From positions 1 to 37,403 of the forward strand of contig JAIQFI010000050.1 in NCBI GenBank assembly GCA_020073345.1: a stretch of DNA of 37,403 bases, in the 5' to 3' direction. A program made the translations under genes and the position numbers. The DNA comes from Terriglobia bacterium (lineage in GTDB: Bacteria; Acidobacteriota; Terriglobia; Bryobacterales; Bryobacteraceae). A model generated the notes under the pieces. It had not been told where the DNA came from and ran no database searches. It saw nothing but the letters and a program-made list of their open reading frames with translations. Shown here one piece after another: positions 1-37,403 of the stretch (position 1 is its first letter; each line of letters opens with the position of its first letter).

Positions 1-311
1 GTGAATCTTCATGAGATGCCTCCTTGTGATGTTTCGCCACCTTTCTTTGTGCCAGAAAGAGTGGCAAAAGTCTCCTCTGAGTCTCGTCCCGGCGGAGCCG
101 CCCGTCGCTCGCCCAATAGGGCGACGGGCGGTGTAGCTGGGCACGAGACGACCTCGTTTCCCGGTGGTGAGTCCCCGAGCAGCGAGGCGGCGGACCATCC
201 CATTAGCTATCTTGCGAAAGATCTAAAGTAATACGATCATGGGAGATCTCCGCCGCTACTAGCGAACGGCGGGCACTCCAATCCGCCCGATTGCGATAGA
301 CGCCATTTAAG
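1..311. other. intergenic region with a long imperfect palindrome
   Basis: No convincing gene is seen here. An open frame starting at base 1 has a low-complexity Pro/Ser/Gly/Arg composition and no recognisable domain. The visible structure is an inverted repeat: 11-base arms at 98-108 and 121-131 pair perfectly, and outer 7-base arms at 81-87 and 143-149 also pair, so 81-149 can fold into a large interrupted hairpin. There is no T-run after it, so it looks more like a REP-type palindrome than an intrinsic terminator. Confidence 0.5.
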
Positions 312-560
312 ATGAGATTCCTATTCGTGGCCGTCCTCGCCGCGTTCGCGGCCGGATGTAGCGCCCCCGTTCAGAACGCGGCGAAACCGCCATCTGCAGA
401 AGAGCCGGCTTCCGCGTCGGCCGTTTTAACCGATTCAAGGTCATGGATCATGACATCATCGCCTTCCGGGCATGCCGAGAGTCAGCGAGCGGTACTTCTT
501 CTGGACAGGGGAGGGAAAGAAGGAAACTGCCGCTGGCAATTGCCGTCGCAGCCTACGTAG
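312..560 (+). pseudogene. 5' fragment of a lipoprotein gene, cut off by integrase DNA
   Basis: The first 16 or so residues form a clear lipoprotein signal peptide: a short charged start, a hydrophobic Val/Leu/Ala/Phe core and a lipobox (AAGC) with the lipidation cysteine at residue 16. A Pro/Ala/Ser/Glu-rich linker typical of mature lipoproteins follows up to about residue 43. After roughly base 440 the frame turns into nonsense, because the DNA there is recombinase-derived and coding in a different frame. I read this as the 5' end of a lipoprotein gene interrupted or fused by insertion of the neighbouring element. The mature function cannot be told. No good ribosome binding site is visible, so it may be silent. 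Confidence 0.4.
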
Positions 561-841
561 CCTCTTCAAGCTGGCCGGAGTTCCAGCACGGTCATCCGCA
601 CCGGTTTCGTGACATCTTTGCCGTCGAGCTACTTTTGGCCGGTGTTCCGCTGGAGCGCGTGTCCATTCTGTTGGGACACAGCAGCATCAGGATCACGGAA
701 AAGCACTACTCTCCATGGATTCGCGCCCGCCAGGAGCAATTGGAGGCAGATTTGGAGCGAAGCTGGATCACCGATCCAGTCGTGCTCGCCGCGACGAAGG
801 GTACACCAGAGGTACACGAGAAAAAGGAGAGTGCTAACTGA
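454..841 (+). pseudogene. frameshifted C-terminal remnant of a tyrosine recombinase (phage-type integrase)
   Basis: The catalytic C-terminal half of a tyrosine site-specific recombinase survives in two frames. Bases 454-585 read, in frame 1, a segment containing SERYFFW and LRSLFKLAGV. Near 585-590 there appears to be one extra base, and the protein continues in frame 2 with the HPHRFRD box (HxxR), the LLGHSSI box and the terminal region holding the nucleophile tyrosine (EKHYSPW). The N-terminal arm-binding and core-binding domains and the first catalytic arginine are absent. The fragment ends 22 bases before the 3' end of a tRNA-Lys gene, the usual position of an integrase beside its attachment site. 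It cannot make an active enzyme. It marks an old integrated element whose body is gone or lies left of the window. Confidence 0.82.
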
Positions 842-862
842 TGCAAAACAAACCAGAAACTT

Positions 863-938
863 TGGTGAGCCGGGCGGGACTCGAACCCGCGACCACCGCA
901 TTAAAAGTGCGATGCTCTACCAACTGAGCTACCGGCCC
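863..938 (-). tRNA. tRNA-Lys (anticodon UUU)
   Basis: Read on the minus strand this 76-nt sequence folds as a complete cloverleaf. It has a 7-bp acceptor stem (GGGCCGG with CCGGCTC, one G-U), a D arm with AGCTCAGTTGGTAGAGC, an anticodon loop CTTTTAA giving anticodon UUU, a 5-bp T stem around TTCGAGT, and an encoded 3' CCA. It is intact. Its 3' end faces an integrase remnant, so it probably served as an attachment site. Confidence 0.97.
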
Positions 939-960
939 GATCGGGAAAGTGGAGAGACCT

Positions 961-2622
961 CTATTGTAACGCGCGCTCCACGGCAGAGGCCAGTTGCGCG
1001 AGGCCCGCGCCCACATCCGAGCCCAAGTGAACATGCAGCGTCCGGCGGCCGCGCTCGCGCAGAACCTGCAGATCGCCGCTCGCCTGCGCCGCCTTCACCA
1101 CTCCGAACGTATACTTCTGCCCGGGCACGGGAACATCCTTGGCATCGTCGCAAGTAATCTGCAGGAACACGCCGGAGTTCGGCCCGCCTTTGTACGCCTG
1201 ACCCGTGGAGTGCAGGAAGCGCGGCCCAAATCCCAGGACCGTGGCGACTTTCTTTGCGTCGCGAACCCGGTAGCGAATCCCCTGCAGCGCGGCTTCGTGC
1301 GCGGCATTCATCTGGATGTAGGCCAGCGTACCGAAATAGTCGCCGGCATGAATGGTGCTCAGGTGCGCACGGACGCGCGATTCCAGATCTGCGTCTCCGA
1401 TCCGCACCACATCCTTCTCCGGCGGCAGCGAACGCGATTCTTCGAAAGCCGACGTCAGCTTCTTGGTCGCGATCTTCGCGGCTTCGACATCCGGCTGATC
1501 GAAGGGATTCACGTTGATGATGGAACCCGCCACTGCTGTCGCGATTTCCCAGCGGAAGAATTCGGCCCCGAGGTGGTAAACGTCCGGAACCGACAGCCGC
1601 ACTACGGGATGTCCGGCCGCTTCGAGTGCGGCCACGGCGCGGTCCTGTTGCGGGTCGGGGGCATTTTCCAGGCGCTCGTAAACGAAGACGCGATCCGACC
1701 CGTACACTGAGGGCACGCCCAGCGGCTCTCGATCCACTGGAATCAGCCCTTTGCCGACCTTGCCGGTGGATTCAGCTACAAGCTGCTCGAGCCAGGCACC
1801 CAGATCGTGAATGCCGGGGGAGGCAATCACGGTGACCTTATCGCGCCCGGCGAGGGCAAGAGATCCCAACAGCGCGCCCAGCACGACACCTGGATTCTGG
1901 GTCACATCCACTGTCGAGCCGGGGTGCGGCGGCGAACACGCTCGCACCATGCCCTGCGCCAGACCCAGAAACATGGGAACGTCGACGCCCATCCCCGCGG
2001 CCGGTATCATTCCGAAATCAGAGAGAGCCGAATATCGTCCCCCGATGCTCGGCAAGCCGAAGAAGATGCGCCAGAAGCCGTCCTGCTCGGCCACCTGCTG
2101 CATCTTCGATCCAGGATCGGTGATGGCGACGAAGCGGCTCCCGTCGCGGCCGGAGCGTTCGAAGAAATATTGCTTGAAGATGTTCGGTTCGAGCGTCGAT
2201 CCGGATTTGCTGGAGACGATAAACAGCGTGCTGGCCAGATTGACGCGGCTTTCGACCGCCAGCAACTGCGCCGGGTCGGTGGAATCGAGCACGTGCAACT
2301 CGGGGAATCCGTCGTGTTTGCCGAAGGAAAGCGCGTGCACTTCCGGGCACAGGCTCGATCCACCCATCCCCAAGAGCAGGATGTGCGTAAATCCGCGCTG
2401 CCTTACTTCTTTGGAGAATGTGGCGAAGCGCGCGGCGGCGTTAAGCTGCGCCTCGACGATATCCAGCCAGCCGAGCCACTTGCTCTCGTCGGCGCCGGTC
2501 CACAGCGAGGCGTCTTTGGACCACAGACGGGCGACCTTGTTACCGGTACGCCAGCCGTCGAGAGTGCGCTGCAGTGTTGCGCGCTGATCCGGAGTCAGCG
2601 TGAAGGTTCCTGGGGAAGACAC
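961..2622 (-). CDS. pgi: glucose-6-phosphate isomerase
   Basis: Interconverts glucose 6-phosphate and fructose 6-phosphate in the cytoplasm. The 553-residue protein has two SIS-type sugar-phosphate domains. Visible signatures are LLLGMGGSSLCPEV at about 83-96, the phosphate-binding SSKSGSTLEP at about 137-146, and the GGRYSALSDFG region at about 194-204. The overall sequence resembles the isomerase half of the bifunctional transaldolase/phosphoglucose isomerases found in Acidobacteriota rather than the classical E. coli enzyme, but no transaldolase gene lies beside it. The start is GTG, with GGAG four bases upstream. That GGAG sits in the 3' arm of a small 6-bp hairpin (2629-2644), which could affect initiation. 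The gene follows a bactofilin gene on the same strand after 44 bases. The tRNA-Lys lies just downstream. Confidence 0.93.
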   Translation of the reverse strand: MSSPGTFTLTPDQRATLQRTLDGWRTGNKVARLWSKDASLWTGADESKWLGWLDIVEAQLNAAARFATFSKEVRQRGFTHILLLGMGGSSLCPEVHALSFGKHDGFPELHVLDSTDPAQLLAVESRVNLASTLFIVSSKSGSTLEPNIFKQYFFERSGRDGSRFVAITDPGSKMQQVAEQDGFWRIFFGLPSIGGRYSALSDFGMIPAAGMGVDVPMFLGLAQGMVRACSPPHPGSTVDVTQNPGVVLGALLGSLALAGRDKVTVIASPGIHDLGAWLEQLVAESTGKVGKGLIPVDREPLGVPSVYGSDRVFVYERLENAPDPQQDRAVAALEAAGHPVVRLSVPDVYHLGAEFFRWEIATAVAGSIINVNPFDQPDVEAAKIATKKLTSAFEESRSLPPEKDVVRIGDADLESRVRAHLSTIHAGDYFGTLAYIQMNAAHEAALQGIRYRVRDAKKVATVLGFGPRFLHSTGQAYKGGPNSGVFLQITCDDAKDVPVPGQKYTFGVVKAAQASGDLQVLRERGRRTLHVHLGSDVGAGLAQLASAVERALQ

Positions 2623-2628
2623 AATGCT

Positions 2629-2644
2629 CCGATGGTAGCATCGG
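2629..2644 (-). promoter_or_regulatory. small hairpin overlapping the pgi ribosome binding site
   Basis: A 6-bp perfect stem (CCGATG / CATCGG) with a 4-base loop lies between the bactofilin stop and the pgi start. The last bases of its 3' arm belong to the GGAG that serves pgi. It has no T-run, so it is not an obvious terminator. It may instead modulate translation; that role is inference. Confidence 0.3.
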
Positions 2645-2666
2645 GGCTTCTGCTTTTGGCTGATGG

Positions 2667-2993
2667 TTAGCCGGCGCTGGGCTTGGCGATATCCACGCCG
2701 CCCTTGAAATAGGCGCCGTCTTCGATCACGATTCCAGCGGTTCTCACGTCGCCCACCAGGTTCGCGCCCTTGCGGAGTATGATGCGCTCGGAAGCGTCGA
2801 TATTGCCTTGCACCGCGCCGGCGATATCTACCTCTTTCGCCTTGATGTTGGCGGAGGCTTTTCCTTTGGGGCCGATGGTGAGGCGGCTATCCAGCTCTAC
2901 TTGGCCTTCCAGTTCGCCGTTGAGCTGCAGCGTTTCTTTACTGGTGACCTCGCCCTTGATCTTCATCGTCTCGCCGATCAGTGTACCGTCCAT
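2667..2993 (-). CDS. bactofilin (polymer-forming cytoskeletal protein)
   Basis: A 108-residue protein that is almost entirely the bactofilin domain, a right-handed beta-helix built from short repeats with regularly spaced Gly/Ala and Ile/Val. Examples are the stretches around GEVTSKETLQLNGELEGQV and VDIAGAVQGNIDASE. Family members polymerise without nucleotide and act in cell shape, stalk or polarity functions, often membrane-associated. There are no membrane segments. The short N-terminus carries the ...GTLIGETMKIKGEV start common in the family. A GGAG five bases before the ATG supports the start. It is the first gene of a short minus-strand pair with pgi, separated by 68 bases from the upstream membrane-anchor gene. 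Confidence 0.9.
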   Translation of the reverse strand: MDGTLIGETMKIKGEVTSKETLQLNGELEGQVELDSRLTIGPKGKASANIKAKEVDIAGAVQGNIDASERIILRKGANLVGDVRTAGIVIEDGAYFKGGVDIAKPSAG

Positions 2994-3061
2994 GTATTCT
3001 CCGTTCCTCTCGATGTTGTCCGGTCACCGTACCACCCGACGGTACCCTATTGATCTTAACT

Positions 3062-3661
3062 TTATTTCTCCATCTTGTGGAGCTGGTAAAACCCGCTCAT
3101 CTTCAGCGTGACTACGATTGGCTTGCCGCTCAGGTTCAGCCAGAACCATCCGTGGATCCCTTCGAACGGGGCGACGAACGTTCCGTTGCCCTTGGTGTTT
3201 TCCTGCTCCTCTCGATAGCGCGTCGCATGCTTCGGGTCGTTCGACGGTTCACCATGAAAGTCGTAGTATACGCTTTCGCGATCAACGGACCAGCTGTAGA
3301 CCATCGATTCACCCGCCTTCATGGAAACTTTGTACTCGATCTCGCCGTCGGGACCTAGTGGAATCTTGACGGTGTCGCTCCGGTACTCGGTGGGATAGAA
3401 CCAGGCGTTCGTTGTGAGCGCGGGTGTGGTGGTCGCCTTGCCGTCGCCTTTTCCGTCCGCTGGCGCAGCTTCCGCTGGCGCCTTAGCGACCGTAGGCGTC
3501 GCGAGCGCAATCAGGCCGGTTAGCTTGCCGAAACCTGTGGGATCTTTGCGGTACTCGGCAGGCATAATCACGCAGACGGTAAGAACAGCTCCCACCAGCG
3601 CGGCGATCGCCAGGCGCAGCAGTAAGCCGCCACGGGATGGCATTTGCAGAGCGGGATTCAT
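3062..3661 (-). CDS. single-pass membrane anchor protein linked to a HupE/UreJ-like permease
   Basis: A 199-residue protein with one N-terminal transmembrane helix (about residues 13-34), a low-complexity Ala/Pro/Lys/Gly linker (about 55-85), and a soluble domain (about 86-199) predicted to lie outside the cytoplasm. The soluble domain is rich in aromatic and beta-type residues, ending in a GWFWLNLSGKP region. From memory, proteins of this layout are annotated as transmembrane anchor proteins and occur beside HupE/UreJ-like genes in several phyla. Their function is unknown. Its ATG overlaps the stop of the HupE/UreJ-like gene (ATGA), which implies translational coupling and a shared job, perhaps in metal uptake. 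No metal-binding cluster or catalytic motif is visible. Confidence 0.75.
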   Translation of the reverse strand: MNPALQMPSRGGLLLRLAIAALVGAVLTVCVIMPAEYRKDPTGFGKLTGLIALATPTVAKAPAEAAPADGKGDGKATTTPALTTNAWFYPTEYRSDTVKIPLGPDGEIEYKVSMKAGESMVYSWSVDRESVYYDFHGEPSNDPKHATRYREEQENTKGNGTFVAPFEGIHGWFWLNLSGKPIVVTLKMSGFYQLHKMEK

Positions 3662-4338
3662 ATGGCGCCTCCAAACTTGTAGCCGGCGAGTTGATACCCG
3701 ATTAAGAGGAAGCCCGCGGTCATCAACAGCACGTTGGCGAGTACCGCGTGCTTCCCGAAGTCAGCCGTGCGGCGCCATTGGGTCATGACAAAGAGAATCA
3801 CGGTGAGCGCCAGGAGCTGGCCAATCTCCACTCCTACATTGAACGAAATCATATTAGCCACCAACCCTTGGCGCGAGAGATTAAACTCCTGAAGCTTTGT
3901 CGCCAGGCCGAATCCGTGGATTAACCCGAAGCCGAGGACCGCGGCTTTCGCGTTAATCTGAAAGCCGAATAAGGTTCGAAATCCGTCGAGATTGTCGAAG
4001 GCCTTGTAGACGACGGAGAGTCCGATCAACGCGTCCACGATGTAGGAGTTCACGTGGATTCCGCCCAGCACGCCCGCGAGCAGCGTGATGCTATGCCCCA
4101 CGGCAAAACAAGTGACGTACACGGCTACGTCTTTGAGTTTGTATAAGAAAAAAATCACGCCGACCAGAAAAAGCAGGTGATCGTAGCCGGTCACCATGTG
4201 CTTCGCGCCCAGGTAAAGGAACGGAGCGATGTGCGTGCCGGTCGAGTTCCGGACGAAATCGGCATCACGGCCAGTCACCGTGTGTGCCAAGGCGAGCGTC
4301 GCGGTCGCCAGGAGGACGGGGAGGAGCTTCTTAAGCAT
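3658..4338 (-). CDS. HupE/UreJ-like membrane protein (possible nickel/cobalt or related metal permease)
   Basis: A 226-residue protein starting at the ATG at 4338 (MLKKLLPV...), chosen because it begins with a signal-like segment and avoids overlap with glcF. It matches the HupE/UreJ type-2 family pattern: an N-terminal hydrophobic segment, an extracytoplasmic stretch, the GYDHLLFLVGV motif at the start of the core, then several helices including AVGHSIT, GLIHGFGLA and NVGVEIGQL. Histidines inside membrane segments fit transport of a divalent metal, but the substrate of this subfamily is not established. It begins 8 bases after the glcF stop and overlaps the anchor-protein gene by four bases, so it sits in one five-gene operon with glcDEF. 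Confidence 0.82.
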   Translation of the reverse strand: MLKKLLPVLLATATLALAHTVTGRDADFVRNSTGTHIAPFLYLGAKHMVTGYDHLLFLVGVIFFLYKLKDVAVYVTCFAVGHSITLLAGVLGGIHVNSYIVDALIGLSVVYKAFDNLDGFRTLFGFQINAKAAVLGFGLIHGFGLATKLQEFNLSRQGLVANMISFNVGVEIGQLLALTVILFVMTQWRRTADFGKHAVLANVLLMTAGFLLIGYQLAGYKFGGAI

Positions 4339-4346
4339 CGTTACTA

Positions 4347-5657
4347 CTATAAGCCAGTGGGTCGAACTCCTCGTACCGAGGCGTCGATCAACTGAATAGT
4401 GTGCAGCACCGGCGTTTTCTGCCCCCTGCGCTCGAGCGCCGCGGCGATTTGGAGCATGCATCCGACATTGCCGGTCGCAACGACGTCGGGCCGGGCTGTG
4501 GCGACGTGCTGCGCCTTGCGATCGGCGAGCTCGCCGGCAGTGTTCGGCTGAACCAGATTGTAGATGCCGGCCGAGCCGCAGCACAAAGCGCTTTCCGGCA
4601 GATCCAGCATTTGGACGCCGGGGATTGCGGAGAGCTGCGCCCGAGGCTGGGTCCGCACGCGCTGCGCGTGCTGTAGATGGCACGAGTCGTGATAGGCGAC
4701 GCGCATGTTCAGCGGTTGTCGTGCAGCCCTGGGACCGAGTTCTTCCAGAAACTCGGCGATATCTTTACACTTGTCCGAGAATCGCGCCGCGCGCTCGGCG
4801 TATTGAGGATCGTCGCGCAACTGGTAGCCGTACTCTCGGACGTTCGACCCGCAGCCGCCGGCGTTGGTGATGATGACGTCGACCTGCGACCGCTCGAAAA
4901 CGTCGATCACGCGCCGCGCCAGATCCAGTGCGGGCGCTTCCTCGCCGGCGTGTACCATCAGCGCTCCGCAGCAGGGCTGATCTGGCGGGGCGATCACCTC
5001 GCAGCCTTCGGCGGCCAGCACGCGCACGGTGGCGGCGTTAATCTCCGGCATGAACTCGCGCTGGACACATCCCAGCAGCAGGCCCACTCGCTTACGCTTC
5101 TCGCCTCGCGCGGGTGTTACGGATGCGATGGTCTGACTCGCCCCCAGCTTCGGCATCAGACCCTCCATCGCGCGCAATTGCTTCGGGAGCAACTTCAGCA
5201 GACCTGATCCGCGAATCAAAGTCTGCAGCCCGGATTTCTGATACACGTGCAGGAAAACCCGCAGGAGCCGCAATCGGTCGACGCGGGGAAACGTGCTGAA
5301 GATCATCCATCGATGAAGGCGCTCCGCAGTCGTGCGAGGATGCTGGCGCTGGATTTGCGCGCGCGTTGCCTCGATTAGCTTGGCGTAATCGACTCCGGAA
5401 GGGCACGCCGTCATGCACGACATACACCCCAAACAGGTGTCCATGTGCTGAACCCACGGATCCGTCATGGCGGTAGCGCCGTCGCTCGCCATCTTCATCA
5501 GGTAGATGCGGCCGCGCGGAGAATCCATCTCATTACCCCACAGCACGTAGGTTGGGCAGGCTGGAAGGCAGAATCCGCAGTGCACGCACTGATTGATGAG
5601 CTCCGGAGCCGGCGGATGATGCTGGTCAAATGCTTGAAAGGGCGGTGCGGGCGTCAT
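4347..5657 (-). CDS. glcF: glycolate oxidase iron-sulfur subunit GlcF
   Basis: The 436-residue iron-sulfur subunit of glycolate oxidase passes electrons from the flavin subunits to the quinone pool at the membrane. Two ferredoxin-type 4Fe-4S motifs are complete: cysteines at 24, 27, 30, 34 (CVHCGFCLPACP) and 75, 78, 81, 85 (CLGCMSCMTACP). Two CCG domains follow, with CCG at about 230 (QPCCGALMVH) and about 370 (ALCCGSAGIYN). These bind a further cluster in this family. The start codon shares one base with the stop of glcE (TGATG), indicating translational coupling. Family members also include lactate and glycerol-3-phosphate dehydrogenase subunits; the glcD-glcE-glcF order makes glycolate the best reading. 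Confidence 0.93.
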   Translation of the reverse strand: MTPAPPFQAFDQHHPPAPELINQCVHCGFCLPACPTYVLWGNEMDSPRGRIYLMKMASDGATAMTDPWVQHMDTCLGCMSCMTACPSGVDYAKLIEATRAQIQRQHPRTTAERLHRWMIFSTFPRVDRLRLLRVFLHVYQKSGLQTLIRGSGLLKLLPKQLRAMEGLMPKLGASQTIASVTPARGEKRKRVGLLLGCVQREFMPEINAATVRVLAAEGCEVIAPPDQPCCGALMVHAGEEAPALDLARRVIDVFERSQVDVIITNAGGCGSNVREYGYQLRDDPQYAERAARFSDKCKDIAEFLEELGPRAARQPLNMRVAYHDSCHLQHAQRVRTQPRAQLSAIPGVQMLDLPESALCCGSAGIYNLVQPNTAGELADRKAQHVATARPDVVATGNVGCMLQIAAALERRGQKTPVLHTIQLIDASVRGVRPTGL

Positions 5658-6856
5658 CAGATGCCACCCACGAAACGGCCGGGGTTCAGTGTGCCTTTGG
5701 GGTCGAACTGCTCCTTCACCGCGCGCATCAATGGCAATGAGTCGCCCGGCGAGCCCCAGGCGTCGAGTTTCGTTGCGCCCAGGATCATGAGAGATCCTCC
5801 GTCTCGTTCCATGGCTGCTCGAAGTTCTTGAACATCGCCGTCAAAGCGGGCGTAGCCGATTCCGGTTGCCTGTATAACGAAGCGTGAGAGCGGCGCCGCG
5901 GCCGCTGAAATCCTTGAGGGCAGGGTCGTGAACTTCACAATCGGCCCTGCTCCTGAAGATGGCCACAGGTCTTCCCGCGCTTTCCAGACCGCAGGCGAGC
6001 CTTCCCGGACCTCGCCGAACTTTTTGATCACCGACTCCTGCGCGGCGATGCCGTCCAGCGTGCCCTCTAACAAGATATCGACATTTCCGTCTCGTGCTTG
6101 CACAGCGGCAGGCGCCAGTTGCTCGCCAAGGATCGAAAGAATCACGCGTTGCATCGCGTCTGCATCTCCCACGGCGATCGTGAGCGTCCGCGTGTTTCGC
6201 GGTAGGGGATGGAGTCGAAACACCGCGCGCGTAATCACCCCCAGCGTCCCCAGCGAACCTGTCGCCAGCTTGGGAAGATCGTAACCCGCGACGTTCTTTA
6301 CCACTTTCCCACCGCTCGAGGCGATAGTCCCGTCCGCCAGCGCGAGCGTGACACCGATGATCAGATCGCGCAGGGCTCCGTAACCCAATCGAAGTGTTCC
6401 GCTATCGTTGGTGGCGAGGATTCCGCCGATGGTGGCCCGCTCCGGCCACAGCGGGTCGACGGCCAGGCGCTGACCGTGCTGGGCCAGCGTGCGCTGCAAC
6501 TGCGCTACGGTACAACCGGCTTCGACGGTCACCGTCAGATCCGCCCAGGCATGTTCGATAACTTGATTCAGGCGACGGACTGAGAGGACGACATCTGCCT
6601 GTCGCGACGGATTCCCCCAGTCGAGCTTGGTCCCGCCGCCGCACGGGATCACCGCCAGCCCAGCTTGATTGGCGCAGCGCAGGACCGAAGCCGTCTGGCG
6701 CTCGTCCGCGGGCTCGACAACGACCAGCGGGACCACGCCGGCAACTGCGTCCACCTCCGTTGCGAGGCGAACGTGCTCCGGTCCGACGATCGCCCGCAAA
6801 ACTTCTCCGATACCGTCGGCCTCGGTGCGCGAAGCGGGCCGGAATCGCTCGGCCAT
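5657..6856 (-). CDS. glcE: glycolate oxidase FAD-binding subunit GlcE
   Basis: A 399-residue flavoprotein subunit of glycolate oxidase. The FAD-binding PCMH-type domain occupies about residues 38-220, with the pyrophosphate loop in VIPCGGGTKLDWGN and the later GGILATNDSG and NVAGYDLPKL segments typical of GlcE. The C-terminal half is the substrate-side domain, shorter than in GlcD. GlcE lacks the full catalytic C-terminus of GlcD and is needed for activity of the complex. It starts three bases after the glcD stop and its stop overlaps the glcF start by one base. The usual length is about 350-400 residues, so the gene is complete. Confidence 0.92.
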   Translation of the reverse strand: MAERFRPASRTEADGIGEVLRAIVGPEHVRLATEVDAVAGVVPLVVVEPADERQTASVLRCANQAGLAVIPCGGGTKLDWGNPSRQADVVLSVRRLNQVIEHAWADLTVTVEAGCTVAQLQRTLAQHGQRLAVDPLWPERATIGGILATNDSGTLRLGYGALRDLIIGVTLALADGTIASSGGKVVKNVAGYDLPKLATGSLGTLGVITRAVFRLHPLPRNTRTLTIAVGDADAMQRVILSILGEQLAPAAVQARDGNVDILLEGTLDGIAAQESVIKKFGEVREGSPAVWKAREDLWPSSGAGPIVKFTTLPSRISAAAAPLSRFVIQATGIGYARFDGDVQELRAAMERDGGSLMILGATKLDAWGSPGDSLPLMRAVKEQFDPKGTLNPGRFVGGI

Positions 6857-6859
6857 GGT

Positions 6860-8308
6860 TTAGTAGCGCTCCGCGATACCGGCGGTTTCTAAAGGATGCG
6901 GAACATACTCGCCGGGTTTGTCGCCGCACAGACGCGTTCGCGGAAAAACCTTGGTGGGATTGGAAAGCTGCAAGGGATCGAAGGCGCAGCGCACGCGCTG
7001 CATGGTGTCGAGGTCCGGCTCGGCGAACATTTTCGACATCATATGCTTCTTCTCTTCGCCTACGCCATGCTCGCCGGTGATCGATCCGCCCTTTTCGATG
7101 CACAGTTCTAGGATTCTCTCCGACAGCCGCTCGGCGGCTTTTTCCTGACCGGGAACACGGCGATCATACAGGACCAGCGGATGCAGATTTCCGTCGCCGG
7201 CGTGGAAGACATTCGCGACGCGCAATCCGGTCTCAGCGCTCAATTCTTTTATCTCATTGAGGATTTGGGGCAGGGAAGTCCGCGGGATCACTCCATCCTG
7301 CACGATGTAGTTCGGCGAGATCCGGCCCATAGCCGCGAACGCAGCCTTGCGTCCCTTCCAGACCAGCGCCCGCTCGGCTTCCGACTGCGCCACGCGAATT
7401 TCCCACGCCCCGTTCTGGCGGCAGATTTCGTCGACGTGCGCCATGAGCGCGTCCACTTCGGCGACGGGCCCGTCTAACTCAACGAGAAGAAGTCCGCCGC
7501 AATTCGGATAGTTGGCATGCACGGCGGCCTCGGCGGCTTGAATCGCCAGATTGTCCATCATTTCGATGGCGGCCGGGAGCATGCCCGTCGCGATGATGCC
7601 ACTGACGGCAGCGCCGGCCTCGTTGGTGCTATGGAACGCAGCCAACAGTGTCCGCACGCATTCGGGCCGCTTCACGATCCGCAGGATAATCTTGGTCGCG
7701 ATCCCCAGAGTGCCTTCCGAGCCGACGAAGACACCGGCGAGATCGTAGCCGGGCGCGTCCAGGGTCTTACTGCCCAGGTGAACCAGCGATCCATCCGGCA
7801 ACACGACGTCTAAGCCCAGTACATGCGTCGTCGTAAAGCCGTACTTCAGGCAGTGCGCACCGCCGGAGTTTTCGGCGACATTACCTCCAATGCTGCACAC
7901 CGATTGCGAGGAAGGGTCGGGAGCATAGAAGAAATTCGCGGAAGCCACGCGGCCCGTGACCTCCAGGTTGATCACGCCCGGTTCCACCACCACGCGCGCA
8001 TTGGCCAGGTCGACCTCCAGAATCCGCTTCATGCGCGCGAGGCAGATCACGATTCCGCCGGCCACCGGCAGCGCTCCGCCGCTCAAGCCCGTACCGGAAC
8101 CGCGCGCGACGAACGGAATCCGCTCGCGATGGCACACGCGCACGACGGCCTGCACTTGTTCCGTGGAATCGGGCAAGACCACAGCACTCGGAATCACGCG
8201 GAAGTTGGTGAGGCCGTCGCACTCGTAGGTCCGCAGTTCCTCGCTCGAAGAAATCAGGCCATGGGGGCCAAGAATTCCGCGCAGTTCCTCAAGGATATTG
8301 GGGTTCAC
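6860..8308 (-). CDS. glcD: glycolate oxidase catalytic FAD subunit GlcD
   Basis: A 482-residue FAD-linked 2-hydroxyacid dehydrogenase that oxidises glycolate to glyoxylate. Signatures run in order. FVARGSGTGLSGGA is the FAD pyrophosphate loop, followed by SIGGNVAENSGGAHCLKYG and GVFVGSEGTLGI. The C-terminal FAD-oxidase domain then has VFHAGDGNLHPLV and GGSITGEHGVGEEKK, which contain the substrate and metal histidines. Length and order match GlcD. The start is GTG (8308), with only a weak AGGT upstream. It is the first gene of glcDEF. A 53-base gap separates it from the upstream oxidoreductase gene on the same strand. D-lactate dehydrogenase is the main alternative, but single-subunit lactate enzymes lack adjacent glcE and glcF. 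Confidence 0.93.
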   Translation of the reverse strand: MNPNILEELRGILGPHGLISSSEELRTYECDGLTNFRVIPSAVVLPDSTEQVQAVVRVCHRERIPFVARGSGTGLSGGALPVAGGIVICLARMKRILEVDLANARVVVEPGVINLEVTGRVASANFFYAPDPSSQSVCSIGGNVAENSGGAHCLKYGFTTTHVLGLDVVLPDGSLVHLGSKTLDAPGYDLAGVFVGSEGTLGIATKIILRIVKRPECVRTLLAAFHSTNEAGAAVSGIIATGMLPAAIEMMDNLAIQAAEAAVHANYPNCGGLLLVELDGPVAEVDALMAHVDEICRQNGAWEIRVAQSEAERALVWKGRKAAFAAMGRISPNYIVQDGVIPRTSLPQILNEIKELSAETGLRVANVFHAGDGNLHPLVLYDRRVPGQEKAAERLSERILELCIEKGGSITGEHGVGEEKKHMMSKMFAEPDLDTMQRVRCAFDPLQLSNPTKVFPRTRLCGDKPGEYVPHPLETAGIAERY

Positions 8309-8361
8309 CTACAGATACCGTGCACTTCAAGCGTAGTTTTAGGATACATCGGACCTAGCCC

Positions 8362-9303
8362 CTAGACTACTTGCAGCACGATCTTGCCGCGCACATGTTC
8401 GGTCGCACTCATCTGGTGAGCCTTGGCCGCGTCGCGCAGCGGAAACACGGCCGTGATCTCCGGATGAATACGGCCGGTATCGGCCAGGCGCGCGAACTCC
8501 GCAAGCTGCTCGGGCTTGGTTTGCGCCCAGATGATGGCCGAGCGGACGCCGTGAGTCTTCGCGTCCTCTTCCGACGGCGGGGGGCCGATCAGGGCCACCA
8601 GGATGCCCCCTTTCTTCAGCACTTTCCAGGACCGGTTCCGCACCTCGCCGCCCATGCTCTCGATCACCGCGTCGAATTCGTGCGCGACCTCCTCAAAGCG
8701 TGTCGTTTCGTAGTTGATCGGCAGATCGCAACCGAGCTGCTTGAGGTATTCCTGATTGCGGCCGCTGGCCGTGCCCGCGACGTACAGGTTTTTGAGCTTG
8801 GCGAACTGGACGCCCAAGTGTCCCACGCCTCCGGCCGCGGCCTGAATCAGGACCTTCTGTCCCGCTGTCAGGCCTGCTGTGTCGAACAACGCCTGCCAAG
8901 CGGTTAGCCCGGCCAGCGGGATGGCGGCGGCATGCACGTGATCCAGGCGCTTCGGTTTCCGCGCGAGCTCGGTTTCCTTGACGGCGATGTACTCGGCGTA
9001 CGCGCCATTCCGTCCGATATCCGGCCGGCCGTAGACCTCGTCGCCGGGTTTCCATTGGGTCACTTCCGGACCGAGGGACTCGACCACACCCGAAACGTCC
9101 CAACCCAGGATGAACGGGAGCGGATATTCGCGGAAGCCTCGCAGGTGACCCGCACGAATCTTCCAATCGATGGGGTTCACCGATGTGGCATAAACCTTAA
9201 CGAGAACTTCTCCGGCGGCCGGCTCTGGCTTTGGAACGTCCTCATACACCAGAACATCGGGAGTGCCGTAGGTATGGAATCGAATTGCTTTCATTGTGGC
9301 CAT
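8362..9303 (-). CDS. zinc-independent quinone-oxidoreductase-like MDR enzyme (NADP-dependent)
   Basis: A 313-residue medium-chain dehydrogenase/reductase of the quinone oxidoreductase type. It has an N-terminal GroES-like fold with the typical NPIDWKIRAGHLRG segment and GWDVSGVVESLG. A Rossmann NAD(P) domain follows with AAAGGVGHLGVQFAK (about residues 158-172) as the dinucleotide-binding loop. It lacks the zinc-ligand set of classical alcohol dehydrogenases. Likely activity is reduction of quinones or activated double bonds with NADPH; the substrate is unknown. I start it at the ATG at 9303 (MATMKAIRF...), because the longer open frame to 9453 would overlap the divergent gene at 9359 and encodes an unconserved-looking leader. 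No strong ribosome binding site is visible at either start. Confidence 0.88.
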   Translation of the reverse strand: MATMKAIRFHTYGTPDVLVYEDVPKPEPAAGEVLVKVYATSVNPIDWKIRAGHLRGFREYPLPFILGWDVSGVVESLGPEVTQWKPGDEVYGRPDIGRNGAYAEYIAVKETELARKPKRLDHVHAAAIPLAGLTAWQALFDTAGLTAGQKVLIQAAAGGVGHLGVQFAKLKNLYVAGTASGRNQEYLKQLGCDLPINYETTRFEEVAHEFDAVIESMGGEVRNRSWKVLKKGGILVALIGPPPSEEDAKTHGVRSAIIWAQTKPEQLAEFARLADTGRIHPEITAVFPLRDAAKAHQMSATEHVRGKIVLQVV

Positions 9304-9358
9304 TGGTTTGCCCAAAAAGGGGTTTGCTTCATTATTGCGGATCAAGTAGTCTATCAGC

Positions 9359-10438
9359 GTGGGACGCAAAGTAAGCCGCCGAAAGCTCTTGTCTGCCGCA
9401 AGTGCCGGAGCCGCCCTGGTTGCCGCGCCGCCCAACATCTTAGCGCAAGGCAAGCTACGCCTGACACTTTCCTGCTGGGATTACGACCGCACGCGCGCCC
9501 TGATGGAGGGCCGGATCGGCGTCGACGGCGTCGATCTCACCTATCTGCCCCTGCCGATTGAAGAAACCTTTTTCCGGATGCTTCGCAATCACGAATTCGA
9601 CGCTTCCGAAATGTCGTTGTCCTCCTACGTGCTGTCGCTGTTCGAGGAACCCCAGCCGTTCATCGCGATCCCGGTTTTCCCTTCACGCTTCTTCCGGCAT
9701 TCGTGCATTTTCGTGAACTCGAGCAGCGGGATTCGGACTCCGCAGGACCTCCGCGGCAAGCGCGTCGGCACACCGGAATATCAGATGACGGCCGCCGTCT
9801 GGATCCGGGGAATTCTGAGCGACGAATACAATATCCCGGTAGCCAGCACACCGTATTTCACGGGCGGCGAGGAAGAACCCGGACGGACCGAAAAAATCGC
9901 GCTTTCACTGCCGCCCGAGATCCGCGTGCAGCAGATTCCGGATACCAAGACGCTTTCGCAGATGATCGAGAGCGGGGAACTTGACGCCATGTACACGGCG
10001 CGCGCGCCTTCCACGTTTGGAAACGGAACCGGCAAGGTGCGCAGGCTTTTCGAAAATTACGGCGCCGTGGAGCGCGATTATTACCGCAAAACCAAAATCT
10101 TCCCTATCATGCACACCGTCGTGATCCGGCGCGACGTATACAAGCAGAATCCCTGGATCGCCCAATCGCTGCACAAAGCCTTTGTGTTGTCGCAGCGTGA
10201 GGTGTACGCGAACCTGCACGAGACGGCCGGTCTCAAGACCATGCTGCCGTGGGTTCTGGACCACGTCGCCGAAACGGAATCGGTGATGGGTAAGGATTTC
10301 TGGCCCTACGGGTTCCAGGCAAATGAAAACACCCTCGGCACGTTCCTGCGGTACTCCTACGAGCAGGGTCTGGCGAAACGGCTGCTGACTCCCAAGGAGC
10401 TATTCGCTCCTGAAACGCTCGAATCCTTCAAGATTTAG
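9359..10438 (+). CDS. Tat-exported substrate-binding protein related to 4,5-dihydroxyphthalate decarboxylase
   Basis: The 359-residue protein starts at GTG 9359 and opens with a twin-arginine signal (SRRKLL at residues 6-11, then an Ala-rich hydrophobic stretch ending about residue 30). The mature part follows the family that contains Pht5-type 4,5-dihydroxyphthalate decarboxylase and NMT1/THI5-like periplasmic binding proteins. Matching segments are SCWDYDRTRALMEGRI, the EMSLSSY region, FRHSCIFVN, a PQDLRGKRVGTPEY box, ELDAMY and FPIMHTVVIR. Phthalate decarboxylases are cytoplasmic, so the export signal favours a binding-protein role for an aromatic or carboxylic solute. No ABC permease or ATPase gene lies nearby, so the partner transporter is unidentified. 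It is divergent from the MDR gene, with a 55-base gap. Confidence 0.82.
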   Translation: MGRKVSRRKLLSAASAGAALVAAPPNILAQGKLRLTLSCWDYDRTRALMEGRIGVDGVDLTYLPLPIEETFFRMLRNHEFDASEMSLSSYVLSLFEEPQPFIAIPVFPSRFFRHSCIFVNSSSGIRTPQDLRGKRVGTPEYQMTAAVWIRGILSDEYNIPVASTPYFTGGEEEPGRTEKIALSLPPEIRVQQIPDTKTLSQMIESGELDAMYTARAPSTFGNGTGKVRRLFENYGAVERDYYRKTKIFPIMHTVVIRRDVYKQNPWIAQSLHKAFVLSQREVYANLHETAGLKTMLPWVLDHVAETESVMGKDFWPYGFQANENTLGTFLRYSYEQGLAKRLLTPKELFAPETLESFKI

Positions 10439-10453
10439 CCCTCCCACCCTAGA

Positions 10454-10468
10454 CCTAGGGCTTTCCCT
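10454..10468 (+). promoter_or_regulatory. palindromic CCTAGGG element upstream of the cyclopropane-synthase-like gene
   Basis: A 15-base element starting CCTAGGG and ending CCCT lies in the 115-base gap before the gene at 10554. A 13-of-15 match is found at 16913-16927, upstream of the radical SAM gene. It overlaps a further dyad (CCCTAG, two bases, CTAGGG at 10448-10460). It may be a protein binding site; the function is unknown. Confidence 0.3.
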
Positions 10469-10553
10469 GCCGCCAGAACGGCGCCTTTCAATTGGAATAT
10501 ACTAATTGTCCCGGAGGGTCATCTAACTGCAGGGAGGCGTTGGGTAGGTAACC

Positions 10554-11747
10554 ATGAGCAAGACTAGTACTTTTGAGGGTTGGCAAGGGTCCCAGTCTCG
10601 AAATTCTGAAACGCAGCGCGTGCGGTATGAGTCGGCCGCCGCGCGGAAGGTCACCGAGCTTCTGGCTTTTGCTGGGATCGGCGTGAATGGGTCCGAGCCT
10701 TGGGATATTCAGATCCACGACGAGCGGTTCTTCAACCGAGCCCTGGGTGAAGGCAGCATCGGTGTCGGCGAATCTTATATGGATGGCTGGTGGGACGTCC
10801 CAGCCTTGGACGAGTTCTTTACCAGATTCCGGCGGGCCGACCTCGCGAGCAAAGTTCACGACCTGAAAACGGCATTGCTGGTATTGAAAACGCGGGCGCT
10901 CAACTTGCAAACGATGCAACGCGCGAAACAAGTGGCGCAGGCGCACTACGACCTCGGAAATCAGCTCTATCAGGCCATGCTCGATCGGCGAATGCAGTAT
11001 ACCTGCGCCTATTGGAAGGGGGCAGCCACTCTCGATCAAGCCCAGGAGAACAAGCTGCACCTGATTTGCCGGAAATTGCAGCTTACGCCCGGAATGACGC
11101 TGCTCGAACTCGGCGGCGGATTCGGCGGACTGGCGCAGTTTGCCGCCAAAGAGTACGGCTGCCACGTGGTCAGCTATAACATCTCGCGGGAACAGGTGGC
11201 CTTCGGCCGGGATCTGTGCAAGGGATTACCCGTCCGGTTCGAACAGAAAGACTACCGGGAGGCCGCCCAAGAACCGGGCTGTTTTGACCGGGTCGTCTCC
11301 ATCGGGTTATGCGAGCACATCGGGTACAAGAACTATCGCCAGTTCATGCAACTGGCACACGAACGGCTCAAAGACGAGGGACTCTTTTTGCTTCATACCA
11401 TCGGCTCCAATGAATCCTACTCGTACACCGACCCTTGGATCCACAAGTACATATTCCCGAACGGCCTGATTCCGTCGATGGCGCAATTGACCACGGCCTG
11501 GGAGGGTCGCTGGGTAGCCGAAGACTGGCATAACTTCGGGCCAGATTACGATAGGACTCTCATGCATTGGTGGGAGAATTTCGAACACGCCTGGCCGGGC
11601 TTGCGTCCGACATACGGCGATCGCTTTTACCGCATGTGGAAGTACTATCTGATGGCCTCGGCGGGGTCCTTCCGCTCGCGCCGGCTCCAGTTGTGGCAGA
11701 TCGTCCTGTCCAAGGGCGACATCTCTTCCTACACTCCCGTTCGGTAG
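10554..11747 (+). CDS. cyclopropane-fatty-acyl-phospholipid synthase-type methyltransferase
   Basis: A 397-residue SAM-dependent methyltransferase of the Cfa family, which adds a methylene or methyl group to the double bond of unsaturated acyl chains in membrane phospholipids. Visible in order are a lipid-binding N-terminal domain with GVGESYMDGWWD (about 70-81), HYDLGNQLYQAMLD (about 131-144), MQYTCAYW (about 147-154), the SAM motif LLELGGGFGGLA (about 183-194; the family usually has GCGWGG, so the Cys and Trp are replaced), and the catalytic-region GLCEHIGYKNY. The bicarbonate/active-site features fit an active enzyme. It ends five bases before a DHCR24-like flavoprotein gene. That pairing is the one known for 10-methyl fatty-acid synthesis in actinobacteria, so the product may be a methyl-branched rather than a cyclopropane lipid. 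Confidence 0.9.
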   Translation: MSKTSTFEGWQGSQSRNSETQRVRYESAAARKVTELLAFAGIGVNGSEPWDIQIHDERFFNRALGEGSIGVGESYMDGWWDVPALDEFFTRFRRADLASKVHDLKTALLVLKTRALNLQTMQRAKQVAQAHYDLGNQLYQAMLDRRMQYTCAYWKGAATLDQAQENKLHLICRKLQLTPGMTLLELGGGFGGLAQFAAKEYGCHVVSYNISREQVAFGRDLCKGLPVRFEQKDYREAAQEPGCFDRVVSIGLCEHIGYKNYRQFMQLAHERLKDEGLFLLHTIGSNESYSYTDPWIHKYIFPNGLIPSMAQLTTAWEGRWVAEDWHNFGPDYDRTLMHWWENFEHAWPGLRPTYGDRFYRMWKYYLMASAGSFRSRRLQLWQIVLSKGDISSYTPVR

Positions 11748-11752
11748 CTTCT

Positions 11753-13081
11753 ATGGACGGGCGGGTCCTCATGGAGGCGGACTACCGGAGGAAGACCGAG
11801 GCTCTCGCGGCGGAGGTCAGCAACGCGCGCGCGCGGGGCGAGCGGATCGGTCTGCGTAAGTCGACCTCCAATCTGTTCCGGCACCGTTCGCAGGCTGGGA
11901 AGCACTTCATCGACGTGCGGTCGTTCCATCGCGTCCTGGCGATCGATCCGCAGCGGATGACGGCCGACGTCGAGGGCATGATCACGTATGAAGCGCTGGT
12001 CGAGGAAACGCTCAAGTACGGCCTGCTGCCGGCAATCGTGCCGCAGCTCAAGACCATCACCGTGGGCGGCGCCGTCAGTGGGCTGGGAATCGAATCCTCA
12101 TCTTTTAAATTCGGTTTGGTGCATGAAACCATAGAGAAGATGGAGATTATGCTCGGAGACGGCCGCCTGGTAACGTGTTCCTGCCGGGAGAATCCGGATC
12201 TGTTTTTCGGATTTCCCAACTCCTACGGCACCCTGGGCTACGCGCTAAGGCTGACCATCCGGCTAATCCCAGCCAAGCCCTATGTGCACCTGACGCACAC
12301 CCGGTTCGCCGATCCGGAAAGCTATTTTGCCCGGGTCGCCGAGCGCGCGGAGAGTCCCGTGGATTATCTGGACGGGACGATATTTTCGCGTGGCGAAATG
12401 TACCTCACCGAAGGTCAGTTCGTGGATCACGCGCCCTCGGTCAGCGACTACACCTACATGGACATTTACTACCGGTCCATCCAACAGAAATCCGAGGACT
12501 GGCTCACGGCCAAAGACTACATCTGGCGCTGGGACACGGACTGGTTCTGGTGTTCGAAGCACTTCTATGTGCAACAGCCCGGGATCCGAAGGCTGTTTAA
12601 ATGGGCCCTGAACTCGCGCACCTACCAGCGGATCATGCGCCTCTCTTATAGCCTCATGCCGGATTCGGGCCGCACCGAATCGGTGATCCAGGATGTGGAC
12701 ATTCCCATCGACAAAGCGCCCGAGTTTTTCGATTTTCTGCTCTCGGAAATCGGCATCACGCCAGTCTGGGTGTGCCCGTTCAGGACCCGCGACTCCGCGC
12801 GCGCATGGGACCTCAGCCCGCTACGGCCGGGACAGTTATACGTAAACTTCGGATTCTGGGACGTGATCCCCACTACGCACGAGAAGGGGCACTTCAACCG
12901 AATGATCGAGCGGAAAACGATGGAGGTCGGAGGCGCCAAGGGACTATACTCCAGCGCTTGGTACGATGAAGCAGAGTTCTGGAGCATCTACGACCAGCCG
13001 CGCTACGTGGAGCTCAAACAGACCTATGACCCGCAGGCCGTCTTTCCAGACTTGTACTCTAAGTGCGTCCGGCGGCACTAG
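11753..13081 (+). CDS. FAD-binding oxidoreductase of the Delta24-sterol reductase (DHCR24) type
   Basis: A 442-residue flavoprotein. The start at the ATG at 11753 is five bases after the methyltransferase stop; the open frame extends further up, but only into that gene. The N-terminal FAD-binding PCMH domain includes TVGGAVSGLGIESSS, a segment also found in human DHCR24, followed by SYGTLGYALRLTIRLIPAKPYV. The C-terminal part (TPVWVCPFRTRD, LYVNFGFWD, SAWYDEAEFWSIYD, FPDLYSKC) also tracks DHCR24 closely. The family reduces or oxidises isolated carbon-carbon double bonds of lipids. Next to a Cfa-type methyltransferase, the likely substrate is a 10-methylene acyl chain (reduced to 10-methyl). 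That is an inference from the actinobacterial pairs named tmsA/tmsB or bfaA/bfaB. No membrane segment is seen. Confidence 0.87.
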   Translation: MDGRVLMEADYRRKTEALAAEVSNARARGERIGLRKSTSNLFRHRSQAGKHFIDVRSFHRVLAIDPQRMTADVEGMITYEALVEETLKYGLLPAIVPQLKTITVGGAVSGLGIESSSFKFGLVHETIEKMEIMLGDGRLVTCSCRENPDLFFGFPNSYGTLGYALRLTIRLIPAKPYVHLTHTRFADPESYFARVAERAESPVDYLDGTIFSRGEMYLTEGQFVDHAPSVSDYTYMDIYYRSIQQKSEDWLTAKDYIWRWDTDWFWCSKHFYVQQPGIRRLFKWALNSRTYQRIMRLSYSLMPDSGRTESVIQDVDIPIDKAPEFFDFLLSEIGITPVWVCPFRTRDSARAWDLSPLRPGQLYVNFGFWDVIPTTHEKGHFNRMIERKTMEVGGAKGLYSSAWYDEAEFWSIYDQPRYVELKQTYDPQAVFPDLYSKCVRRH

Positions 13082-13090
13082 ACGACCGGC

Positions 13091-13786
13091 ATGAAGGGGA
13101 GCCTGCGACGGATCATCATCGCACTATTTCTGTTCGGCATCTCATTTGGGTATGTCGAAGCCGCGGTCGTCATCTATCTGCGGGCGCTGTATGAACCGCT
13201 GCGGCAACGGCTCACACCCGGCCGGGCTCCGGGCGACTTGTTTCCGCTGCTCGATCGCGACCGGATGGTGGCCGAAGCGCCGGAAACGGGACGGCTGCTG
13301 ACGATTGAGGTGATTCGCGAGGCAGCGACTATCGTCATGCTGGCCGCAGCCGCGATGCTGGTTACAGGCGACAGGGAGCTGTGGCTGCCCGCCTTCGCGG
13401 TCGTCTTCGGCGTCTGGGACATCGCTTTTTATCTGTTTCTTAAGCTGTGGATCGATTGGCCGGCCTCTCCCCTGAACTGGGATCTCCTGTTCCTGTTGCC
13501 CGTGCCGTGGGTGGCTCCGGTTCTGGCGCCGGTCATCGTAGCGATGACGATCGTGGGCTGCGGACTAGCGGCCCTGTATCGCCGGGTGGACATCGGGCCG
13601 AGGCAATGGACCGGACTGATGCTGGGAGGAGTGCTGGTGATCCTGTCGTTCACCTGGGATTTCCAGAATGTACTTGCGGGGAATCAACCGCGCCCGTTCG
13701 CCTGGTGGCTATTCCTGGCGGGGGAACTGGTGAGCCTGGGAAGCTTCTTGAATGCGTTTTTCACGCATCGGGCGGCGCGAAAGTGA
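13091..13786 (+). CDS. six-helix membrane protein of unknown function in the lipid-modification operon
   Basis: A 231-residue integral membrane protein with about six helices (roughly residues 6-29, 68-92, 97-120, 131-161, 173-191, 203-224). A charged loop between helices one and two holds several Arg and Pro residues. I do not recognise the family. The gene begins nine bases after the flavoprotein stop, so it is almost certainly co-transcribed with the methyltransferase and flavoprotein genes. It may act with them in the membrane, for example as electron donor, anchor or lipid handler, but no cofactor motif is visible to choose between these. A hairpin at 13792-13813 probably ends the transcript. 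Confidence 0.8.
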   Translation: MKGSLRRIIIALFLFGISFGYVEAAVVIYLRALYEPLRQRLTPGRAPGDLFPLLDRDRMVAEAPETGRLLTIEVIREAATIVMLAAAAMLVTGDRELWLPAFAVVFGVWDIAFYLFLKLWIDWPASPLNWDLLFLLPVPWVAPVLAPVIVAMTIVGCGLAALYRRVDIGPRQWTGLMLGGVLVILSFTWDFQNVLAGNQPRPFAWWLFLAGELVSLGSFLNAFFTHRAARK

Positions 13787-13791
13787 CGCAC

Positions 13792-13813
13792 AATTGGGTG
13801 CTTTCACCCAATT
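13792..13813. terminator. bidirectional terminator-like hairpin between convergent genes
   Basis: A perfect 9-bp stem (AATTGGGTG / CACCCAATT) with a 4-base loop begins six bases after the stop at 13786 and ends nine bases before the stop of the convergent minus-strand gene. No T-run follows on either strand, so termination efficiency is uncertain, but position and perfection support the call. Confidence 0.6.
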
Positions 13814-13821
13814 CCAGGTGT

Positions 13822-14256
13822 CTATGCCACGGCCATACGCCGGGCGGCAGAGGATTGAGGGTGGTTCAACGGCGTAATCTTGGATGCCCAAACGAACCCG
13901 AGGGATTGGCGGACTTCGGACTGGGACAGGGGCGACAGAAGGACTCCAAAGGCGCCGGAATCGACCATTTCGGTGCGGAAATGGGTCTGGCCGACCTTGT
14001 GGCACACGATGATTCGCGCCCGCCGCGCAACGGCGCGAACGGCCCGCATGGCGTCCGGCCACGGCAGATCGAGCGCTCCAGCCCCTGTGGCCTGGACAAG
14101 TACCGCGATTACGGTGCGTGATCGGGCGATCTCTCCGAGCCCGGATAAGTCCGAGGCACGGGCAACCGACCAGGAGAAGTCTTGTCCGATGGACGTCAGG
14201 TCCAGGCGTTCATTCGAGAAGTCTCCGAGTAGTACGACGCATCCTCTGTGGCTCAT
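13822..14256 (-). CDS. degenerate response-regulator receiver-like protein
   Basis: A 144-residue protein with the alternating beta/alpha pattern of a CheY-like receiver domain: a hydrophobic first strand (CVVLLGDF), a third strand (TVIAVLVQATG), a fourth (RIIVCHKV) and a C-terminal segment (GAFGVLLSPLSQSEVRQSLGFV) that resembles receiver alpha4-beta5-alpha5. The phospho-acceptor aspartate expected at the end of the third strand is replaced within VLVQATG, and the acidic pair after strand one is not clear. It is therefore unlikely to be a classical phosphorylated receiver. No output domain is attached. Similar stand-alone proteins are, from memory, common in Acidobacteriota. It is divergent from mgtA and convergent with the membrane-protein gene. 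Confidence 0.6.
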   Translation of the reverse strand: MSHRGCVVLLGDFSNERLDLTSIGQDFSWSVARASDLSGLGEIARSRTVIAVLVQATGAGALDLPWPDAMRAVRAVARRARIIVCHKVGQTHFRTEMVDSGAFGVLLSPLSQSEVRQSLGFVWASKITPLNHPQSSAARRMAVA

Positions 14257-14267
14257 GGATAAGCTGT

Positions 14268-14282
14268 TGGCACTTTAGTTGC
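14268..14282 (+). promoter_or_regulatory. sigma-54 (-24/-12) promoter upstream of mgtA
   Basis: TGGCAC, five bases, then TTGC. The GG at 14269-14270 and the GC at 14281-14282 are separated by exactly ten bases, as sigma-54 requires. The predicted transcription start is near 14294, about 56 bases before the ATG at 14350. This also argues against the alternative in-frame ATG at 14293, which would lie at the transcript end. The site is partly palindromic (TTGGCA / TGCCAA). No enhancer-binding protein gene is in the window. Confidence 0.6.
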
Positions 14283-14349
14283 CAAACCAGGGATGCGTAG
14301 GCCGGAACCACTCGGGTGCACGAATTGCTATCGTCCTGATCAAGTAGCC

Positions 14350-16899
14350 ATGGGCAATCACAAACAAGGCACGCCCCTTAAAGGCTTCTGGGAAAAGCCC
14401 GAGCCGGAGTTGCTCGAACTGCTCCAGGCGACTCCGGCCGGACTGACTTCCGACGAGGCGCAGCGCCGGCTGGATCTCTACGGCCCGAACAGCATGGTGA
14501 AGGAGTCGCGCTTCGCGGCTCTGGTCAGCCTTCTCCGCTTCTTGATCAATCCTCTGGTCATCATCCTTCTCGTGGCCAGCGGCATATCTCTGGCGCTGGG
14601 CGACCCGGTCGGCGGATCGATCATCATCGCAATCGTCTTGCTCAGCGTGCTGCTGAACTTCTTCATGGAGTTTCAGGCTCAGCACGCGGTGGAAGAGATT
14701 CGGAAGCAGGTAGCCACCACGGCCGCAGTGATTCGCGACGGGCGCGACCAGGAAATGCCGGTGGCTAATCTAGTCCCCGGGGACGTCATCCGGCTCAACG
14801 CGGGGGATCTTGTGCCCGCGGATGCCCGTCTTCTTGAGGTCAAAGACCTGCAAGTGCGCGAGTCCGCGCTCACCGGCGAATCGTTGTGCGTCGAGAAGAC
14901 GCTTGGTGATTTGCCACCGGGAAAACACGGAGTAGCGGACGCCAGAAACTGTGTTTTCATGGGCACCGCCGTCCAGACCGGAATCGGCACCGCAGTCGTT
15001 GCTTGCACGGGCAGGAACACCGTCTTTGGCGAAATCGCCCAGCGCCTGGCCACAAGGCCGCCCGAGACCGAGTTCGGCCGGGGCATACGGCGCTTCGGGA
15101 TCATGATCACCCGGGTGATCATGCTGCTGGTGCTCTTCGTCCTACTCGTGAATATCGCATTCCACCGCCCCATTCTCGAGTCGTTCCTGTTCTCCGTGGC
15201 GCTCGCCGTGGGAATGACGCCAGAGATGATGCCGATGATTATCACGGTCACGCTCGCTCAGGGAGCCCGGCGGATGACCAGGAAGAAAGTCCTGGTCAAG
15301 CAACTTTCCGCCATTGAGGACTTCGGTAGCATCGAGATCCTTTGCAGCGATAAGACCGGTACGCTGACCGAGGGCGAAATCGTGCTCGACCGGCACGTAG
15401 ATGTGCAAGGCAAGGACGACGACAGCGTCCTGCGGTTTATCTACCTGAACAGCTTCTTTCAGGCCGGCATCAAGAGTCCGCTGGACGACGCAGTTTTGAA
15501 GCACGATCACCCGCTGATTGCGGAATACCAGAAGCTGGATGAAATTCCCTTCGACTTTATCCGCAAGCGTCTCTCCGTGGTTGTGCGCCGTGCGGACGAA
15601 CGCCTGCTGGTCACTAAAGGCGAGGCCGAAAGTATCTTCAGCATCTGCCAGACAGTGAGTATTGATGGCTCTTCCCGGCCGTTCGACGAAAGCCGCCGAG
15701 CTCAGGCTGCGGATACATTCCAGAAGTTGAGCGCCGACGGGTTTCGCGTTCTGGGAGTTGCCGTTCGCACGGTCGACAAGCTGGACGCCTACACCGTGGT
15801 GGCGGAAAAAGACATGACCCTGGCCGGTTTCGCGGCCTTTTTGGACCCACCCAAGGAGGGGATTCCCGCCGTTCTCGAAGCCCTCAAGCAGAACGGCGTC
15901 TCGGTGGTCATCATGACCGGCGACAACCAGTATGTGACCCAGAAGATCGCCCAGGACGTGGGGCTGAAAATGGACCGTGTCGTCATCGGCGACCAGGTGG
16001 ACACTATGGACGACCCCGCTCTGGCCTACCAGGCGGAGAACGGCGCGATCTTCGCGCGGGTGTCGCCGGAACAGAAGAACCGCGTGATCCTCGCGCTTAA
16101 GGCACGCGGGCACGTGGTCGGGTACATCGGCGACGGAATCAACGATGCTCCCTCGCTACACACCGCGGACGTGGGCATTTCCGTGATGAATGGAGTGGAG
16201 GTCGCCAAGGACGCCGCCAAGATCATTCTGCTCGAAAAGGACTTGGCCGTCCTCAATGACGGGATTATCGAGGGGCGGCGCTGTTTCGCCAACATCATGA
16301 AGTACATCGTGATGGGTACCAGCTCGAACTTCGGGAATATGTTCAGCATGGCCGCGGCATCCCTGTTTCTATCCTTCCTGCCCATGCTTCCGACGCAGAT
16401 TCTGCTGAATAACTTTCTCTATGACGTTTCGCAGATCAGCATCCCCAGCGACAATGTGGATCCCGCTCTATTGCGTCGGCCCAAGCGATGGAGGATCGCG
16501 TTCATTCGCCAGTTCATGATGATCATCGGGCCTATCAGCTCGATCTATGACTTCCTCACGTTCGGAGTGCTGCTCTGGGTGTTTCACGCTTCGATGAATG
16601 CGCCACTATTTCACACCGGCTGGTTTGTCGAGTCGCTGGCGACCCAAACGCTGGTCGTGTTTGTGATCCGGACCGCGGGCAATCCGTTGAAGAGCCGTCC
16701 CAGCGGGCCGCTGCTTGCGGCGGTGTTCGCCATTGTCGCAATTGCCGCCGTGCTGCCCTACACACCTTTGGGCACGCTGCTGCAGTTCACTCCGCTGCCT
16801 CTGTCTCTTTTGGGAGCTATTGGTTTCTTAGCCATCACGTACCTCTTGCTGGTGCAGTTGGTCAAGTCCTGGTTCTATCGCCGGCATGCCTTGCTCTGA
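14350..16899 (+). CDS. mgtA: magnesium-translocating P-type ATPase (MgtA/MgtB type)
   Basis: An 849-residue type IIIB P-type ATPase that imports Mg2+ into the cytoplasm at the cost of ATP. In order: an N-terminal cytoplasmic tail with GLTSDEAQRRL, the first membrane pair, the actuator loop with ALTGES, and membrane helices 3-4 with GMTPEMMPMIITVTLAQGA. The phosphorylation site CSDKTGTLTEG has its aspartate at about residue 334. The nucleotide domain follows, then the hinge GDGINDAPSLHTADVGIS at about 594. The C-terminal helices include IPSDNVDP, which parallels the MgtA FDNVD segment. Length and order are complete. The start at 14350 is chosen because a sigma-54 promoter places the transcript start next to the other candidate ATG (14293), although no strong ribosome binding site is seen. 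No mgtA leader riboswitch is recognisable. Confidence 0.93.
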   Translation: MGNHKQGTPLKGFWEKPEPELLELLQATPAGLTSDEAQRRLDLYGPNSMVKESRFAALVSLLRFLINPLVIILLVASGISLALGDPVGGSIIIAIVLLSVLLNFFMEFQAQHAVEEIRKQVATTAAVIRDGRDQEMPVANLVPGDVIRLNAGDLVPADARLLEVKDLQVRESALTGESLCVEKTLGDLPPGKHGVADARNCVFMGTAVQTGIGTAVVACTGRNTVFGEIAQRLATRPPETEFGRGIRRFGIMITRVIMLLVLFVLLVNIAFHRPILESFLFSVALAVGMTPEMMPMIITVTLAQGARRMTRKKVLVKQLSAIEDFGSIEILCSDKTGTLTEGEIVLDRHVDVQGKDDDSVLRFIYLNSFFQAGIKSPLDDAVLKHDHPLIAEYQKLDEIPFDFIRKRLSVVVRRADERLLVTKGEAESIFSICQTVSIDGSSRPFDESRRAQAADTFQKLSADGFRVLGVAVRTVDKLDAYTVVAEKDMTLAGFAAFLDPPKEGIPAVLEALKQNGVSVVIMTGDNQYVTQKIAQDVGLKMDRVVIGDQVDTMDDPALAYQAENGAIFARVSPEQKNRVILALKARGHVVGYIGDGINDAPSLHTADVGISVMNGVEVAKDAAKIILLEKDLAVLNDGIIEGRRCFANIMKYIVMGTSSNFGNMFSMAAASLFLSFLPMLPTQILLNNFLYDVSQISIPSDNVDPALLRRPKRWRIAFIRQFMMIIGPISSIYDFLTFGVLLWVFHASMNAPLFHTGWFVESLATQTLVVFVIRTAGNPLKSRPSGPLLAAVFAIVAIAAVLPYTPLGTLLQFTPLPLSLLGAIGFLAITYLLLVQLVKSWFYRRHALL

Positions 16900-16912
16900 A
16901 CAAGCGACCTCT

Positions 16913-16927
16913 CCTAGGGATTGCCCT
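16913..16927 (+). promoter_or_regulatory. palindromic CCTAGGG element upstream of the radical SAM gene
   Basis: A second copy (13 of 15 bases) of the element at 10454-10468, lying 35-49 bases before the start of the radical SAM gene and just after the mgtA stop. Being close to a start in both cases suggests a regulator site; this is inference. Confidence 0.3.
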
Positions 16928-16961
16928 AGCTCTACTGCTAAACTAGGTTGGCCCTCTACAC

Positions 16962-18506
16962 ATGAGCATTCACCTCGTCAATCCAAGCGATACCTCCTTC
17001 GGGACTGCAGTCATCACGCCACGTTGGCTGTACGTGCTGGCTGCGGCGACCGATGAGTCGTTCGGCGATCCCGAAATCTGCGATGAAACGCTGGAGCACC
17101 TGAATCTGGAGCGCGTTCACCCAGGCGACGTCGTCGGCATCGGCATTCACACCGGCAACGCCTTGCGGGGATACGAGGTCGGACGCGCGGCGCGCGAGAG
17201 GGGCGCCTGGGTGGTGTTCGGGGGAATCCATTCCACGCTCTATTCGGAAGAGCCGTTCGAACGGGGCGGGGCACATGCGGTCGTCAAGGGCGATGGCGAC
17301 ATCGTCTGGAACAAAGTAATTCGCGACTGCGTGGCGGGTACTCCGGAACGGATCTACAACGGCGGAAGAGTGGAACCGGGGGACTTCAAGCAGGCCCGTT
17401 GGGATTTGCTGCCGCCCGACAGCTATATGTGGGCATCGGTGCAGACGGTGCGTGGATGCGCCAAACACTGCTCGTTTTGCTCGGTGTGGCGCACGGATGG
17501 ACAACGTCCCCGGCAGCGCGCGACCGACCCCGTTATTGAAGAGATCGTAGAGCTGCGCCGCCGCGGGTTCCGGTTCATCGCCTTGGCGGACGACAATTTC
17601 TATCCTGTCACGCTGACAGACATCGCGCTCGCTAAACGCCAGAACAACCAGGCCCGAGTCGATCAGCTCCAGGTCATGCGCGCGGAGCGCTTCGAGCTGA
17701 TGGAGCGGCTGGCGGAGCTGCCCCAGGACATGACCTTCTTCACGCAGATCACCATGGAGGCCGCCGAAGATACCGGTTTCTTGGATGCCATGAAGAAGGC
17801 TCGGATCAGGGGTGCGTTGGTAGGCGTGGAAGCCGTTACCCCCGAGGGCTTGAAGACGGTCTACAAGGATTTCAACCTCTCCGGCGACAAGCTGGTGAAG
17901 CAGCTCAGGACGTTTTCCAATCACGGCGTACATGTTCTGGGTTCGTTCATTTTCGGCCTGCCCAGCGATCGCCCGGATACGTTCGATGCCACTCAAGACT
18001 TGGCCCAAAAGGCCGGCCTCACGTTTGCGCAGTTTGTGATGCTGACGCCTTTCCCCGGTACGGTCGACTTCGAGAAATGGGAAAAAGCTCAGGGCGACGA
18101 TCCGGCCAAAATCGACGGGATACCCTTGACACGCTACTGGCTAATTCCCGCACACAAGCGGCCGAAGATGTTCATGCCGCATCCGACCATGAATTCCGAG
18201 GAGATGCGAGCGCGTACCCAGCGCGTATGGGACCAGTTTTATAACTTCGGATCGGTTTGGAAGCGATCGCGCTGTACGCCACATCTCCGGGCGCGCCTGG
18301 CGTTCGTCTTTATCTCGAAACTATACCGTCAGATGTACGCCAGCACGGGTATCGCTACCGATAGCGCCCGTCAGAAACGGGCGAGTTCCTGGGCCCGCTG
18401 GCTCGCGATCCCTTGCCGCAAACTCTTCTCGGGCCATCCCATGCCGGAACTGCAAATGCCTCGCGCTAAGGCCGCACCGCAGGACTTGTTCCAGGTAATT
18501 CAGTAG
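16962..18506 (+). CDS. B12-binding-domain radical SAM protein
   Basis: A 514-residue radical SAM enzyme with an N-terminal cobalamin-binding-like domain (about 1-140: DVVGIGIHTGNALRGYEVGRAARERGAWVVFGG is the Rossmann-like core). The radical SAM barrel follows, with the 4Fe-4S motif CX3CX2C at cysteines 166, 170 and 173 (VRGCAKHCSFCSV). Further core elements are FIALADDNFY, GALVGVEAVTPEGLK and the VLGSFIFGLPSD segment. The C-terminal 130 residues are helical and specific to the subfamily. The canonical DxHxxG B12 histidine loop is not obvious, so cobalamin may bind without a His ligand, as in many members. Family members methylate or rearrange unactivated carbons, for instance in hopanoid or cofactor synthesis; the substrate here cannot be told. 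It lies 30 bases before zwf. Confidence 0.85.
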   Translation: MSIHLVNPSDTSFGTAVITPRWLYVLAAATDESFGDPEICDETLEHLNLERVHPGDVVGIGIHTGNALRGYEVGRAARERGAWVVFGGIHSTLYSEEPFERGGAHAVVKGDGDIVWNKVIRDCVAGTPERIYNGGRVEPGDFKQARWDLLPPDSYMWASVQTVRGCAKHCSFCSVWRTDGQRPRQRATDPVIEEIVELRRRGFRFIALADDNFYPVTLTDIALAKRQNNQARVDQLQVMRAERFELMERLAELPQDMTFFTQITMEAAEDTGFLDAMKKARIRGALVGVEAVTPEGLKTVYKDFNLSGDKLVKQLRTFSNHGVHVLGSFIFGLPSDRPDTFDATQDLAQKAGLTFAQFVMLTPFPGTVDFEKWEKAQGDDPAKIDGIPLTRYWLIPAHKRPKMFMPHPTMNSEEMRARTQRVWDQFYNFGSVWKRSRCTPHLRARLAFVFISKLYRQMYASTGIATDSARQKRASSWARWLAIPCRKLFSGHPMPELQMPRAKAAPQDLFQVIQ

Positions 18507-18536
18507 CGTCGTCGGATCCGTGCGATAAATAAAGCG

Positions 18537-19934
18537 ATGGACGCTCCGCACTCCGGTGCCCTCGTGTTTTTCGGCGCAACCGGAGATCTTGCCTACAAGC
18601 AAATCTTCCCTGCGTTGCAGGCTCTGGTGAAACGGCATAACCTGACTATTCCCATCATCGGGGTTGCGAAAGCAGGGTGGAACCTCGACCAGTTAAAGGC
18701 GCGCGCCCGCGACAGTGTCACCACGCACGGCGGTTTGGACGAGACCGCCTTCACGAAGTTATCGGCCTTGCTCCAATACGTGGATGGCGATTACCGCGAT
18801 CAGGAGACCTTCGCGCAACTGCGCCGCGCACTGGGAAATGCTCAACGGCCTCTGCACTATCTTGCCATCCCGCCCAGTATGTTCGCCGCCGTAGTGGAAG
18901 GCCTGGCCAAGTCAGGATCCGCGACAAACGCGCGCGTCGTGGTGGAAAAGCCGTTTGGGCGCGATCTCGCCTCGGCGCTGGAATTGCACCGCATTCTTCA
19001 TCAGTTCTTCCCCGAAGAAGCGATCTTCAGAATCGATCACTTCCTCGGCAAGGAACCGGTCCAGAACATTCTTTATACGCGGTTCGCCAATCGATTTCTG
19101 GAACCGATATGGAATCGTACTCACATTGGCTCGATACAAATCACTATGGCGGAAAACTTCGGAGTGCAAGGGCGCGGCCGGTTTTACGAAGAGGCGGGAG
19201 CCATTCGCGATGTGATCCAGAACCACTTGTTTCAGATCCTGGCGTGTCTGGCGATGGATCCCCCCACCGGGGAAGAGACCGATGCGATTCGAGACGAGAA
19301 AGCGAGAATTCTCAAGGCCGTGAGACCGCTTACGCCTGGTGATGTTGTGCTCGGCCAGTTTAAAGGTTACCGGCAGGAGGACGGCGTAGCTCCGGACTCT
19401 CGCGTAGAGACCTATGCTGCCGTCAGATTATTCGTCGACACCTGGCGCTGGGCGGACGTTCCTTTCTATATCCGGGCTGGTAAATGTTTGCCCATCACCG
19501 CCACAGAGGTGAATGTCAACTTCAAGCGCCCGCCGCGGGAGACGTTTGAAGAGCAGAACCGCGGCTCGCCCAATCGCCTTCGCTTGTGCTTGAGTCCGGA
19601 GGTTGTGATCGCGCTCGGCATGCGCGTAAAGCTTCCCGGCGAACGAATGGAGGGAGAAGATGTCGAGTTGATCGCGATGCATCAGCGCGCGGACGAAATG
19701 ACACCCTACGAACGCCTCTTGGGAGACGCCCTGCGCGGCGACCAGTCCCTCTTCGCACGGGAGGATTCGATCGAAGCCCAATGGAAAATCGTGGATCAGG
19801 TGCTGGGTGACGCGACCCCGGTCCATGAATACGACCAGAACACTTGGGGACCGGCGGAAGCCGGGCCGATGATCGAAGATCCGGGCGGCTGGCTGGACCC
19901 GGAATCTGTTGGAGTGGTGGCTGGCCAGCGCTAG
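18537..19934 (+). CDS. zwf: glucose-6-phosphate 1-dehydrogenase
   Basis: A 465-residue enzyme of the oxidative pentose phosphate pathway that oxidises glucose 6-phosphate to 6-phosphogluconolactone with NADP+. It has an N-terminal Rossmann domain with LVFFGATGDLAYKQIFPAL (about 8-26; the family GASGDLA loop) and the VEKPFGRD motif. The substrate/catalytic signature RIDHFLGKEPVQN begins at about residue 165 and contains the catalytic-region histidine and lysine. The C-terminal domain includes FYIRAGKCLP. The length is near the family norm of 450-510. It is convergent with the PPK2 gene, with nine bases between their stops and no hairpin. The gene for 6-phosphogluconolactonase is not in the window. 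Confidence 0.94.
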   Translation: MDAPHSGALVFFGATGDLAYKQIFPALQALVKRHNLTIPIIGVAKAGWNLDQLKARARDSVTTHGGLDETAFTKLSALLQYVDGDYRDQETFAQLRRALGNAQRPLHYLAIPPSMFAAVVEGLAKSGSATNARVVVEKPFGRDLASALELHRILHQFFPEEAIFRIDHFLGKEPVQNILYTRFANRFLEPIWNRTHIGSIQITMAENFGVQGRGRFYEEAGAIRDVIQNHLFQILACLAMDPPTGEETDAIRDEKARILKAVRPLTPGDVVLGQFKGYRQEDGVAPDSRVETYAAVRLFVDTWRWADVPFYIRAGKCLPITATEVNVNFKRPPRETFEEQNRGSPNRLRLCLSPEVVIALGMRVKLPGERMEGEDVELIAMHQRADEMTPYERLLGDALRGDQSLFAREDSIEAQWKIVDQVLGDATPVHEYDQNTWGPAEAGPMIEDPGGWLDPESVGVVAGQR

Positions 19935-19943
19935 CTGCTGACG

Positions 19944-20816
19944 CTACTTGGCGAGCAGTTTGCGGATCGCCTGCAACTCACGCCGCCGCTGCGGACTAAG
20001 CGTCGGGTATTCCAGTTTCAGCTCCTTGAACGTGTCGAGAATGATCCGTGAGACGATCAACCGGGTGGTCTCTTTGTCGTCGGCAGGGACCACGTACCAG
20101 GGCGCGGTCTCAGTGCTGGTGGCGCTCAGGCAGGCCTCATACGCCTTCATGTACTGCTTCCAGGATTCCCTCTCCTTGACGTCATCAACGCTGAATTTCC
20201 AGTTCTTCTCCGGCTCGTCGATGCGGCTGAGGAAGCGCTTGCGTTGTTCTTCTTTGGATAGATGCAGAAAGAACTTGATGATCCGGGTTCCATTGCGGTG
20301 AAGGTGATCCTCCAGATTCACGATGGAACGATACCTGTCGCGCCAGATCGTCTTCTCGGCCGTTAGTTCTTCCGGAAGACGCTCGGCATCAAGAATTTCC
20401 TTGTGAACACGAACGATCAGGACCTCCTCGTAATAAGAGCGGTTGAAAATCCCGATGCGGCCACGCTCGGGCAGCTTCCGCGACGCATTCCACAAGAAGT
20501 CGTGGTCCAGCTCCTCGGCGCTGGGGTGCTTGAAACTGAATACCTGGCAGCCTTGAGGATTGACGCCCGACATGACGTGCTTAATGGCGCTGTCCTTGCC
20601 GGCCGCGTCCATCGCCTGGAAAATCAGCAGCATCGCATACGAATCGTCCGCATAGAGCCGGCTTTGCTGCTCGCTTAGCTTATGGACGTGTTCCGCCAGA
20701 AGCGTTTCATACTCCTCCTGCGAGTGATACATCGGTTTCACCCGCGTCGGCCACTCGTCTAAATCGACGTTCTTGCCAGGCCGGACGCGGAAATCGTCGG
20801 GATCGATCTTCTTCAT
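19944..20816 (-). CDS. polyphosphate kinase 2 family protein (polyphosphate:nucleotide phosphotransferase)
   Basis: A 290-residue PPK2-family kinase that transfers phosphate between inorganic polyphosphate and nucleotides. The Walker A loop AMDAAGKDS (about residues 68-76), the [13 protein letters not shown] stretch, the [17 protein letters not shown] segment and the [25 protein letters not shown] lid region are all present. This combination resembles class III PPK2, which can phosphorylate both AMP and ADP, but class assignment by eye is tentative. No signal peptide is seen, so it is cytoplasmic. Its ATG lies one base after the stop of the tetraheme cytochrome gene, making it the last gene of the porin-cytochrome operon, an unusual location. 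Confidence 0.9.
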
Positions 20817-20817
20817 T

Positions 20818-21939
20818 TCACTTCTCCGCGTTCTGGGCGTTCAGATAAGCGACTAGGTTCGCCATCTCCGGCCCGTCGAAACGCGGCCACCCAATACCCT
20901 TGGCTTTCATTTGATCGAGCATCTGGGGGCCATGATGCCACAGCGTCGACACCATCGAGGCAGCGGTAAACGAGCGCCCCGTGCCAGCGAGTTTGGGCGC
21001 TCCGCTCGCAGGGTCGTTATGACAGATGGCGCAGCTCTTTGCCATGAATACACGCCCACCCGCGGCAGGGTTTCCCTGGTCTTGAAAAAATTGCGCGGCC
21101 CACAGATAGCTCGTGATGTCACGCATCTCGCCGAGTTCGAGGGGTGCGGGTGAGGAGGGCATTTTAGGTTCGTGATTCCACATCTCGACGGCGATATCGG
21201 TCAGCGTTTTGCCCTTGATCCGTGACTCGAGCGCAGCCGAACCGCTATGGCAGGCGGCGCACCCCTTTGAGTCGAACAGGGCCTGGCCATTCGCGCCGGA
21301 GGTGATCTCAACGCGAGTAGCCGCGTTCAGCGCCGAAGGCAAGTTCCTTACGTAGACGAGAATATCCGTGAGATCCTGCGCCGTCAGATCGGGCCAGTTC
21401 AGCTTCTTCTTCGCGAATTCCTGTCGCATGGTAGCGGCGTGATTCCACAACGCGTTGACCAGCGCCATCGGCTGACCAATCGATTGCCATTGATTGACGG
21501 GTGTGGCTTCGGGAAGTTTCGCGCCGGTCAGGTCATGGCATTCCGAGCAATGTTTCGAGGAAAACAAGCGTTTGCCACGGCCTGCGTCACCGGGTTTCTC
21601 GAAGAAGCGAGCCGAATAGAAGTAGACGAAGAGATCCGCCGCGGCCTGCTCACTGAGATCGGCGGTCCGGATCGTGCGCGCGCGCATAGACGCCCACATC
21701 GCCGGCGCGTGGTTCCACATGGTGGCCGCGAGCGACGCGGGCGTGAAGTTGCGATCGATACGGCGGCCCAAGTCCGGCGCGACCGTTCCGCCCTTGCCGT
21801 TGATGCTGTGGCACTGAACACAGGAGAGTGTGTCGAACAGCTCCGCTCCGCGCGCGGAATCCGCCACGACGGTAGCCGCGTGCAGGCGCCCAAACGAGAA
21901 CGAAACCGAGAACGATAGCATCACAAGTGTTCGTGTCAT
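20818..21939 (-). CDS. four-domain tetraheme c-type cytochrome, periplasmic
   Basis: A 373-residue exported protein (signal peptide about 1-21) built of four class-I-like cytochrome c domains of about 80-95 residues. Heme motifs are CVQCH (40-44), CSECH (131-135), CAACH (227-231) and CAICH (303-307). Each is followed by a shared [M/L]W[N/H]HxxxM motif at about 74-81, 164-171, 253-260 and 333-340, whose methionine may be the distal heme ligand. Each domain ends in an aromatic-rich helix ([39 protein letters not shown]). The ATG overlaps the stop of the MtrB-like gene (ATGA), and the stop is followed after one base by PPK2. By position it is probably the periplasmic electron carrier serving the outer-membrane conduit. 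I know no named family for the four-repeat form. Confidence 0.9.
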
Positions 21940-23951
21940 CGAGTGAACCTCAGTCCTGTGCTCACCAGGTTCGTGCGGAAGCCTTCATAAAGGTAAGCAG
22001 CCTCTCCGTATCCGTAATACCGCCAATCCGCGAACCAGTTGATCCTCTTCCCGATCGGCAGCCAGAGCGTTGCCAACGGCTGATAGTAGCTGGTTGCCCG
22101 GCTGCCCGACGAGATGAAGAACGACCCGCCCGCCGTGAGCTTCGGCTCTATCCCCGATCCGTGCGGCAATTTAATGTTAAACAACGCGGTCGCGGTATGG
22201 GCGTTGTCGCGATAAAGTGAGATTTGGGGCGCCAGAGTCTGGGGGACAAGATAGCCGATGTCCGAGTGCAGCGTGGATCGGGTGTAGGAACCCTGAAAAT
22301 CCCCAAACTTGCCGCCCGCCGGCGACCAGAACAGGGACAGCGACTCCTGCTGCGACCGATAATCGTAGTTCACCCCGGGCACCGGGTTTTGATTGTTCAG
22401 CAGAGTAAAGTCCGCCGTAAGACCAAGCGAAGTCAAAGCCTGATAGCGCGCCTGCGCATGGACCTTCTGATAGTCGTACGGGCTGGTGCGAAAATACGCG
22501 CCCCCGCTGGACGCCCCTTCCGCTTGGGCACTGATCGAGATTTTCTGGCTGGGACGAAAGGTCACTCCGCCAATGCCGACGTTGCGCCGGAGTCTGGCGT
22601 GATCCGAACTCATGAGCCCCGCGGGTGGGAGAACCAGGTCGTTGGCGTCCCCCCAGACATAGCGGTAGCCGCCGCGCAGCATGAGTTTCGAAGTGACGTC
22701 GTAAAACACGTCGATCTCTTGCTGGCTGTAGTTGGTGGCAAGCGAGGACGCGAGCAGAGCGGCCGTCTTTACAGAGACGCCTGTGCCGGAGAGCGTCTGG
22801 TTCGACGCTGCAGAGCCCGCGCTGTGGAGGCGATCGGTCAGCCAGTACTGGACGATCCGGACCCGGCGCAAGGGTCGGATTTCAGCGCCCAAGCTCCCAC
22901 TCGTGTGAGGCATCTTCGCGGCGGACGAGACCAGATACTGCTGGCTTGTATAGAAGAGTAGCTGACTCTGCAATAACAGATTGCCCGTATCGGTCTGCTG
23001 ATAATGAACGTCGGTGTCGGGCTGGCTATAGAGGAACTGCCCGTAGAGATCGAGCCACGGCGTGGCATTGGCCGTAAAGAGCGCCTTGCTGTAGATGCTG
23101 GTTCCGCGAACACCGTAAGCGGCGAGCAGATTCGTGAGATCGGTCGTCTGGCCGAACACCTTCGTTGCCACGTTGCCGAAATTGACTGAGCCGGGGATTT
23201 GGAAGACGTTCTGATCGTTCTTGAACGTGGTTCCACCCTGCTCGAGCGTCGCGTGAAAACGGCGCAGCTCGAAACGGATGCCGCCGCGGTAAAGATTGGT
23301 CGAATCGCGCAGAGTGTTCGGCACCGGGAATTCGTTGGCGTCGGTGACGAACGTCGTCGCGCCGGTCCCCGCGCCAGAATCGCGATCGTAGGCAAGATAC
23401 GGAATGAACCAGTTTCCCGGCAGCAGATCGAGCTGGAAGCTCGCCAAACGGCGCCGCATGTCGAAGGATTGCTCGTTGAGCACAATGCCCCTCGACAACA
23501 GCGGATCGGCATAGGACGGAAGGAAGTTGAAATACGCGATATCGCGGTAATCTGCATTGAAGTCGTAGAGCTTCACTTTTTTCGCGTCGAGATGGAACGT
23601 CTGGTACGGCTCGTCTCCCCAACCGTTAGCCCGAAACCTGAGCTGGTCGAAGCCGCGATGCCGTGGATCGGTGAGCGTGAAGTCCGTGCCGAGCAACTTC
23701 GGTCCGGAGCCCAGATTTACGATGCTGCGGTAGGTATCGAAGCTGCCGCCGACGGAGGTGCGCCAGCGATAGCCCACATCGATGGAGCCGCTCAGCCAGG
23801 ACTCAGTCGAGGGAACCGGCGAGGATGCCTGGTCGCTGGTGTTCTGCGCGGCCTCAGCAGGAGGATTGGCCGGCTGCTGAGGTTGCGGGGCAGGCGTCTG
23901 CGCCAGCAGCGGCACCACCATCGCCAAAAGAACAATGGGTCGCCGGGTCAT
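21936..23951 (-). CDS. MtrB/PioB-like outer-membrane beta-barrel of an extracellular electron transfer conduit
   Basis: The 671-residue protein starts at the ATG at 23951 (MTRRPIVLLAM...), which overlaps the stop of the MtrA-like gene (ATGA). A longer open frame upstream lies inside that gene. A signal peptide ends around residue 17, then comes a Pro/Gln/Ala-rich linker (about 18-47). The rest shows alternating hydrophobic and polar residues, with many Tyr, Trp and Phe, of a large transmembrane barrel. Conserved-looking segments are GSFDTYRSIVNLGSGPKL, RDIAYFNFLPSYADPLL and LEQGGTTFKNDQNVF. In Mtr/Pio systems the barrel is a sheath holding the decaheme MtrA across the outer membrane. No cysteine occurs anywhere in the protein, so the N-terminal CXXC of Shewanella MtrB is absent. 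The length is close to MtrB (about 680-700). Confidence 0.88.
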   Translation of the reverse strand: MTRRPIVLLAMVVPLLAQTPAPQPQQPANPPAEAAQNTSDQASSPVPSTESWLSGSIDVGYRWRTSVGGSFDTYRSIVNLGSGPKLLGTDFTLTDPRHRGFDQLRFRANGWGDEPYQTFHLDAKKVKLYDFNADYRDIAYFNFLPSYADPLLSRGIVLNEQSFDMRRRLASFQLDLLPGNWFIPYLAYDRDSGAGTGATTFVTDANEFPVPNTLRDSTNLYRGGIRFELRRFHATLEQGGTTFKNDQNVFQIPGSVNFGNVATKVFGQTTDLTNLLAAYGVRGTSIYSKALFTANATPWLDLYGQFLYSQPDTDVHYQQTDTGNLLLQSQLLFYTSQQYLVSSAAKMPHTSGSLGAEIRPLRRVRIVQYWLTDRLHSAGSAASNQTLSGTGVSVKTAALLASSLATNYSQQEIDVFYDVTSKLMLRGGYRYVWGDANDLVLPPAGLMSSDHARLRRNVGIGGVTFRPSQKISISAQAEGASSGGAYFRTSPYDYQKVHAQARYQALTSLGLTADFTLLNNQNPVPGVNYDYRSQQESLSLFWSPAGGKFGDFQGSYTRSTLHSDIGYLVPQTLAPQISLYRDNAHTATALFNIKLPHGSGIEPKLTAGGSFFISSGSRATSYYQPLATLWLPIGKRINWFADWRYYGYGEAAYLYEGFRTNLVSTGLRFTR

Positions 23952-24859
23952 TTCAGCAGATTCCGGTCCACGTAACTTCCGTGGATTTTCTGATGGCATA
24001 CGGTGCAGTTCTGAAAGCGCGGCGAGCGCAGGTCGTGAAAAGACGGCGGCACGACGCCGATTGTGCCGGTGGTGTTTACCGTGGGCAGACTGGCGTGGCA
24101 CTCCAGGCAGAGCAGGCGCACTTCATGCCGCACCAGCATCCGAGGGTTGGCTGAGCCGTGCGGCTCATGGCAGGCCGCACAGCCCTCAAAACGCACCGGT
24201 CCGTGCTCGAAGGTGAACGGCCCGCGCTTGTCGCCATGACATTTCAGGCACCCCGGTTCGTTCGCGGCGAAGACTTGCAGCATGGCCGGGCGGATACTGC
24301 CGTGCGGATTGTGGCAATCGACGCAGCTCATCGCGCCTTCCGGCAGCCGGTGATGATTGGGCCTCTGAAACTGGGCCCACACGTTGGTATGGCAACCGGC
24401 GCACTGTTCGTTGATCGCGGCCGGCTTGCGCAGCACTAATCCGTTAGGCCCGTTCGCGTGTACTTTATGGCACGCCGTACAGGACACCTGATTGTTCGCA
24501 TGACTGCTTTGCAACTGGCCAACATGGGTCGGCTGATTCAGATGGCAGGTGAGACAGCTTTTGTCGGCGGCTGCGGCCACGAGCTTGGATGGATTGCGGA
24601 TGTCCGCGGCCGCGAGGGATTCCGTATGTTTCTGCGCCGAACCATGGCAGGATTCGCAGGCGCGCCCCTCGAATCCGCGCCGTTTGTCGGTCTCCACGGT
24701 GTGGTGCGGACTCTTCTGAAACGCGTTGTAAATGTCCTCGTGGCAGACCCGGCATACTTCCGAGCCGACGTAGCCAGGGGGGAGCGCGGGTTGAGCCGCC
24801 CCGCCGATGGCCGCCAGGAACAGGATCGCGCAACAAGAACGCAGATCACTACTGCGCAT
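23948..24859 (-). CDS. MtrA/DmsE-family decaheme c-type cytochrome
   Basis: A 303-residue periplasmic/outer-membrane decaheme cytochrome. It has a signal peptide (about 1-22) and then exactly ten CXXCH motifs, with first cysteines at residues 36, 68, 102, 127, 153, 179, 204, 227, 251 and 285. Extra histidines placed between them (for example HHTVE, VHANGPNG, NPHGSI, EPHGSAN) suit bis-His ligation. Length, heme number and the repeated CxxCHxxHG pattern match MtrA, PioA and DmsE. The protein forms the wire inside the MtrB barrel. I start it at the ATG at 24859 because the signal peptide begins there. This gives an 11-base overlap with the upstream MtrC-like gene and a 4-base overlap with the MtrB-like gene, so all three are translationally linked. 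Confidence 0.93.
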   Translation of the reverse strand: MRSSDLRSCCAILFLAAIGGAAQPALPPGYVGSEVCRVCHEDIYNAFQKSPHHTVETDKRRGFEGRACESCHGSAQKHTESLAAADIRNPSKLVAAAADKSCLTCHLNQPTHVGQLQSSHANNQVSCTACHKVHANGPNGLVLRKPAAINEQCAGCHTNVWAQFQRPNHHRLPEGAMSCVDCHNPHGSIRPAMLQVFAANEPGCLKCHGDKRGPFTFEHGPVRFEGCAACHEPHGSANPRMLVRHEVRLLCLECHASLPTVNTTGTIGVVPPSFHDLRSPRFQNCTVCHQKIHGSYVDRNLLK

Positions 24860-26951
24860 GCACCTTATCGACCGCAAACTCAGCTCCGGAGCGGTGGCAG
24901 ACCGTGCAGCTTTCCCCCAGCATGCTGGTGTTCGAGAGTGCATGAGAGGCGGTGGGTATGTCCACGTGGCATCCGGTGCACGCCGAAGCGATGGGAAGGA
25001 TTGGGTTGATCGGCCCTTGGGGATCGACGACCGGATTGAGTCCGAGCGGAAGATTGAGCTCGCTGTCGTTGACGTGGCACAGCGCGCAGTTCCTGGTATC
25101 CGTTGCCGCGCCGCTGGGACTCAGGGCGGGGAAGAGTGTCTGGCTGAAGTCGTTGTGAGTTCCGCCGAAGCCGACCACCACGTAGCTGCGCTTAGACGCT
25201 TCCATATTGATGCCAAAGTGGATGCGGTGCACCAGCAGGTTGAAATTGATGCCCTGCGGAGGGACAGCCTTATCGGCAGCGCTCGTGCGTCGGGCCACAT
25301 CCGAGTTCGATGGGTTGTGGCACAGCACGCAGTACTCGGTGTTGTTGCGAAGCGCGCCATGCAGCGACAGCGCCACGTGGCACTGATTGCAGTTGCTTAC
25401 TGCCACCACTGCTCGCCGGGGCGCAACCGGTGATCCGTCCACCGAAAAATACTTCACCTGATTCTTGGCCCCGTACTGAATTGCTTGTTGCTTGTCAGTG
25501 CCGGCCAGAACGGTCTCGCTCCGCCTCGCCTCCACGCCGATGGCATAGGTGCCGGTCGCGTTGGCCGGAACCGATCTGGTGAACGTGTAGGTGCAGTTGC
25601 TGCTGGCGTCGCAACTGGCTTGCGCGGCGCTTTCTGTCACGTATCCCGGCGTGGTCGCGTTGCCGAAAGTGGTGTAACCGTAGTCGGAGGTCGGTCCAGC
25701 CATGGTGAACGAAATCGAAGCAAGTTTCGATAGCGGAACCGGGTTCGCGCTGCCGTCTTGCACGGTGAACGACACCACCGGCAGGCTCCCCGCCGTCCCG
25801 TTCGCGACCTTCGTGATGTTGACTACCAGGCCCGAGAGCAAACTGGACGCGGTCGGCGCCACGTGCGCGCCCTTGATCGATGCGTCGAAGTCGATTTCGC
25901 CTTGCGGGATATGGCACGTCGCGCATTGAGTGTCGTCAGACTGAGGCCCGCCGGGGTGATTCGCGCCGGTCGCGAAGTTCACGTCATCGTGGCAGGAGCT
26001 GCAGGCCGCGCGCGTCGGATGAAGCAGATAAGCGGTTGCGTGCGTTGCACCGGTGGTTTGCGAGTGGCAGGTTTCGCATCGCCGCGGATCGCCCGGATCG
26101 GCCGGATAAGCCACTTTCGAGAAGTCAAAACTTCCGAACTGATTGATGGCGGGTATATAAGGCGTGCCCGCCTGCACGCTGGGGAGATTCTTGCCCATGT
26201 GGATCTTGTGAAAGAGAACCTTGGCGTCCATGGTGGCGCCGGTATTGGGATCGCTGGTCTGTGGCGTGTGGCATAACACGCACAGTTCGATGCCGCGCCG
26301 CGATCCCCCGTGCGCCGACAACTGATCGTGGCAGGCATTGCAGCTCGTAGTCTTGATGATGTCGTGGGTATTGGTTACGGCAGCGCCGTTGGGAACGAAG
26401 TTAAAAGTCGCGCTGGCGTAGTTGGTGCCTAAGTTGAAAATCGTCAAGTTTCGGGAACCGTAAATGCCGATCGTATGCGTGGCCGTCGGATCGATGTTGG
26501 AGGGCGCTCTGGTATGGAATGTGTATTGATATTGCCCGTGTGCGGCCGGCGTGGATATGCCTCCCGAATCGGCTCCCGCCTGCTGCGTGGAACCAAGCAC
26601 TGTTCCCGTCGTCGGACGCGTCGTGTAGGACGTATAGTGGTCCTGATCGTTGGGGAGCACGGCCGCGACGAAGCTCAGGCTGATGGTTCCCGGCGTGGTC
26701 ACGCCCGAGGAATCCAGCGGCAGCCCCTGAGGATCGGTGATGGTGTAGACGGTCGTGATGGTGCCGTCCGCCGCGATCTGCGCCGAGTTGATCTTGATAA
26801 CAAGACCAGGCCGGACGAACTGGACCGTGGGATCATCCGCGAAAAACGCCCGTTCGCGTGGAGAATACGGCCGCCGGGGCGCGCTTGTCAAGCCCACCGC
26901 AAGCAATCCGGCGATCGCCGCCACTCGCCACTGGGTCCCCAATAATTTCAA
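24849..26951 (-). CDS. OmcA/MtrC-family decaheme c-type cytochrome, cell-surface terminal
   Basis: A 700-residue exported decaheme cytochrome. The start is a TTG at 26951 with AGGAGG six bases upstream, giving an N-terminus MKLLGTQWRVAAIAGLLAVGL that is a good signal peptide; a TTG at 26975 would add eight residues. It has two beta-rich domains (about 35-200 and 360-515), each followed by five CXXCH hemes. First cysteines are at about 204, 224, 292, 317, 343 and 521, 541, 622, 658, 682. This two-times (beta domain plus pentaheme) plan is that of MtrC and OmcA, which pass electrons to minerals or other extracellular acceptors. A CX5C pair near 447-453 in the second beta domain recalls the disulfide of MtrC. 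No lipobox cysteine follows the signal, so it may not be lipid-anchored. Confidence 0.93.
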   Translation of the reverse strand: MKLLGTQWRVAAIAGLLAVGLTSAPRRPYSPRERAFFADDPTVQFVRPGLVIKINSAQIAADGTITTVYTITDPQGLPLDSSGVTTPGTISLSFVAAVLPNDQDHYTSYTTRPTTGTVLGSTQQAGADSGGISTPAAHGQYQYTFHTRAPSNIDPTATHTIGIYGSRNLTIFNLGTNYASATFNFVPNGAAVTNTHDIIKTTSCNACHDQLSAHGGSRRGIELCVLCHTPQTSDPNTGATMDAKVLFHKIHMGKNLPSVQAGTPYIPAINQFGSFDFSKVAYPADPGDPRRCETCHSQTTGATHATAYLLHPTRAACSSCHDDVNFATGANHPGGPQSDDTQCATCHIPQGEIDFDASIKGAHVAPTASSLLSGLVVNITKVANGTAGSLPVVSFTVQDGSANPVPLSKLASISFTMAGPTSDYGYTTFGNATTPGYVTESAAQASCDASSNCTYTFTRSVPANATGTYAIGVEARRSETVLAGTDKQQAIQYGAKNQVKYFSVDGSPVAPRRAVVAVSNCNQCHVALSLHGALRNNTEYCVLCHNPSNSDVARRTSAADKAVPPQGINFNLLVHRIHFGINMEASKRSYVVVGFGGTHNDFSQTLFPALSPSGAATDTRNCALCHVNDSELNLPLGLNPVVDPQGPINPILPIASACTGCHVDIPTASHALSNTSMLGESCTVCHRSGAEFAVDKVHAQ

Positions 26952-26991
26952 GGAGGCCCTCCTCTCTGACAGCAACTTGGATGACTCCTTG

Positions 26992-27019
26992 AATATAGAC
27001 GGTCTGCCGGGTTACCGTC
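26992..27019 (-). promoter_or_regulatory. candidate promoter and operator of the porin-cytochrome operon
   Basis: In the 108 bases before the MtrC-like start, read on the minus strand, a TATATT hexamer (26997-26992) could be a -10 box. Directly upstream is a perfect 6-base dyad (GACGGT, ten bases, ACCGTC) spanning 26998-27019, which would sit between the -35 and -10 regions as a repressor or activator site. No convincing -35 hexamer is seen, so an activator may be needed. The function is inference. Confidence 0.35.
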
Positions 27020-27059
27020 CAGCGTTTTTCGCGGCAGTCCTCAGCGTGTTGCAAACAAG

Positions 27060-27497
27060 TCACGCTTCAGGATAAGTCTTACCGGGAAGGGAATTGACCT
27101 CGAAGAACATCGCCATCTTTTCGCGACGGAAAGTGGCAAAGCCGGCTCTTCCGAAAAAGCTCGTCTGACTGGTGACCGCGAACAGTTCCTTAACTCCTCG
27201 TGCCCGTGCGCGCTGTTTGCACAGTTCCACCAATTGCGAAGCGATCCTGCGTTGCTGGAAATCGGGATGGACTGCTAAACTCCGCACTTCCGCGAGCCGC
27301 TTGGAATAAATCTGGAGAGCGCAACAACCGACGATCCGGCCTCCCACGGTTGCCACCAGGAACGACGAGACCCGCGGCAGGTTCTGTTGGGCCAACTGCT
27401 CGGGATAGAGCCTGAGCAGGGCGCGGATGGATGGCATTTCTCCCGTCCTGGCGGGACGAAACGAAATGCCCTTCTTGGCCCCGAGCTTGGCGGTCAA
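27060..27497 (-). CDS. GNAT-family N-acetyltransferase (N-acetylglutamate-synthase-like)
   Basis: A 145-residue acetyl-CoA-dependent acyltransferase. The fold begins with SFRPARTGEMPSIRALLRL. The core strand and acetyl-CoA-binding loop are in EVRSLAVHPDFQQRRIASQLVE (the Q/R-x-x-G/A region, here QQRRIA), and FFGRAGF near the C-terminus matches ArgA-type single-domain enzymes. A TTG start at 27497 is chosen because GGAGG lies eight bases upstream and because TTGA overlaps the stop of the preceding small membrane-protein gene. The longer open frame up to 28148 has no domain and runs opposite to another gene. The acetyl acceptor is unknown; glutamate is a possibility. It is the last same-strand gene before the porin-cytochrome operon. 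Confidence 0.82.
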   Translation of the reverse strand: MTAKLGAKKGISFRPARTGEMPSIRALLRLYPEQLAQQNLPRVSSFLVATVGGRIVGCCALQIYSKRLAEVRSLAVHPDFQQRRIASQLVELCKQRARARGVKELFAVTSQTSFFGRAGFATFRREKMAMFFEVNSLPGKTYPEA

Positions 27498-27682
27498 CGT
27501 GAGGGCCTCCGCAGCGTCCCCTTGGCAAGAACTACGAAGCCGATGGCGATCGCGAAACGCAGGACCACGGACCAAATCGTATCGCCTCGAACGGCGCTTC
27601 TGAGCCCCAGCAGCATGAATGCCCCGCCGATGCAGACGTACCACCACCCCAGCATGCGTGCCCGCCGCGTTCTCTTTTCCAT
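27494..27682 (-). CDS. small two-helix membrane protein
   Basis: A 62-residue protein starting at ATG 27682, with two hydrophobic segments (about residues 12-28 and 36-53), a very basic N-terminus (EKRTRRAR) and an Arg-rich C-terminus. A GTG at 27736 would extend it to 80 residues and add a third hydrophobic stretch. AGGA lies about ten bases before the chosen ATG. Its stop overlaps the TTG start of the GNAT gene by four bases (TTGA), the best evidence that it is translated. I do not recognise the family. Confidence 0.55.
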   Translation of the reverse strand: MEKRTRRARMLGWWYVCIGGAFMLLGLRSAVRGDTIWSVVLRFAIAIGFVVLAKGTLRRPSR

Positions 27683-27942
27683 GGACGAAGGGTCCTGTCG
27701 CACAACCACTATGGTCCCAGACACGAGCACAATCACGCTCGCAAGGCGCTAGCAGGCGAGCGTTTACCACCGTGTGACCAGAGATGAGCCTGGGTGGTAT
27801 ACCCTGGGATCTGGTGCTTAGGGCGTAGTTGCACATTCCACGTTGGGCGAAAAACTCGCCCGGAGTCTCAGCTGCGGGATGATTCTGGCGGTCTCCCGGC
27901 AGTGATTGGAGGCCCACGTGCTTATGCAGATCACGAGTTAAC

Positions 27943-28680
27943 ATGCTTCTAAGGTCGGTGTACTGTGGCCGCATCCTCGCGGCGTTGGTGTTTCTCGTAC
28001 TGCTTCCTCCTGTTGTCGCGCAACCCGAGGACGAGCCAGACGTGAACAGAAGCTCGTCGAATCCGGACGAGGGCGCGGAGGGATTCAACTGGAAGTCTGC
28101 GCTGGAACAGTCCGGCATTTTTCTGGGTGTGCAGCACGCAGCCCGCATGGCGCAGGCGAAGACTCGTGCCGAACTCGCAGGTCCGTTCTGGAGCGACTAC
28201 TTTGAATCGATTTCGAACCTCCACACATGGCGCGACGGAGACGGCTTTCGGACGAATTATCTCGCGCATCCGATCATGGGTGCGGCGGCTGGCTATATCG
28301 AGGTTTTCAACGATCCGAGTGGACAGCGCCTCGAATTCGATCTCTCTTCCAAACGATATTGGCAGAGCCGGTTGAAGGGCCTGGCCTGGGCAGCCGTCTA
28401 CAGCGCACAGTTCGAGATCGGCCCGATTAGTGAAGCCTCCATCGGCAATGTGGGGAAACATCCGCCCACCATGGCCGTGGTTGATTTGGTGGTGACCCCG
28501 CTTGGCGGCATCACCGCGATGCTGTTGGAGGATTACCTGGATAAGCGTTTCATTTCCCACTGGGAACGTGCGGGAGGAAATAAAGCGCGTTTCTACAGGA
28601 CCGCCTTGAACCCCAGCCGGTCCATAGCCAATCTGCTTCGCTGGAAACGACCGTGGTACCGCGACAACAGGCCATTCTGA
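27943..28680 (+). CDS. exported conserved hypothetical protein
   Basis: A 245-residue protein with a clear N-terminal signal peptide (about residues 1-26, ending VVAQ) followed by an acidic linker (EDEPDVNRSSSNPDEGAEG). The body contains HTWRDGDGFRTNYLAHPIMGAAAGYIEVFND, a histidine-rich, Gly/Ala-containing segment that may enter the membrane, and a second hydrophobic region around MAVVDLVVTPLGGITAMLLEDYLDK. The combination is reminiscent of envelope proteins of the DUF3943 kind and of many unnamed Acidobacteriota proteins, but I cannot assign a function. It faces away from the minus-strand operon, with about 200 bases of non-coding DNA before it in which I see no clear promoter or ribosome binding site. 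Confidence 0.7.
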   Translation: MLLRSVYCGRILAALVFLVLLPPVVAQPEDEPDVNRSSSNPDEGAEGFNWKSALEQSGIFLGVQHAARMAQAKTRAELAGPFWSDYFESISNLHTWRDGDGFRTNYLAHPIMGAAAGYIEVFNDPSGQRLEFDLSSKRYWQSRLKGLAWAAVYSAQFEIGPISEASIGNVGKHPPTMAVVDLVVTPLGGITAMLLEDYLDKRFISHWERAGGNKARFYRTALNPSRSIANLLRWKRPWYRDNRPF

Positions 28681-29118
28681 CGCTTGAATAACGATGAGAG
28701 TCCGGGTGTTGGCCAGACGTAGCCGGGCCTCGGTGGCCACCTGAAAACCGGCCATACGTGGTCACTTCAGAACCGGCCAACGGAACTGAGCCAGAACAAG
28801 AGTATTTATAACCGCCGGGCCGTTTCGGTAAACATTTTTCGCAATCCAACCTGAAGGGGCTTTATGCTGGCCAGACCTGGACGGAGGACACGGCAACGCA
28901 GGAATGCGACCAGAGCGCCGTTCCAAGGCCGGAATGGCGGGCGCGCGCAAGCCGTTCCGTCCCGCAGCCATTCTGGCGGGAAAGCGATAAATTCCGGGAG
29001 CGCGAGGGCCGATGTTCCGACCGGCCTCTCGATCCAACTGTGTTCGAAAGTGACGCTCATCGACGGTACAGTGGTCAGTACCAGGTATCAGAGATTCACA
29101 CTCGGCCGACATTGGTCG
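28681..29118. other. intergenic stretch with insertion-sequence-end-like repeats
   Basis: No gene is supported here. An open frame continues upstream of the repeat-protein start to 28864, but its translation is Arg-rich and lacks a signal peptide, so it is treated as non-coding. The first part carries two tandem 25-base repeats (separate entry). Confidence 0.5.
28733..28781. repeat. tandem 25-base repeats resembling an IS21-type element end
   Basis: Two adjacent copies of a unit starting GTGG(C/T)CAC and ending ACCGGCCA(T/A)AC lie at 28733-28757 and 28758-28781. Multiple short terminal repeats of this GTGGTCAC...ACCGGCCA type are, from memory, seen at ends of IS21-family elements. No transposase gene or second end is visible, so this would be a solo relic. 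Confidence 0.4.
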
Positions 29119-31488
29119 ATGCGTGGATCTGTGAGACAGCTTCCACTTCTACGAATCGGTTGCCTGGGGCTGATTAGTTTCATGGGTGGAAGCGAAATCG
29201 GCCTCGCGCAGAGCGTTACTGTCTCTGTAGGTTCCGGTTCGGGAACCGCGGGCGGTTTGGTCGTTGTCCCGATCAATTTGGCGTCCTTGGGGGGAGTACA
29301 GACTGCCGCTGTTCAATGGTCACTGAGCTATTCCTCGGACATCACGAGCGTCGCGTTCGCGATCGGAACAGTAGCCACAAGTGCCGGCAAATCTATAGCA
29401 TGCAATGGAAACCTATGCCTGATTTACGGTTTGAATGCCACCCCAATTTCAGACGGAACGGTGGCGACCGCCACACTGCAGATATCACCTAATCCATCCA
29501 CCTCCACGATACCGATTCAAATCACCGGAGTGATTGCGGCAACACCGTTGGGTGGATCGACTTCGACTGCTGGCGTAGCAGGAACGGTTTCGGTTTTGCC
29601 AATGCCCGAGTTGAGCGGACTTGCATGCTCCCCTACCACCTTGAATACACCGGGGACTACACAATGCACGATTTCCGTAACGGCACCGGCTCCGGCGGGA
29701 GGATTCGTGGTCGGACTTTCGAGCAATAACGGAAACCTAACGGTGCCTTCCAGCGCAACAGTAAACGCGGGCCAGAGTACGGTCAACTTCACGGCAACTG
29801 CTACTCAGGTCGTCGCAGATCAGGCCGCCACGGTCACAGCCAGCGTGGGAGGCGATTTTCGATCTGCTACGTTAAGTCTGGTCGCTCCAGCCGCATTGCT
29901 TAGCGTGGCCTGCGCGCCTAGCGACCTCAACAGCGGCGCAACCAGCGCCTGCACAGTATCGTTGAGCAGATCTGCCGTAAGCACTGCCATCGTGTCTGTC
30001 GGCAGCAACAACCCGCTGGTTACGGTGCCAGGCAGTGTGTCTGTATCGGTAGGACAAAGTACCGCAACGTTTCAAGCCGTGGTCGGAAGCGTTAACGTCG
30101 ACCAGGCCGCCATCGTCACGGCAAGTCTGAACGGACAAGACCGGTCGGTGACGCTCAGTTTACGAGCGCGGCCAGTACCTACGGCAGATTCGGTGTCGCC
30201 AAGTGCCGGCGCAGGCTTCAGGCAAACCTTCACCTTCGTCTTCTCCGATAGCCAAAGCGCTGCCAATCTCGCCGCCGTGGCAATATTATTCACGCCTGCG
30301 CAGGCACTTGAAAATTCCTGCTTCGTTGTGTACGACCGGAATCGAGGAACCATCCAGCTGGAATGGGACACTGTCCTGGGCGCACAGATCGAACCGGTGA
30401 GTTCGTCCATCACTCTGGAGAATAGCCAGTGCACGATCGGCGCGACCTCGGTGGCAGCGACGGCCCTCACTACCACCATTACACTGGACATCACATTCAA
30501 GAACAGTTTCGCCGGCCTGAAGAACATCTACATGTACGCAGCAGACGGAGACGGTTCCATCAACACTGGCTGGATACACAGAGGCGCCTACACTGTAGCC
30601 GGACTATCTCCTCCGGTGCCGGCGGCTGACTCGGTATCGCCGGAGGGCGGCAGTGGCTTCATGCAAACCTTCACATTCGTCTTCTCCGACAGTCAGAGTT
30701 CAGCCAACCTGGCGGCCGCCGCCATGCTGTTCGCACCTGGACTGGTTGCTGAAAATTCCTGCTACGTCGTGTACGACGGGAATCGAGGCACCATCCAGCT
30801 GGAGTGGGATAGTGTAATGGGCAATGCAATCAAGCCGGTGGGTTCGTCGACTGTGCTGCAAAACAGCCAATGCTCGATCGGTGCAACCTCGGTGACAGTC
30901 TCAGCGCTTTCTACCGCCATCTCTCTGGACGTCACCTTCAAGAATTCATTTGCCGGCCTGAAGAACATCTACATGTACGGAGCCGATGGAGACGGCTCGA
31001 TTAATACAGGCTGGGTGCAAAAGGGCACGTACACTATAGCCGTAGTTAGCCCGCCTGTACCGACAGCCGAATCGGTGTCGCCAAGTAGTGGCGGTGGCTT
31101 CGTGCAAAGCTTCACTTTCGTTTTCTCCGACAGCCAGAGTTCGGCCAATCTGGCTGCCGCCGCCATCCTGTTCGCACCCGAAATGATCGTTGAAAATTCC
31201 TGTTTCGTTGTGTACGACCGGAATCGAGGCACCATCCAGCTGGAGTGGGATACGGTAATGGGTAATGAAAGCAAGCCCGCCGACTCGTCTACGACGCTGC
31301 AGAACAGCCAATGCACGATCGGCGCAACCTCGGTGACAGCGACGGCGTTGTCTACGACTATTACCTTGGACATGACCTTCAAGAGCGCTTTCACCGGCCT
31401 GAAGAAGATCTACATGTACGGAGCCGACGGAGACGGTTCGATCAACACCGGCTGGGTGCAGAAGGGGACCTGGACTCCCGGCCAGTAA
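29119..31488 (+). CDS. secreted protein with a cohesin-like domain, Ig-like domains and three exact-period repeats
   Basis: A 789-residue exported protein starting at ATG 29119, chosen because a signal peptide (to about residue 31, GLAQ) follows. Residues about 32-158 look like a cohesin/CBM-type beta sandwich (AGGLVVVPINLAS, AVQWSLSYSSD, GLNATPISDGTVA). Residues about 165-350 hold two Ig-like/Big-type domains with paired cysteines. Then come three tandem repeats starting at residues 352, 499 and 646, with an exact 147-residue (441-bp) period. Each repeat has TFTFVFSDSQS, RGTIQLEWD, NSQC and GLKNIYMYxADGDGSINTGW. From memory this last unit recurs in Acidobacteriota secreted proteins. A role in adhesion or surface display is likely; no enzyme motif is seen. 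Confidence 0.83.
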   Translation: MRGSVRQLPLLRIGCLGLISFMGGSEIGLAQSVTVSVGSGSGTAGGLVVVPINLASLGGVQTAAVQWSLSYSSDITSVAFAIGTVATSAGKSIACNGNLCLIYGLNATPISDGTVATATLQISPNPSTSTIPIQITGVIAATPLGGSTSTAGVAGTVSVLPMPELSGLACSPTTLNTPGTTQCTISVTAPAPAGGFVVGLSSNNGNLTVPSSATVNAGQSTVNFTATATQVVADQAATVTASVGGDFRSATLSLVAPAALLSVACAPSDLNSGATSACTVSLSRSAVSTAIVSVGSNNPLVTVPGSVSVSVGQSTATFQAVVGSVNVDQAAIVTASLNGQDRSVTLSLRARPVPTADSVSPSAGAGFRQTFTFVFSDSQSAANLAAVAILFTPAQALENSCFVVYDRNRGTIQLEWDTVLGAQIEPVSSSITLENSQCTIGATSVAATALTTTITLDITFKNSFAGLKNIYMYAADGDGSINTGWIHRGAYTVAGLSPPVPAADSVSPEGGSGFMQTFTFVFSDSQSSANLAAAAMLFAPGLVAENSCYVVYDGNRGTIQLEWDSVMGNAIKPVGSSTVLQNSQCSIGATSVTVSALSTAISLDVTFKNSFAGLKNIYMYGADGDGSINTGWVQKGTYTIAVVSPPVPTAESVSPSSGGGFVQSFTFVFSDSQSSANLAAAAILFAPEMIVENSCFVVYDRNRGTIQLEWDTVMGNESKPADSSTTLQNSQCTIGATSVTATALSTTITLDMTFKSAFTGLKKIYMYGADGDGSINTGWVQKGTWTPGQ
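30172..31485 (+). repeat. three tandem 441-bp coding repeats
   Basis: Copies begin at 30172, 30613 and 31054. The period is exactly 441 bases both times, and DNA similarity between copies is high, with runs such as ATCCAGCTGGA(A/G)TGGGA and AACATCTACATGTACG(C/G)AG nearly unchanged. The third copy ends at the stop codon. This points to recent duplication or ongoing exchange among copies. Confidence 0.88.
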
Positions 31489-31554
31489 GTGCTGAGTCCA
31501 ATGCTCGGTTCCTGGCGCTCACCCGGTTGCAGTCACAAAAGCCGAAACAGCTTC

Positions 31555-32763
31555 TTAGTGGACCTTGAAGTAGGTACCGAGCTGCTTCGCGGCACGAGCA
31601 AGCAGGGTGGAGTTCGGCGCAGCATAAAGAAGTTCTTTTATCAACTCTGGTTCGCCCTCTGGGACATCTCTGAAGCTCGACTCCAGAATCTCCTTGTTAC
31701 CGTGCCAGGCTTCTGGAAAGTATGCGATCATGTCGTTCTGAGTAACACAGGGTGTTGCTTGCGGTGGCCGGCCTGACAGCTGTTCGTACAGCGCTCCAAT
31801 CATATCCCGTCCCTCTCCGAGTCGCAGGTGGCAAAGCGGAGTACAGCGCGGATTCATTTCGATCAGATAGCTGATGCCGCTTCCTTCTTCAATCATGAAA
31901 TCTAAACCAAAGAATCCCGACAGCCCCAGCCTGTGCGCAATCTTTTCCGCGCATAGCATCATTTCTGGGTTGTCGACTATACGCACAACTGAGGCGGGTC
32001 CCGTCGGTCCGTCTGAGCTAACCACTTCGGCGGCGATTCCCGCCAAAACCCTCCCCTCCCAGCAAACCACTGCGCAGTTCGCGGGGCGACCAATAATGTG
32101 AGACTGAACGATGACCCCCGGCATCCAGCGGCTCCACGAAGGTAGCAGCCAGAACGGGTCGCGGTTCACGATCAGCCGTTTCAAAGCCAGGGCGGTCCCG
32201 AAGAATCGGGGAATTCGCTTTAAGAATCGCTCGGCCTGCTGCGGCGTACGCGCGATCTTGACGCCTCCGCCTGCCCACGTCCGATCAGCCTTGAGAACCC
32301 AGGGAAGCGGGTGTTCCGCACCCCACGACCGAAGATCGTCCAGAGTGTGGATCGCTTGCATCTCCGGCACGCGGAGGCCCTCTTCGCGGGCAATCTCCAG
32401 AAGGCTGCAACGGACAGAAACGATGGGATAGCTCTGCGGCGGGCCTAACGAGCGCTCGATCAAGGCCGCGATGTGGTCCTGGGCTGCACCCGACATGCGC
32501 GCCAGCACGTGCAGCTGGTGCAGATGCTGGACGGCTCGGTCGTCGCATGGAATGATGAGTTCCGGCGCGGCTGCCTCTATCGCGGCTGCCAACGAGTCTA
32601 GCGGGCGCAGACCGCTATACGGGAACACCTGGTGGATGGCGCGCGTTTTCAATAAGGGATGACGCCGAGCCAGGCACACGGCAGATACACGGCAGCCTGC
32701 GTTCGCCAGTTCGATGGCAATTCGGGCCGACCGGCTCCACCTGGTGGTGTCGGTCAACAGCAC
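31555..32763 (-). CDS. ATP-grasp family ligase-like protein
   Basis: A 402-residue protein with the three-part ATP-grasp layout. The N-terminal Rossmann-like part (VLLTDTTRWSRSARIAIELANAGCRVSAVCL) is followed by a central ATP-binding lobe with PWVLKADRTWAGGGVKIA, which supplies the conserved lysine and glycine-rich loop. The C-terminal lobe has FFGLDFMIEEGSGISYLIEMNPRCTP, holding the metal-binding Asp/Glu and the EMNPR motif. Such enzymes join a carboxylate to an amine or similar nucleophile using ATP. The substrate is unknown. The start is GTG 32763 with no strong ribosome binding site. It follows a flavoprotein gene on the same strand after 59 bases. The pair looks like a small biosynthetic or modification unit. 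Confidence 0.84.
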   Translation of the reverse strand: MLLTDTTRWSRSARIAIELANAGCRVSAVCLARRHPLLKTRAIHQVFPYSGLRPLDSLAAAIEAAAPELIIPCDDRAVQHLHQLHVLARMSGAAQDHIAALIERSLGPPQSYPIVSVRCSLLEIAREEGLRVPEMQAIHTLDDLRSWGAEHPLPWVLKADRTWAGGGVKIARTPQQAERFLKRIPRFFGTALALKRLIVNRDPFWLLPSWSRWMPGVIVQSHIIGRPANCAVVCWEGRVLAGIAAEVVSSDGPTGPASVVRIVDNPEMMLCAEKIAHRLGLSGFFGLDFMIEEGSGISYLIEMNPRCTPLCHLRLGEGRDMIGALYEQLSGRPPQATPCVTQNDMIAYFPEAWHGNKEILESSFRDVPEGEPELIKELLYAAPNSTLLARAAKQLGTYFKVH

Positions 32764-32822
32764 CTTCGGAGAAACGGTGTCTTGATGATCTGAACGATCC
32801 GGGTTCAGATTCCTTGGATGGG

Positions 32823-34055
32823 TCAGTGGGTTAAACCTCCGCTGACTCGATCTTTCAAACCATGAGACCCCGATTTTGCAAGAGGTCCCATAAGCCGCTG
32901 TGCGGTGAAGCGGGCTCCGAACACAAAACGCATGAGAGGCCCGAACGTGTTCGCGGAGGATGTACCGACGAAGTACAAGCCCGGAACGGAAGACTCAAAA
33001 TCCGAAGACAATACGGGCGTTTGATCGACCGACCGGATTCCCGCCAGCAGTTCCGAATCCAGGAAGGCCAGGCGCCGAAGATCGACCTTGTACCCAGTTG
33101 CCGCGATGACATGATCCACTGCCAGAGTGTGTCCGGCGCCGGTTCTGTCTGTAAGCTGCAGGCTCACGCGATTATTCTGAAGTTCAGGCCGGGTGATAGA
33201 AACGCCAAGATGGAATTGCACGTTTCCAACCGTTTGGTCCTTGATAAACCACGCCGGTGCGGGGCCCAAGAGCCGCCGCACGACGTGCAGTCGAAACCGC
33301 TCGGGCAATCGGCGAAACAGTAAAGGTGCGCTCGTACAGAAAAGCGGTTTCCAGCCGGAGCCGATACCGGTCATTGGGTAGCGGATCCGCTTCCAGAGCG
33401 GGCGGGGAATCTCAGGCGGGTCGTGGAACCGGATCACAGAGTCCCGAGCCGCTAAGTGGACGAGAGCTCCCGCTTTATGCAATAGCGCGGCCAAGTCCAA
33501 TGCCGACGCCCCTGATCCCACAACGGCTACTTCGCGTCCCTTGAACCGGTCGAGAGCACAGTGCCGGGAGCTGTGGGTGAGGAGTTCCGAGGGAAGGGCG
33601 GACAGGAATGGTGGGATATGCTCGAAGTGGCTTAAGCCTACAGCCACGACTACCCTTCGCGCGGCCACGATCTCTTCGTCTTCCAGGCGGATTTGGAAGC
33701 CGGTGGAGGACCGACAAACGGAAACGACAAGCTTGTCCTCGACTTCCGGCACGAACCTTCGCTGGAAAGCGCGCCCATATGAAGTAAACGTCTCGAGCGG
33801 AACCGGAAGCCCCAAGTCGGCATAGGGGAATCCTTCCTGCTTGCAGTAGTCTGCAAGTGTGAATTGCGAATCGGGGTCAGAAAGCGAGGAGGCAAAGCCC
33901 TCCGATTTCAGCTGCATGCCTCTGGGCATGCGTGTCGTCCAAGTACTCATCGGACCGCCAAAAATGCGAAAGTCGCGGCCCGCTGCCTTCAGATGAGCGG
34001 CGATTGAAAGCCCATACGGACCCGCACCGATTACAGCTACGTCGACCTGACTCAA
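32823..34055 (-). CDS. FAD/NAD(P)-dependent oxidoreductase, flavin monooxygenase-like
   Basis: A 410-residue two-dinucleotide-binding flavoprotein. The FAD motif is at the extreme N-terminus (VAVIGAGPYGLSIAAHL, about residues 6-22). A second Rossmann motif, VAVVGSGASALDLAALLH, for NAD(P)H lies around residue 175, and the ATGYKVD motif near the end is typical of flavin-containing and N-hydroxylating monooxygenases. The start is a TTG (34055) with GGAG six bases upstream. Gene order with the ATP-grasp gene suggests the two act on the same small molecule, for example oxidation followed by ligation, but no substrate can be inferred. GC content is a little lower than in the operons to the left. 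Confidence 0.85.
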   Translation of the reverse strand: MSQVDVAVIGAGPYGLSIAAHLKAAGRDFRIFGGPMSTWTTRMPRGMQLKSEGFASSLSDPDSQFTLADYCKQEGFPYADLGLPVPLETFTSYGRAFQRRFVPEVEDKLVVSVCRSSTGFQIRLEDEEIVAARRVVVAVGLSHFEHIPPFLSALPSELLTHSSRHCALDRFKGREVAVVGSGASALDLAALLHKAGALVHLAARDSVIRFHDPPEIPRPLWKRIRYPMTGIGSGWKPLFCTSAPLLFRRLPERFRLHVVRRLLGPAPAWFIKDQTVGNVQFHLGVSITRPELQNNRVSLQLTDRTGAGHTLAVDHVIAATGYKVDLRRLAFLDSELLAGIRSVDQTPVLSSDFESSVPGLYFVGTSSANTFGPLMRFVFGARFTAQRLMGPLAKSGSHGLKDRVSGGLTH

Positions 34056-34500
34056 TCAGTGCTCCTCCTGGCAGCGTCCGGCAAAGCCAGTGGGGTGAAA
34101 CTGTGTTCGAAGAATTTCCGGGCTTGCAATAGGGAACCTCGGGGAGGCGATAGAGTCAAGAGCCGCAACCTTGACCACTTGACCAAAACTTCCATTTTGG
34201 GCTCCGGTAGCGTCAGTGTACTCCAGATCAAGCGGCGAAGATCTGGCCCGATCGTCCTATTACTACCTAAATAGCCTGGTACTATCGAAAAGATAGACCG
34301 CCTGCAGGCGAAGGCGTCTGTCTCAAATTGTCGGAAATGCAATCGCAAACTCTGGCGGCGACGGTTAGATTCCTACCCGTGACTACCTAAGACGGCCTAC
34401 GCAGACTAGTATAGCGGACGTCGAAGTGCCCTTGTTAGGGCTGCTTCCGGCATTGCCGCACATCAGCCGCAATAGGGACATGGAAGGAGTGGCTCTAACT
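34056..34500. other. intergenic region upstream of the flavoprotein gene
   Basis: No supported gene. A 98-residue open frame on the minus strand (34052-34348) overlaps the TTG start but has no ribosome binding site, domain or membrane segment. A 9-base sequence ACTACCTAA occurs at 34262-34270 and again exactly 120 bases on at 34382-34390, each followed by GCCT a few bases later. These may be regulator sites for the minus-strand flavoprotein gene. Confidence 0.4.
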
Positions 34501-34791
34501 CTAAAGGGATGGACCGCGCATGGCGCTACGAAGGGTTTCAAGCGGATCCTCAATTTGTAGTCTGAGCGAAATTTCGGCGTCCGATGCGCGTACCTGTTGC
34601 ATCAAGGCGAAAACGCCGATAACCAAGTTCCGAAACGGCTCGTCGAACTTCTTGCTGCATCCTGGACATTCGGCCGGAGACGTGTTCCGCTCAACTGAAA
34701 GAAGAAAGATGAGTTGAGTCGAGCACGAGTTGCAGGTCATTCGAACGTGCGTTAGCTGCTTAGGATTGAAGAAGAGCTCGGCTTTTGGCAT
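34501..34791 (-). CDS. small zinc-ribbon-like protein
   Basis: A 96-residue protein with two CXXC pairs, CNSC (residues 20-23) and CPGC (42-45), spaced like a zinc ribbon or rubredoxin knuckle. The second pair is followed by a basic stretch (SKKFDEPF) and a helical C-terminus. The N-terminal region (ELFFNPKQLTHVRMTC) resembles unnamed Acidobacteriota proteins of similar size. A role in nucleic-acid or protein binding is possible, but no partner is indicated. It stands alone, with non-coding DNA on both sides. Confidence 0.6.
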   Translation of the reverse strand: MPKAELFFNPKQLTHVRMTCNSCSTQLIFLLSVERNTSPAECPGCSKKFDEPFRNLVIGVFALMQQVRASDAEISLRLQIEDPLETLRSAMRGPSL

Positions 34792-35020
34792 GTGATCAGC
34801 ATACTACTCCCACCGGCTCGGTCGATCCCGCAGCGCCGCGATGCACTCGCAGCGGTTCCCGTGCTGGCTTTTCATCACCAGCGCGCGAAGCCCGTGAAGC
34901 CTCCCCTGCCGAGTAGGGGGCTAGCCGTTCCGAAGGGCCTGCGCTTCGATCAAAACTCACCACTTCCAAGCGCGGCAACAGGGCCTGCAGCACCTTCAAC
35001 CAGCACCAGAAAATGATTCG
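34792..35020. other. short non-coding stretch
   Basis: Separates two minus-strand genes. The open frames crossing it on either strand are Pro/Ala/Arg-rich without domains. No hairpin, tRNA or promoter is recognised with confidence. Confidence 0.4.
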
Positions 35021-35404
35021 CTATTTTGGTCTCTTGGCTTTCTTGGCCGATCCTCTCGCGCCTCCGCCGTCATCGACAATGATCTCCGCGTCGCCAATGA
35101 TGTTCGCGAGCGTCGTTGTATACAGGAATCTCTTCGTGACAGATATTGTCCGCTTGATTGTCTGCGCAGGCGTAAAACTACCGTTCGATGATACTATTGG
35201 GCGCCCGGGCGCGCCTGCGCCTGATACGAACGGCGATTCTGTTTTGAATTCTATACTGAAACCGCCGTCTCTACTCGTGAATCTGACCTTCTCCCCGGGC
35301 CGTACTCGAAGCGAATTGCCTGGCTGATCATGCGCTGGATGGTTCGTGTCGTGATGTATATAGACGATTTGCCCATCGACAATAAACATCCTTACTTGGT
35401 GCAT
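35021..35404 (-). CDS. small beta-rich hypothetical protein, possibly cupredoxin-like fold
   Basis: A 127-residue protein with strand-rich sequence (MFIVDGQIVYIHHD, SLRVRPGEKVRFTSRDGGFSIEF) and a Lys/Arg-rich tail (GGGARGSAKKAKRPK). The pattern of a PGEKVRF strand and a later TLANIIGDAEIIVDDG strand recalls small cupredoxin-like beta sandwiches in which the blue-copper ligands are lost; no Cys is present. There is no signal peptide. The function is unknown and the gene stands alone in an otherwise gene-poor segment. Confidence 0.6.
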   Translation of the reverse strand: MHQVRMFIVDGQIVYIHHDTNHPAHDQPGNSLRVRPGEKVRFTSRDGGFSIEFKTESPFVSGAGAPGRPIVSSNGSFTPAQTIKRTISVTKRFLYTTTLANIIGDAEIIVDDGGGARGSAKKAKRPK

Positions 35405-35696
35405 TTATTTTCCTCTGAACGACACGAAACCCAACCAAAACGCCGGGACCCGGCGTCCCGATGATCGCGTCTATGTCCTGGCATTATCTGTCGGTGCTCA
35501 TTCTATCGCAATGCGGAGCCTTCAGTGCATGTTAACCCCCGAATGCTCAATAAGGGTAACCCGCGTCGGAAGTGTTCAGCAGTCGATCACCGTTGCTCAG
35601 AAACGCGCGGAAATCCTGAGACGGAGCGGACGTTGCATATGTCTGCGCGCGGCCAGATGAATTGCCCGCAAGCGATTGGATAGAAAAGTAGGAAGA

Positions 35697-35724
35697 TGGT
35701 AGCGCTAACGGGAATCGAACCCGT
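35697..35724 (-). other. tRNA 3' fragment (T arm, acceptor strand and CCA)
   Basis: Read on the minus strand, bases 35724-35697 form a perfect 5-bp T stem (ACGGG / CCCGT) with loop TTCGATT, then a 7-base acceptor strand, a discriminator A and CCA. Upstream there is no anticodon arm, D arm or matching 5' acceptor strand, so it is only the 3' end of a tRNA, as left by integration at a tRNA gene. The tRNA identity cannot be told. Confidence 0.65.
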
Positions 35725-35864
35725 TTCGAGCGGTCCGATCTGGTTTGATCTAGTCCGAAGTAGTTGATTTTAAACAAAACCAAACCGATCAATTCCGCGC
35801 ACAGGCCCCCAGAGAGCCAAACGGTGTGAGCAATGTGTGAGCAAACCATCCGCGCCGGGGCAGG

Positions 35865-35941
35865 GGCCTTCGCCCATGCGTTCTGACACTTCTGTGGTCA
35901 CACCTTGGTTCACTCAGAATCAGAACGCATGGGCGAAGGCC
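35865..35941. repeat. 22-bp perfect inverted repeat with 33-base loop
   Basis: Arms 35865-35886 and 35920-35941 are exact reverse complements, giving a long hairpin with no T-run. It lies 14 bases before the tRNA-Leu-like fragment. It could be a miniature mobile element, a recombination site or a structured RNA; none is proven. Confidence 0.7.
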
Positions 35942-35951
35942 ACATGGTAAG

Positions 35952-36006
35952 AAAATCCGTTGGGCCGCAAGCCCCCGTGAGGGTTTAAGTCCCTCCGCCA
36001 GCACCA
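35952..36006 (+). other. 3' half of a tRNA-Leu, probably UAA type (attachment-site relic)
   Basis: The sequence begins AAAATCCG, the anticodon loop and 3' stem expected after a TAA anticodon. It continues through a long class-II variable arm (stem GGGC / GCCC), a 5-bp T stem (GAGGG / CCCTC) with loop TTTAAGT, and ends with an acceptor strand and CCA at 36006. The 5' half is missing. A copy that starts in the anticodon loop and ends after CCA is what a tyrosine-recombinase element leaves at its far end. Confidence 0.72.
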
Positions 36007-36010
36007 ATCT
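35976..36010 (+). repeat. left copy of a 35-bp tRNA-Leu-like direct repeat
   Basis: Matches 37190-37224 at 30 of 35 positions, including four bases beyond the CCA (ATCT). The two copies flank about 1.2 kb holding the methyltransferase gene and a toxin-gene fragment. Confidence 0.65.
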
Positions 36011-36204
36011 CCCGCCGCTGCGGCACCCCGACCGACCTTGCTCTTGACCTCGCCCAGAAATCCTCGGCTTTCCCAGCCGCCCTTGAGTCGGGCTGGATGC
36101 CGGGACTGTTGCCAGAGCCTTGACGAAGTCGGCGGGAGCGTCTAAGAGTGCTGGCATCGTGAACATAAACACTGGTTGGATGGGCATGCCCAAGATCAGG
36201 AACA

Positions 36205-36846
36205 ATGACAATCACCGACGCTGACAGGCCGGATCCAGTCTGTGACAAACAGGCTAACGCCCGCTATGCCGAGGTGTGGGCGGCGTCGCACAGGAACATT
36301 ACCGATGAAATGGCCTATCGGGCTAATTACGCCGACGTCTTGGTGCTCGATAGATTGTTAGCGGACTACACGTTGCTTGACGTTGGTTGTGGAACCGGTG
36401 GCTATTTGCGGCTTTGCAAAAATCACGCAGCCATTACGGCATTCGATTTCTCATCGACCATGATAGAGCAGGCCCACAAGCTGCAGGAGGAGTTAGGCCT
36501 GGAGCGCGTCACGTTTCTGTGTGAAAAATTCGAGACCTATCAAACTGATCAACAGTTCGACATTGTAAGGATGGGGGGCGCTGTCGGCGCCTACCGCCCA
36601 TGGCCCGGCAACGAGTACGCTTTTCAAAAGACGCGCGATCTCGTCCGCGTGGGCGGCATTGCTATCGCAAGTCATATAGGACCGGCCAGTCTGATCGACA
36701 TCGCGAAAACGACGCTGTTTCCACGTAGAACCGTTGTAATCGAACAGAGCAAACTTCTGGCGCTTGCCGCCGGATACGGCTTCGAGTATCTCTTCTCAGT
36801 TGAGTTCAAAGAATCCACGCGTGTCTTTCTGAGACGAACGCGCTAG
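36205..36846 (+). CDS. class I SAM-dependent methyltransferase
   Basis: A 213-residue methyltransferase with the class I motif I LLDVGCGTGGYLRL (about 57-70), acidic post-I strand AITAFDFSSTMIEQAHKL (the FDFS acidic residue contacts SAM), and a motif IV-like FDIVRMGGAVGAYRPWPG. The substrate is unknown. Tyr and Trp near YADVLVLDRLL and AYRPW could line a pocket. GC content is visibly lower than in the rest of the window, and the gene lies between two tRNA-Leu-like direct repeats, both consistent with arrival on a mobile element. The start ATG 36205 has only weak upstream AGGA (AGGAACA, about six bases away). Confidence 0.83.
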   Translation: MTITDADRPDPVCDKQANARYAEVWAASHRNITDEMAYRANYADVLVLDRLLADYTLLDVGCGTGGYLRLCKNHAAITAFDFSSTMIEQAHKLQEELGLERVTFLCEKFETYQTDQQFDIVRMGGAVGAYRPWPGNEYAFQKTRDLVRVGGIAIASHIGPASLIDIAKTTLFPRRTVVIEQSKLLALAAGYGFEYLFSVEFKESTRVFLRRTR

Positions 36847-37081
36847 TGGGTCGAGCCGATCCACATAGCGGATTACTTTCCGACACCGTTTTTCGACGCC
36901 CTAGGCTCAGCTTCAGTTGGTTTTCAATGTCGTAGTAACAGGTGGTCGCATCAGCACGCAGTTTAAGAATGTCTGTTTTTGTATAGTCAGGCTTAACCTT
37001 TGAAGGCAACTTCAAACCTGCAATTGATTTGAAGCACGTCGTCATATCCCTCCAGACGCTTCTGAACCTGCCGGTATTCCG

Positions 37082-37174
37082 CTCGTAGCCCAGGAGGCAT
37101 GCTTCGCTCTCAAGGGCGGCACGGCCATCAATCTCTTCGTTCGCGACATGCTCCGGCTTTCCGTGGAAATCGAT
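37082..37174 (+). pseudogene. fragment of an AbiEii/AbiGii-type nucleotidyltransferase toxin gene
   Basis: An in-frame stretch of 31 codons reads ...EACFALKGGTAINLFVRD... and ends LRLSVEID. This is the KGGTA-x-N-L plus RLSxDID signature of the AbiEii nucleotidyltransferase family, toxins of type IV toxin-antitoxin systems. The catalytic Gly-Gly/Asp motif is present, but there is no start codon in frame and homology stops abruptly at the tRNA-like repeat a few bases on. It is a dead remnant, probably cut by recombination at that repeat. No antitoxin gene is visible. Confidence 0.6.
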
Positions 37175-37189
37175 CCAATCGCCAAAGGG

Positions 37190-37224
37190 CGTGAGGGATC
37201 AGGTTCCTCCGCCCGCACCAATCT
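37190..37224 (+). repeat. right copy of a 35-bp tRNA-Leu-like direct repeat
   Basis: 30 of 35 bases match 35976-36010. It can still form the T stem (GAGGG / TCCTC, one G-U) and ends with an acceptor strand and CCA at 37220, but the T loop (ATCAGGT) is no longer canonical. It sits exactly where the toxin-gene similarity ends, which supports its being a recombination junction. Confidence 0.55.
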
Positions 37225-37403
37225 TCACTCCGGCCTCGCTTCGGAGCCTTCAGCTTGCGGGACACATAATCCCGCTTCGGCCCAGGGGATGACCCATCCC
37301 GCGACGGCCAGAATTGACTGAGGTGGCAGCACGTGGCTGCCACACGAAACTGCGAACAAGGACGGGAACCCGTCCGCGGCGAATCCGCGACATGGCGCGG
37401 ACC

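Follow-up and report, generated by a model that had tools for sequence, protein, structure and literature searches.

Shewanella-type MtrC is lipid-anchored, a property that is not part of the TIGR03507 model, and a CX8C motif is a feature of the Shewanella protein. PioAB and MtoAB of iron oxidisers consist of a decaheme cytochrome and barrel pair and work inward, and to our knowledge the Pio and Mto systems lack an MtrC. Aeromonas/Vibrio-type MtrCAB clusters encode, beside mtrCAB, the periplasmic diheme shuttle PdsA. According to the sections of PMC7198977 on the barrel, the first four strands of MtrB are short and a helix separates strands 1 and 2. For the Bryobacterales/Acidobacteriia, Baker et al. 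(2022, PMC8805035) defined MtrCAB Group 5, in which the gene directly after mtrB encodes a tetraheme cytochrome predicted to be periplasmic; according to the passages of that report on Group 5, it rests on five hits, shows no duplicated mtrC and has no quinone oxidoreductase of the inner membrane encoded in the vicinity.

The locus described here is of this already known kind, as far as the cited passages outline it. The window, i.e. the whole 37,403-nucleotide stretch of DNA that was analysed, likewise belongs to the Bryobacterales and harbors clustered mtrC-, mtrA- and mtrB-like genes (C, A and B) with a tetraheme cytochrome gene (D) right after mtrB, which by gene order and taxonomy places it in Group 5. 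An earlier note on this DNA had regarded D as a new periplasmic partner, a claim that has to be withdrawn since the tetraheme cytochrome was published for Group 5 in 2022 (PMC8805035). Our larger set of loci differs from Group 5 as characterized in these passages in containing tandem mtrC copies and, beside the cluster, a further gene (E); new in our analysis is E as the likely inner-membrane partner, which was not seen in the 2022 report. The genes considered here are:

24849..26951, minus strand: C, OmcA/MtrC-family decaheme cytochrome, 700 aa, without lipobox (TIGR03507; 10 CxxCH and 10 conserved other His)
23948..24859, minus strand: A, decaheme cytochrome of the DmsE/MtrA family, 303 aa, N-terminus with a hydrophobic segment (TIGR03508; 6r2q_A; 10 CxxCH and 10 invariant other His)
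21936..23951, minus strand: B, divergent MtrB-like outer-membrane barrel by predicted fold, 671 aa, Cys-free (6r2q_B as best solved match)
20818..21939, minus strand: D, probably periplasmic cytochrome, 373 aa, with 4 CxxCH in four class-I cytochrome c domains (PF00034/PF13442; W-x-H pattern)
19944..20816, minus strand: PPK2-family polyphosphate kinase (NF042973), 1 nt after D, probably outside the conduit

C, A, B and D are all encoded on the minus strand and overlap by 11 nt (C/A), 4 nt (A/B) and 4 nt (B/D); these overlaps, the sizes of C, A and B and the heme counts of C, A and D (10, 10 and 4) were recovered from the sequence as the earlier note had given them. The range considered there, 19944 to 26951, also takes in the PPK2 gene, to which its reasoning did not refer. 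A, B and D start with ATG codons at 24859, 23951 and 21939, respectively. Translation of C likely, albeit not certainly, starts at TTG 26951, which has an AGGAGG upstream and aligns with a Met-Lys of some relatives (e.g. L031 and L035); a second candidate, TTG 26975, is accompanied by a ribosome-site-like sequence, too. A chance origin of the heme cluster is excluded because both the heme motifs and the histidines are conserved in the A and C frames. The probable Acidobacteriota origin proposed previously is borne out by the named loci whose B proteins are closest (80, the best of 134 confirmed stretches): 78 of these 80 bear acidobacterial titles, the nearest two by B protein being titled Terriglobia and Bryobacteraceae.

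We followed the conservation of the cluster in two sets of loci. B was matched at E≤1e-60 in 66 relatives; set 1 holds one locus each from 60 of these, leaving out G039, G043, G045, G072, G080 and G091, in which the B matches are broken. Set 2 was drawn from 134 confirmed stretches, of which it comprises the best 80. Because 38 of the 60 loci in set 1 have sequence in common with a locus in set 2, the counts from both sets are not independent. The relatives' frames run from stop to stop, some of them including residues upstream of the true start. Among loci with more than 3.5 kb upstream of B, A is found upstream of B at 48/48 (set 1) and 61/61 (set 2, best 80 of 134) and C at 44/48 and 53/61, respectively. 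D, counted with an allowed overlap with B of up to 700 nt, directly follows B at 35 of 56 set-1 loci and 52 of 73 set-2 loci (best 80 of 134) with room for it, or 53 when L126 is added by eye, and is missing at 21 and about 20 of these loci, respectively. Tandem mtrC copies occur at 3 of the 60 set-1 loci and 4 of the 80 set-2 loci, plus the broken locus L140, and 63 of the 91 genomes of the family possess an OmcA/MtrC match.

The identification of C as an OmcA/MtrC protein and of A as a DmsE/MtrA protein in the earlier note was substantiated by the respective models, with 451 bits for C against TIGR03507 (cut-off 209.3) and 256.2 bits for A against TIGR03508 (cut-off 192.2). C additionally scores 152.9 bits against PF22113, has MtrF, OmcA and MtrC as its structure matches and carries ten CxxCH motifs and ten distal histidines in two five-heme domains, as is characteristic of OmcA/MtrC members. 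Besides the CxxCH motifs, ten further histidines are conserved at at least 95% in the 53 aligned C frames, an alignment that includes fragments (48 rows with ten CxxCH, the rest with 0, 3 or 9). Among solved structures, A corresponds to chain A of the Mtr complex (6r2q_A, E 6.4e-35), and its ten non-CxxCH histidines are invariant in 57/57 aligned frames. The order C-A-B and the 10 + 10 hemes with conserved distal histidines resemble Shewanella MtrCAB as presented in the corresponding sections of PMC7198977 (6r2q). In contrast to the Shewanella system, no lipobox was found at the N-terminus of the window's C; a loose lipobox pattern fits 2 of the 53 C rows, both with the Cys inside a hydrophobic segment, while 6 of the 53 have no letters there. 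A further difference is a CX5C pair, instead of CX8C, in 24 of the 53 C frames. The locus shares the pair of a decaheme cytochrome and a barrel with PioAB and MtoAB. The designation as Pio-type suits it poorly, since the cluster includes an MtrC-like protein.

B contains no CxxCH and no cysteine at all, and the window's protein matches neither of the MtrB/PioB models TIGR03509 and PF11854, so that in both respects it departs from its Shewanella counterpart. The earlier assignment of B as MtrB hence fails in the model search, whereas it is upheld by the predicted fold: a fold search with the predicted model of B returned 6r2q_B as the first of 204 matches at E≤0.001 (E 7e-14, TM 0.66/0.68). The model has 27 predicted strand elements, one of which is probably no separate barrel strand, in agreement with a 26-strand barrel like 6r2q_B. 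The predicted barrel shares this 26-strand type with Shewanella MtrB and, going by the description in PMC7198977, also the short first four strands and the helix that separates strands 1 and 2. The single B protein scanned against the genome contigs found no relative, an alignment of 28 B proteins used as query retrieved relatives, and the profile of B recovered no MtrB and nothing relevant from the sequences of solved structures. The missing model match of the window's B, together with an ambiguous profile comparison (hhalign) to three canonical acidobacterial MtrBs (probability 2%, E 0.024), would be compatible with an unrelated large barrel, e.g. a TonB-dependent-type receptor, that came to lie between cytochrome genes by chance. 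We regard this as extremely improbable, since the match to 6r2q_B far exceeds all other listed barrels (the other 49 listed matches, mostly TonB-dependent receptors, have TMq 0.33–0.46), relatives of B do match the MtrB/PioB models (TIGR03509 in 5/67 and PF11854 in 16/67 aligned proteins, i.e. the window and 66 of the 80 set-2 proteins, at E≤0.01, the output not showing curated cut-offs) and A is linked to B at every locus with room upstream. The predicted model thus supports B well as an Mtr-type protein, a divergent MtrB-like outer-membrane barrel of about 26 strands.

D, probably a periplasmic cytochrome, would take the place of an STC/FccA kind of carrier known from Shewanella. It consists of four class-I cytochrome c domains (PF00034/PF13442), each with an invariant W-x-H histidine, and in the alignment of the window's D with 54 of the 55 listed D frames the histidine is invariant in all four domains and the methionine is not, which hints at a lower potential. 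With PdsA it shares the position beside mtrCAB, and at E≤0.001 the PdsA model NF049874 recognises 31 of 55 D proteins (curated cut-off not applied); yet PdsA has two heme domains compared to four in D, and the 31 do not include the D of the window. Several of the best models for D are oxidase- or bc1-linked (ccoP, QcrC), and a fold search with its predicted model gave no solved match at E≤0.001. The PPK2 protein scores 508 bits against NF042973 (cut-off 450); as a conduit member it was rejected, as the gene turned up at none of the 60 + 80 loci from relatives.

No quinone-linked gene was found within the cluster of the window, for which the term complete operon used in the earlier note is too strong; a likely gene of this type, E, resides on another contig of the same genome, and PPK2 follows D instead. 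E is a NapC/NrfH-like membrane protein that has hydrophobic N-terminal segments and scores 31.2 bits against PF03264 (NapC/NirT/NrfH; cut-off 24.1). Of its six heme motifs, five are CxxCH and one is CX3CH. In the closest relatives it follows D or B at 10 of 49 set-1 loci and 18 of 64 set-2 loci (best 80 of 134) with room. Across the 91 family genomes, 59 encode both C and E, 4 only C, 2 only E and 26 neither, and within the genus the numbers are 8, 1, 0 and 14, both counts ignoring the kinship of the genomes; outside the family, E occurs without C in 17 of 151 genomes. E is likely the quinone-linked partner of the conduit in the inner membrane.

An Mtr-type conduit, as suggested before, is well supported by the TIGR03507 and TIGR03508 scores and by the fold predicted for B, which resembles that of MtrB. 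The cluster very probably represents an MtrCAB porin-cytochrome conduit of the Bryobacterales kind, which would be fed by E via D and would reduce extracellular acceptors. We infer the assembly of this complex, the roles of D and E and the acceptor as follows. B would span the outer membrane as a barrel of about 26 strands and enclose the decaheme A, and A would pass electrons to the decaheme C at the cell surface. Electrons, most likely from menaquinol, would enter through E in the inner membrane and be ferried across the periplasm to A by D. The full chain would thus run from quinol over E, D, A inside B and C to the extracellular acceptor, and the net outcome would be that, for instance, Fe(III) or Mn(IV) oxides or humics are reduced outside the cell. 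Paludibaculum fermentans of the same order reduces Fe(III) (PMC8407742).

Outward electron flow is the direction that we consider likely, though with clear reservation. Class-I cytochrome domains are often of high potential and would suit electron uptake, and together with the oxidase- and bc1-linked models of D and two heme-copper oxidases that exceed their cut-offs in the genome they would point to a conduit as in Pio and Mto, in which Fe(II), reduced humics, electrodes or partner cells would supply electrons that pass over D to high-potential carriers and oxidases. Mtr systems can moreover be run backwards, as stated in the relevant passage of Baker et al. (PMC8805035). Nevertheless, such uptake appears unlikely given the MtrC-like C in the cluster and the NapC/NrfH kind of E; RuBisCO had no match in the genome either, although electron uptake would be open to a heterotroph as well. 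Because His and not Met is invariant in all four domains, we lowered the inward reading of D without dropping it. A conduit for respiring a dedicated soluble substrate outside the cell, comparable to DmsEF in the reduction of DMSO, in which C would be a non-metal terminal enzyme, would agree with TIGR03508 also covering DmsE and with C lacking a lipid anchor motif, but C is a full OmcA/MtrC-type decaheme protein and no molybdenum-type reductase gene was recognised beside the cluster among the part of the window's open reading frames that was scanned, which makes this reading very improbable.

Returning to an outward conduit, we tentatively propose, as a scenario about which we are still somewhat doubtful, that C, A, B, D and E constitute a quinone-to-surface pathway of the Bryobacteraceae's own, with a dedicated E of six heme motifs, a periplasmic carrier D of four fused class-I domains switched to bis-histidine ligation and an MtrC held at the surface without a lipid anchor; in the genome of the window, E would have left the operon and PPK2 now lies after D.

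Among the named records whose barrels are closest (best 80 of 134), many are metagenome-assembled genomes obtained from bog, fen, palsa and peat. Should the pathway operate, the oxidation of carbon could be tied to the redox cycling of iron or humics in many acidobacteria of wetlands and soils. With E, the inner-membrane step that had been missing has a concrete candidate, and the pathway is therefore testable in a cultured relative.

The cluster lies on the minus strand and comprises two decaheme cytochromes (C of the OmcA/MtrC family, A of the DmsE/MtrA family), a predicted barrel (B) and a tetraheme cytochrome (D), followed by a polyphosphate kinase gene:

26951-24849, minus: C, 700 aa, 10 CxxCH
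24859-23948, minus: A, 303 aa, 10 CxxCH
23951-21936, minus: B, 671 aa, no cysteine
21939-20818, minus: D, 373 aa, 4 CxxCH
20816-19944, minus: polyphosphate kinase 2 (PPK2), start 1 nt past D

C and A overlap by 11 nt, A and B as well as B and D by 4 nt, so that the gene sizes, CxxCH counts and overlaps described in the earlier note were borne out. The range it had assigned to the operon rightly covers C-A-B-D but also takes in PPK2, which is absent from its stated reason; PPK2 was found at none of the relative loci (60 in set 1, 80 in set 2). Past PPK2, a glucose-6-phosphate dehydrogenase is encoded on the opposite strand. Elsewhere in the window, 28864-31488 encodes an 874-aa protein showing by eye three similar repeats of >100 aa, with DUF5643, below cut-off, as its sole Pfam match.

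Both cytochromes clear the cut-offs of their families: C has 451 bits for TIGR03507 (cut-off 209.3), and A has 256 for TIGR03508 (192.2). Among solved structures, C matches MtrF, OmcA and MtrC. A is closest to the Mtr complex, 6r2q, matching its chain A with E 6.4e-35; the molecule name on record for that chain is wrong. Outside the CxxCH motifs, exactly ten histidines are invariant in A (57 aligned frames) and exactly ten are kept at ≥95% in C (53 aligned frames), five per five-heme half; 20 bis-His hemes are described for the Mtr complex in the available text of PMC7198977. No lipobox was found at the N-terminus of C.

For B, the sequence test for MtrB proposed in the earlier note fails, since B itself has no NCBIfam or Pfam match and TIGR03509 has none anywhere in the whole genome. 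Among 67 aligned B proteins, TIGR03509 matches 5 and PF11854 16 at E<=0.01, and a comparison of the B profile with three canonical acidobacterial MtrBs, one side thus holding three sequences, gave a probability of 2% (E 0.024). The AlphaFold2 model is a confident barrel (pLDDT 84.5, pTM 0.74, 27 strand elements) whose top solved match is MtrB itself (6r2q_B, E 7e-14, TM 0.66/0.68), the remaining 49 hits among those listed having TMq 0.33-0.46. Two features of the model are described for MtrB in the accessible part of PMC7198977: its first four strands are short, and strands 1 and 2 have a helix between them. Judging by its predicted fold, we call B a divergent MtrB-like barrel, of the same kind but outside the curated sequence family.

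Seven of the 151 genomes encode barrels that score above the curated cut-off for MtrB/PioB (G005:C45, G025:C213, G042:C28, G081:C181, G088:C514, G117:C5 and G134:C20, as genome:contig). Several of these also carry the window's cluster type, and the conduit types thus coexist. The window's own genome (G000) holds a second pair of MtrA-like protein (260.6 bits against TIGR03508) and barrel (no NCBIfam match, 26% identical to B) on C39 (L174:8183-11260); weakly matching barrels beside A are likewise seen in many relatives. Two adjacent open frames on its contig C46 (L177:6434-10770) carry 23 and 29 CxxCH, the second reaching the contig end.

Across the 151 genomes (own plus 150 relatives), each protein at its own search threshold, matches were obtained for C in 69, A in 125, B in 114 and D in 70. 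Gene order was read in two sets of stretches, set 2 being the best 80 of 134 confirmed ones and sharing sequence with 38 of the 60 loci of set 1. Where there was room upstream, A precedes B at all loci (48/48 and 61/61 in sets 1 and 2) and C lies upstream of B at 44/48 and 53/61; L159, L160 and L161 have C downstream, in the order A-B-C. D follows B at 35/56 and 52/73 loci with room downstream. Record titles are acidobacterial for 78/80 set-2 loci, and the other two, Nevskia soli and Candidatus Sumerlaeaceae, are perhaps misnamed MAGs.

The C-A-B-D arrangement is what Baker et al. 2022 (PMC8805035) had published as Group 5. In the available text of that study, five Acidobacteriia hits from Bryobacterales and unclassified members form this MtrCAB group. 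In every one of them, the gene directly downstream of mtrB encodes a tetraheme cytochrome predicted to be periplasmic, and the group is stated to have neither mtrC duplication nor a putative inner-membrane quinone oxidoreductase near mtrCAB. Parts of other studies report mtrA/mtrB homologues in several acidobacterial isolates with no complete operon (Eichorst et al. 2018, PMC5900883), acidobacterial Fe reduction suggested from decaheme genes in a 2013 peat metagenome (PMC3669403), and multiheme cytochromes of wastewater Acidobacteriota with Mtr proteins unnamed (PMC8100337); the portion of PMC11475568 available leaves Acidobacteria unmentioned. Our analysis adds to Baker et al. 2022 protein E, tandem mtrC copies, the domain and ligand pattern of D, and a C lacking a lipobox. 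Tandem mtrC occurs at 3/60 loci of set 1 (L034, L054, L071) and 4/80 of set 2 (L096, L134, L145, L166), the frames of L140 being broken.

E is a NapC/NrfH-like protein whose N-terminus is hydrophobic and which carries six heme motifs, five of them CxxCH and one CX3CH. At 10/49 and 18/64 loci with room, E comes after D or B; counted at any place in the locus, it is present at 16/60 and 26/80, sometimes ahead of B. The two closest relatives (B identity 82-84%) each have it at the locus, and in L089 it starts 1 nt past D. The window's genome encodes its single copy at 63174-64571 of contig C32, well away from the ends of this contig of 136 kb. Both E and C, C only, E only and neither were counted in 8, 1, 0 and 14 genomes of the genus, 59, 4, 2 and 26 of the family, and 63, 6, 17 and 65 of all 151, the presence of E tracking that of C; the Fisher test applied to these counts ignores kinship. 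Since E stands beside the cluster at some loci and co-occurs with C, the published absence of a putative quinone oxidoreductase near Group 5 fails for the larger set. At L082:8314-11820 (G098) and L087:9320-11980 (G085), many CxxCH repeats extend E, L087 having 17. A single open frame of L082, 1169 aa long and holding 27 CxxCH, continues from E into an MtrA-like segment, and no ATG lies where the two join; this is possibly an inner-to-outer-membrane fusion or a frame artefact.

D consists of four class-I cytochrome c domains (Pfam), each with W-x-H within a predicted helix. Because this histidine is kept in 55/55 proteins in all four domains, and the methionine four residues past it in 55, 55, 49 and 54, we infer that the histidine is the sixth heme ligand, which is a testable prediction. 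A D paralogue with four CxxCH (39% identical) lies at the end of contig C98 (L175:7853-8857) of the same genome.

On the best reading of these sequences, electrons would flow outward from quinol to E, from E to D, on to A inside B, and through C to an extracellular acceptor. This direction is suggested because C is MtrC-type, E is NapC/NrfH-like, 31/55 D proteins match the PdsA model, the window's genome has no RuBisCO match, and the order includes the Fe(III)-reducing isolate Paludibaculum fermentans (PMC8407742). That species also has many multiheme cytochromes. The class-I domains of D, two heme-copper oxidases above cut-off in the window's genome and the reversibility of Mtr systems speak against outward flow or leave room for inward flow. 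The cluster is a real member of the published group, and E and the tandem mtrC copies correct the published picture of it.
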